Below are positions 1 to 38,144 of a stretch of DNA of 38,144 bases, piece after piece (within the stretch, counting starts at the first letter, position 1; every line of letters begins with the position of its first letter). A program made the translations under genes and the position numbers. Source of the stretch: a virus; IMG/VR virus record IMGVR_UViG_3300005916_000006, positions 1-38,144 of that record. One strand, written 5' to 3'. The notes under the pieces are model-generated. The model was not told the origin of the DNA, made no database searches, and saw only the letters and a list, made by a program, of their open reading frames with translations.

Positions 1-2
1 AC

Positions 3-929
3 GTCAAGGATCTAGTAGGCCAGTTGAAGGCAGAGGCAGAGAGTAGCGGGGTTGTCTGGGAAGTGGTGGAGTTTGCCGCCACCGCACAGGAAGAGGGCAT
101 TGGTGTTGATGGCAAGCCCAGTGGTATACCTGTCCGCGAGGGTGAGAATGGAACGGGACAGCCCATCAACGATGGTACTGGACGAAAGCAGATTGGCGAT
201 GCCTTGTGGCCTAAGAGGTTCAGCAAGAAGAGATTGACGCAGATTCGCGCTGTTATGGCCAACGAACGAATGTGGCAGGCGATGTATGAACAGAATCCGT
301 CTGCTGATGTTACCGGTGCGCTGTGGAAGATGGGACTGATTGAGGCACTGAGGATCGGGGATGGCCAGGTACCGAAGTTGTACAGGACCATTATCGGATG
401 GGATCCTGCAACGACATCGAAGAAGACGAGTGCCAAGCATGGGATCTATGTCTTGTCTTCAGGTGCCCCGTTCTACCGGGAAGGCGAGGAGTCGATGATA
501 GGTGCGTTGGACACGATGCATGGATATGTCCGGGCCAACTTCTCGGGGATCTACACACCTGATGGAGCTGTTGTGAAAGTCATCGAGGCGTATGATAGGT
601 TCGATGCGACTTTGGTTGTCGCGGAGATCAACCAGGGTGGCGAGTGGCTAGGATCCGCCATAAGGGGTAGAAACCCGAATGTACATTACCTCGGGATAAC
701 CGCCTCCGAGTCAAAGAAGGGCCGCGCTGAACCCGTGTCAGGGCTGTACACGCAAAGAAGGATCCATCATGTAGGGAAATATCCGGCGCTTGAATTGCAG
801 CAGACGACATGGACAGGACCGCCGATGCTTTCTCCTGATGATCTCGATGCGGTAGTGCATGGGCTTGCTGAGTTATTCGGGTTGTCGCGTAAGGGCAAGA
901 AGAAGGCACGAGCGATGGGTAAGAAATAG
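3..929 (+). CDS. terL: Terminase large subunit, C-terminal part (partial)
   Basis: The reading frame is open to the left edge of the window, so only the C-terminal roughly 308 residues are present. An LWPKRFS segment followed by a WQAMYEQNPS motif is typical of the end of the ATPase part of phage terminases. After it comes an RNase H-like nuclease domain: GWDPATTSKK (first acidic residue, codon 402-404), an acidic residue in VVAEINQGG, and a DDLDAVVHGLAELF motif near the C-terminus as the third metal-binding site. In this family the protein cuts concatemeric DNA and powers its packaging through the portal. It ends in a Lys-rich tail. Unusually, the portal gene is not next but about 4.7 kb downstream. 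Assignment as terminase is confident; the packaging type (cos or pac) cannot be told. Confidence 0.9.
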   Translation, partial: VKDLVGQLKAEAESSGVVWEVVEFAATAQEEGIGVDGKPSGIPVREGENGTGQPINDGTGRKQIGDALWPKRFSKKRLTQIRAVMANERMWQAMYEQNPSADVTGALWKMGLIEALRIGDGQVPKLYRTIIGWDPATTSKKTSAKHGIYVLSSGAPFYREGEESMIGALDTMHGYVRANFSGIYTPDGAVVKVIEAYDRFDATLVVAEINQGGEWLGSAIRGRNPNVHYLGITASESKKGRAEPVSGLYTQRRIHHVGKYPALELQQTTWTGPPMLSPDDLDAVVHGLAELFGLSRKGKKKARAMGKK

Positions 930-943
930 AAATGGAGGTTGAG

Positions 944-1240
944 ATGGCAAAGAAAGACCCGAAACCGCAGTTCACGGACAACGGAGAGTTGAAGGCTGAA
1001 TCACTCGAGGCAATCAAGGAGTGGGATGCTGATGACTTTGACGGCTTGACCAAATTCATCATGCAAGCCTGGGATCAAGCAGGAGTTCTGTCGAGGAGTT
1101 CGAGAAAGCTAGCGATGACGATGGCCTCTCCACGGCACACGCAGATCTTTGAAGCCTTGCAGGGGAATGTGGAGTGGTGGGGAGCTCACTGGTACATGAG
1201 CCAGCGTGGAGACAAGCACGAGTTCAGGGATCGACCATGA
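944..1240 (+). CDS. Small hypothetical protein
   Basis: 98 residues, unrecognised. I start it at ATG 944 because GGAGG at 935-939 lies just upstream; an earlier in-frame ATG at 932 has no clear ribosome binding site. The product is charged at the N-terminus (MAKKDPKPQF) with a short acidic stretch (KEWDADDFDGL) and no membrane segment. It begins 15 bases after the terminase stop, and its stop overlaps the next start (ATGA), so it is probably co-transcribed with both. Confidence 0.6.
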   Translation: MAKKDPKPQFTDNGELKAESLEAIKEWDADDFDGLTKFIMQAWDQAGVLSRSSRKLAMTMASPRHTQIFEALQGNVEWWGAHWYMSQRGDKHEFRDRP

Positions 1241-1395
1241 ATCTAGAGGGCGTTGTATGGGTGCTGGCGGCTGGCTTTGTGGTCCTAGTGTGCCTGAGCG
1301 TGTGGCTTGCAGTCCGACTAGAGCGCCTCGAAGCTGAGGCACGGAATAGAAGTGCCCGGCGCAGAACGGAAAGGCGGATCAGGAAAGGGATTTGA
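1237..1395 (+). CDS. Small single-pass membrane protein
   Basis: 52 residues from ATG 1237, which overlaps the previous stop as ATGA, a sign of translational coupling. Residues 5-25 form one hydrophobic segment (VVWVLAAGFVVLVCLSVWLAV), followed by a strongly basic, probably helical tail rich in Arg and Glu. The layout resembles small phage membrane proteins of unknown role. It could be holin-like or an i-spanin-like peptide, but no specific family is recognised. Its 3' end contains a 19-base sequence found again at 4189-4207. Confidence 0.6.
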   Translation: MNLEGVVWVLAAGFVVLVCLSVWLAVRLERLEAEARNRSARRRTERRIRKGI

Positions 1396-1402
1396 GTGAT
1401 CG
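1384..1402 (+). repeat. 19-bp direct repeat, copy 1
   Basis: AAAGGGATTTGAGTGATCG is identical to 4189-4207. Copy 2 carries the SD-like AAAGGG and GTG start of the gene at 4201. Copy 1 spans the stop of the small membrane protein and leads only to a six-codon reading frame. Confidence 0.8.
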
Positions 1403-1408
1403 CGAAGA

Positions 1409-1447
1409 CCTCTTGACAATCCTCTCGATACGCGCTAGTATGAGTCA
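1409..1447 (+). promoter_or_regulatory. Sigma70-type promoter P1, repeated block
   Basis: TTGACA at 1413-1418, exactly 17 bases of spacer, then TAGTAT at 1436-1441; the start of transcription would be near 1448. It sits in the 76-base gap before the zinc-ribbon island. The whole 39-base block matches 37998-38036 at 32 of 39 positions. CCTCT occurs twice, 12 bases apart, and could be part of an operator (inference). Confidence 0.75.
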
Positions 1448-1464
1448 CGCATAAAAACAGGAGG

Positions 1465-1482
1465 CAAGACGATGAATGAGTG
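1465..1482 (+). repeat. Start-associated repeat, copy 1
   Basis: CAAGACGATGAATGAGTG is identical to 2583-2600. Both copies overlap the start codon of a zinc-ribbon gene (ATG 1472 and ATG 2590), giving both proteins an MNEC N-terminus. A 14-base partial copy (AGACGATGAATGAG) lies at 4084-4097. Confidence 0.8.
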
Positions 1483-2065
1483 CGTTATGGATAAGACAAT
1501 TGTAGAGCTACACTTTGTATCTGCTGCTGATAGATTGCCAGAATACAATTACGCGAAGGAGTTTTTCGTTGTCGTGGATACTAAGCAAGAAACACCGACG
1601 ATGAGAATGGCGCGGTTCGTGAGCGAAGATGTCGCCATGTCGCAAAATGGAGGTTGCGCTTTGGGAGGAGGCCCAGGTCCTCGCGGATGGGTTGATTTCG
1701 GATCGTACGATAGGCAGGTGAAGGGAGTTACATACTGGGCAGAGGTTCCAATAGGCACCATTATAGAGAAAGAGATTAAGGAGGAAATGAATCAGAAGCT
1801 CAGGGCGGCAAAGGAAGAGCTTTATGGCACAGTCGAATGCACTTGTTGCGGCAGTCACAACGCCAGATGGATAACGATTACAGACCCAACACCGAGATTC
1901 CCTGGGTACAGATGCCCAGGAGTGTATCTGGGGTGCCCTGATTGCTGTTCGAGGTTTGGAGGGATGCACGAATATAGACCGCTTGAACCGATGGTATTAG
2001 TGCCACGCAGTTGGGTAGATGAAGCGACTGGCATAATGAAGCTTACGAAATACCTGGAAGAGTAA
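1472..2065 (+). CDS. Zinc-ribbon-like small phage protein
   Basis: 197 residues, the largest protein of the small-gene island, from ATG 1472 behind a strong ACAGGAGG site at 1457-1464 and promoter P1. The N-terminal half has LHFVSAADRLPE and a WVDFGSYDRQ region, which resembles the short domain of unknown function (DUF551-like) common in phages (tentative). The C-terminal half has Cys clusters (CTCCG near residue 117, GCPDCC near 153), consistent with a zinc ribbon that may bind nucleic acid or protein. As first gene behind P1 it may be expressed early. Function unknown. Confidence 0.8.
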   Translation: MNECVMDKTIVELHFVSAADRLPEYNYAKEFFVVVDTKQETPTMRMARFVSEDVAMSQNGGCALGGGPGPRGWVDFGSYDRQVKGVTYWAEVPIGTIIEKEIKEEMNQKLRAAKEELYGTVECTCCGSHNARWITITDPTPRFPGYRCPGVYLGCPDCCSRFGGMHEYRPLEPMVLVPRSWVDEATGIMKLTKYLEE

Positions 2066-2102
2066 AGAGCGGTGCTCGGATGATCTCCCATAAAGAGGAA
2101 TA

Positions 2103-2426
2103 ATGTTTAATAGGCGTATCAAAGCTTTAGAAAGCCAAGTATTCATACTGGAATGTAGAGCCAACGAGCACGATTACAATGCGTGTAGGATACCGCCAGA
2201 GGTGAGTGCACTATGGATGACTTGTGTTGTGGGTTCGATGGAACCACACAATGAAACAGAGGCATGGATGTTCAATTTCGCTGGAAGTCAGGGAGAATAC
2301 GAAGAGGCCGTCAAGCGTAGTCGGATGATCGCCGAAGCCAAGGATGCGGCGATAGACCTACAATTCAACACTTGCGGATTCTCTATGTCGTTTCCGCTTG
2401 ATAGGAAGGGCGCATCCCGGCAGTGA
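2103..2426 (+). CDS. Hypothetical protein, probable helical N-terminus
   Basis: 107 residues from ATG 2103 with AGAGGA upstream at 2094-2099. The N-terminus (FNRRIKALESQVFILECRA) has the heptad spacing of a short coiled coil. The middle holds a Trp/Met-rich segment and the C-terminal part an Ala-rich helix (EEAVKRSRMIAEAKDAA). No family recognised. Part of the transcript starting at P1. Confidence 0.6.
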   Translation: MFNRRIKALESQVFILECRANEHDYNACRIPPEVSALWMTCVVGSMEPHNETEAWMFNFAGSQGEYEEAVKRSRMIAEAKDAAIDLQFNTCGFSMSFPLDRKGASRQ

Positions 2427-2445
2427 ATATTCTCAGGGAGGAGTG

Positions 2446-2556
2446 ATGAGTCGCTACAACGACATGACCGATTTACTATATGCCTTAATTGCGTCCCCGT
2501 CATTGGATGACGACACCAAAGAAAAGCTGAAAGCGATCCTCACGAGGGGTTGTTAG
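2446..2556 (+). CDS. Very small hypothetical protein (36 aa)
   Basis: 36 residues starting MSRYNDMTDL and ending at TAG 2554-2556. Support comes from the excellent GGGAGG site at 2436-2441 and from filling the gap between neighbours. The composition fits one amphipathic helix pair (DLLYALIASPSL, then DDDTKEKLKAIL). No function recognised. Confidence 0.55.
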   Translation: MSRYNDMTDLLYALIASPSLDDDTKEKLKAILTRGC

Positions 2557-2582
2557 AAGGGCAGGATTTAGTGAGGGAGGAA

Positions 2583-2600
2583 CAAGACGATGAATGAGTG
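2583..2600 (+). repeat. Start-associated repeat, copy 2
   Basis: Second identical copy of the 18-base sequence at 1465-1482, again spanning the SD-to-start interval and the first codons (ATG 2590). Confidence 0.8.
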
Positions 2601-2847
2601 TGAAGGAGTATTAAATCCTAGCGCGGATAATGTCAAGCGCAATGATATGACGTGGAGTGAAGGAACGCTTAAAACATGGAATAAAGGTAGACGCACAGAG
2701 GAGTTTACGTCAGACAACGAACCGTTTGATCGTCTAGTTTGCCGTGGCTGCGGATCGAAGAGGTTTGAGGTGTTACGCACAGCCGAATGGGAAACATCCG
2801 CGCGGTGTGTTGTCTGCGGGCTGTACTATATAGTCCATTCTGGTTAG
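2590..2847 (+). CDS. Zinc-ribbon protein
   Basis: 85 residues from ATG 2590, with GGGAGGAAC upstream. The C-terminal half has two CxxC knuckles: CRGC at about residue 55 and CVVC about 20 residues later, the spacing of a single zinc ribbon. The first half is charged and likely flexible. The N-terminus (MNEC) and start region match the gene at 1472. Such small zinc ribbons in phages often bind RNA, DNA or host RNA polymerase; no specific target can be named here. Confidence 0.7.
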   Translation: MNECEGVLNPSADNVKRNDMTWSEGTLKTWNKGRRTEEFTSDNEPFDRLVCRGCGSKRFEVLRTAEWETSARCVVCGLYYIVHSG

Positions 2848-2859
2848 AGGAGGTGACAA

Positions 2860-3069
2860 ATGAAAGATCCAAAGACGTGCGGTGAATGTACGCACATAAA
2901 GGATTTCTTCATGTGGACTAGCTGTGTCCATCCGCTTATAGATGTGCCGGATGTTTCAGGCACCTACACCCCTGGGGCTGTTCATGAATATGGTCCGCCG
3001 CCAGATTGGTGCCCGCTCTTGATTGGTGGATCAATCCCGGCTGATGGATCAATGGACGGAGGTCTATGA
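2860..3069 (+). CDS. Small Cys-rich protein, probable zinc binding
   Basis: 69 residues from ATG 2860 with a near-perfect AGGAGGTGA site at 2849-2857. CGEC lies near residue 7, a third Cys in WTSCVHP near 22, and a fourth in DWCPLL near 51, so a four-Cys metal site is plausible. The C-terminus is Gly/Asp rich. Its stop TGA at 3067-3069 overlaps the next ATG by one base. Confidence 0.65.
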   Translation: MKDPKTCGECTHIKDFFMWTSCVHPLIDVPDVSGTYTPGAVHEYGPPPDWCPLLIGGSIPADGSMDGGL

Positions 3070-3203
3070 TGAATGAACTATGTCCTAACTGCGGGGCTGT
3101 GTTGATCAACATCGTATATCACAATCCGATTGAACGCGCAGTGAGATGTGAGTCCTGCAAATACGCAGCAGAGCAAGGGGCATCAGATTGGAGGAACGGA
3201 TGA
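3069..3203 (+). CDS. Mini zinc-ribbon protein (44 aa)
   Basis: 44 residues, starting MNELCPNCG, with CPNC at residues 5-8 and CESC at about 27-30: a minimal zinc ribbon with little else. GGAGG at 3058-3062 is best placed for ATG 3069, though the adjacent in-frame ATG 3066 is possible. It overlaps the previous stop by one base and the next gene by four (ATGA at 3200-3203). Confidence 0.65.
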   Translation: MNELCPNCGAVLINIVYHNPIERAVRCESCKYAAEQGASDWRNG

Positions 3204-3424
3204 TTCAGAATGAAGCGATCTTGGACGAGGCGCGGATGAAGATCTATCACGTAGAACCAGAATGCTATGGTTCGTCTGGGACGATAGTTCTAGCCGCTAC
3301 TGAGGCACGGGCAAAAGAGCTGTACTTGGAAGCAAATCCAGACATAGGTAAGTACCCCTTGTGCTGTGCAGAACTGACGGACAGGTCGGATGTGGAGTTC
3401 TGCTGCCCTGACTTCGGGTGGTAA
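3200..3424 (+). CDS. Hypothetical protein
   Basis: 74 residues from ATG 3200, which overlaps the previous stop as ATGA and has GGAGGA at 3190-3195. It begins MIQNEAILDEARMKIYHVEP and has an Ala/Glu helix (AATEARAKELYLEANP). The C-terminal Cys residues (LCCAEL, EFCCPDF) could bind metal but are not in the usual CxxC spacing. An SPGT-like region followed by an EARAKELYL helix resembles small phage proteins of unknown function. Confidence 0.65.
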   Translation: MIQNEAILDEARMKIYHVEPECYGSSGTIVLAATEARAKELYLEANPDIGKYPLCCAELTDRSDVEFCCPDFGW

Positions 3425-3437
3425 AGAGGGAGAAGAA

Positions 3438-3656
3438 ATGAACATAGAGATGAAATACAAAGCGAACACCAACAGAGAGGCGGAAAAACACTATCTCGAT
3501 GAAACTGCGCGAGAGGAGAAGTCAACAGTTAAATGTACGTGTGGCTCGAGCAAGTTTCTAGTGAACTGGATTGACGCACCTTGGACAGGAGGATACCTAA
3601 AGGTTACATGCGCCGAATGTGGGGCCAGCAAGATTGTTTTTGACGCGTTTGCTTGA
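3438..3656 (+). CDS. Zinc-ribbon protein
   Basis: 72 residues from ATG 3438, chosen because GAGGGAG at 3427-3433 sits just upstream; the frame is open further 5' but without a site. The basic/acidic N-terminal third is followed by CTCGSSKF and CAECGAS, about 30 residues apart, forming a zinc ribbon. It resembles the proteins at 2590 and 5384 in plan, though not closely in sequence. Confidence 0.7.
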   Translation: MNIEMKYKANTNREAEKHYLDETAREEKSTVKCTCGSSKFLVNWIDAPWTGGYLKVTCAECGASKIVFDAFA

Positions 3657-3704
3657 TTCCAATTAAGCTGAAGGAGATTGGTGGTTTGTTTCAAAGGAGG
3701 CGTG

Positions 3705-4112
3705 GTGTTTACTGTGTGGTTGTTGTGTAGCTTGTGCGTGGTGTCTATCAGCCTGATTGTCACAGGGTTGGCGTTTATAAAACATAAAGGAGCTGAATGG
3801 TTATCAGCATTAGGAAGTGTGCTGTTAATTGTAGCCCTAGGGATTAGTGTGCTAATAACAATCAGTCAGCACACGACGTGCTTATCAATCCCATTCAAGA
3901 TTGCGGCGTTAGAGCGCACAATAGAGCAGCAGACAGCTCTAATATCTGACGATGCAACACTCGGACAAGGACTAGAAGGGCTTGAGATCAAGCGCGAGAT
4001 CCAAAACACAATACGCGATCTGAACGATCTCATCGCCAAAGCAGAATATATCACGATTTCGCCGTGGTGGATGTTCAAGCCTCAGACGATGAATGAGCAC
4101 GGGGGAGGATGA
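3705..4112 (+). CDS. Two-pass membrane protein with coiled coil
   Basis: 135 residues from GTG 3705, preceded by AAAGGAGG at 3693-3700; GTG 3702 is the alternative and an upstream TTG at 3678 has poor spacing. Two hydrophobic segments (about residues 3-23 and 31-51) form a hairpin with a short basic loop (KHKGAEW). Then comes a Glu/Gln-rich helical region (about 62-105) likely to be a coiled coil, then SPWWMFKP. The C-terminus (MNEHGGG) is encoded by a partial copy of the start-associated repeat. It could act in the host membrane; no family is recognised. It overlaps the next small gene as ATGA. Confidence 0.6.
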   Translation: MFTVWLLCSLCVVSISLIVTGLAFIKHKGAEWLSALGSVLLIVALGISVLITISQHTTCLSIPFKIAALERTIEQQTALISDDATLGQGLEGLEIKREIQNTIRDLNDLIAKAEYITISPWWMFKPQTMNEHGGG

Positions 4113-4204
4113 ATGATAACAGGGTTGCCCTTGCCTTAGCTCGCTCTCCATTCCTGCCAATACCTGCATCACATTGTATGGACACAGCAAAGGGATTTGA
4201 GTGA
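4109..4204 (+). CDS. Very small protein (31 aa), coupled on both sides
   Basis: 31 residues, starting MNDNRVALAL. ATG 4109 overlaps the preceding stop (ATGA, 4109-4112) and its own stop overlaps the next start (GTGA, 4201-4204). GGGGGAGG lies at 4101-4108, directly against the start. The double overlap is the main support; the sequence has no recognisable domain and it could instead be a passive reading frame that keeps ribosomes coupled. Confidence 0.45.
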   Translation: MNDNRVALALARSPFLPIPASHCMDTAKGFE

Positions 4205-4207
4205 TCG
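4189..4207 (+). repeat. 19-bp direct repeat, copy 2
   Basis: Identical to 1384-1402. Here it provides AAAGGG and the GTG start codon (4201) of the next gene. Confidence 0.8.
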
Positions 4208-4485
4208 TCCATACGGTAGCCGAAGTGAAGAAGGTGAATCGTGGGTATGTCGTCAGCGTGAACGACGTTGGCGGTTGTACTGATTTCACAGTTGGTGAAG
4301 GCAGATGGTTGTTCATCGGGTTTGAGCTGCGAGCAGATGGCGTCTTCCCGGTTGCTCTGAAGCTGAGAAATGACAGGTTGCTATCGTTCGGATTCGCTCC
4401 GAGTGGCATGAAGGACATGGCAGAGACGGGGAAACGGTTGGAGTACCGGAACGCTGGAAAAGGACGCCTAGTGTCAGTGAATTGA
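4201..4485 (+). CDS. Hypothetical protein
   Basis: 94 residues from GTG 4201, coupled to the preceding stop by GTGA and served by AAAGGG at 4189-4194. Alternating hydrophobic and polar residues (GYVVSVNDVGG, RWLFIGFELRADG) suggest a small beta-rich fold. No motif recognised. Its stop overlaps a TTG start (TTGA) of the next gene. Confidence 0.6.
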   Translation: MIVHTVAEVKKVNRGYVVSVNDVGGCTDFTVGEGRWLFIGFELRADGVFPVALKLRNDRLLSFGFAPSGMKDMAETGKRLEYRNAGKGRLVSVN

Positions 4486-4778
4486 TACGAGACAAACAGC
4501 GCAAAGACAAATGGCGCATGTGCAAGATCCTTCATGCGATCAAGAGAGCCAAACAGCGGTATGGAATCTTCATCGGAGCTGATACGATTCTGCAGATAGG
4601 GGATGACATTCGCAAAGGCAACTGCCAGCTGATTGAGAAGAGGACGAATACCGTTGCGGTCTACGATGTTGGAGTTCGTGATGAGTTCAAAGGCACAGTG
4701 AGGTGTCGGGTGGTCTACAGCAAAACCTGGAAGTTCCCGGTTACGTTCCTGGCCATGCCTGTCGAGGATGAGCGATGA
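4482..4778 (+). CDS. Small conserved-type phage protein
   Basis: 98 residues if the TTG at 4482 is used, where it overlaps the previous stop as TTGA; ATG 4518 would give 86 residues. Neither start has a strong site. The sequence has a KRAKQRYGIFIG helix, a DDIRKGNCQLIEKRT segment and an RVVYSKTWKFPVTFLAMP strand pair. This is a layout I associate with a common small phage protein of unknown function in which an RYG motif precedes a VTFLP-like end. Start uncertain, coding status fairly sure. Confidence 0.6.
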   Translation: MIRDKQRKDKWRMCKILHAIKRAKQRYGIFIGADTILQIGDDIRKGNCQLIEKRTNTVAVYDVGVRDEFKGTVRCRVVYSKTWKFPVTFLAMPVEDER

Positions 4779-5188
4779 GATACGAACAGCCAGATGAAGG
4801 CGAATGGGTTCAGCCGGTTCTTGAAGGATACAAGATGGCGTGCTGTGATTGCGGGCTAGTTCACAAGATGGACTTTCGCATAGAAGATGGACAGCCACAG
4901 TTCAGAGCGTTTCGTGACAATAGAGCTACGGGGCAAGTACGCAGACACAAGGAGATTGAGATGACTAACGACAATGGGATCAACAACAGAGCCATCCCGT
5001 TCAGTGAGTGGACTAAGGATGCAAACAAAGTGATCGCAACAGCTAGAGGCTACGTCAGATCCATTGCGATGCTTCCACTTGGTGATATGGCTGCAGCGGG
5101 GTCAGGTGTGAAGGCTGTTGAGTTGGCGAACGAGCTGCTTGTTGTGTTAGACGCAGCGCCATACGGACAATTAGAAGGAAAGCCATAG
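4775..5188 (+). CDS. Zn-binding phage protein fused to a second domain
   Basis: 137 residues from ATG 4775 (ATGA overlap with the previous stop). The first about 58 residues (GEWVQPVLEGYKMACCDCG, FRAFRDNRATGQVRRH) look like a complete small phage protein with a CCDC metal site and an RDNRAT signature. At residue 63 an internal ATG (4961) has its own AAGGAG at 4949-4954. The remaining 75 residues (PFSEWTKDANKVIATARGYVRS, then a helical end) look like a separate protein. Either an in-frame fusion or two products from one frame is possible. Confidence 0.65.
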   Translation: MRYEQPDEGEWVQPVLEGYKMACCDCGLVHKMDFRIEDGQPQFRAFRDNRATGQVRRHKEIEMTNDNGINNRAIPFSEWTKDANKVIATARGYVRSIAMLPLGDMAAAGSGVKAVELANELLVVLDAAPYGQLEGKP

Positions 5189-5217
5189 AGAGTGAAACCA
5201 AAGGACGGTACAAGCCG

Positions 5218-5403
5218 ATGAGCCGAAGTGACACTATAACAACCCTACTTGATGAGATAGAGGAGATACGGGCCTCCTTAGCCCCTCACAGTCACCAAAT
5301 CGAAGCAATACCATTCATCATCTCACGAGCGGACGCCTTGCTTGAGCGCCATAGGCCCCAGTACCCGAAGAAGGAGAAAGCCAATGTTCGTCCAGTGCGA
5401 TGA
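5218..5403 (+). CDS. Small helical hypothetical protein
   Basis: 61 residues from ATG 5218, with an AAGGAC site at 5201-5206 that is weak and rather distant. The N-terminal half is an amphipathic helix (TTLLDEIEEIRASLA), followed by a second helix and a basic tail (PKKEKANVRPVR). The 3' end overlaps the next gene by 20 bases and supplies its ribosome binding site. Confidence 0.5.
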   Translation: MSRSDTITTLLDEIEEIRASLAPHSHQIEAIPFIISRADALLERHRPQYPKKEKANVRPVR

Positions 5404-5587
5404 CCTCGAAGTGCGTGAGTGCAATAAATGCCATTCGAGTGAGTCAGAAAAACACGTCGAAAAAAACGTGACGACTATCACGTGTATGAACTGCGGGCAC
5501 TCGACGCAAATAACGACTGTGACTACATCAACGCAGCCATCTGATGGCAGTCTGCTGTATCTCCGTCCTCAACCGCTCAAGTTCTAA
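5384..5587 (+). CDS. Zinc-ribbon protein, last gene of the island
   Basis: 67 residues from ATG 5384, with AAGGAG at 5371-5376. CNKC near residue 13 and CMNC near 34 make a classic zinc ribbon, followed by a Thr/Ser-rich tail (TQITTVTTSTQPSDGS). It ends about 90 bases before the portal gene. Confidence 0.65.
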   Translation: MFVQCDDLEVRECNKCHSSESEKHVEKNVTTITCMNCGHSTQITTVTTSTQPSDGSLLYLRPQPLKF

Positions 5588-5620
5588 GAAAAACCCGCTG
5601 CAAGGAATATCGCAAAAACA

Positions 5621-5650
5621 TTGACGTTGAGTGCCAAGAAGTGGTAGAGT
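5621..5650 (+). promoter_or_regulatory. Possible promoter for the head module
   Basis: TTGACG at 5621-5626, 18-base spacer, TAGAGT at 5645-5650, in the 92-base gap before the portal gene. Less consensus-like than P1, but well placed to start the structural transcript. Confidence 0.45.
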
Positions 5651-5679
5651 AGTCCCACGGTGGAGCTTCTGGGGGCTAT

Positions 5680-7014
5680 ATGAACGACCTTTTGGCACGA
5701 TCAAATCTGGCTAGGAAAGCTGGATTGCAGTTTGGTTCAGACCGCGATATCGACGCCAACCTCGGATACAAGACGGATCCCACGATTGACGATTTCAAAG
5801 GCTACTACGATCGCAATGGCCTTGCCAGCGTTATCGTAGATGCCCCAGCGAAGACGACTTGGAGAAAGACACCAAAGGTACTTGACTCTGGCGGCGAAGA
5901 AGGTTCCTTTGCGAAAGCATGGGCAGCGCTTGCCAAGCGACTCAAGATCTTCCATTTCCTCGAGCGTGCTGATCGGCTCTCTGGTATTGGTCGCTACGGG
6001 ATTATCCTGATTGGTACGAAGGATGGACTACTTGATCAAGAGATTGGCTCCGTGCCCGAAGATTCCATTATATTCTTGCAGCCGTACAGTGAGAAGTACG
6101 CAACGATCAAAGAGTTTGAAACGGATACGAATAACGAACGCTTCGGCCAGCCGAAATACTACGAGGTAGACACCGCAGGCGATCTTGACTTCGGGGGGTC
6201 AACACAGAAGACCAAAGTCCATTGGAGCCGTGTCATCCATGTGGCGGAAGGGTTGCTCGACAATGAAGTGTATGGCGAACCGCGGCTTCAAAAAGTGTTC
6301 GATTATCTGTTCGACGTGAGCAAGGTTGTTGGAGCATCGGCTGAGTCCTTCTGGCAGAATGCGATCAAGGGATATGCCCTCGTGGCACAAGAGGGGTACG
6401 AGGTTGACGAAGACGCTGAAGAGGCTGCGAAAGAAGCATGGCAGAACTACATCCATAACCTTCAACGAATCATCTCGGTGGAAGGCATCGACTTCAAAGA
6501 GCTTGGCGCAGATCCATCCGATCCGGCTAGCGTCTTCAAGGTGCTGATCCAGCTCATCTCAGGGAAGACCGGAATCCCGCAGCGAATCCTCCTTGGAAGT
6601 GAACGCGGCGACCTGGCATCGTCTCAAGACGAAGCGAACTGGCTTGGCCGTGTAGCCGAACGCCAAGAACAGTTTGCCGAGCCGATGATGTTGCGACGCT
6701 TGATCGACAGGTTTGTCGACATAGGCGTACTGAAGGCCCCGGCGAATGGGGAGTACGAAGTGCAATGGCCCAAGTTGTTCTACCTGACAGACCTGGAGAT
6801 AGCAGAGATCTATGAGAAGAGAGCAAAAGCAATGCACGACGCTACAAACGGGATGCCGCTGGATTACTTCAGCGAAGCGGAGATTCGAGTTGCGGTAGGC
6901 TTCTCAGCAGAGCGCGACGAAACCCAGTTGGTCGTACAGTCATTGGACGAAGCGAATCCAGAGATCCAGAGACAGTTCGCAAGAATCAGGAGAGCGCATG
7001 TGTCAAGCCGTTAG
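5680..7014 (+). CDS. Portal protein (DUF1073/Acb1-like portal family)
   Basis: 444 residues. The N-terminus with FKGYYDRNGLASVIVDAPAKTTW, the RLSGIGRYGIILIG segment and the long helical part around KTGIPQRILLGSERG-LASSQDEANW are typical of the HI1409/DUF1073 portal family. Twelve copies form the ring at the capsid vertex through which DNA enters and to which the connector binds. Length is normal for the family. The ATG at 5680 has GGGGG a few bases upstream. The MuF-like gene overlaps its 3' end by 17 bases, the classic portal-MuF order. Confidence 0.88.
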   Translation: MNDLLARSNLARKAGLQFGSDRDIDANLGYKTDPTIDDFKGYYDRNGLASVIVDAPAKTTWRKTPKVLDSGGEEGSFAKAWAALAKRLKIFHFLERADRLSGIGRYGIILIGTKDGLLDQEIGSVPEDSIIFLQPYSEKYATIKEFETDTNNERFGQPKYYEVDTAGDLDFGGSTQKTKVHWSRVIHVAEGLLDNEVYGEPRLQKVFDYLFDVSKVVGASAESFWQNAIKGYALVAQEGYEVDEDAEEAAKEAWQNYIHNLQRIISVEGIDFKELGADPSDPASVFKVLIQLISGKTGIPQRILLGSERGDLASSQDEANWLGRVAERQEQFAEPMMLRRLIDRFVDIGVLKAPANGEYEVQWPKLFYLTDLEIAEIYEKRAKAMHDATNGMPLDYFSEAEIRVAVGFSAERDETQLVVQSLDEANPEIQRQFARIRRAHVSSR

Positions 7015-7855
7015 TATAGCAGTTCACGCAGAACAAGATCCGGGGGTCGGGTTGAAGCCAATCTGGGATCAGTATGAAGCTGACGTGACAAACCGGTTTA
7101 AGTGGCTGATTGGCGAGATCAAGAACGCGCTGATTGAGGAGAACGCTCTTGGGGGCACGGTAAAAAAGGCTGCAACTAACACGCTCAGATTGAACGCTGT
7201 CTATACGTATCCGAGGGCAGCGGACAAAGCCAGCGCGTTCATGCGATGGTTGGCGATTCAAGAAGATGCTGGAGTCTTGGAAGTGTTGAGATTCGAGGGC
7301 CGTAGTGTGGTGGCTCATACCGGATGGCAGAACACGTACATCAAGCGATCCTACGTGAAGGGTGTAGAGTGGGCAGAGCTGAGGATGCAAGAGCTGGGGC
7401 TGGTCCCCGTAGATTCAGCGCAGGCTATTGGTGCTGTCCTTTCAGCCCCAGTTCATGCAGATGCTTTGGGACTCATGTTCACTCGGGCCTTTGACCAACT
7501 GAACGGAATCACGCAAACGATGAGCCAACAGATTTCCCGTGTGTTGGTCGAAGGGATGGTGGCTGGGAAAGGCCCGCGTCAGATTGCCACGATGATGGCC
7601 GGGCGAGTTGAAGGGATAGGTATTGCGAGGGCACGGACACTTGCGAGAACCGAGACTGCTTTCGCTCAGAGTGAGGCGAGCTTGAATCGCTACACTGACT
7701 ACCGTGTGAGCAAGGTGTTTTGGATCTTCGGCGGCGGTCCTTGCCCTCAGAATATCTGCCCTCCAAATAACGGAGTAGAGTTCACGATTGCAGAGGCTCA
7801 TGGGATGCAGCCAGCTCATCCTAATTGCCAATGCGCATGGGGTCCGGTGGTGTGA
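6998..7855 (+). CDS. Minor head protein, MuF/SPP1 gp7-like
   Basis: 285 residues from ATG 6998, with AGGAG at 6986-6990 inside the portal gene. The C-terminal half carries the MuF signature: a helix with GKGPRQIATMMAGRVEG, then ARARTLARTETAFAQSEA, and a Cys/His end (CPQNICPP, then AHPNCQC). In SPP1 and Mu this protein sits inside the procapsid near the portal and helps head assembly or DNA release. The N-terminal half is diverged. No toxin domain is fused to it, as happens in some MuF proteins. Confidence 0.85.
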   Translation: MCQAVSIAVHAEQDPGVGLKPIWDQYEADVTNRFKWLIGEIKNALIEENALGGTVKKAATNTLRLNAVYTYPRAADKASAFMRWLAIQEDAGVLEVLRFEGRSVVAHTGWQNTYIKRSYVKGVEWAELRMQELGLVPVDSAQAIGAVLSAPVHADALGLMFTRAFDQLNGITQTMSQQISRVLVEGMVAGKGPRQIATMMAGRVEGIGIARARTLARTETAFAQSEASLNRYTDYRVSKVFWIFGGGPCPQNICPPNNGVEFTIAEAHGMQPAHPNCQCAWGPVV

Positions 7856-9282
7856 TGAAAGAACGAATGATGACCTTCAACACGATTGCTACAGAGTCAC
7901 GAGAAGAAGAACGTGATGGACGGAAGTACATCGTGGTTCCGGTAGTTGCTGTCAAAGAAGGCGTGATGAACGGCGAGTATCTTTCGGCAGAAGAGCTACT
8001 GTCAGTGTCGTTGGATCAATGGTCGGATATTCCAGTGCCAGTAGGTCATCCAACGGAGAATGGCGAGAATGTGTCTTCGCGAACGAGAGACATCATTGAC
8101 GAGGAAGTGATAGGGCGGCTCTACAATCCCATCTATGCTGGCGCCACACTGAAGGGCGAGCTGTGGATTGACATTGAGAAGGCTCTGGAGCTTGGTGGTG
8201 ACGCTGAAGTAGCTTTGAACAAGCTACAGAACGGCGAGCCGCTTGAAGTCTCCACAGGTTATCTGCTGGATCTTGAAGTGGTCGAAGGATCGTTCAATGG
8301 CGAAGAATACGTGGGAATTCAGCATAACCTGAGACCCGATCACATTGCTGTGTTGCCGAACGCGATTGGAGCTTGCTCGTGGGCTGATGGCTGCGGCGCA
8401 GGACGTGTTAATGAGAAGGGGGTTGGCATGAGGATAAACCTCCGCGAAGGCGAAAGCGTCAGGCAGCGAGAAGATGCAGTCCTCGAAGCCATTCGTGCCG
8501 TACGGAGCGAGGATGAAGAGAGCGTCTGGATTTCAGACCTATACGAAGATTCAGTGGTGTTCAACGTGTTTGAGAACGGCGCAGAGTCATATTTCCAAGT
8601 GAGCTATCAGATTACAGACACCGGTATCACGCTTGGAGACGCCACGGAAGTTGATAGAACAGTGACCTACGTGGTTGCTAACGAGGAGATACCTGTGAAG
8701 ACACCGTGCGAAGAACAAGCAGTAAGTGTTTGGAGTCGGTTCAAGACTGGACTGATGAGAGTTTTACGGGAGGTGGACGGTATGAGTCGAGAAGAGATGA
8801 TCCAAGCGCTGTCAGAACGAGGCGTAGCGGATGATTTGGTTGCCAACACGACGGATGATCAGTTGGCGTGGATGATGGAACACAGCGAGCCTGCCGTTCT
8901 TGTACCTGTCGAGCCGGTCGAGCCTGTGCCTGGCGAACCTGTGCCTGTCGAGCCGGTCGAGCTTGCACCTGGCGAGCCTGTGGCACTGAACGAGAATACG
9001 CCCATCGGGAATACAGGCGTGACGTTCGGTGAAGTCGCAGCCTATGTCGCCAACTCCAAGATCGAACTGGCACAATCCCGCCAAGGGATGCTTGATGCAC
9101 TGGCAGCGAACGAAGCGTGCACGATGACTCCTGAAGTCCTCGCCACGATGTCGGTAGACGCATTGACGCAACTGAGCGCCCATTTCACGCCGGTGTCATT
9201 CCTTGGGGCAGGTGTTCCTCGGACGAACGCAGCAGATGCTATTCCGGCACCTCCGTCTGTACTTCTGAAGGCGGCGAGCTGA
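7855..9282 (+). CDS. DUF2213-type prohead protease fused to scaffold-like tail
   Basis: 475 residues from ATG 7855, one base into the previous stop (TGATG). Residues about 10-170 match the plan of phage DUF2213 proteins: RDGRKYIVVPVVAVKEGVMN, IPVPVGHPT, PLEVSTGYLLD and LRPDHIAVLPNAIGACSW. This group is regarded as a head maturation protease. The middle (about 190-290) is an extra domain. Then follow a short helical segment (SREEMIQALSERGV), a Pro/Val/Glu linker from a 39-bp tandem repeat, and an Ala-rich helical end that may be the scaffold. The gene position before the capsid proteins fits. Catalytic residues cannot be assigned with confidence. Confidence 0.75.
   Translation: MKERMMTFNTIATESREEERDGRKYIVVPVVAVKEGVMNGEYLSAEELLSVSLDQWSDIPVPVGHPTENGENVSSRTRDIIDEEVIGRLYNPIYAGATLKGELWIDIEKALELGGDAEVALNKLQNGEPLEVSTGYLLDLEVVEGSFNGEEYVGIQHNLRPDHIAVLPNAIGACSWADGCGAGRVNEKGVGMRINLREGESVRQREDAVLEAIRAVRSEDEESVWISDLYEDSVVFNVFENGAESYFQVSYQITDTGITLGDATEVDRTVTYVVANEEIPVKTPCEEQAVSVWSRFKTGLMRVLREVDGMSREEMIQALSERGVADDLVANTTDDQLAWMMEHSEPAVLVPVEPVEPVPGEPVPVEPVELAPGEPVALNENTPIGNTGVTFGEVAAYVANSKIELAQSRQGMLDALAANEACTMTPEVLATMSVDALTQLSAHFTPVSFLGAGVPRTNAADAIPAPPSVLLKAAS
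8905..8982 (+). repeat. Two tandem 39-bp repeats in the protease/scaffold gene
   Basis: Copies at 8905-8943 and 8944-8982 differ at only a few bases and are in frame (39 = 13 codons). They encode a PVEPVEPVPGEPV-type linker. Such repeats can gain or lose units by slippage without breaking the frame. Confidence 0.85.
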
Positions 9283-9283
9283 A

Positions 9284-10096
9284 ATGGCGCAGCGAACGAT
9301 TGTCATTAGGACGACCCCTGAAGGGCCGTTACGGAAGGAAGCTACCAGTGATGCCGCACTCCAACCAGGACAACTGGTTGAATGGAGTGGCGACGGAACG
9401 ATTGGTGCTCTGTCTGCAACGATCTGCCCTTCGGTGAAGGTTGTGATCGAAAGTGGGACCACTGTTGTCGGTGGCACGTATGCGAGCGGAGATACCGTTC
9501 CGTTCGTTTGTCCGCGTCCTGGCGATGAGTTCTATGCCTGGCTCGACGGTACACAGGTGATCACGATCAATGAAGTTCTCCAGTCGGTAGGCAGTGGTCG
9601 GCTTGGGACACTTATACCTCTCGACCTTGGAATTGCAGGAACAGCTGTTTCTGCTTCTCTGACGACTGGGTTTGACGGGACTCAAGCGGCTGACGGTACG
9701 AACAACGCGATCCATTTCACAGCGGTTGATGCTGGGGCTGCGGGAAACGGAATCTCGATTGACTACGTTGATGGAACAGCTGACGCTGGAGGTATCTCAG
9801 TGATTGGTAATGACATCACGTGCGAAGTTGGAACGGCGATTGCGTCCGATCTGGTTACGCTGTTGAATGCGAATACCAGTGTTGCTCAGTTGGTGCTTGC
9901 TGCTACGCTAGGAACAAGCGCCGGTGTTGTTGAAGCGACGAACGATGGAACGCTATCCGGTGGCGTAGACGTTGGAGAAATTACGTCTGGCGCCAGTGAC
10001 TTGGAAACAGCTATTCGCGCATCTGGTTTGGCTCGTGCCATAGAAGCCGTCACAACGACTTCAGCGATAGCGCAGATCAAGGTAGAAGCCCTGTAG
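9284..10096 (+). CDS. Capsid decoration protein with an inserted domain
   Basis: 270 residues. The first about 115 residues and the last 30 align with the protein encoded just downstream (QRTIVIRTTPEGPLRKE against RRTIVVRSTPSDPLKKE; VVIESG; DTVPFV; GDE). Both probably form small beta-barrels that decorate or cement the capsid. Between them about 115 residues are extra: NNAIHFTAVDAGAAGNGIS, then LVTLLNANTSVAQLVLAA and LSGGVD. This module recurs in phage tail and capsid surface proteins. Its position right before the major capsid gene supports the role. Confidence 0.7.
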   Translation: MAQRTIVIRTTPEGPLRKEATSDAALQPGQLVEWSGDGTIGALSATICPSVKVVIESGTTVVGGTYASGDTVPFVCPRPGDEFYAWLDGTQVITINEVLQSVGSGRLGTLIPLDLGIAGTAVSASLTTGFDGTQAADGTNNAIHFTAVDAGAAGNGISIDYVDGTADAGGISVIGNDITCEVGTAIASDLVTLLNANTSVAQLVLAATLGTSAGVVEATNDGTLSGGVDVGEITSGASDLETAIRASGLARAIEAVTTTSAIAQIKVEAL

Positions 10097-10111
10097 GAGG
10101 TGGTGGTTGAT

Positions 10112-10543
10112 ATGTCAAGACGAACAATTGTAGTGCGATCAACGCCGTCAGATCCGCTGAAGAAGGAATGGCCTGCTGACGCTGCGCTGCGTCCAGGTAT
10201 GCTGGTCGAATATGCCTCGGGCACTTCGATCCAGGTTCTCAGCGGCACGCTCGATCCGACTCTCAGAGTCGTCATCGAATCTGGCGACAAGGTGATTAGC
10301 GCGACGTATGCGGCGGCCGACACAGTTCCGTTTGTGATGCCTCGAGCTGGCGATGAGATTGTTTTGTGCGCTACGTCATCGGCTCTAGCTACGCTGTCCG
10401 CAACGAACAAGCTCGTTTCAGATGGTGCTGGCTTTGGGATCTATGCAGCCAGTCCGATTGTTGGGGAGGCGATTGCTGAAGTGATGGAAACGGCGACAAT
10501 CGCAGCTGACGGTATTACGCAAATCAGATGTGAGGTGCTATGA
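10112..10543 (+). CDS. Capsid decoration/cement protein, short paralogue
   Basis: 143 residues from ATG 10112, chosen because MSRRTIVVRSTP lines up with the N-terminus of the upstream paralogue; TAGGAGG at 10094-10100 lies 11 bases away. GTG codons at 10100 and 10103 are alternatives but too close to the site. The protein lacks the inserted domain of its neighbour. The stop overlaps the capsid start (TGATG), a coupling that fits capsid-proportional expression. Confidence 0.7.
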   Translation: MSRRTIVVRSTPSDPLKKEWPADAALRPGMLVEYASGTSIQVLSGTLDPTLRVVIESGDKVISATYAAADTVPFVMPRAGDEIVLCATSSALATLSATNKLVSDGAGFGIYAASPIVGEAIAEVMETATIAADGITQIRCEVL

Positions 10544-11529
10544 TGAAGGGACAAGTTCAGGTTTCGTCTCCCGCGCAGTTGTTTACTGGGAACATCCTGC
10601 AGAAACTGCGGGCGAACAATTGGGATATTGCAAAGGCTCTCCGAACGAACGCAACGCTTCCGAAGGACGCGTGGACTGCCATCGACAGCAAGGTGATTGA
10701 GGTCGCCCAACAAAGGTTGAACGGCATCGCTGACCTTCAGTCTCGTGGGTTGACTCGCAATCTGGGCGGAATCGGGTACATGTATGATTACTGGCAGACG
10801 TTGAGTGACGACCTCGTGGCCGAGCAGTCAATGAGCGGCATCACTCCTGGCGCGAACAACGCTCCTGACTACGGAGAAGTGACGATTCCGATCCCTATCA
10901 CTCACGTCGATTTCCAGATTCCGATCAGGAAGTTGATTGCCAGCGAGCAGAACGGATCTCCGATCGACACTACGATGGTGAGTCAGGCCACTCGCAAGGT
11001 TGTCGACAAGCTCGAAGATGCGCTGTTCAACGGTAGCGCGATTGTGGTTGGAGGGCATACGTTACCTGGATACATCAACCACTCGGACGCCAATGAAGTG
11101 GCCTGTACGGGTAACTGGACAGGCACGCCGGCGAACATCGAGATTGACGTCCTCAAGATGATCTTGGCTGCTGAGAATGCACATCACTACGGGCCATTTA
11201 TCCTGTACGTGACATCGAAGGAATGGATGGATCTGCTCAAGCGCGACAGCTACGCAGACCGGACGTACCTCGAAATCCTCAAGTCCCTTCCTCAGATCGC
11301 TGACGTGAAGATGACGGGTGTGCTTGGATCTGGCGACATCGTGCTGGTTGAGATGATGGCGGAAGTCGTCGACCTCTCGATTGCAGTAGATCTCATGGTC
11401 GTTGAATGGGATACCTACGGTGGTATGCAGTCGAACTTCAAGGTCATGGCCGTCATGGCGGCACGAGTGAAGTCGGATTACGATGGCAACTCTGGCATCT
11501 GTTTCGACGACAACCTCGGACAGAGCTAG
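10543..11529 (+). CDS. Major capsid protein, encapsulin-like HK97 fold
   Basis: 328 residues from ATG 10543; ATG 10540 is also in frame, but GAGG at 10532-10535 is better spaced for 10543. The central part (GGIGYMYDYWQTLSD, then ITHVDFQIPIRKL), the VVDKLEDALFNGS helix, HTLPGYINHSDANE and the C-terminal DIVLVEMMAEVVDLSIA with EWDT are typical of the encapsulin-related phage capsid family. The shell assembles around the protease/scaffold with the decoration proteins outside. Length is normal. Highly confident from family features and position. Confidence 0.88.
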   Translation: MKGQVQVSSPAQLFTGNILQKLRANNWDIAKALRTNATLPKDAWTAIDSKVIEVAQQRLNGIADLQSRGLTRNLGGIGYMYDYWQTLSDDLVAEQSMSGITPGANNAPDYGEVTIPIPITHVDFQIPIRKLIASEQNGSPIDTTMVSQATRKVVDKLEDALFNGSAIVVGGHTLPGYINHSDANEVACTGNWTGTPANIEIDVLKMILAAENAHHYGPFILYVTSKEWMDLLKRDSYADRTYLEILKSLPQIADVKMTGVLGSGDIVLVEMMAEVVDLSIAVDLMVVEWDTYGGMQSNFKVMAVMAARVKSDYDGNSGICFDDNLGQS

Positions 11530-11531
11530 AG

Positions 11532-11921
11532 ATGGCCGTCAGGGTAAGGAGCGCGGATGTTAGGGAAGTAATTGAGACGGAACTTAGGAATCTCTCTGCG
11601 TTCATTACGGCGGCAAGCAACTTGACTGATAGGGTGGCGGCGGCAGACTCAGGTGTAACCGCCGCTACTCTATTTGAAATCGAGCGATGGCTTGCGGCTC
11701 ATTTCACAGCAATACGCGAACGTCAAGAACAGTCGAGCGATGTTGGAGATACTACATTTATCTATGGCGGCAAGACTGCGATGGGGTTGGAGTTCACTCG
11801 ATTCGGTCAGCAAGCTCTGGCGTTCGATCCAACAGGGACGCTGCGGAAGATGGATTTGCGAAAGGCTGGAATATCGTACTTGGGGCGTGAAGCAGTCGAT
11901 GGAGTAATGAAAGAAACGTAG
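11532..11921 (+). CDS. Head-tail connector (gp6-like adaptor)
   Basis: 129 residues from ATG 11532, two bases after the capsid stop. The helical N-terminal half (VIETELRNLSAFITAASNLTDRV, then ATLFEIERWLAAHFTAIRER) and a C-terminal half with YGGKTAMGLEFTRFGQQAL fit the small helical adaptor that binds below the portal in siphophages. Short, directly after the capsid gene, as usual for this role. No ribosome binding site stands out, so coupling to the capsid stop is likely. Confidence 0.7.
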   Translation: MAVRVRSADVREVIETELRNLSAFITAASNLTDRVAAADSGVTAATLFEIERWLAAHFTAIRERQEQSSDVGDTTFIYGGKTAMGLEFTRFGQQALAFDPTGTLRKMDLRKAGISYLGREAVDGVMKET

Positions 11922-11932
11922 GAAGGGCTGTC

Positions 11933-12280
11933 ATGGCGTTTATGGTTCAAGCGATTGGGATGACCGCTGTGACGAAGATGTTCTCTTCTGCTGTCCAGGC
12001 AACCCCACATCCGTGGCGAGTATTCCAAGGAGATGTTGCGTATGACATCTATCAAGAGTTGGGGACCGCATCCTTTGAAGCACGACCTCACTGGCGACCT
12101 GGAGCCCAGGCAGCAGAGGCCGCGATTGGGGAATTGGCATTGAAGGCTCATAGCGTCCAGCACCTTATCCAACTTGTGGCCTTGCGGACCGAAGCCAACG
12201 TGAAGAAACTGATTCAGGAGAAGGAGATCATCGACACTGGCGATCTGATGAAAGGCGTCCAATCTGAGGAGATGAAATGA
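11933..12280 (+). CDS. Neck/tail completion protein
   Basis: 115 residues from ATG 11933, with GGAAGG at 11922-11927. A C-terminal helix followed by KEIIDTGDLMKGV resembles the motif near the end of HK97 gp10-like neck and tail completion proteins. The position between the connector and the next head-tail gene supports this. Its stop overlaps the next start as ATGA. Confidence 0.55.
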   Translation: MAFMVQAIGMTAVTKMFSSAVQATPHPWRVFQGDVAYDIYQELGTASFEARPHWRPGAQAAEAAIGELALKAHSVQHLIQLVALRTEANVKKLIQEKEIIDTGDLMKGVQSEEMK

Positions 12281-12630
12281 GCGGCGGTGCGGCAAGACGG
12301 CACATCGAAAGGTACGGCCATGATGTCGTTCTGATTAACTACACGCTTGGCGGCGAGGATGATTACGGTGATGCCACTCTTATTGCAACCTCCAGTACGA
12401 TCAAGGCCATTCGTGTGATGGGAGACTACCCTGAGAATGAGATGAATGAAGGCGGGGCCACCCCCACAAACCGAGCTACGTTCCACGTCAAAGACACGGT
12501 TACGCTGTATGACGGATCATCAACTCAGCCGTCAGCGATCGTGGATGACGGAGCCACCTTTTCAGTCCAAGAGGCGGATGACCAGCGGAACGGTCAGATC
12601 ACAGTGAAAACGGAAAGGAACGGACCATGA
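12277..12630 (+). CDS. Head-tail connector-like protein
   Basis: 117 residues from ATG 12277 (ATGA overlap). Beta-rich, with HIERYGHDVVLINYTLGGEDDYGD near the start and FHVKDTVTLYDG and VQEADDQRNG strands later. The plan, with an N-terminal pair of strands around an ERYG motif, resembles head-closure/stopper proteins of siphophages. Identified mainly by position and fold-like pattern. Confidence 0.55.
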   Translation: MSGGAARRHIERYGHDVVLINYTLGGEDDYGDATLIATSSTIKAIRVMGDYPENEMNEGGATPTNRATFHVKDTVTLYDGSSTQPSAIVDDGATFSVQEADDQRNGQITVKTERNGP

Positions 12631-13052
12631 AACGAATTCTGGTATCGGGATATTTCAGCCCTGTTCACGTTGGGCATCTTGAGTATTTTGAAGCTGCGAG
12701 AAAGTTGGGCGACGAGCTCATTGTCCTCGTTAATAACGATGAACAGGTCAAGCTAAAGGGTTCGATAGAATTCATGGGCGTTGCAGACAGGGCGCGGATT
12801 GTAAAGGCGTTGAGATCTGTGTCAACAGTCTTTGTGTCGATGGATTTCGACAGGTCTGTATGTCGGACGATTGAGATGGTTCACGAAGCCGTTGATGAAG
12901 GCGACGAATGGATATTCGCCAACGGCGGCGACCAGACGGCGGAAACGATTCCAGAGACAGAGGTGTGTGAAAAGCTGGGCATTAAGATGGTATTTGGTGT
13001 GTGTCCTCAGTTGCGGCAAAGCTCGGAGATTCTGAAGGCGGTCAAAGCATGA
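12627..13052 (+). CDS. Nucleotidyltransferase (cytidylyltransferase-like)
   Basis: 141 residues from ATG 12627 (ATGA overlap with the connector gene). A GYFSPVHVGH motif at residues 8-17 is the HxGH signature of the nucleotidyltransferase fold. KLGDELIVLVNND and KLKG follow, and a C-terminal QSSEILK is in the place of the TSS motif. The family transfers CMP or AMP to a phosphorylated sugar or alcohol, activating it (for example CDP-glycerol or ADP-heptose synthesis). Full length for a single-domain enzyme. It sits between two virion-assembly genes and overlaps both, which is unusual. A sugar substrate is suggested by the glycosyltransferase at 19145, but not shown. Confidence 0.85.
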   Translation: MKRILVSGYFSPVHVGHLEYFEAARKLGDELIVLVNNDEQVKLKGSIEFMGVADRARIVKALRSVSTVFVSMDFDRSVCRTIEMVHEAVDEGDEWIFANGGDQTAETIPETEVCEKLGIKMVFGVCPQLRQSSEILKAVKA

Positions 13053-13504
13053 ATGATCCGGTGATGTCTCTCAAAAGTCTCCTAGAAGACAACTGGGATG
13101 ATGACAACACGAGCGCGATCACGCCTGACATTTCGACAGGATGGTACGACCTGGCAGCAAAGAGGCCGGTAGTGTCGTTGACGCACCCGGTAGAGACGCC
13201 GATCTCGAACGGGCCTGTGAAGTTCTTTGGCTTGGCAGTCAACGGGGCACCTCATCAGTACATCATGTGTACGCTGGCACTGAACGTCTGGGTAACACGG
13301 GCGACAGCGGCTATGAATCCGAAGCAAGCACGGTTTGAGTTTGTCCAAGAAATTCAACGGATTTTATTGGCTCACTATGAAGACATCACAGATATCGATT
13401 TTATAGCGTGGGGTGGTGGGTTCGGTCAAGTAGATGCCAAAACGAAGCCGCCGACGTTCAGGTTTATTGCGGAGGTGCAATATGGATACCTCAAGTGCTC
13501 ATAA
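13049..13504 (+). CDS. Tail completion/terminator-like protein
   Basis: 151 residues from ATG 13049 (ATGA overlap). An acidic N-terminus with LKSLLEDNWDDDN is followed by TGWYDLAAKRPVVSLTHP and a long mixed region, ending in a YGYLKCS strand. The size, position after the connectors and the LLEDNW-type start fit tail terminator proteins that cap the tail tube before joining to the head. No motif proves it. Confidence 0.5.
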   Translation: MNDPVMSLKSLLEDNWDDDNTSAITPDISTGWYDLAAKRPVVSLTHPVETPISNGPVKFFGLAVNGAPHQYIMCTLALNVWVTRATAAMNPKQARFEFVQEIQRILLAHYEDITDIDFIAWGGGFGQVDAKTKPPTFRFIAEVQYGYLKCS

Positions 13505-13543
13505 GTCCAGCCCTATAGCCGTGAATGCAGTGGGGCGATCACC

Positions 13544-13849
13544 ATGACAGAGGTATTCATTAAGCGGAACGACACGAACCCATCCTTGTCCGTTACGTTG
13601 GCACAGGATGGCGTGGTAGTAGACCTTTCAACCGCAACTGTTGTGTTCCACATGGGCACGCACGTGGACGCAACTGCCGTCGTTGTCGACGGAACGGCTG
13701 GCACAGCGAGGTATGACTGGGTTGCTGCTGATACGGTAACTGCTGGATGTTACCCTGCTGAATTCGAGGTGACGTTCGCGGATGATTCCATTCAGACATT
13801 TCCGAATGACGAAAACCTGACAATCATCATAACAGAGGATGTGTCGTAG
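13544..13849 (+). CDS. BppU-N-like baseplate/adhesin domain protein
   Basis: 101 residues from ATG 13544, after a 39-base gap with nothing notable. The pattern (IKRNDTNPSLSVTL, VVDLSTATVVFHM, GTARYDWVAADTVTAGCYPAEFEVTF, then TFPNDE) matches the N-terminal domain of lactococcal-type baseplate upper proteins, here as a stand-alone protein. The domain is a small beta-sandwich that anchors receptor-binding parts to the virion. It comes before the first fibre cluster and ends just before the next ATG. Confidence 0.6.
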   Translation: MTEVFIKRNDTNPSLSVTLAQDGVVVDLSTATVVFHMGTHVDATAVVVDGTAGTARYDWVAADTVTAGCYPAEFEVTFADDSIQTFPNDENLTIIITEDVS

Positions 13850-14242
13850 ATGGCTTCGATAACGATCAACAACACGACCACTGCAACCCCTGTCGGGCTG
13901 AGCTCGTTAATTCCGCCCCAAGTACCATTGAGCTTCACATCGATGGTGACGCTCTTTAAGAACGTGACGCCATCTGCTGTTGAGCCTGACGATCCACTTG
14001 AGGGGTATGTGTATCTTGACGACGGGACGAACACGGCATCAGGCGCGATGGGATTCAGACGATACAACGGCAGCGCATGGGCAGACTTCGGACTGCAATC
14101 TGTGGCGGAGACGATTTCGCTTACAGATCTGGACGACGTGACAATATCGGCAATCGTTAATGGCGAACGGTTGGTGTACAACTCCACAAGTGGAGAGTGG
14201 GAAAATAGTGAGTCGATCGATGGCGGGTCGTTCTCAGATTAA
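13850..14242 (+). CDS. Small fibre-like structural protein
   Basis: 130 residues from ATG 13850, the base after the previous stop. The N-terminal part is Thr/Ser rich. The C-terminal part (ISLTDLDDVTISAIVNGERL, then VYNSTSGEWENS) is the recurring segment that links fibre modules in many phage adhesins. It ends in IDGGSFSD, a DGGSF terminus shared with the large fibre at 14256. Probably part of a tail-fibre or head-fibre complex. Confidence 0.55.
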   Translation: MASITINNTTTATPVGLSSLIPPQVPLSFTSMVTLFKNVTPSAVEPDDPLEGYVYLDDGTNTASGAMGFRRYNGSAWADFGLQSVAETISLTDLDDVTISAIVNGERLVYNSTSGEWENSESIDGGSFSD

Positions 14243-14255
14243 GAGGTGAAGAAAC

Positions 14256-15749
14256 ATGGCTAACCAGATCCAGATTATGAGGGGAACCGCCGCCGAACTC
14301 GTGTCTAAGGGCAACCTTGCAGCGGGTGAAATGGGGTTCAGTACAGACACATTCCAGATGCACGTTGGTAGCGGGGCTGCGAACTACGAAATCTTGATGC
14401 ACCAACTGTTCGGCGCGAACACGATGTTGATCGCTACTTCGGACAATACTCCTGTGGCGACGACGATTGCGGCAAGTCGTATTGTCGGCCGTAAGGCGTC
14501 TGGCGATATTGGCGCACTGACAGGTGCAGAGATTATAGCGATCCTGACTGGTCAAGCCGGTGCCGACTTCGCGATGAACTCCCACAAGATCACGGGCGTC
14601 ACTGACCCTACCGGCGCGCAGGATGCCGCCACCAAGGCGTACGTTGATGCTGTTGCACAAGGACTGACAGTCCATGCTTCTGTGGCGTGTGCTACGACTG
14701 CGAACATTACGTTGTCGGGCGAACAGACGCTTGACGGTATCTTGACATCGACGGACCGTGTTCTTGTTAAGAGCCAGACAGCTACTGAAGAGAATGGTGT
14801 CTACGTTTCGGCCGCAGGCGCATGGGCGCGCGCTGCCGATATGGACGCGGCTACTGAATTCGCAGGCGGCTTTGTGTTCATCGATGACGGCACAACGCTT
14901 GGTTCTACTGGTTGGGTGTGTAGTAACGAACCGGAAGACATCGTTGTTGACACGACTGCGATCGCCTTCGCGCAGTTCTCAAGCACAGGATACGTCACTG
15001 CCGGAACCGGCCTGACGAAGACTGGCAACGACATTGCGATCAGCGATACGGAATTGCTAGCACTCGCCGGCCTCACCTTCGCAGATCAGAAGATGATCGT
15101 TGGTAATGGCGCTGGCACTGTCACTACGGCTGACTGTACGACATTTGCGCAGACCATTCTTGACGACGCAGATCAAGCGACTGTTCAGGCTACGCTTGGT
15201 GTCGTTCCTGGTACGAATGTCCTTGCAGAGCAGACAATCGGCATTGCTGACAACAACCTTGTTGAAGTCGATGGCACGCCACTAGACACAGAGGTTGCAG
15301 TGTGGACTGCGACTGGTATCAACGGCCTATCCAAAGCTGAGACAATGGCTTTGCTGTCCGGTGGAGCTACGGCTTCATTTGCAATGAATGCGCAGCTGAT
15401 CACTGGCGTCCTCGATCCTGTGTCGGACCAAGACGCGGCAACCAAGAAGTGGGTCACCGACAACTTCACGTCCGGTACTGCTGCAACTCCTGCATTGGAC
15501 AATCTTGCAAGCGTCGCGCTTAACACTGCATTGCTTCCTGATGTAGCCGCGGCCGATGACTTCGGATCAGCCACTTTGCCGTTCAAAGATCTGTGGTTCG
15601 CTGGTAGTTCAGGAACCCCAGCGACGAACAATTACCAATTGACAGGCGCATCCACTTCGGGGACGCGCACGATTACAGCGCCGGACAAGTCGGGGTATCT
15701 ACTTCTGACGGCAGCGGCGAATATTGTGGATGGAGGATCATTTGTGTAG
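14256..15749 (+). CDS. Large tail fibre protein with Mtd-N-like start
   Basis: 497 residues from ATG 14256, with AGAGGTGA upstream. The first about 45 residues (IQIMRGTAAELVSKGNLAAGEMGFSTDT) look like the N-terminal domain of major tropism determinant-type fibres, which attaches the fibre to the tail. DAATKAYVD and DAATKKWVTD mark two repeats of the short helical segments in trimeric fibres. Residues about 265-310 (ELLALAGLTFADQKMIVGNG) recur in the fibre at 30597. The C-terminus is VDGGSFV. No enzymatic motif and no variable lectin domain are seen. Probably recognises or touches the host surface. Confidence 0.75.
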   Translation: MANQIQIMRGTAAELVSKGNLAAGEMGFSTDTFQMHVGSGAANYEILMHQLFGANTMLIATSDNTPVATTIAASRIVGRKASGDIGALTGAEIIAILTGQAGADFAMNSHKITGVTDPTGAQDAATKAYVDAVAQGLTVHASVACATTANITLSGEQTLDGILTSTDRVLVKSQTATEENGVYVSAAGAWARAADMDAATEFAGGFVFIDDGTTLGSTGWVCSNEPEDIVVDTTAIAFAQFSSTGYVTAGTGLTKTGNDIAISDTELLALAGLTFADQKMIVGNGAGTVTTADCTTFAQTILDDADQATVQATLGVVPGTNVLAEQTIGIADNNLVEVDGTPLDTEVAVWTATGINGLSKAETMALLSGGATASFAMNAQLITGVLDPVSDQDAATKKWVTDNFTSGTAATPALDNLASVALNTALLPDVAAADDFGSATLPFKDLWFAGSSGTPATNNYQLTGASTSGTRTITAPDKSGYLLLTAAANIVDGGSFV

Positions 15750-15759
15750 GAATAACGCC

Positions 15760-15781
15760 TGAGGGGGTTAACGCCCCCTCA
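15760..15781 (+). other. Hairpin after fibre gene, no U-tract
   Basis: Perfect 8-bp stem TGAGGGGG / CCCCCTCA with loop TTAACG, starting 11 bases after the fibre stop. No T-run follows, so it is not a standard terminator. It may slow polymerase or protect the mRNA end between the fibre and the coiled-coil gene. Confidence 0.7.
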
Positions 15782-15804
15782 CGGCATCCTGGGAGGGCAA
15801 TAGA

Positions 15805-16314
15805 ATGGAAGAGGCAAAGGTAACGCAAGAAGCGACACCGGTTCAGCCAGCAGCACCGGTTCAACAAGCAAGACCGTCATTGGTCACAGACGATGACCTC
15901 AAGCACGAGATCGGTGAATGGGTGGTAGCTTCTCTGAACAAGGACAAGATGTTGAATGTGGCGGTCGGGCGCATAAATGCAATGGCTACGCTTATACAAG
16001 AGCAAGTAGCCCAGATTCAGGAACGGGATGCACTCAAGAAGTCGAATGGGTTGCTGGGAGACAAGAATGTCAAATTGGCTGATACCATCGATGGACTAAG
16101 GCGTGATATCGCGGACCGGGACAAGGCGATCGCGGATATAGACGCTATGGAAGCCCTGAAGCAGGTGTTGGTCGACGACGCAAAGGCCGCAAGAAATGAT
16201 CTAGAAGTCGCACATTGTGAATTTGCTGTTGCGATTCACGACAAGGAACTCGAAATCGAGAAGCTAAAAGCCCGATATGATCAACTACTGAAGAAACGGA
16301 CAAAGAAGGTATAA
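15805..16314 (+). CDS. Coiled-coil protein
   Basis: 169 residues from ATG 15805, with GGAGGG at 15791-15796. A Pro/Ala/Gln-rich N-terminus (TPVQPAAPVQQA) is followed by a long helix from about residue 45 to the end, with charged heptads (IDGLRRDIADRDKAIADID and LEIEKLKARYDQLLKK). It lies between two fibre genes, so a structural linker or fibre assembly factor is possible, but nothing identifies it. Confidence 0.65.
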   Translation: MEEAKVTQEATPVQPAAPVQQARPSLVTDDDLKHEIGEWVVASLNKDKMLNVAVGRINAMATLIQEQVAQIQERDALKKSNGLLGDKNVKLADTIDGLRRDIADRDKAIADIDAMEALKQVLVDDAKAARNDLEVAHCEFAVAIHDKELEIEKLKARYDQLLKKRTKKV

Positions 16315-16316
16315 AC

Positions 16317-17048
16317 ATGGCTAATACAGTGAAGGTGAGGCGCGGCTTATTCACGGACTTGATCACGCTTTCACAGGCCGAGTTGGCGTATTGCACCGAC
16401 ACAGATCAAGTCTTCATCGGCGACGGTGCTGTGAACTGGGAATTCCTTATGCATCACTTGTACGACGCGCAGAGTGTCTTAGCGGCCACCACTAACAATA
16501 CACCCACGGCACTGACTATCGGTGAACAAACGATCTTAGGAAGGATCACGAGTGGTGATGTCAAGGCATTGAGTGTAGCTGAGATGCAAACGCTGATCTT
16601 GTCCGCGGCCTTGCCCGAGAATGTGACGATCAAGCTGGCCCCTGTTCTCAGTGCCGATACTAAGTGGACAGGGATCACGCGTGATGTGACAGCAGGAACG
16701 ACAGGGCTTGTCTACGGGTACTGCTACTACATGGCATCCACCGGCAAGTGGGAAAAGACGAATGCTACTGGCGTTGCTACTGCTCTCGGAGAGGTTGGCA
16801 TGTGTGTCATTGCAGCTGTAACTGATGCAACCGGAACTCTGTTGATGGACGGAATGATCCGGGCGGATGACGAGTTCCCAACATTCACTGTCAATAAGCC
16901 TGTCTTCTTGAGCGCAGCTACGGCTGGACTCCTGACATCTACGGCACCTACTGGAACTACTGACTTCGTTGTTAGAATTGTGGCCGCGGCCCCAACAGCT
17001 GACAGCATATCTTTCAAGGGCGGGCATACATATGCAACGCTGGTATAG
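16317..17048 (+). CDS. Fibre-like protein, paralogue of the fibre at 14256
   Basis: 243 residues. The first about 105 residues align with the N-terminus of the 14256 fibre (VKVRRGLFTDL, FIGDGAVNWEFLMHHLY, NNTPTALTIG, ILGRITSGDVKALS). The rest is different: a compact beta-rich domain with YGYCYYMASTGKWEKTNA, MIRADDEFPTFTVNKPVFLS and SISFKGGHTYATLV. This end resembles small exposed virion domains. It starts two bases after the coiled-coil gene and probably uses the same attachment site type as the 14256 protein. Confidence 0.7.
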   Translation: MANTVKVRRGLFTDLITLSQAELAYCTDTDQVFIGDGAVNWEFLMHHLYDAQSVLAATTNNTPTALTIGEQTILGRITSGDVKALSVAEMQTLILSAALPENVTIKLAPVLSADTKWTGITRDVTAGTTGLVYGYCYYMASTGKWEKTNATGVATALGEVGMCVIAAVTDATGTLLMDGMIRADDEFPTFTVNKPVFLSAATAGLLTSTAPTGTTDFVVRIVAAAPTADSISFKGGHTYATLV

Positions 17049-17057
17049 GAGGGAACA

Positions 17058-17525
17058 ATGAAAGTAAAAGTAAACACAACAGGAACGCATGAGCACAAAG
17101 GCAAGCTGAAGGTGAGGCTCGATGTGTATCCAGACATCGGAGACAAGACGTATGCGATCCATTATGTGGACAAGCCGACGCGGCCGTATACAGAGAAGGA
17201 ACTCGCAGACGAAAAGCTGAGGGAACTTGTTCCCACTGCAAAAGAGCTGAATCCGTGTCTTTGCCACTTCATCACTGTTGATCCTGACATCACCAAGGCT
17301 GAATTGAACGCCCTGATAGCTGAGACGTTCGACGGAGTAACAATATCCAGCTTAGACGATGCATTGAGCGGTGATGATTCCAAAGCAGCCTCACGCATCA
17401 TGGCGCGTAAGACAGGCTCTGGGCGGCCCGTTGAGGCGGGGACCTATCAAGAAAAGTCAACCGAAAGAGATGAACTGAATGCGCGGCTCGTGGATGTCAA
17501 TGAAGGGCTAGAGGTGGCGAGATAG
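17058..17525 (+). CDS. Hypothetical protein in fibre cluster
   Basis: 155 residues from ATG 17058, with AGGAGGG at 17047-17053. Lys-rich start (MKVKVNTTGTHEHKGKLKVR), then a short mixed domain and a charged helical end (STERDELNARLVDVNEGLEVAR). Not recognised. It lies between a fibre and an adhesin-like gene, so a virion role is likely. Confidence 0.55.
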   Translation: MKVKVNTTGTHEHKGKLKVRLDVYPDIGDKTYAIHYVDKPTRPYTEKELADEKLRELVPTAKELNPCLCHFITVDPDITKAELNALIAETFDGVTISSLDDALSGDDSKAASRIMARKTGSGRPVEAGTYQEKSTERDELNARLVDVNEGLEVAR

Positions 17526-17528
17526 ATT

Positions 17529-18809
17529 ATGGCTGCAATTGATATTGGTGCTGCCGCAGTTAATCGGTCGGGCGTACAAAGCTATGGTGTTACATTCGCA
17601 ACGCTAGATAACCCTGCAAATGGTACGGGGACTATAACAAGTATTGAGGTATGGTGTTTGCTCAATCTCTCTGACTTAAAAGCCGGAACGTTCTCTGGCA
17701 GCGGGACAGATTACACTCCCAATGATTCGGAAGTCATCGGCGCCATAACCAGCGGCAGCAAGCAGACGGCTACAGGACTGACTATCGATGTGGCCTCTGG
17801 CGAATACATCGGCGCTTACTGGTCTGCTGGTCTCATGGATCGAGAAAGTAGTAGCGGAGCTGGATATTACTATAAGGTTGGCGATCAATTCGCTGCCGGT
17901 GAACAAACATACGTATTGCTTGCTGGTTACATAATGAGTCTATACGGCACAGGCGGCACTGCTGCTGTCGTCACCACTCAAGCAGCGACTCTCGTCCGGG
18001 CAACGACCGTAACAGGGAATGGCAATATCACAGACGACGGTGACGGGAACGTTACCCAGCACGGTATCTGCTGGAAAGCCGGAAGCGATCCTGTAAACAT
18101 CGCAGGGGCGGATGACTATACTGAGGAAGGCGCAGGCTCAGAAGGCGCGTTCACTTCGGCAGAGACTGGATTGACAGGCGGGACCACCTACTACTACCGT
18201 GCTTATGCGACTAACTCGCTAGGGACATACTACGGCGCGGCGCAGTCGTTTAAGACAACGGATATTGATATAGGCGGTACGGCGATTGATCGCGACAGTA
18301 ACTTTGGCACGGGCTATACCCGTATTGATCTTACAAATCCCGCGAACGATACCGGGGCAATAACGTCTGTAGAACTATGGTTTGATACGGCGGATGGGGC
18401 AGGCGTTGTTGTTGGGACATTCTTTGGTTCTAGTACTGATTACACCTCGCGTGATTCGCACACTATTGGCGCCGTAACGAAAGGCTCGAAACAAGTATTC
18501 ACGGGTCTCGATATTGATGTTACCTCAGGCGATTACATGGGCAACTACTATACTCCCACCGGCGCAATAGAACGTGCGACAAGCGGCGGAAGCGGAGTTT
18601 ATTGCCTATCCGGAAATCAATTTGGGGCTGGGGAGCAAACGTACGCTGATGGAGGTTCCACAGCCGCTATGAGCTGTTATGGCGTAGGTGCAGCGGCGGT
18701 AACAAGCATCAAGACTCTCTTGGGAACACCGATCGCTGAACTCGCAACGTGGAATGGCGAACCGATCGCGTCATACAAGACGATTCTCGGAATATCGAAT
18801 GTGGACTAG
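17529..18809 (+). CDS. Adhesin-like protein, A-Fn-A domain order
   Basis: 426 residues. Two copies of a beta-rich domain (A1 from residue 1, IDIGAAAVNRSG; A2 from about 243, IDIGGTAIDRDSN) flank a fibronectin-III-like domain (about 143-240: TTQAATLVRATTVTGNGNITD, ending YYRAYATNSLGTYYG). Each A copy carries a DYTPNDSEVIGAIT/DYTSRDSHTIGAVT segment and a QFGAGEQTY-type segment. The C-terminus has WNGEPIASYKTILGIS, a common end of phage surface proteins. A paralogue with the same plan is at 32213. Probably displayed on tail or head and binds host glycans or proteins (inference). Confidence 0.65.
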   Translation: MAAIDIGAAAVNRSGVQSYGVTFATLDNPANGTGTITSIEVWCLLNLSDLKAGTFSGSGTDYTPNDSEVIGAITSGSKQTATGLTIDVASGEYIGAYWSAGLMDRESSSGAGYYYKVGDQFAAGEQTYVLLAGYIMSLYGTGGTAAVVTTQAATLVRATTVTGNGNITDDGDGNVTQHGICWKAGSDPVNIAGADDYTEEGAGSEGAFTSAETGLTGGTTYYYRAYATNSLGTYYGAAQSFKTTDIDIGGTAIDRDSNFGTGYTRIDLTNPANDTGAITSVELWFDTADGAGVVVGTFFGSSTDYTSRDSHTIGAVTKGSKQVFTGLDIDVTSGDYMGNYYTPTGAIERATSGGSGVYCLSGNQFGAGEQTYADGGSTAAMSCYGVGAAAVTSIKTLLGTPIAELATWNGEPIASYKTILGISNVD

Positions 18810-18839
18810 AAGAACGACTAAGTATGGCAGGAGGGAACG

Positions 18840-19039
18840 ATGTCTGAGTATTCGCTAGTTGAGATTATGAACCTTGGGACGCTTGCAGCGACAGCGACTC
18901 TCCCTGCGGCTATCAGCGGAACGGAGTGCGCGGTATTCAACACAGGGCAGGCGAGACGATCTATGCGCGGGTAATGTGCGCTACGGCAGGAAGTAAGGCG
19001 CTGCTCGTGCATTTCAGGTATTTCGTGTACACAAGCTAG
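18840..19039 (+). pseudogene. Small virion-type gene broken by a frameshift
   Basis: ATG 18840 has a strong CAGGAGGG site at 18828-18835. The first frame reads 44 residues and stops at TAA 18972. Shifting -1 at GGG 18945-18947 continues a sensible protein (NTG then AGETIYARVMCATAGSKA) to TAG 19037, total 66 residues. One G lost from a GGGG run would explain this; an assembly error is equally possible. The first about 35 residues resemble the N-terminus of the protein at 30201 (shared GTL and GGTECA/SGTECA motifs), so it is a shortened paralogue. Programmed slippage is less likely because no X XXY YYZ heptamer is present. Confidence 0.6.
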
Positions 19040-19094
19040 GGGTGAATGAGCGTGGCGTGGAATAGTCTGAGCCGCGTGTTCGTGGTAGAATACG

Positions 19095-19123
19095 TCAGCC
19101 AGTGCCAACGTGACGCTGGCTGA
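19095..19123 (+). other. Hairpin before the glycosyltransferase gene
   Basis: Perfect 8-bp inverted repeat TCAGCCAG / CTGGCTGA with a 13-base loop, lying 21 bases before the glycosyltransferase ATG. No U-tract. A TAGAAT box at 19086-19091 just upstream could be a -10, but no good -35 accompanies it. Possibly a translation or mRNA-stability element. Confidence 0.5.
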
Positions 19124-19144
19124 ATAGAAAGGAGAATGACTCCT

Positions 19145-21322
19145 ATGAAAATAGTATGGTCAGGCAACGCTCATTTGCAGGCTACGGGCTATGGACGGCT
19201 GTGCAAAAACATCGTCCAACACGTCCAGAAACACTCAGACCACCAGATGGTAGAGTTTGCCATTTCAGGTCTGAGCCACTGCGAACCGTTCGATTGGGAT
19301 GGTGTAACTGTCTACAGTTCAACAAACCAGGGAGGCAAATTCGGTATTCAAGATTGGCCCATTGTGCAGTCACTTGAGAAGCCTGACTTGTGGCTATTGA
19401 ATTTTGACGCTTGGTCGGGAGGTCAGCCGGTCGCGAATTCTGGCCTGAGGTACGCGCTTTACCCTCCAGTTGACCATGATCCGCTTTCACCGCTATGGAC
19501 GAAGCTCATGAAGGGCGCAGTACACATCATTCCGTACTGCCAGTTTGGAGAGCGCGTTATCAGAGAGGGCATCGGTGACGTGTACCCGATTGGCAAACCC
19601 ATCTATCACGGTGTTGACGTGCGGGTAATGAAGCCTAGAGCCACCTCAAAGGAAGAAGTATTTCAGCAACCGATGGCTCAAGATGATTTCATGGTTGGGA
19701 TCTTCAAAAACAACCAGGGAACACGAGCGAAGTATGAAGTGAACCTGAAGGCGTTTGCTATGTTCCTTGAACGCACTGGGGATGACAAGGCGAGGCTGTA
19801 TCTCCACTGCAACCGAACTGGCTCGAGCGCGTTCAACGTCGAGGAGATGGCAAAGCATTTCGGATTGGCCGGCAAGGTGTTCATGCCTCATCCAGACATC
19901 ATCAGGCACGGCGTCAGTCACGTTGAAATGGCGAAGTTCTATAACGCCTGTGACGTGATCCTAAACACGAATGCTGGCGAGGGATTCGGGATGCCGATTG
20001 TAGAGGCGTTCGCTTGTGGCAAGCCGGTGATTGCGACTGCTTATAGTTCGATGCCAGAGCTGCTAGGGATGCCTGAAGGGATTCGGATGAGGAAGACGGT
20101 TCTTGGTGAGCCTGATGTTATCGAAGCGCCTCACGGCTGGCTTGTTCCTATGTCCGGTGAAGAGTGGACGCTTGGAAAGCAAAGCACTCGATTTACCTTT
20201 GAGGCTGTAGATGTTGCCGAAGCTCTTTGCAGGGCGCATACGGTCAGAACTAGACTTGAAGAGAAAGGCAAGGTCGCTTGTCAGTGGGTCCAGCAATTCT
20301 CGTGGGAGAATATCGGAGATCAGTGGATCGAGCGGTTCGATGAGATCGAGAAGAACCTGAAGCCCAAGAAGGTGTCTTGGTCGTCTCCAGTGGAGCCGGT
20401 TGAGAACGTCGATCCTGAGAAGGCCGGTATGCTAGTAAGAGATCCGAGAACAGCCATGCTGGGATTAAACGACATTGCGGGCTGTGTGTTCTCGTTCAAT
20501 CGGGCAGAGTATCTTGCCCCGACGCTCCACGCGCTGGCTGAGAACACGATGGCTGACCTTGTGGATTGGTTCCTGAGACAGGATGGGTGGAAGAATCAGG
20601 AGTTGCCATACGGGATTGAAGAGCATGTGTTGAAGAACCAAGAGCTGACTGGCAATTGTGCCAAACTGCTCAACGCGGCGCCATTCAAGGCCGCTGTTGT
20701 TGACGTGAAAGAACTGAATTGGTGCATTGCCCATCAGCTACACAGCGCAATGGCCGAAGTGTTCGACGATGTTGGTTATGAAGCAGCGATGTTCTTCGAT
20801 GATGACCATGTGGTGAGCCGCGATTACATTGACGTTCTGTTGAAGCTGCATAACCAGTTCCCGAATGCGATTGTAGGCGCACAGGCTACAGAAGAGCGCC
20901 ATATTCCGACAGATGCCAAGCTCAATGAAGTAGGCGTGACGTTGAAGCAATCGAGAGACGTTGTAGCGCGTCCCGGTCGATGGCGATGGCTTGGATACCT
21001 GATGCCTCGAAGCGTGTACGATCAGCTCAAGCCTGAGTTTGATGAGTACCTGGAATTTGTAGGCGATAGCCATTGGAACATCCCTCATCGTGCCGTATGT
21101 GCGAAATACGGAGTCCACATCTCAGGGTTCGATGGCGTGTTCGATAAGTGGTGTGACATCAAAGGTATCAAGCGAGTTGCGACGGTGATTCCGCGAGCCA
21201 GGTACATCGGCAAGGTAGGGATGTTCGGGAATGAGCAACTGTATCGGAACATGGGCTTCCGTGATACACTGCAATTTGAGTTCGATGAATCTACGGTCGA
21301 TAAATTCGTGGTGAGGGGATAA
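19145..21322 (+). CDS. Two-domain glycosyltransferase (GT4-like plus GT-A-like)
   Basis: 725 residues. ATG 19145 is preferred over ATG 19136 because AAAGGAG at 19128-19134 almost touches 19136, and MKIVWSGNAHL is a typical start. Residues 1 to about 415 are a GT-B enzyme: GYGRLCKNIVQHV near the start, NQGTRAKYEVNLKAF near 186, and the donor-site motif NTNAGEGFGMPIVEAFACGK at about 274-293. Residues about 440-700 form a second transferase-like domain: AGCVFSFNRAEYLAPTLHAL, then FFDDDHVVSRDYID near 548, whose DDD is a candidate metal/nucleotide-sugar site. The protein could add two sugars in sequence. It follows the fibre cluster, so virion glycosylation is a plausible role. Confidence 0.82.
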   Translation: MKIVWSGNAHLQATGYGRLCKNIVQHVQKHSDHQMVEFAISGLSHCEPFDWDGVTVYSSTNQGGKFGIQDWPIVQSLEKPDLWLLNFDAWSGGQPVANSGLRYALYPPVDHDPLSPLWTKLMKGAVHIIPYCQFGERVIREGIGDVYPIGKPIYHGVDVRVMKPRATSKEEVFQQPMAQDDFMVGIFKNNQGTRAKYEVNLKAFAMFLERTGDDKARLYLHCNRTGSSAFNVEEMAKHFGLAGKVFMPHPDIIRHGVSHVEMAKFYNACDVILNTNAGEGFGMPIVEAFACGKPVIATAYSSMPELLGMPEGIRMRKTVLGEPDVIEAPHGWLVPMSGEEWTLGKQSTRFTFEAVDVAEALCRAHTVRTRLEEKGKVACQWVQQFSWENIGDQWIERFDEIEKNLKPKKVSWSSPVEPVENVDPEKAGMLVRDPRTAMLGLNDIAGCVFSFNRAEYLAPTLHALAENTMADLVDWFLRQDGWKNQELPYGIEEHVLKNQELTGNCAKLLNAAPFKAAVVDVKELNWCIAHQLHSAMAEVFDDVGYEAAMFFDDDHVVSRDYIDVLLKLHNQFPNAIVGAQATEERHIPTDAKLNEVGVTLKQSRDVVARPGRWRWLGYLMPRSVYDQLKPEFDEYLEFVGDSHWNIPHRAVCAKYGVHISGFDGVFDKWCDIKGIKRVATVIPRARYIGKVGMFGNEQLYRNMGFRDTLQFEFDESTVDKFVVRG

Positions 21323-21333
21323 GGAGCGAAACT

Positions 21334-22122
21334 ATGTCTGATAAGACGGACGACAAAACTACGGTTGTAGACAAGACAAAATGGCTATCGGAGAACGCTG
21401 CAAAGAGGTTCTCTCAGAATGGTGAGGACGGAATTATTGCCCATATTTTCTCGGAGATCGGTTTTGTGTCGAAGCGGTTTCTTGAGATGGGATTCGGAGT
21501 TCCTGAGTGCAACGCATGGCGGTTGATGGATGAAGAAGGCTTCGGCGGTACGTTCATTGACGCTGACAGAAACGTGGTGCGACAGTTCATCGCTGTGACA
21601 AAGGGAATGAAGATCGATCGAGGCGCTGTGAAGGCTTGGCAATCACGCATCACACTAGAGACCCTGAGCGCGACGATGGATCTTGTCAGTGCCCCTGAAG
21701 AAGTCGATCTGTTGTCCATCGACCTTGATGGAAATGACTACTGGATTTGGGAAGCACTGGAGCTGTCAGCGCGGTTGGTCGTCATCGAATACAACCCGGC
21801 CCCAGGCAAGAAGCGCGCCGTTGTAATGCCGTACAATTCCGAGTTCAAGTGGCAGACGAACTTCTCAGGGTTCTACTTCGGGGCGTCGTTGGCCGCGCTC
21901 GAAATCCTCGGACGGAAGAAAGGCTATCGCTTGATCGGGTGTAACCCCGTTGGCGTGAACGCATTCTTCCTAAGAGATGACATCGAATCCCCGTTTGAGA
22001 CGGTGACTGCTGAAGAAGCATTCAGATGCGAGCAGAAGCCGTTGCAGAGCGCACGATGGCGACAAGTGAGCAAGTTGCCGTGGACAGAGATTGTCGAGGA
22101 AGAGTCTAATGGAGATACCTAA
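21334..22122 (+). CDS. FkbM-like SAM methyltransferase
   Basis: 262 residues from ATG 21334, with AAGGAG at 21321-21326. RFSQNGEDGIIAHIF, then KRFLEMGFGVPECNAW (SAM site) and FIDAD are typical of the FkbM-type methyltransferase group often found beside glycosyltransferases. DLLSIDLDGNDYW gives the acidic loop after the sheet, and VVIEYNPAP follows. The family O-methylates sugars or related groups. Substrate here is probably the product of the neighbouring glycosyltransferase (inference). Its end overlaps the next small gene by 14 bases. Confidence 0.78.
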   Translation: MSDKTDDKTTVVDKTKWLSENAAKRFSQNGEDGIIAHIFSEIGFVSKRFLEMGFGVPECNAWRLMDEEGFGGTFIDADRNVVRQFIAVTKGMKIDRGAVKAWQSRITLETLSATMDLVSAPEEVDLLSIDLDGNDYWIWEALELSARLVVIEYNPAPGKKRAVVMPYNSEFKWQTNFSGFYFGASLAALEILGRKKGYRLIGCNPVGVNAFFLRDDIESPFETVTAEEAFRCEQKPLQSARWRQVSKLPWTEIVEEESNGDT

Positions 22123-22270
22123 CCCGATTGAGGTCAGGGTTGTCGTGGAGGATCTGGGCACATTGATCGAACAACTCAAGTTGGCGAAATGTGAAGCAAA
22201 GGGATTCCGCGAGGAGCTGGAAAAGATTGCTGAGCTACAGGAGAAGATAGCCCTTGATAAAGAAGAGTGA
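22109..22270 (+). CDS. Small helical protein (53 aa)
   Basis: 53 residues from ATG 22109, beginning MEIPNPIEVRVVVEDLGTL. It is mostly one charged helix (FREELEKIAELQEKIALDKEE), likely a coiled coil. It overlaps the methyltransferase upstream by 14 bases and the methyltransferase-like gene downstream by 17. The nested arrangement and GAGGAAGAG just upstream support translation. Possibly a small partner of the enzymes on either side; this is a guess. Confidence 0.5.
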   Translation: MEIPNPIEVRVVVEDLGTLIEQLKLAKCEAKGFREELEKIAELQEKIALDKEE

Positions 22271-22769
22271 AGCGATCGCCGTTGCGATAGAAAGACAAGC
22301 AGTGCGGTTAGGATCCGAAATTAAGGTACTGGAGCTTGGTCGATTGAGGAACGCGCAACCTCAATACGCTGAAGGCGACGGATGGTCAACGCTCAGGTTT
22401 GCCGAGAGCGACGATGTGATGGGTCTTGTGTCCATCGATATTGATCCAGGCACCTTGGCCGAGTGCTTGACGTTCAGAGCCATTGAAGAGGCTGTGAGAG
22501 CGGGCAAGGTAGTGTTCCTGCCGAGTGTCGAGAAGTTGCCGCCTTTGCTGCCATTTGACCTCATCTTGTTGGATACAGAAAACGATGCAGACGAGATAGT
22601 GGGGCTGTACGAGAGGCTGCGATTTGTGGTCGGTCCTATGACCGCGTTTTTGATCGACGACGTTTACTCACCTGGAGGGGAAAAGGGCGACAAGTTGGTG
22701 CCGATATTGGAGGCAGAAGGCTACAACGTCACGCCGTTTGGCGCGATGGCTTTTGCCGAGAAACCGTAG
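22254..22769 (+). CDS. Second SAM methyltransferase-like protein
   Basis: 171 residues from TTG 22254, with AGGAG at 22239-22243 inside the previous gene. KVLELGRLRNAQ is in the position of SAM motif I, but GxGxG is weak. LVSIDIDPGTLAEC is motif II and FDLILLDTENDADE is the acidic strand. AFLIDDVYSPGGEKGDKL closes the sheet. The fold is Rossmann-like and resembles the class I methyltransferases near polysaccharide genes. The protein is short and may be inactive or use a different donor. It completes the glycan cassette. Confidence 0.65.
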   Translation: MIKKSEAIAVAIERQAVRLGSEIKVLELGRLRNAQPQYAEGDGWSTLRFAESDDVMGLVSIDIDPGTLAECLTFRAIEEAVRAGKVVFLPSVEKLPPLLPFDLILLDTENDADEIVGLYERLRFVVGPMTAFLIDDVYSPGGEKGDKLVPILEAEGYNVTPFGAMAFAEKP

Positions 22770-22780
22770 GAGTAGAGGAG

Positions 22781-22984
22781 ATGTTCATGCAGATCAAATG
22801 CACGAATAGCGGGACGAAGCGTCTGTTTGATCCAGCGATCATGGACGCTCCCGTTGAGTTCGACAAACGCGGCAAGGCGGTTGTGACGGATAAGATCGGC
22901 CAAGCTATGGTCAAGAAGTATTCTTCCGTCGAAGTGGTCGAAGCGAAACCAGTCAAGAAAGAAGTAGTAGAGGGTGGTGAGTAG
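22781..22984 (+). CDS. Small tail-region protein
   Basis: 67 residues from ATG 22781 with AGAGGAG at 22774-22780 almost touching; ATG 22787 may be used instead. IKCTNSGTKRLFDPAIMDAPVEFD is beta-like, followed by VTDKIGQAMVKKYSSVEVV and a Lys/Glu tail. It resembles the small proteins that often precede major tail protein genes in siphophages, with a final helix ending in KYSSVEV. Role not known. Confidence 0.55.
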   Translation: MFMQIKCTNSGTKRLFDPAIMDAPVEFDKRGKAVVTDKIGQAMVKKYSSVEVVEAKPVKKEVVEGGE

Positions 22985-22985
22985 T

Positions 22986-24173
22986 ATGCCATGTTTGACA
23001 AAGACGGTGTTTGAAGCTGGTATTCGCAATCAGCGACTCGATTCGTACCAGGAATGTGGTGGGACGTTGCCTGCTAGCGGGACGTTCTCCCCGTTCAGCG
23101 ATGTGATTCAAAGTTGGTCTTGGAATCCCGACGCAGGGGCAGAAGCGCGTCGAGGAATTGGCGGGGTAGATCCCTTAGAGCACGACACTGGGTTGGAGAC
23201 GCATACTTTCACAGTGTTGTATCGACTCCAGGGCACAATTGCTGCAGACACGCCATTCTACGAGGTTTGTTCCCGCGACACGGATCAGTTGCTCGAAGCA
23301 CGAACGATCGTTGCTCGTGAGGAACATTTCCAGGGCGGCAATGATGCGGGTGGTATTCGTACCTACGTTGTCATTGACGGCGCAAAGCCAGGGTCAGGGA
23401 AGCTATCAGGAGATCCGTCGTCGGCGGGTCCGATGCTCGCGGAGATCACGTACATGGCAGAGAAAGGCCGACAGTACGAGATCCATCAGCCGGTGCTTGG
23501 ATCTACGTTGATTGTCACCTCAAGCGAAGCTGGCGATGATGCTACGCTCACGGTAGAAGACGACGATGGTGTGCAGGAAGCCATCGTAATCAGCGGGACC
23601 AGTACAACGACTTTCGCCTCGATTGATGCTGCGTTGCTAGGCGCACAGTGCGACGGGACGGTGTGGGCTGTTACGGTTGAAGGTGCAACGCTCGTCACGA
23701 TCTACGGCAAGAACGATTACGCCAATGCTGAAGGGGATCTCGGAGTGCCGATTTTGCCTACCGGCGCGACGCGTGTTGCCGCTCTTGGTACTGGCGATGT
23801 GTACGAGAAGTTCCTTGGCGACACCATCACCTATGGCGGTGGTGATTTGGCGTATGACATCAACTCGATTGAGCTGTCGATTGACAACAGCGTGACTGTT
23901 CTCCCGCGATCTAACTCAAGAGCGCAGCGTGTCGTTGAAGGCAATCGTACGATTCAGCTTTCTGCGACTGTGGTTGGTGAACGTGAGTACCAGAATCAAA
24001 TCGAGAGACACTTGATGTCTACCATAGCAGATATTGTGTGGACAATGACATCTTCGGTGCTCACGATTGGAGGATGTGCTCTCATCACTCCAGGTGAAAA
24101 GAGCGTGACAGAAGGACAGGCGTACATGCAGCTCAATAACGTGTTTGAGGGTACGTCCATCGCAATTACGTAA
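22986..24173 (+). CDS. Major tail tube protein
   Basis: 395 residues from ATG 22986. The N-terminal part (VFEAGIRNQRLDSYQECGG) and a C-terminal block (DINSIELSIDNSVTVLPRSN, then NRTIQLSATVVGEREYQNQIE and QLNNVFEGTSIAIT) fit phage tail-tube proteins, which stack as hexamers to make the DNA channel. Residues about 175-245 look like an inserted beta domain (TLIVTSSEAGDDATLTVEDDD), probably exposed on the tube surface. It precedes the chaperone pair and tape measure, the conserved order. A hairpin follows the stop. Confidence 0.8.
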   Translation: MPCLTKTVFEAGIRNQRLDSYQECGGTLPASGTFSPFSDVIQSWSWNPDAGAEARRGIGGVDPLEHDTGLETHTFTVLYRLQGTIAADTPFYEVCSRDTDQLLEARTIVAREEHFQGGNDAGGIRTYVVIDGAKPGSGKLSGDPSSAGPMLAEITYMAEKGRQYEIHQPVLGSTLIVTSSEAGDDATLTVEDDDGVQEAIVISGTSTTTFASIDAALLGAQCDGTVWAVTVEGATLVTIYGKNDYANAEGDLGVPILPTGATRVAALGTGDVYEKFLGDTITYGGGDLAYDINSIELSIDNSVTVLPRSNSRAQRVVEGNRTIQLSATVVGEREYQNQIERHLMSTIADIVWTMTSSVLTIGGCALITPGEKSVTEGQAYMQLNNVFEGTSIAIT

Positions 24174-24174
24174 C

Positions 24175-24219
24175 CTGCTCTCGTGCTGCCGTCGAATTGG
24201 TCGGCGGCGGCACGAGCAG
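24175..24219 (+). other. Hairpin after the tail-tube gene
   Basis: CTGCT...AGCAG outer stem, then CGTGC/GCACG and GCCG/CGGC, with a two-base and a one-base bulge, and a loop of about 12 bases around GAATTGG. It starts two bases after the tail-tube stop and has no T-run. It may hold back ribosomes or stabilise the tube mRNA relative to the chaperones. Confidence 0.6.
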
Positions 24220-24235
24220 CGTTAGGAGTTACCAA

Positions 24236-24643
24236 ATGGGTAAAGGAAAAGACAGGAGGACACTGATGGAAGTAAGGCAGGATCAACGTGCAACGATTGA
24301 GTCGATGACCGTCAAGCGTGACGGAGATGACAAGATCGTACCCTTGGAGGAACAGACAGAGTTCGGAACGGTGTTAGTTATCCCGATGACGTATGGCGAT
24401 GCCAATGCGCTGACGGGTGCAGGAAAGCTGGACAACACGAAGACGCTCACGGAGTTCCTCAAGAAGCACATGGTGGAACCGAGCATGAGCCACATCACCC
24501 CTGAGTACGTCGAGAAAGAGTTCAAAGGGAAGACCGTCAACGAGCTTGTCACGGCAATCGTCAAGGCGTCTGGTTTGTCCGACAAGGTAGATGTTGAAAC
24601 CGACGAAGACGGGAACTTGGTGGTCACGGAAAAAAACGAATAG
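24236..24643 (+). CDS. Tail assembly chaperone, short form (gpG-like)
   Basis: 135 residues from ATG 24236, with TAGGAG at 24223-24228. Basic N-terminus (MGKGKDRRTLMEVRQDQRA), then FGTVLVIPMTYGDANALTG, a helix and a C-terminal acidic region (VDVETDEDGNLVVTEKNE). The gene between tail tube and tape measure, with a slippery A AAA AAC at 24631-24637 six bases before its stop codon ends, is the hallmark of the lambda G/GT pair. The short form accumulates and coats the tape measure during tail assembly. Confidence 0.78.
   Translation: MGKGKDRRTLMEVRQDQRATIESMTVKRDGDDKIVPLEEQTEFGTVLVIPMTYGDANALTGAGKLDNTKTLTEFLKKHMVEPSMSHITPEYVEKEFKGKTVNELVTAIVKASGLSDKVDVETDEDGNLVVTEKNE
24631..24637 (+). promoter_or_regulatory. 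Programmed -1 frameshift site A AAA AAC
   Basis: In the frame of the short chaperone, the codons are GAA AAA AAC GAA TAG, so the heptamer A AAA AAC is exactly in the X XXY YYZ register. A -1 slip bypasses TAG 24641-24643 and enters a frame open for 70 more codons. Confidence 0.8.
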
Positions 24644-24849
24644 AGCTAGAAGAGGAGTTTGAGGCGTGGATGCACACGCAGGGCTATTGCTATATCGGCC
24701 CGAACTCCATGTATCGGTTGACACTGAACGAAATAGGAAGATTGCAAAGGGGGTACGCGAAGCTCAACGAAGATGGCTCTGCGAAGCCGCGTGACTCTGA
24801 TCTGCGAAAGCTGGCGGGGATGAATGCCAAGCTAAAAGGACGTGAATGA
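24637..24849 (+). CDS. Frameshift extension of tail chaperone (GT-like part)
   Basis: After slipping at the heptamer, the -1 frame reads RIELEEEFEAWMHTQGYCYI and continues through YRLTLNEIGRLQRGYAKL to TGA 24847-24849. The fusion would be about 204 residues. The region can also start at ATG 24670 to give 59 residues, but that ATG has no strong site. The T-domain in lambda binds the tape-measure protein and recruits tail tube protein. The stop overlaps the tape-measure start (ATGATG), as usual. Confidence 0.72.
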   Translation, partial: RIELEEEFEAWMHTQGYCYIGPNSMYRLTLNEIGRLQRGYAKLNEDGSAKPRDSDLRKLAGMNAKLKGRE

Positions 24850-27800
24850 TGTTTGGGACTACAGGATTTGCGAAGAACATCAACGTCATCGTAGGCGGGA
24901 ATGCGGCTGGCTACAACAGAGCCATGATGAGCGCAGGCGCCGCCACAGCGAAATTCACGAAAGCAGTGGCGGTTATGGGGGCAGCCGTAGTCGTCGCTTC
25001 TGTTGTTTTACTCACCAAAGCGGTAAGTGCTGCGTCAGAGTTTGAGCAAGCGATGGCTGACGTAAAGGCAGTAACACAGCCTACCGCGAAGCAGTTTGAA
25101 CTCCTATCAGATAAGGCTAAGCAGCTAGGGCGTGATACCAAATTCACAATGGTAGACATCGCCGCTGGGATGGAGGCCCTTGGACGCGCTGGATTCTCTA
25201 CTGAAGAGATTCTAAGTGGTGTTGACGGGGCTGCATCGCTTGCCGCCGCCGCTTCTATCTCTCTTGGAGAAGCAGCCGATATTACGTCGAAGACCATTCG
25301 TGCGATGGGGCTTGAAGCATCTGACGCAGGAAGGGTCGCTGATGTCTTCGCTCAGGCTGCCGCTAGTGCGAACGTAGACGTGTCTATGCTTGGCGAGTCG
25401 ATGAAGTACATTGCTCCGCTTGCCCGTGCTGCTGGCTTCTCTTTGGAAGAGACGGTAGCTGCGATTGCAAAGTTGGGCGATGCTGGTATCCAGGGATCAC
25501 AGGCCGGGACTGCGTTGCGGTATGCATTCGCTGAGTTGATAGCAGAGACAGATGGATTTGTGGAGTCGCTTGCGAATGTCGGCGTCACAATGGCGGACAT
25601 TAGCGACCCTAACGGAGAGTTGATGGGCTTCATAGACATCATGAACATACTAGAAGAAGCTGGCGCAGATACTGGCGATATCCTAGACATGATGGGAAAA
25701 CGCGCAGGGCCTGCAATCGCTGCTCTTGTTCAAGAGAATGATGGGCTTGGCGAGCTAGCGACTTTGCTAAAGAACGCAGCTGGCGCAGCGCAGGAAATGG
25801 CTGACACTAGGATGGATACGCTATCTGGGCAGATGACAATACTAGCCGGATCATGGAACGCGATGCTTGTTACGATTGGCGATAAGATAATTCCTATAAT
25901 CCAGGATCTGGTTGAAAATGCAATCATCCCAGCTGTGAATGAGTTCAATGTATGGGCAGAGGAGAGCGATGCGCTCGAGGAAGGGCTGTCGTCATTATTT
26001 GAAACTATTAAGAAAGGGGTCGAGTGGTTCATCAAGAATTACGGTAAGGTTGTCATAGGGCTAAAGGCAATCCTCGCAGTTACAGGGCTCCTAGTTGCAG
26101 CGAAAATAATCACCGCATTTAAGACATTGACTCTGGCGATTAAGGGATTAGGGGTAGCTCTTGGCCCTGTCGGGATTGCTGCTGTTGCCGCGTATACATC
26201 ATTTAAGATCTTGAAAGGCATTCTCACTCCTCTAGCCGAAGCCGCTAGCATGAATGTGGAGCGCGTTGGCGACATGGTAGGGTCATTTGAAGATCTGGCC
26301 GATTCTGCGAATAGAGCCGCAGAGGTGTCTGAGATATTAACGATGGCAATCAATATGGCAGGATCAGAACTTGACAAGCTATTTGACATGGATATTGGAA
26401 CGCTGTCAAGAATTGCTGGCGAGCTAGACGAACTCAGGATAGAGATTGTGGCATCAGGAGACTCGGCTAGCGATATGGCAGATGCGTGGTCTGATGGAGT
26501 CACTAGCATTCTTGGATCATTCCAAGACCTAGTCCCCGGTATTGCGACTGTTCTAGATAAGATAGTGGCGCAATCAAAGACGGCTGCTAGGGACGTTGCG
26601 AATGCTTGGGATATGACACCAGGCGTGAACCCGTTTGAATTGTTTGGGGCGCCGCCTCAGCATGGCCCTAGAGAGGGGACAGGGACAGGGACTGCACCTG
26701 CACCTGCGGATGTGCCTGACCCCGCAGGATCATGGCAAACGAAGATCGCCGATTGGCTAGCTGAAGGATGGAGCGAAGCAATTGACGCGGTGATTGGAAT
26801 GTTGCCTGAGAAGGTAGCGGCGTTTGCAAGCGGCATGTTCGGCGCACTCCAAACATTTCTAGTCAATCCAATAGCTGGCGCCATTCAAGGGATCGCCGTT
26901 ATCTTCACTGCGTTGAATGATATGGCTACTGCTGCAAGGCAGAAGATACTCGATACGTTCACATGGCTGAAAGACAGGATCGTTGATATGTGGAGCGTAA
27001 TAGAGAATGCTGCGACTAAGCTGGCTGACAGTTTCAACGATCTCATAACTTCGACCGAAAACTATCAGGCAATGCAGAAGGCTGCTAGCGATCTTCAAAG
27101 CATGATATTTAATCTGTTGCTGGGGTTCTTGAAGCCTGTATTCAGCCTCATTCAAAGCATATTTGGGATTACCGCAGCTGTGATTACCGCGATTGATAAA
27201 TCCAAGTTAACTGAGGTTGGCGTTCCTAGATCCTGGAAACGAGCTGCAAGAGCATACGAGGCGGCAAGCCCTGGAGCTATATGGCCAGGAGATGAACCGC
27301 TAGAAGACGAACTAGACGATACGCTTACGTGGGTCGATCATTTGATTACAAGATTCGGAGTGCAAATCGAAAACATGATCCAGCTGTTCAAAAACGCAGC
27401 TGAGATACTAGAATCCGTATGGGCAGCAGTTGGCGAGCCAATTATGGCAGCGGTGCTGGATTCATTAGAGTGGCTGGGCGAAGGGCTAGTTGCGCTTGCG
27501 TCTTACATTGACTCTGATATGAAAACGCTTTTGAAAAACACGTTGCCTAAAATTCTCAAGGGTGGTCTCGATCTGTTCCTGGGGTACATACTTGGTGTGG
27601 CGAGATTCATCGTTGACACGTTTGAAGCGACAGCCGTTAATCTCGCGGCATTCTCTGTGAATCTTGGAACGATAGGAAGAAAGCTGCCGGAGTTTTTCGC
27701 AGCGCTATCTAATGCGATTTCTCCAGTGATCAACACGCTGCTAGAAGGTGCGTTGATTCCACTCTCGGAGTTTATTATCACAGATCTCATGCCGAGCTTC

Positions 27801-28451
27801 CAAAAGTTCTTTGCTGGGTTTGGCGAGTGGTGGACAACAGAGATGGAGCCATTCTTGAAGGGCAAGGCATTCCCGCTGTTGGGAGAAATCCTATCGAGTT
27901 TGTGGGAGCAATTGAAAAGCATCGTGGATATTCTCGCGCCGTATATAGTTCCGCTATTGGAGGGGGTTTTGGAAGTGCTGGCAAGTGTGTGGACAACTGT
28001 AGAGCCTGTCCTAATCCGACTCATTAACTTCATTGACACACATTGGGACACGATTGAGAGGATATTGCTCACTCGACTTGAGGCGGCGCTGACTGATCTT
28101 GTTACGAATCTCGAAGATGCAGTTGGGTTCTTAGAGAGAAATGCTTGGTTAGCTGACCTTGGTGGAGGCGGGTCAGGAATGGGACTCCTACCATTCGCAG
28201 AGGGCGGTGTGGTCCCCGGGCCGATTGGGCAGCCCCGTATGTCGCTCACTCATGGACAAGAAATCATCTTGAATCAAACGCAACAGGCGGGGGTATTGGC
28301 TGGGCTTAACGGCGGTGGTGGAACAACTGAGGTTCACGTGTACGTCGGCGGCCGAGAGGTCAGCGACTACACGGTGCGCTCGATCCAACGAAGAGGAAAG
28401 AGACTGACGGGGAAGAAATCGACCTCGGCAGGGCTCAGGGAGGCGAGGTGA
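24846..28451 (+). CDS. Tape measure protein (TP901 type)
   Basis: 1201 residues. The first 300 residues carry the TP901/PhageMin_Tail domain: ASEFEQAMADVKAVTQ, LGRDTKFTMVDIAAGMEALG, ISLGEAADITSKTIRAMGL, and LGDAGIQGSQAGTALR. Hydrophobic segments follow around 398-455. The middle is helical. The C-terminus has AEGGVVPGPIGQPRMSLTHG, a conserved end. This protein sets tail length and later helps DNA pass the membrane. At about 0.15 nm per residue a tail near 180 nm is expected. No lysozyme or peptidase domain is obvious. ATG 24846 overlaps the chaperone stop; AAGGA lies at 24836-24840. Confidence 0.9.
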   Translation: MMFGTTGFAKNINVIVGGNAAGYNRAMMSAGAATAKFTKAVAVMGAAVVVASVVLLTKAVSAASEFEQAMADVKAVTQPTAKQFELLSDKAKQLGRDTKFTMVDIAAGMEALGRAGFSTEEILSGVDGAASLAAAASISLGEAADITSKTIRAMGLEASDAGRVADVFAQAAASANVDVSMLGESMKYIAPLARAAGFSLEETVAAIAKLGDAGIQGSQAGTALRYAFAELIAETDGFVESLANVGVTMADISDPNGELMGFIDIMNILEEAGADTGDILDMMGKRAGPAIAALVQENDGLGELATLLKNAAGAAQEMADTRMDTLSGQMTILAGSWNAMLVTIGDKIIPIIQDLVENAIIPAVNEFNVWAEESDALEEGLSSLFETIKKGVEWFIKNYGKVVIGLKAILAVTGLLVAAKIITAFKTLTLAIKGLGVALGPVGIAAVAAYTSFKILKGILTPLAEAASMNVERVGDMVGSFEDLADSANRAAEVSEILTMAINMAGSELDKLFDMDIGTLSRIAGELDELRIEIVASGDSASDMADAWSDGVTSILGSFQDLVPGIATVLDKIVAQSKTAARDVANAWDMTPGVNPFELFGAPPQHGPREGTGTGTAPAPADVPDPAGSWQTKIADWLAEGWSEAIDAVIGMLPEKVAAFASGMFGALQTFLVNPIAGAIQGIAVIFTALNDMATAARQKILDTFTWLKDRIVDMWSVIENAATKLADSFNDLITSTENYQAMQKAASDLQSMIFNLLLGFLKPVFSLIQSIFGITAAVITAIDKSKLTEVGVPRSWKRAARAYEAASPGAIWPGDEPLEDELDDTLTWVDHLITRFGVQIENMIQLFKNAAEILESVWAAVGEPIMAAVLDSLEWLGEGLVALASYIDSDMKTLLKNTLPKILKGGLDLFLGYILGVARFIVDTFEATAVNLAAFSVNLGTIGRKLPEFFAALSNAISPVINTLLEGALIPLSEFIITDLMPSFQKFFAGFGEWWTTEMEPFLKGKAFPLLGEILSSLWEQLKSIVDILAPYIVPLLEGVLEVLASVWTTVEPVLIRLINFIDTHWDTIERILLTRLEAALTDLVTNLEDAVGFLERNAWLADLGGGGSGMGLLPFAEGGVVPGPIGQPRMSLTHGQEIILNQTQQAGVLAGLNGGGGTTEVHVYVGGREVSDYTVRSIQRRGKRLTGKKSTSAGLREAR

Positions 28452-28470
28452 GATCATGAGGTCGCTTAAT

Positions 28471-28499
28471 TTGACTATACTCTGGAATTTAGCTATACT
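28471..28499 (+). promoter_or_regulatory. Strong sigma70-type promoter P2
   Basis: TTGACT at 28471-28476, 17-base spacer, TATACT at 28494-28499, in the gap just after the tape measure. Transcription would start near 28506 and meet a terminator about 70 bases later. Confidence 0.75.
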
Positions 28500-28505
28500 A
28501 CTACT

Positions 28506-28579
28506 CAATAGACCTCTTAACTCTCGTGATGAGAAGGCGTCTTTGGCTCTGAGTTGGCGCTCAGAGCCTTTCCATTTTT
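28506..28579 (+). ncRNA. Candidate small RNA of about 74 nt
   Basis: Defined by promoter P2 and the rho-independent terminator at 28545-28579. The 5' 40 bases include a possible small stem (TCTC/GAGA). No open reading frame with a ribosome binding site lies inside. It could be a regulatory RNA, or an attenuated leader whose read-through feeds the tail-tip genes downstream. Confidence 0.4.
28545..28579 (+). terminator. Rho-independent terminator
   Basis: Perfect 9-bp stem GGCTCTGAG / CTCAGAGCC with loop TTGGCG, followed by TTTCCATTTTT. It would end both the tape-measure transcript and any RNA from P2. Confidence 0.85.
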
Positions 28580-28636
28580 GAGGCGCAAGGACCACGATCC
28601 ACCACAGGTGCTGGGCTGAGAGCGAGGGGATAGCGA

Positions 28637-30199
28637 ATGCCAAGGAACATCGTCAAGACGAGAGTACGTGTCTGGCACGACGACGACACAGAGGTTGATC
28701 TGTCGGATCGCGTGATTACTGGCCCTGTGGTTGCGGGTGACATTGACGCTGCTGATTACGAGTGTTCGATCACGTTCGACAACGCCCATGACTATGTGTC
28801 GCAGAATTTGTCCCTTGAGCCTGAAGACCAGCTGTCCACGTTGAACCAAGACGGCAGCTCCGCGAACGATCCGATACTGACAGAGAATCATGAAGTCCAG
28901 GTTGATTACGACACCGGGTCCGGCTGGGTTGTGCTGTTTCAAGGGTACTGCGGGGCGGACGTGGATAGCTTGGCTGTTGACTCGAAAATGCACACCGTTC
29001 TCTTTGCTCCGTTTGGCGTCACTCAGCCGATCAAGGAACGCGACCGCTTGGTGAATATCGTCTACAAAGACAGAGATCTGGCAACCTCGTTGTTGAGAAG
29101 CATTCTGATGGATTCAGGGTTCCTTGGTAAGCTGGCGCATGTAGTGATCGCGGACGATCCATATCTCCAGGTCACTGAGTACATAACGAAGACAGGTTCG
29201 ACGTGGGATGCGCTGCAAACTGCAATCGAAATTACGGGATACATATTGTCAGCGAGACATCATGCAGCGGGAGTAGCCTACGATGATGGCTCAGGAGAAA
29301 GCACGCCCGAAGAGGGCTTCTATCTAACGTTGGTAAACCCGCTACGCGACAAGACCGTGCCAGATCACACGTGGGCAGAAGAATGCAAACGCCGAAACGT
29401 TAGGTCGGGCCTTGAGGACGTCCGGACGTCCATTGAAGTTGTGTTCGAGCTGAGTAACGGAGCGCAGAAAATAACGACAGCAGCCAAGGATGAAGCAGCT
29501 CGTGCGAAGTACGGTACCCCAGCCGGCGACGGGACGAAACTGCATCGAGTGATGAGGTTGGTGTTGGATAACAATAGCCCAGTCAGAACACTTGCAGGAG
29601 CCGAGCGGTTGAGAGATTACGCAGCTCACGATCTGGGTTCGCCAAGCCCAGGCGTAGCGGTTGACCTGGATGTCTTGTGGGCAGAGCCCCAGTTGAATGA
29701 ATTGGTGGAATTCCAGTTCCTCGATTACACGATGCAGATTGGAATCACTGGTGTTGTGATCGACTTGTCTCCGGCTCTGGTAGGTGGTCGAACCACATAC
29801 ACTGGAGTTGCTGACATGGTGATCGGTCTGAGGGGCCGGTGGCTGAGTGGCGAGCTGACTGAAGAGGAGCGCCAACGCCAGCGCCTTGAGTGGCTCGAGG
29901 GAGGCATGACGAAGCTGCCCACACCGCAAGTATTGAGCTTTCGTAGATGGGCTTATCAAACGAGAACGGGTGAAACGCGCAGCGCAATGAGTATCAGATG
30001 GGCGCGGTGCAAGGCGTACTGGTATGGGTATACAGCCGTCTATCTATCCTACGAAGACCAGTTGCACTATCCTGTAGAGCCTACAACAACGTCCAGGAGT
30101 TCTTCGGTGACGATTGACCCGCTGCCGCATGGCGTCGACGTGTATTTCAAGTTGAGGAATTTCCCGGCAATATCTATGTCGCCGCAAGGAAGGAGATAG
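28637..30199 (+). CDS. Tail tip/hub structural protein
   Basis: 520 residues from ATG 28637, with GAGGGG at 28624-28629. The N-terminal part (VRVWHDDDTEVDLSDRVITG, ECSITFDNAHDYVS) and the middle (LRSILMDSGFL, TWDALQTAIEITGYIL) resemble distal tail or hub proteins that follow the tape measure. DVDLDVLWAEPQLNELVEF-like strands lie near residue 350, and the last about 90 residues (LSFRRWAYQTRTGETRS, then VYFKLRNFPA) look like a fibronectin-type fold. It probably closes the tail tube. Assignment rests on position and general fold; no enzymatic motif is seen. Confidence 0.65.
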   Translation: MPRNIVKTRVRVWHDDDTEVDLSDRVITGPVVAGDIDAADYECSITFDNAHDYVSQNLSLEPEDQLSTLNQDGSSANDPILTENHEVQVDYDTGSGWVVLFQGYCGADVDSLAVDSKMHTVLFAPFGVTQPIKERDRLVNIVYKDRDLATSLLRSILMDSGFLGKLAHVVIADDPYLQVTEYITKTGSTWDALQTAIEITGYILSARHHAAGVAYDDGSGESTPEEGFYLTLVNPLRDKTVPDHTWAEECKRRNVRSGLEDVRTSIEVVFELSNGAQKITTAAKDEAARAKYGTPAGDGTKLHRVMRLVLDNNSPVRTLAGAERLRDYAAHDLGSPSPGVAVDLDVLWAEPQLNELVEFQFLDYTMQIGITGVVIDLSPALVGGRTTYTGVADMVIGLRGRWLSGELTEEERQRQRLEWLEGGMTKLPTPQVLSFRRWAYQTRTGETRSAMSIRWARCKAYWYGYTAVYLSYEDQLHYPVEPTTTSRSSSVTIDPLPHGVDVYFKLRNFPAISMSPQGRR

Positions 30200-30200
30200 C

Positions 30201-30596
30201 ATGAGCTTCGACAAAAGCAAAGAGATAATTATGACGATAGGAACTCTCCCAGCAGGATCAACCATTCCTGCTTCTCCGGGCGGGACAGAATGCGCAACTA
30301 TTGACATGGACGTATCAAGCTCGTTTGCACTGACAATGGAAGGAACATTCTCTGTAGCAGGGACTGTGACGGCGCACGTAAGGACATCTCCAGTAGGAGG
30401 CACAGACGAGAATGTGTGGGACACGCAAGACTATAGCTCGTTCGATTTGATCGCAACAGCGGGAGGAAGAGAACAGATCACGAAGGGAATTTGGAGCGAT
30501 CCTCTCTATGCTTGCGTGATGGTTGTGAACGATGGGACAGAAGACATCCATAACGTCATCGTAACCAGGACGACTCAGGACATGGAGGCGGTGTAA
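30201..30596 (+). CDS. Small virion-type protein, intact paralogue of 18840
   Basis: 131 residues from ATG 30201, one base after the previous stop, with GAAGGAGA upstream. Its start (EIIMTIGTLPAGSTIPASPGG) resembles the broken gene at 18840. The rest is beta-rich (FALTMEGTFSVAGTVTAHVRTS, then MVVNDGTEDIHNVIVTRT), probably one beta-sandwich. It precedes a fibre and an adhesin gene, as its broken relative follows an adhesin. Probably a virion surface or linker protein. Confidence 0.6.
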   Translation: MSFDKSKEIIMTIGTLPAGSTIPASPGGTECATIDMDVSSSFALTMEGTFSVAGTVTAHVRTSPVGGTDENVWDTQDYSSFDLIATAGGREQITKGIWSDPLYACVMVVNDGTEDIHNVIVTRTTQDMEAV

Positions 30597-32189
30597 ATGG
30601 CTAATAATCCAGCGGTACGACTGCCTGTGGCTCTGTCGACTGCGCTGACTGGCGATCTAAATCTTGCCGGCCATAACATCGACTTCCCGACAACTGCGAA
30701 CATTTCAGACTGCCTTGATGAAGACACAATGGCGTCTAACTCTGCTACGAAGCTGGCGACGCAACAATCGATCAAGGCTTATGTCGATGCTAATATCGGT
30801 GGCGGATCAGTAGATACCAGTGGAACGCCTGTTGCTAATGACTTCGCGCGATTCACAGACGCAGACACGATAGCGGGCAGAAGTTACTCGGAAGTGAAAA
30901 CCGACCTGTCTCTAAACAACGTAGAAAACACAGCACTATCGTCTTGGGTTGGCACTGCAAGCATCACGACACTAGGAACAGTAACAACAGCTACTCTCTC
31001 TGCTGGAGCTATTATTGCTGGCGTGACAATGACTCTCGGATCAGATGCCACCAGCGACATGTACTATCGCAGCGCAGGCGGGATATTAACAAGACTTCCT
31101 ATTGGGACCAACGGCCACGTTCTTAAAGTAAATACTGGCGCTCCTGCGTGGGAAGCAGAGGGCGGCGGAACTGCGCATGCGCTAGATTCTGCAACTCATA
31201 CTGACGTCGCTGCAATGACTGAGGCGACAGGAGACATCCTGTACAGAAACGCAGGCGGGAATTGGGATAACGTAGGAATTGGCACAGCTGGATACTATCT
31301 GAAAGTTGTTGGTGGAATCCCTGCTTGGGCCGCTGCTGCCGGTGGAGGTGATCTTCTAGCTGATGGATCGGTTCCTCTTACAGCTGATTGGGATGTTGCA
31401 GCTTATACGATTACAGCATTAAGATTTGCTAGCGATCAAGCCACGGGCACAGCACCGTTCACAGTAGCCAGCACGACCGTTGTGGCGAATCTGAACGCCT
31501 CTCAATTGGAAGGCCATGCAGCAAGCTACTTCCAGACGGCAGATGCTGAACTAACGGCTTTAGCTGGTCTTACATTCGCAGATGACCAAATCATCGTTGG
31601 AACTGGAGCAGGCACTATTGGCATGATTTCATGCACTGGTTTTGCTCAATCGATCCTTGACGACGCTGATGCAGCTACGGCGAGAGCAACTCTTGGAGTT
31701 TCGGATTCTTCTACAACTGTGGCAGGAATAGTCGAACTCACTATAGCATCTGAGGTAGACACGGGCACAAGCGTGACATTGGCAGTGACGCCAGATTCAT
31801 TGGCTGGGTCAAATTATGGAGAAAAAGGTTTCTGCATAGCTCCTGTTGCGAGTGGAACGGCAGTTACGGTTGCTAACGGCACCTATGCGTTCACAATTCC
31901 AGCTACATTCAATGGGTGGGATCTGGTTGACGCAACAGCCTCAGTGACGGACAAGGGAGTCACAGGGGCGACAGACATCCAAGTGAGGAGACGTAGAGCT
32001 GGATCAGACGCCGATATGTTGTCAACCAAAATCACATTGGGCGACGAATTCTTTGCTTCTGATGGGGTTGTTAACGCGTCAAATGATGATGTCAATACTG
32101 GCGACCAAATTTATGTAGACGTAGATGCCATACACAGCGGGACAGCGCCAAATGGTTTGAGCGTGAATCTTGTATTTAGGTTGCCTTAA
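30597..32189 (+). CDS. Large tail fibre protein
   Basis: 530 residues from ATG 30597, the base after the previous stop, with GGAGGCGG just upstream. LTGDLNLAGHNIDFPTTAN and ATQQSIKAYVDANIGGG are typical fibre starts. FARFTDADTIAGRSYSEVKT and two GDILYRNAGGNWDN/SDMYYRSAGGILTR-type repeats follow. Residues about 316-362 (LAGLTFADDQIIVGTGAG, SILDDADAATARATLGV) closely match the fibre at 14256. The last about 120 residues form a beta-rich tip (GTYAFTIPATFNGWDLVDA) that may contact the receptor. Confidence 0.72.
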   Translation: MANNPAVRLPVALSTALTGDLNLAGHNIDFPTTANISDCLDEDTMASNSATKLATQQSIKAYVDANIGGGSVDTSGTPVANDFARFTDADTIAGRSYSEVKTDLSLNNVENTALSSWVGTASITTLGTVTTATLSAGAIIAGVTMTLGSDATSDMYYRSAGGILTRLPIGTNGHVLKVNTGAPAWEAEGGGTAHALDSATHTDVAAMTEATGDILYRNAGGNWDNVGIGTAGYYLKVVGGIPAWAAAAGGGDLLADGSVPLTADWDVAAYTITALRFASDQATGTAPFTVASTTVVANLNASQLEGHAASYFQTADAELTALAGLTFADDQIIVGTGAGTIGMISCTGFAQSILDDADAATARATLGVSDSSTTVAGIVELTIASEVDTGTSVTLAVTPDSLAGSNYGEKGFCIAPVASGTAVTVANGTYAFTIPATFNGWDLVDATASVTDKGVTGATDIQVRRRRAGSDADMLSTKITLGDEFFASDGVVNASNDDVNTGDQIYVDVDAIHSGTAPNGLSVNLVFRLP

Positions 32190-32212
32190 TAAGGCAGAGC
32201 GGGGTGAGATAG

Positions 32213-33472
32213 ATGGCTGCGATTGATGTAGGGGCAGCGGCGATTGACCGCGATTCAGCTGTTACCGCAGGAACTACATATCTGAATATCTCAAACCCGG
32301 TAAATGCCACAGGAATAATTACAAGTTTTGAGATTTACGCATTTACAGGGTACAGCATGACTGGAACCAACAAAGTCGGCACATTTAGTGTTGATGGATC
32401 AGGTAATTACACACCCAATGACTTTGAGACTATCGGAACAGTGACCGCTGGCAGCACGCAGACATTTAGCGGCCTTGACTGCGATGCAACCATTGACGAT
32501 ATAGTTGGAATGTACTTTTCCGTTGGAGGTCTAGAAAAATCTGATACGGGTGGTTCTGGTGTTTGGTATAAGGCTGGAGATCAATTTGGCGCAGGACAGC
32601 AACTGTATTTTCTGTACGACGCTGCTTATGATATAAGTGTATATGGAGAAGGAACTGCTCATGAAGCGCCTACAGTCACGACACAAGCGGCGAGCGCGAT
32701 TGAACAAACCACGGTGACTGGCAATGGGAACATTACAGATACAGGTGGAGTGAACGCTACCAGGCGCGGATTCTGTTATAGGGTCGGAACGTCAGGAGAT
32801 CCAACAACGGCTGATAGCGTCGCGTACGATGACGGCGACTTTGGAACTGGCGCGTACACCAAAGGGCTGACGGGTCTTTCAGCTGCGACAGATTACCGCA
32901 TAAGAGCTTACGCCGTTAACTCTGAGGGTACTAGCTACGGCGTGTCGTATGATTTCGAAACATTAGGCGAACCTATTGATATGGGGGCAGGAGCGATAAA
33001 TCGTGCGTCGTTCTACTCTGATGGACTAACCAGCTTCGGGTTAGACAATCCAGCAAATTTATCTGGAACGATTACCAGCGTAGAGATATGGGCTCATGAT
33101 TCGATGTTAGTAGGCACGATCAAGATCGTTACCGCCTCTAGGGATGGGGCTAAGTTCACGCCGCGTGATTCCGTCACCATTGGGAATGTCACTGCTGGAT
33201 CAAAACAAACAATCACAACCGACGAATCGTCTAACCCTATTGCTCTTGAAGTAAAGGCCGGGGACTACCTCGGCATATACTTTCAAGACGATTCAGGTGG
33301 AGACATCGAAGCAGATTTTGCGGGATTCTCCGGCGTATACTTCAAGAGCGGCGATCAAACTGGCGCAGGAGAACAGACATACACACTATCTGAGGGTACT
33401 GCAATAAGCCTATATGCAACAGGTGACGCGGAATCAGGCGTTCAGGCCAACATTATAATGGCTTGGGGATAA
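32213..33472 (+). CDS. Adhesin-like protein, A-Fn-A, paralogue of 17529
   Basis: 419 residues, same plan as the protein at 17529. A1 starts IDVGAAAIDRDSAV, a fibronectin-like domain lies at about 151-250 (TTQAASAIEQTTVTGNGNIT, then YRIRAYAVNSEGTSYG), and A2 starts near 252 (IDMGAGAINRASF). Both A copies end with QFGAGQQ/QTGAGEQ motifs. The C-terminus (GVQANIIMAWG) differs from its paralogue. It overlaps nothing and lies between a fibre and the tail-tip gene. A pair of such proteins may build two related receptor-binding or decorative structures. Confidence 0.65.
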   Translation: MAAIDVGAAAIDRDSAVTAGTTYLNISNPVNATGIITSFEIYAFTGYSMTGTNKVGTFSVDGSGNYTPNDFETIGTVTAGSTQTFSGLDCDATIDDIVGMYFSVGGLEKSDTGGSGVWYKAGDQFGAGQQLYFLYDAAYDISVYGEGTAHEAPTVTTQAASAIEQTTVTGNGNITDTGGVNATRRGFCYRVGTSGDPTTADSVAYDDGDFGTGAYTKGLTGLSAATDYRIRAYAVNSEGTSYGVSYDFETLGEPIDMGAGAINRASFYSDGLTSFGLDNPANLSGTITSVEIWAHDSMLVGTIKIVTASRDGAKFTPRDSVTIGNVTAGSKQTITTDESSNPIALEVKAGDYLGIYFQDDSGGDIEADFAGFSGVYFKSGDQTGAGEQTYTLSEGTAISLYATGDAESGVQANIIMAWG

Positions 33473-33486
33473 CAGCCGGAGGAAAA

Positions 33487-35133
33487 ATGAGCTATTCAAC
33501 GCTTAGGGGTGTACGGAATCTTGACACGCTGCACGCACTGCCTAGCCAATGGGCGAGCGACTTCAGCGAAGAGGTTCACGTCACGGCTGCTGTTGATACC
33601 GTTGCTCCTCTTACGCCGTCCTCGTTTGCCATTGCCGGAATAGCCGAAGGGATTACCCTGACATGGGTGAACCCTACACTCAACGATGATGGGAACCCGT
33701 GCTATGACCTCTCAGACATTGCGGTGTACCGCTCTGAGTCCGCCAGCATTGTCATAACGGACGATGAGACGTACGACAAAAAGACGCTGGTTGGCACGAC
33801 TGAGGCATACACATATCCCGCAAGCGATACGACGAAGACATACTATTTCGTCATCACGGCTATCGACACAAGCGGCAATGAATCAGCGGCAAGCGCTGAG
33901 CTGAGCGATACGTCAAACACTCCTATTGGTACGGCTCCTGTTATCCCAGATGACGCAAACGGCCTAATCTTCAAAGACTCTATCGGCGGCGACGGCGTTG
34001 TTGAGGGTTACGCCATGATGGGGATAGCCTTCCAGACACCACCATCGAGCGTTGTAGGGCTTCGCAGCATTAGACTGTGGTTCCAGTACACGGACGACGC
34101 AGGGACGAACTGGCGTGATGAGGACGGCAACGTAGATCCTGCACCGTCTTCCTGGGATTCTGGTACTTATTGGACAGAGCTGTTCCCTGAAGGGCTGATT
34201 GGGTGCATGCACAAAGACGTCCTGATGCAGACGAACATCGGCACGCGTGCCTATCGTTATTCCGCCACGTTCATCGGAGAGGACGACACAACCGAAAGCT
34301 CAATACCAGACACGGCAGGCGGCTCGACTACAGTCTGCGCGGCGAACAATAACAACCTAGTAGCCATCTCGATCTTCGCAATGAACATCGTGTGTCTTGG
34401 AGAGGTTGTCGCTGACAGCATCAAGGCGAATGCTATTACTGGCGACAAAATCTCGTCCGCCACTACCATTACGGCAGGAACTGGCAACGACGTTGGTGTG
34501 TTGGACGGCGCTGACGCAACCTATAGAATCTATGCCGGGCATGCAACCCCTGCTTCTGCCCCATTTCGCGTGACGAAGGCCGGGAAGCTGTTTTGTACTG
34601 GCGCTGACATCAGGGGAACGCTAGTAGCTGACGATATTGATTCTGGGACAATGAATTTCGCTCGGATCAGCCCGGCGTCAGTAGAGATCATCGCGACTAT
34701 GATGGAGAACAATTCAGTTGGCTCTTCGGCAATCGTTGATGGCGCTGTAACCGTAAACAAACTCAATATCAATGATACTGTTGTTTTCAAGGACGGAGCG
34801 ACATATCACAACATTACCGGCTGCGATTATATCACAAAGGACATTGCGGCTCACCAGTGGCTAGACCTCGGGAATGGTCTATGGGAAGTGTCATTGACGA
34901 ATTACATCAATATGACATCCGGAGTGAATAAAGACTTCCTGATTTACTCTGGTGGTGATCTGAGGTTGGATTCAGAGGATGATTTAATCGTACAGGTAAA
35001 CGCATCGTCCGTGCTGACTATAACAGGCATCGTGGCGACGGATTCTGTCTCTTTGAAGATCGGGCATGAAGGGCTGATAACCTGTGATGTTGGAGGGGCC
35101 ACTAGATATATTGCATTCAGGGAAGAAGCGTAG
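33487..35133 (+). CDS. Tail tip protein, Fn-III plus J-like C-terminus
   Basis: 548 residues from ATG 33487, with GGAGG at 33478-33482. Residues about 35-145 form a fibronectin-III domain (GITLTWVNPTLNDDG, then TKTYYFVITAIDTSGNESA). Further on, VADSIKANAITGDKIS and SAPFRVTKAGKLFCTGADI with GTLVADDI are typical of the C-terminal part of lambda J-like tip proteins, where fibre chains begin. The end (DSVSLKIGHEGLITCDVGG) is beta-rich. It probably carries the distal fibre and touches the receptor. Confidence 0.68.
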   Translation: MSYSTLRGVRNLDTLHALPSQWASDFSEEVHVTAAVDTVAPLTPSSFAIAGIAEGITLTWVNPTLNDDGNPCYDLSDIAVYRSESASIVITDDETYDKKTLVGTTEAYTYPASDTTKTYYFVITAIDTSGNESAASAELSDTSNTPIGTAPVIPDDANGLIFKDSIGGDGVVEGYAMMGIAFQTPPSSVVGLRSIRLWFQYTDDAGTNWRDEDGNVDPAPSSWDSGTYWTELFPEGLIGCMHKDVLMQTNIGTRAYRYSATFIGEDDTTESSIPDTAGGSTTVCAANNNNLVAISIFAMNIVCLGEVVADSIKANAITGDKISSATTITAGTGNDVGVLDGADATYRIYAGHATPASAPFRVTKAGKLFCTGADIRGTLVADDIDSGTMNFARISPASVEIIATMMENNSVGSSAIVDGAVTVNKLNINDTVVFKDGATYHNITGCDYITKDIAAHQWLDLGNGLWEVSLTNYINMTSGVNKDFLIYSGGDLRLDSEDDLIVQVNASSVLTITGIVATDSVSLKIGHEGLITCDVGGATRYIAFREEA

Positions 35134-35219
35134 TGAATATTTTGAACGGGGATGGCAGTTCTATACAATGGGATAGATATGAACAATGGTCGTTCGTAAC
35201 GTTTAGCTGGAAAATCTGA
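35133..35219 (+). CDS. Possible tiny protein (28 aa)
   Basis: GTG 35133 overlaps the tip protein stop (TAGTG) and runs 28 codons (starts MNILNGDGSSIQWDRYEQW) to TGA 35217. Composition is Trp/Tyr rich, and no ribosome binding site is close. It fills an otherwise empty 96-base gap. Weak support; may not be translated. Confidence 0.3.
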   Translation: MNILNGDGSSIQWDRYEQWSFVTFSWKI

Positions 35220-35229
35220 GGGAGGGAAC

Positions 35230-35715
35230 GTGAAGATACTTGCGGGCAACATCAAACAATTGGCAGACTCACTAGGCGCTATCGTGAGTGCCATCCCGCT
35301 TGAGATAAGCGCGGCGTACAAGCTGATGAAGGTTGCGAAGAAGGTCGGACTTGCACAGAAGGCATTTGAAGCGCGTAGGATTCAACTGCTGAATGAGTTC
35401 GGCCAGACGGAAGACGGCAAGTTGGTAACTGAAGACGGTACGCCGAATGGCCCAGTGAAGTTCGACGAAGGCGAGCAAGAGAAGTTCGGAAAGGCATTCT
35501 CCATTCTAGTGAACGAGGATGTTGAGCTGGACATCAATCCTATCTCGCTTGACCTGCTTACGTTGAGAGCTTCAGGGAATGCATACAAAGGGAAAGACGG
35601 AGAGCCGGTTACGGTTTTGCCGTCAATACTTCTAGGGCTTGACCCGATCATAGAGAAGGATGGCGAAGCTGATGACAAACGGACGGAGCCTGACGAGGGA
35701 CTACACAGGGCATGA
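35230..35715 (+). CDS. Hypothetical phage protein
   Basis: 161 residues from GTG 35230, with GGGAGGG at 35220-35226. N-terminal helices (AAYKLMKVAKKVGLAQKAFEA), then an acidic linker (GQTEDGKLVTEDGTPN) and a NPISLDLLTLRASGN segment with LPSILLGLDPIIE near the end. I have seen small phage proteins of this plan but cannot name a role. It overlaps the holin-like gene by 44 bases, so lysis-related timing is possible. Confidence 0.6.
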   Translation: MKILAGNIKQLADSLGAIVSAIPLEISAAYKLMKVAKKVGLAQKAFEARRIQLLNEFGQTEDGKLVTEDGTPNGPVKFDEGEQEKFGKAFSILVNEDVELDINPISLDLLTLRASGNAYKGKDGEPVTVLPSILLGLDPIIEKDGEADDKRTEPDEGLHRA

Positions 35716-35917
35716 GAGGCGGGAAGAATGCGCTCAGGGCGCGGCCATATCAGTAGAAGTGTCAAACCTGAAGACCTATCAAACGATTCAAAACGGAGCC
35801 TTGGATACGATCAGGAAGCAGTTGTGGGCGCTGGTTATCTTGATGCTGACTACGTTTCTGTCGGCGGCCGGGGCTTTGGCGTTCATGGCGATACAGTACG
35901 GGTTGACTAAAGCGTGA
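35672..35917 (+). CDS. Holin-like (XhlA-type) membrane protein
   Basis: 81 residues from ATG 35672, with AAGGA at 35656-35660; ATG 35660 is possible but overlaps that site. A soluble helical N-terminus (YTGHERREECAQGAAISVE, then a helix) is followed by one hydrophobic segment (about residues 53-77: LWALVILMLTTFLSAAGALAFMA). This is the plan of XhlA-type lysis accessory proteins. No endolysin is seen next to it, so the lysis role is not secure. Confidence 0.55.
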   Translation: MTNGRSLTRDYTGHERREECAQGAAISVEVSNLKTYQTIQNGALDTIRKQLWALVILMLTTFLSAAGALAFMAIQYGLTKA

Positions 35918-35955
35918 CGATACGCTAGGGTCGATCCACGAAAAGGAGCGGAAAC

Positions 35956-36180
35956 ATGTTTACATGGCTCAAGAAGAAGGTTCTCAATGATGTGATTGGT
36001 GGCGCAATTAGCCACTTTGTCACAAAGGAAAATTGGAGGTCGTTCGCGGACATGATCCTTGATGGCCTTGAGGAGCTGGCAGCGCGAACGGACAACACTC
36101 TCGACGATAGGTTTGTTGCTGGAATTCGGAAGGCTCTTGACATTCCAGACGACGACGAAGAGCAGGAGGCAACACAATGA
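35956..36180 (+). CDS. Small hypothetical protein after holin
   Basis: 74 residues from ATG 35956, with AAAGGAG at 35941-35947. Starts FTWLKKKVLNDVIGGAI, an amphipathic helix, then a second helix (ADMILDGLEELAARTDN) and RFVAGIRKALDIPDDDEE with an acidic tail. This resembles a short protein often seen near phage lysis genes; function unknown. Overlaps the exported protein start as ATGA. Confidence 0.6.
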   Translation: MFTWLKKKVLNDVIGGAISHFVTKENWRSFADMILDGLEELAARTDNTLDDRFVAGIRKALDIPDDDEEQEATQ

Positions 36181-36701
36181 AAAAGGCATTAGTTCTATCG
36201 CTTTTGATGTTGGCAATGTCGGCGGTCGCTTTCGCAGGGCCGAGTTTGAATCCGTGGGTTGAGGTGAACGTTCCTGAGATTGTCGGCGGCGTTGTACCAT
36301 CGCCCACTCTGGATGCAGGGATTACGCTCGAGGGGATGCTTTCGCCTGCGTGGTTTATCAACGTCGGATTTACGTATGACGACGCCGATCTTCTAGACTC
36401 AGACAACGACATGGGTTTGGGGTTTGAATCAAACATCGGATTCGACCAACAGGCGATCGTCAACACGGCAGGAACGCTCATCTACGGATGCGAGATTACA
36501 TTCGCGTGCGACATCACCTACAACATGAACTATCCGGCGGACATTCTAATGGTGGCCTTGGTTCCTAGATTCATGACGTCCGGGTATGTTGGTCCGCTCG
36601 AGATATGGGCCGGGCTGAATATCCCGTGGCAGGTATCCACGAGCAACTGGCTATTGCGCCCGTTGTTCGGTCTGAGGATTGACTTCGACATCGATCTGTA
36701 A
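36177..36701 (+). CDS. Exported, probable outer-membrane beta protein
   Basis: 174 residues from ATG 36177 (ATGA overlap). A Sec signal peptide is clear: Lys-Lys at 2-3, a hydrophobic core, and cleavage after AFA at about residue 20. The mature part alternates polar and hydrophobic residues (AGITLEGMLSPAWFINVGFTY, then LEIWAGLNIPW and LFGLRIDFDIDL), which fits a small beta-barrel or surface protein. No terminal aromatic residue is present, so barrel insertion is uncertain. Phage-encoded outer-membrane proteins can block further infection or alter host adhesion. Confidence 0.65.
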   Translation: MKKALVLSLLMLAMSAVAFAGPSLNPWVEVNVPEIVGGVVPSPTLDAGITLEGMLSPAWFINVGFTYDDADLLDSDNDMGLGFESNIGFDQQAIVNTAGTLIYGCEITFACDITYNMNYPADILMVALVPRFMTSGYVGPLEIWAGLNIPWQVSTSNWLLRPLFGLRIDFDIDL

Positions 36702-36712
36702 AAGGCAGCCTG

Positions 36713-36793
36713 ATGAAGGTTGCCCTCCTTGCGCAGTCGCGGGGTAATACGAGTTGCCCCGCGCGCGTTCTCGTACTTGGAGGTGCGGAATGA
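36713..36793 (+). CDS. Possible leader peptide (26 aa)
   Basis: ATG 36713 reads 26 codons (MKVALLAQSRGNTS...) to TGA 36791-36793, which overlaps the lipoprotein start as ATGA. AAAGG at 36700-36704 is eight bases away. It runs through the hairpin at 36738-36763. Could be a leader that couples translation to the lipoprotein, or noise. Confidence 0.3.
   Translation: MKVALLAQSRGNTSCPARVLVLGGAE
36738..36763 (+). other. Strong hairpin before the lipoprotein gene
   Basis: Ten-bp stem CGCGGGGTAA / TTGCCCCGCG (one T-G pair) with a TACGAG loop, in the gap between the exported protein and the lipoprotein. No T-run follows. It lies inside the possible 26-codon leader frame, so translation of the leader would melt it. 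Confidence 0.7.
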
Positions 36794-37638
36794 AGCGAAT
36801 ACTTCTACTTTTCCTGTTAATTGTTCCACTCGGCTGGTTGGCTGGGTGTTTCCCTACAAGCACAGTCAGCACGCTTACTCTGTCCGTTCCCGATTCCTCC
36901 TACCCGCCATGCGAAGTGACCTTGATTGCGCTTGGTGTGACGGGAGGGCAATATACGTTCTCAGTTGAAGGCAAGACGTACACTCAGACCAACAACACGC
37001 TGATCGTTACCATCAATGCGCTGCCAACTGATGTGACGGTAGTTTGGTTCGATGGCAGCGATTCACAGACGACTACTGAGACGATCTGGCTTCGCAATAC
37101 TGGCCCTGTCCCTGGGCGGCTTGTTATCAACTTCATCACTAATCAGTGGACACTGCACGCGAGGGAACGGTACATCATAACCTATCCCCGCGCCTACGAT
37201 CCTGAAGGTGGGCCCATCAAACTAATTGACGCCACAGTCGAGTGGGGGATATACGGAGGGCTTGCCGTGTTCTGCCCTCCTTATACTGGGGCGTTCCCGT
37301 GGGATGGCACGATCGAAGAGTATCACGTCAGGCTTGACACTGGGCGGATGATCTACAATGCCTTCATGTTCATTCAGGGGTGGGGTTTGTTCATCGACAG
37401 TCACAGTTCTAATCCTACGATGCTTCCATACTCGCCGCCTGACTGGGGGGTGTCTGGCTATCCTGGAGGCGCTACATGCGGATTGAAGTGGCCGACAGAT
37501 ACGCGGCAAGGCACAGACGTAACAATCACGACAACGTGGGAAGATGAGCAAGGTGCTACAACGCTGGACGTTCAGATGATACCGGCCAACCCGTACATCG
37601 GGTGTGGATCAGTTCAGACGCCTTCGAGCGTGCTGTGA
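36790..37638 (+). CDS. Lipoprotein, secreted by Sec and lipid-anchored
   Basis: 282 residues from ATG 36790, with TTGGAGGTG at 36778-36786. The signal peptide is MKRILLLFLLIVPLGWLAGC: lipobox LAGC with Cys 20 as the lipidated residue. Residue 21 is Phe, not Asp, so sorting to the outer membrane is expected under the usual E. coli-type rule. The mature part has TLTLSVPDSSYPPCEVTLIA and a PKD-like region, then YITYPRAYDPEGGPIKLIDA and a C-terminal region with six Cys. No enzyme motif. Phage lipoproteins can mask receptors (as T5 Llp does); this is an analogy only. It is coupled to the next gene by GTGA. Confidence 0.72.
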   Translation: MKRILLLFLLIVPLGWLAGCFPTSTVSTLTLSVPDSSYPPCEVTLIALGVTGGQYTFSVEGKTYTQTNNTLIVTINALPTDVTVVWFDGSDSQTTTETIWLRNTGPVPGRLVINFITNQWTLHARERYIITYPRAYDPEGGPIKLIDATVEWGIYGGLAVFCPPYTGAFPWDGTIEEYHVRLDTGRMIYNAFMFIQGWGLFIDSHSSNPTMLPYSPPDWGVSGYPGGATCGLKWPTDTRQGTDVTITTTWEDEQGATTLDVQMIPANPYIGCGSVQTPSSVL

Positions 37639-37727
37639 TCTGGTGGATGCTTGAAGGGATCATTGCAGCGCTGATCGGTATTGTGATTGGGATATTCCTC
37701 GGGTTGTTGACAACCGGGAATCTATAG
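37635..37727 (+). CDS. Tiny membrane peptide (30 aa)
   Basis: GTG 37635 overlaps the lipoprotein stop (GTGA). 30 residues: MIWWMLEGIIAAL then IGIVIGIFLGLLTTGNL, a single hydrophobic helix with Gly-xxx-Gly spacing. ATG 37647 is an alternative. Such peptides can insert in the inner membrane or regulate a partner. No homologue is recognised. Confidence 0.5.
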   Translation: MIWWMLEGIIAALIGIVIGIFLGLLTTGNL

Positions 37728-37850
37728 CCTTGCCATGAGCCCCCACGAGGAAGTTAGCGGGGTCGTAAACGTCTTCAACCGGGCAATTACACCTACAACC
37801 CTATACGAAGGCAATGGGGCCGTACGGACGATGACTGCAAGAGTTGTGTG

Positions 37851-37879
37851 TTGACCGCAAGACAGAGCTGTGCTATGAT
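37851..37879 (+). promoter_or_regulatory. Sigma70-type promoter P3
   Basis: TTGACC at 37851-37856, 17-base spacer, TATGAT at 37874-37879, in the 344-base gap after the membrane peptide gene. Transcription would start near 37886. Confidence 0.75.
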
Positions 37880-37885
37880 GTCCGG

Positions 37886-37968
37886 GTAAACCCGTACTTC
37901 TTCCAGCGTAGTGCGTGTTTCGCTCATTCAGGGAAGGCTCGTTCGTTCGCGGACGGGCTTTTCTGTTT
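37886..37968 (+). ncRNA. Candidate small RNA of about 83 nt
   Basis: Bounded by P3 and the terminator at 37934-37968. A hairpin CGGG-TAAA-CCCG (37883-37894) sits at its 5' end, so the transcript start may lie a few bases upstream. No reading frame with a ribosome binding site is present. May be an independent regulatory RNA of the phage. Confidence 0.45.
37934..37968 (+). terminator. Rho-independent terminator
   Basis: AAGGCTCGTTCG / CGGACGGGCTT pair with a TTCG loop, about 12 bp including G-U pairs, followed by TTTTCTGTTT. Ends the P3 transcript and any read-through from the late operon before promoter P4. Confidence 0.85.
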
Positions 37969-37997
37969 GATAACCCTTTGCAAATCCTTTGCTGCTT

Positions 37998-38036
37998 CCT
38001 CTTGACAAACCTCTCGAAACGTGCTAAGGTAAGTCA
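37998..38036 (+). promoter_or_regulatory. Sigma70-type promoter P4, second copy of the block
   Basis: TTGACA at 38002-38007, 17-base spacer, TAAGGT at 38025-38030. The 39-base block matches 1409-1447 at 32 positions, including both CCTCT boxes and AGTCA after the -10. It starts a new transcript right after the terminator. Confidence 0.75.
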
Positions 38037-38071
38037 TGGACACAGGGAACAGACAACAGGAGGAAAACGAA

Positions 38072-38144
38072 ATGAGCGAATCACGAGCCAGGCCAGAAAA
38101 TTGGCCGTATTATTCCGCGCTATTCCTCGACGGCTTCAAGGCTG
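38072..38144 (+). CDS. First gene after P4 (partial)
   Basis: Starts at ATG 38072 with ACAGGAGG at 38057-38064, the same site as the first gene behind P1. 24 residues are visible (MSESRARPENWPYYSALFLD...), and the frame runs off the window. Not identifiable. Confidence 0.55.
   Translation, partial: MSESRARPENWPYYSALFLDGFKA

Follow-up and report, generated by a model that had tools for sequence, protein, structure and literature searches.

Early-gene shut-off in tailed phages without their own polymerase is usually credited to transcription factors or RNases. A promoter followed by an intrinsic terminator within 100-200 nt, ahead of an operon, makes up the late leader of lambda (pR'-tR', 6S RNA). 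In T4, long (i.e. read-through) transcripts of genes e, soc, 49, and I-TevI have been described to form inhibitory helices at their translation starts (PMC3014915). DicF is an example of the trans-acting base-pairing sRNAs of bacteria and phages (PMC5069750). Here we describe a phage locus that can be compared with each of these. A promoter-like element and an intrinsic terminator lie directly ahead of the early genes, and the segment between them is complementary, beyond chance, to the translation start of the next gene and to those of other early genes. We consider it possible, at somewhat below an even chance, that the locus gives rise to a short terminated antisense RNA acting on early-gene starts, a lock in cis included.

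The locus was analyzed in a 38,144-base IMG/VR record (the window, i.e. the whole stretch of DNA under study). A 55,243-base contig (G001) represents the same phage, with one mismatch in 5,301 bases over the compared stretches (32844-38144), and extends 3.4 kb beyond the window end. Its two ends overlap by 126 bases with 122/126 identity, and its map therefore probably closes. All identified genes of the phage lie on the same strand, in the order terminase (at the window start), portal, protease, capsid, tape measure, tail genes, a lipoprotein, and a small membrane-protein ORF. The lipoprotein gene (36790-37638, + strand) is the last long late gene upstream of the boundary, and the late operon ends with the small membrane-protein ORF (37650-37727, + strand), a similar version of which is found in most close relatives. 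The first gene beyond the boundary starts with the ATG at 38072 (+ strand) and encodes a protein beginning MSESRARPENW..., with a match to a DnaJ-type zinc-finger motif that lies below the Pfam cut-off (E = 0.00057); genes for an SMC/AAA protein, a Rad52-like protein, and an exonuclease follow. Since the gene order passes from late to early across 37727-38072, this interval is, judged by gene content, a true late/early boundary, and the gene content on both sides agrees with the original prediction in this respect. Two reading frames in the interval were rejected as sources of a small protein, both lacking a Shine-Dalgarno (SD) sequence and without relatives found: a 53-aa TTG ORF (37844-38005) and a 39-aa ORF (37735-37854). 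A 19-aa GTG frame inside the unit has no SD either, and the candidate RNA contains no start codon with an SD.

The upstream element, P1 (37851-37879, + strand), is a sigma-70-like promoter, TTGACC-N17-TATGAT, with the -35 box at 37851-37856 and the -10 box at 37874-37879, as originally read from the sequence; a TGn extended -10 is present in addition. Only three + strand sites in the whole 38 kb window match the consensus at 10 or more of 12 positions. The probability of such a site was 0.005 in shuffles of 37728-37940 and 0.0007 when the TGn motif was required as well. The TG directly before the -10 box is a likeness to the promoters of this phage group itself; membership of P1 in the family of repeated early promoters described below was considered and rejected.

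Immediately downstream of P1 lies an 18-bp near-palindrome, GTcCGGGTaaACCCGtAC (37880-37897), unique in the window; about 0.27 palindromes of such quality are expected by chance in this gap, which makes it only suggestive. The original prediction placed a CGGG-TAAA-CCCG hairpin at the 5' end of the RNA. The inverted repeat is indeed there (37883-37894), but the start site expected for P1, 7-9 nt past the -10 box (37886-37888), falls inside it, and it is lost from folds of RNA that begins at 37886. A 5' hairpin in the RNA itself is thus rejected for starts at or after 37886. Because the near-palindrome straddles the expected start site, it is possibly an operator rather than a 5' RNA hairpin.

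The intrinsic terminator (37931-37968, + strand), which ends the late operon, consists of a 15-bp stem (37931-37964 in the full fold) with a TTCG loop and the tail TTTTCTGTTT, in agreement with the long stem and U-tract seen before. Together with the start expected for P1 it delimits a candidate short RNA of about 80-83 nt (37886-37968, + strand). The 83-nt segment folds with -29.6 kcal/mol (z = -3.5). Judged from sequence elements, it is a short non-coding candidate transcript bounded by its own promoter and an intrinsic terminator, as expected of an sRNA. No Rfam family matched it at gathering scores and none convincingly at relaxed E-values; a match to the hairpin ribozyme (E = 4, opposite strand) was dismissed as chance. 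No homologue of the candidate RNA was found in phages or viral contigs.

A further promoter right after the unit had likewise been noted, and it is present as P2, the early operon promoter TTGACA-N17-TAAGGT (38002-38030, + strand). P2 is part of a 37-nt block, TTGACAaaCCTCTCGAaACGtGcTAgtATgagTCAtG, with CCTC in front and a conserved spacer, which occurs in four copies in the 55-kb genome (1413-1449, 38002-38038, L014 1379 on the minus strand, and L016 1156 on the minus strand). The recurrence of this block suggests either a regulator common to the copies or a promoter class out of the ordinary.

A blind repeat search of 37400-38144 revealed an inverted match between 37901-37928 and 38071-38098. 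Its core is the antisense segment CGTGTTTCGCTCATT (equivalent to CGUGUUUCGCUCAUU; 37914-37928, + strand), which forms 14 Watson-Crick pairs out of 15 with AATGAGCGAATCACG (38071-38085, + strand), where the first early gene has its start codon and initial codons. For the core match, p was 0.004 when the upstream region was shuffled with dinucleotides preserved, and as the best upstream-to-start pairing it ranked first among 412 start sites of six phages; the pairing test was chosen after the repeat match had been seen, and the statistics on complementarity, those of the seed below included, are post hoc. In the predicted fold of a read-through RNA, the core of 37914-37928 pairs with 38071-38085 with a probability near 1. 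In RNA from the gene's own promoter (38002), the ATG at 38072 is mostly unpaired and the start is open; the mean unpaired fraction of the start region is 0.30 in the former and 0.68 in the latter. These predicted folds follow the pattern of T4 e and soc, with a start that is paired in the long and open in the short transcript.

The seed TTCGCTCATTCA (37919-37930, + strand) lies inside the candidate RNA, and other gene starts match it as well. Three more start regions share at least 10 exact complementary bases with the 83-nt RNA, namely those of the Rad52-like gene, a gene starting MSEPRLKW, and a gene starting MSDMQ; three further starts with at least 10 bases were reached by 3 of 3000 random 83-nt coding-strand segments drawn from the same genome. 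The 55-nt part of the RNA outside the terminator was scored separately from the terminator part, which has no such matches at phage start regions. At k = 10 the 55-nt part matched four starts, as many as in none of 2000 segments and none of 3000 base shuffles; it matched six at k = 9 (6/3000 shuffles) and 12 at k = 8 (5/3000). Start regions of five other phages had at most one 9-mer match each. All five best hybrids (-21.6 to -24.9 kcal/mol) involved genes outside the late operon. Prediction of targets among the phage's start regions, put forward originally as a check, thus gave complementarity at the next gene and at other early genes beyond chance, a property expected of the seed of an sRNA. 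A cruder score, a screen of the 55-nt part for best duplex energy, was not significant (88/200 shuffles), nor was the enrichment of early over late targets (Fisher 0.13-0.23). Against a null of antisense-strand segments, true anti-starts included, the count reached only the top 1-2%, and the seed is fully unpaired only with a start site near 37888. If the segment were the inverted remnant of one gene start, matches to the other MSE/MSD starts would follow automatically.

Relatives were found with the lipoprotein as query (about 71% identity) and comprise four distinct boundaries (L020/L021, L022, L023, and L024); further ones are a distant pair (L025/L026), a genome found via tail genes (G009), and L138, found via a shared 5' UTR element. 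The late operon ends in a terminator hairpin in all of these, and in nearly all a recognizable promoter and an early gene follow right after it. No consensus promoter precedes the terminator in any relative scanned. The terminator position is therefore conserved, P1 being particular to this phage. Relatives at about 60-75% protein identity lack both P1 and the seed, comparable cis pairing is absent from them, and the anti-start matches of their boundary segments are only of the SD type, arising from a CCTCC element. The seed evidence accordingly comes from one phage lineage, the window and G001 being nearly identical. Searches with the capsid, tape-measure, and zinc-finger genes and with exact DNA patterns yielded no near relative with this boundary, and no relative of the lipoprotein was found in bacterial genomes. 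Lack of conservation, named originally as an outcome that would speak against the idea, is thus observed in part: relatives keep a terminator at this position and a promoter after it, but have no counterpart of P1 or of the seed. The candidate sRNA itself fares similarly: its seed is complementary to start codons beyond chance, but neither promoter nor seed is conserved in relatives. On paper it resembles a base-pairing sRNA; membership in that class is not established, because the conservation expected of an sRNA is missing in these relatives and the transcript is a predicted one.

In the close relatives the terminator is preceded by a small hairpin of the CCTCC...GGAGG type and by a linker resembling TTTCGCT(T). 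A conserved RNA structure across relatives was considered and rejected; four close ones share hairpin, TTTCGCT-like linker, and terminator, and the MAFFT columns were misaligned with the window. The G009 boundary (L040 2433-2525) has an extended -10-like TGATATACT without a good -35 before the terminator; between the two, just past TGATATACT and just ahead of the terminator, the loop of a hairpin CTCTTC...GAAGAG exposes CACCUCCUU, which is the anti-SD sequence of 16S rRNA. In a distant relative, L057 14640-14755 (+ strand of G008) is a stand-alone unit of about 85 nt with a promoter (TTGACA-N17-TATAGT) and a terminator; it lies between two structural genes of the minus strand, in antisense orientation to them, and features a 5' hairpin and a CUCCUU stretch. 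Farther upstream in the window, in the 5' UTR of the lipoprotein gene (36720-36792), CCTCC (36724-36728) is complementary to the SD GGAGG (36779-36783), and the two can pair around an inner stem CGCGGGG/CCCCGCG and a loop TACGAG (36748-36753) that pairs with CTCGTA (36770-36775). This layout recurs in L022, L023, L024, L138, and G009, where the inner stems differ yet remain complementary, and no Rfam match was obtained for it. It is possibly a conserved pseudoknotted leader and looks like an SD-sequestering translational control element.

That two promoter-terminator units occur in one window had been regarded as unusual, and this is borne out. Of the three strong + strand promoter sites, two have a strong terminator within about 70-85 nt; locally shuffled windows gave a mean of 0.04 such pairs on the + strand. 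Two or more pairs were present in 2 of 300 shuffled windows, and in none of 300 when strong terminators were required. The co-occurrence of promoter-like and terminator elements is thus non-random. The other unit (28471-28578, + strand), TTGACT-N17-TATACT with the terminator GGCTCTGAG...CTCAGAGCC-TTTCCATTTTT, lies between the tape-measure gene and a gene at 28637 that has no evident promoter of its own; its predicted RNA is about 73 nt long. The small-RNA layer originally suggested by the two units is not demonstrated, because the target evidence for this second unit is weak (three 9-mer matches to start regions, p of about 0.025). On the minus strand, an 11/12 promoter-like site (12798-12825) lies inside a region of + strand structural genes, and of all hairpins in the window that resemble a terminator, the strongest (-24.5 kcal/mol, 15755, minus strand) lies just after the gene at 14256-15749; it may be a + strand stem read in reverse.

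Several explanations may account for this architecture. In the one we favor, the terminator would halt late transcription ahead of the early genes, and a P1 transcript would start at about 37886-37888 and end at the terminator after about 80 nt. With its central stretch (37914-37930), such an RNA would pair with UGAAUGAGCGAA, the start codon and codons 2-3 of Met-Ser-Glu/Asp early genes, and thereby block ribosome binding on the 38072 gene and at least three others, including the Rad52-like recombination gene. Given the complementarity to early start codons, the RNA, if P1 is active and the transcript accumulates, may silence early genes late in infection. In cis, a late read-through transcript would carry the same segment and fold back onto the start codon at 38072, and RNA from the 38002 promoter, without the segment, would be free for translation. 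That one boundary segment serves as an early-to-late switch, turning off a set of the phage's early genes in trans through the common motif UGAAUGAGCGAA and locking the first of them in cis on read-through late transcripts, we consider rather unlikely. The main rival, a real possibility if itself a doubtful one, is an ordinary insulated boundary at which a terminator is followed by the early promoter, with 37851 a weak promoter or one present by chance, and without a short RNA of any function. Terminator and promoter suffice for such an architecture, the relatives show just these two without a consensus promoter upstream, and the RNA has no homologue in phages or viral contigs. An insulated boundary leaves the complementarity to start codons unexplained, however, and sits poorly with a 10/12 site carrying an extended -10 (shuffle probability 0.0007 in this gap) and with the existence of two such units.

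The segment might alternatively matter only on read-through RNA, sequestering the 38072 start, with P1 irrelevant or weak. The adjacent gene is indeed its best pairing partner (14/15, rank 1 of 412), the pairing probability is near 1 in read-through but not in own-promoter RNA, and T4 e and soc offer a precedent (PMC3014915). A lock acting in cis alone does not predict that further early genes match the segment, or that a promoter is positioned so as to produce precisely this stretch, and we regard it as improbable. Very improbable, in our assessment, is an attenuated promoter with a leader of the lambda pR'-tR' (6S RNA) type, where an antiterminator would admit P1 transcripts to the early operon. 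Both units have the layout of promoter, short leader, terminator, and operon, the 28637 gene lacks an obvious promoter of its own, and the 38072 protein has a very weak match to a Q-like zinc finger (PHROG 6060, E = 0.008). This match is not significant and was not accepted as a Q-like antiterminator, the protein having only the DnaJ-type motif; moreover, the early operon is served by its own promoter (38002) instead of depending on read-through, and letting late transcripts through at this spot would be counterproductive.

If the antisense reading holds, a boundary-encoded RNA whose seed recognizes the sequence that early genes have in common around their start codons would amount to a simple switch after transcription, and the rule "anti-start seed, then terminator" could be searched for in other phages; an insulated terminator only would be routine. 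Like lambda pR'-tR', the locus has a promoter and then an intrinsic terminator within 100-200 nt before an operon; unlike there, what follows is an early operon with a promoter to itself, and no antiterminator was identified. With DicF-type sRNAs the candidate shares its short length, the complementarity of its seed to translation starts, and termination of the Rho-independent kind, but it belongs to no Rfam family and its proposed targets are the phage's own early genes, reached via a shared start-codon motif. As in T4 e, soc, 49, and I-TevI, where a start codon or SD is sequestered in longer transcripts and free in own-promoter transcripts, the start at 38072 is predicted to be closed on read-through RNA and open on RNA from its own promoter. 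In contrast to T4, the pairing arm of this phage lies about 140 nt upstream, ahead of both a terminator and a second promoter, and would in addition be produced as a free short RNA.
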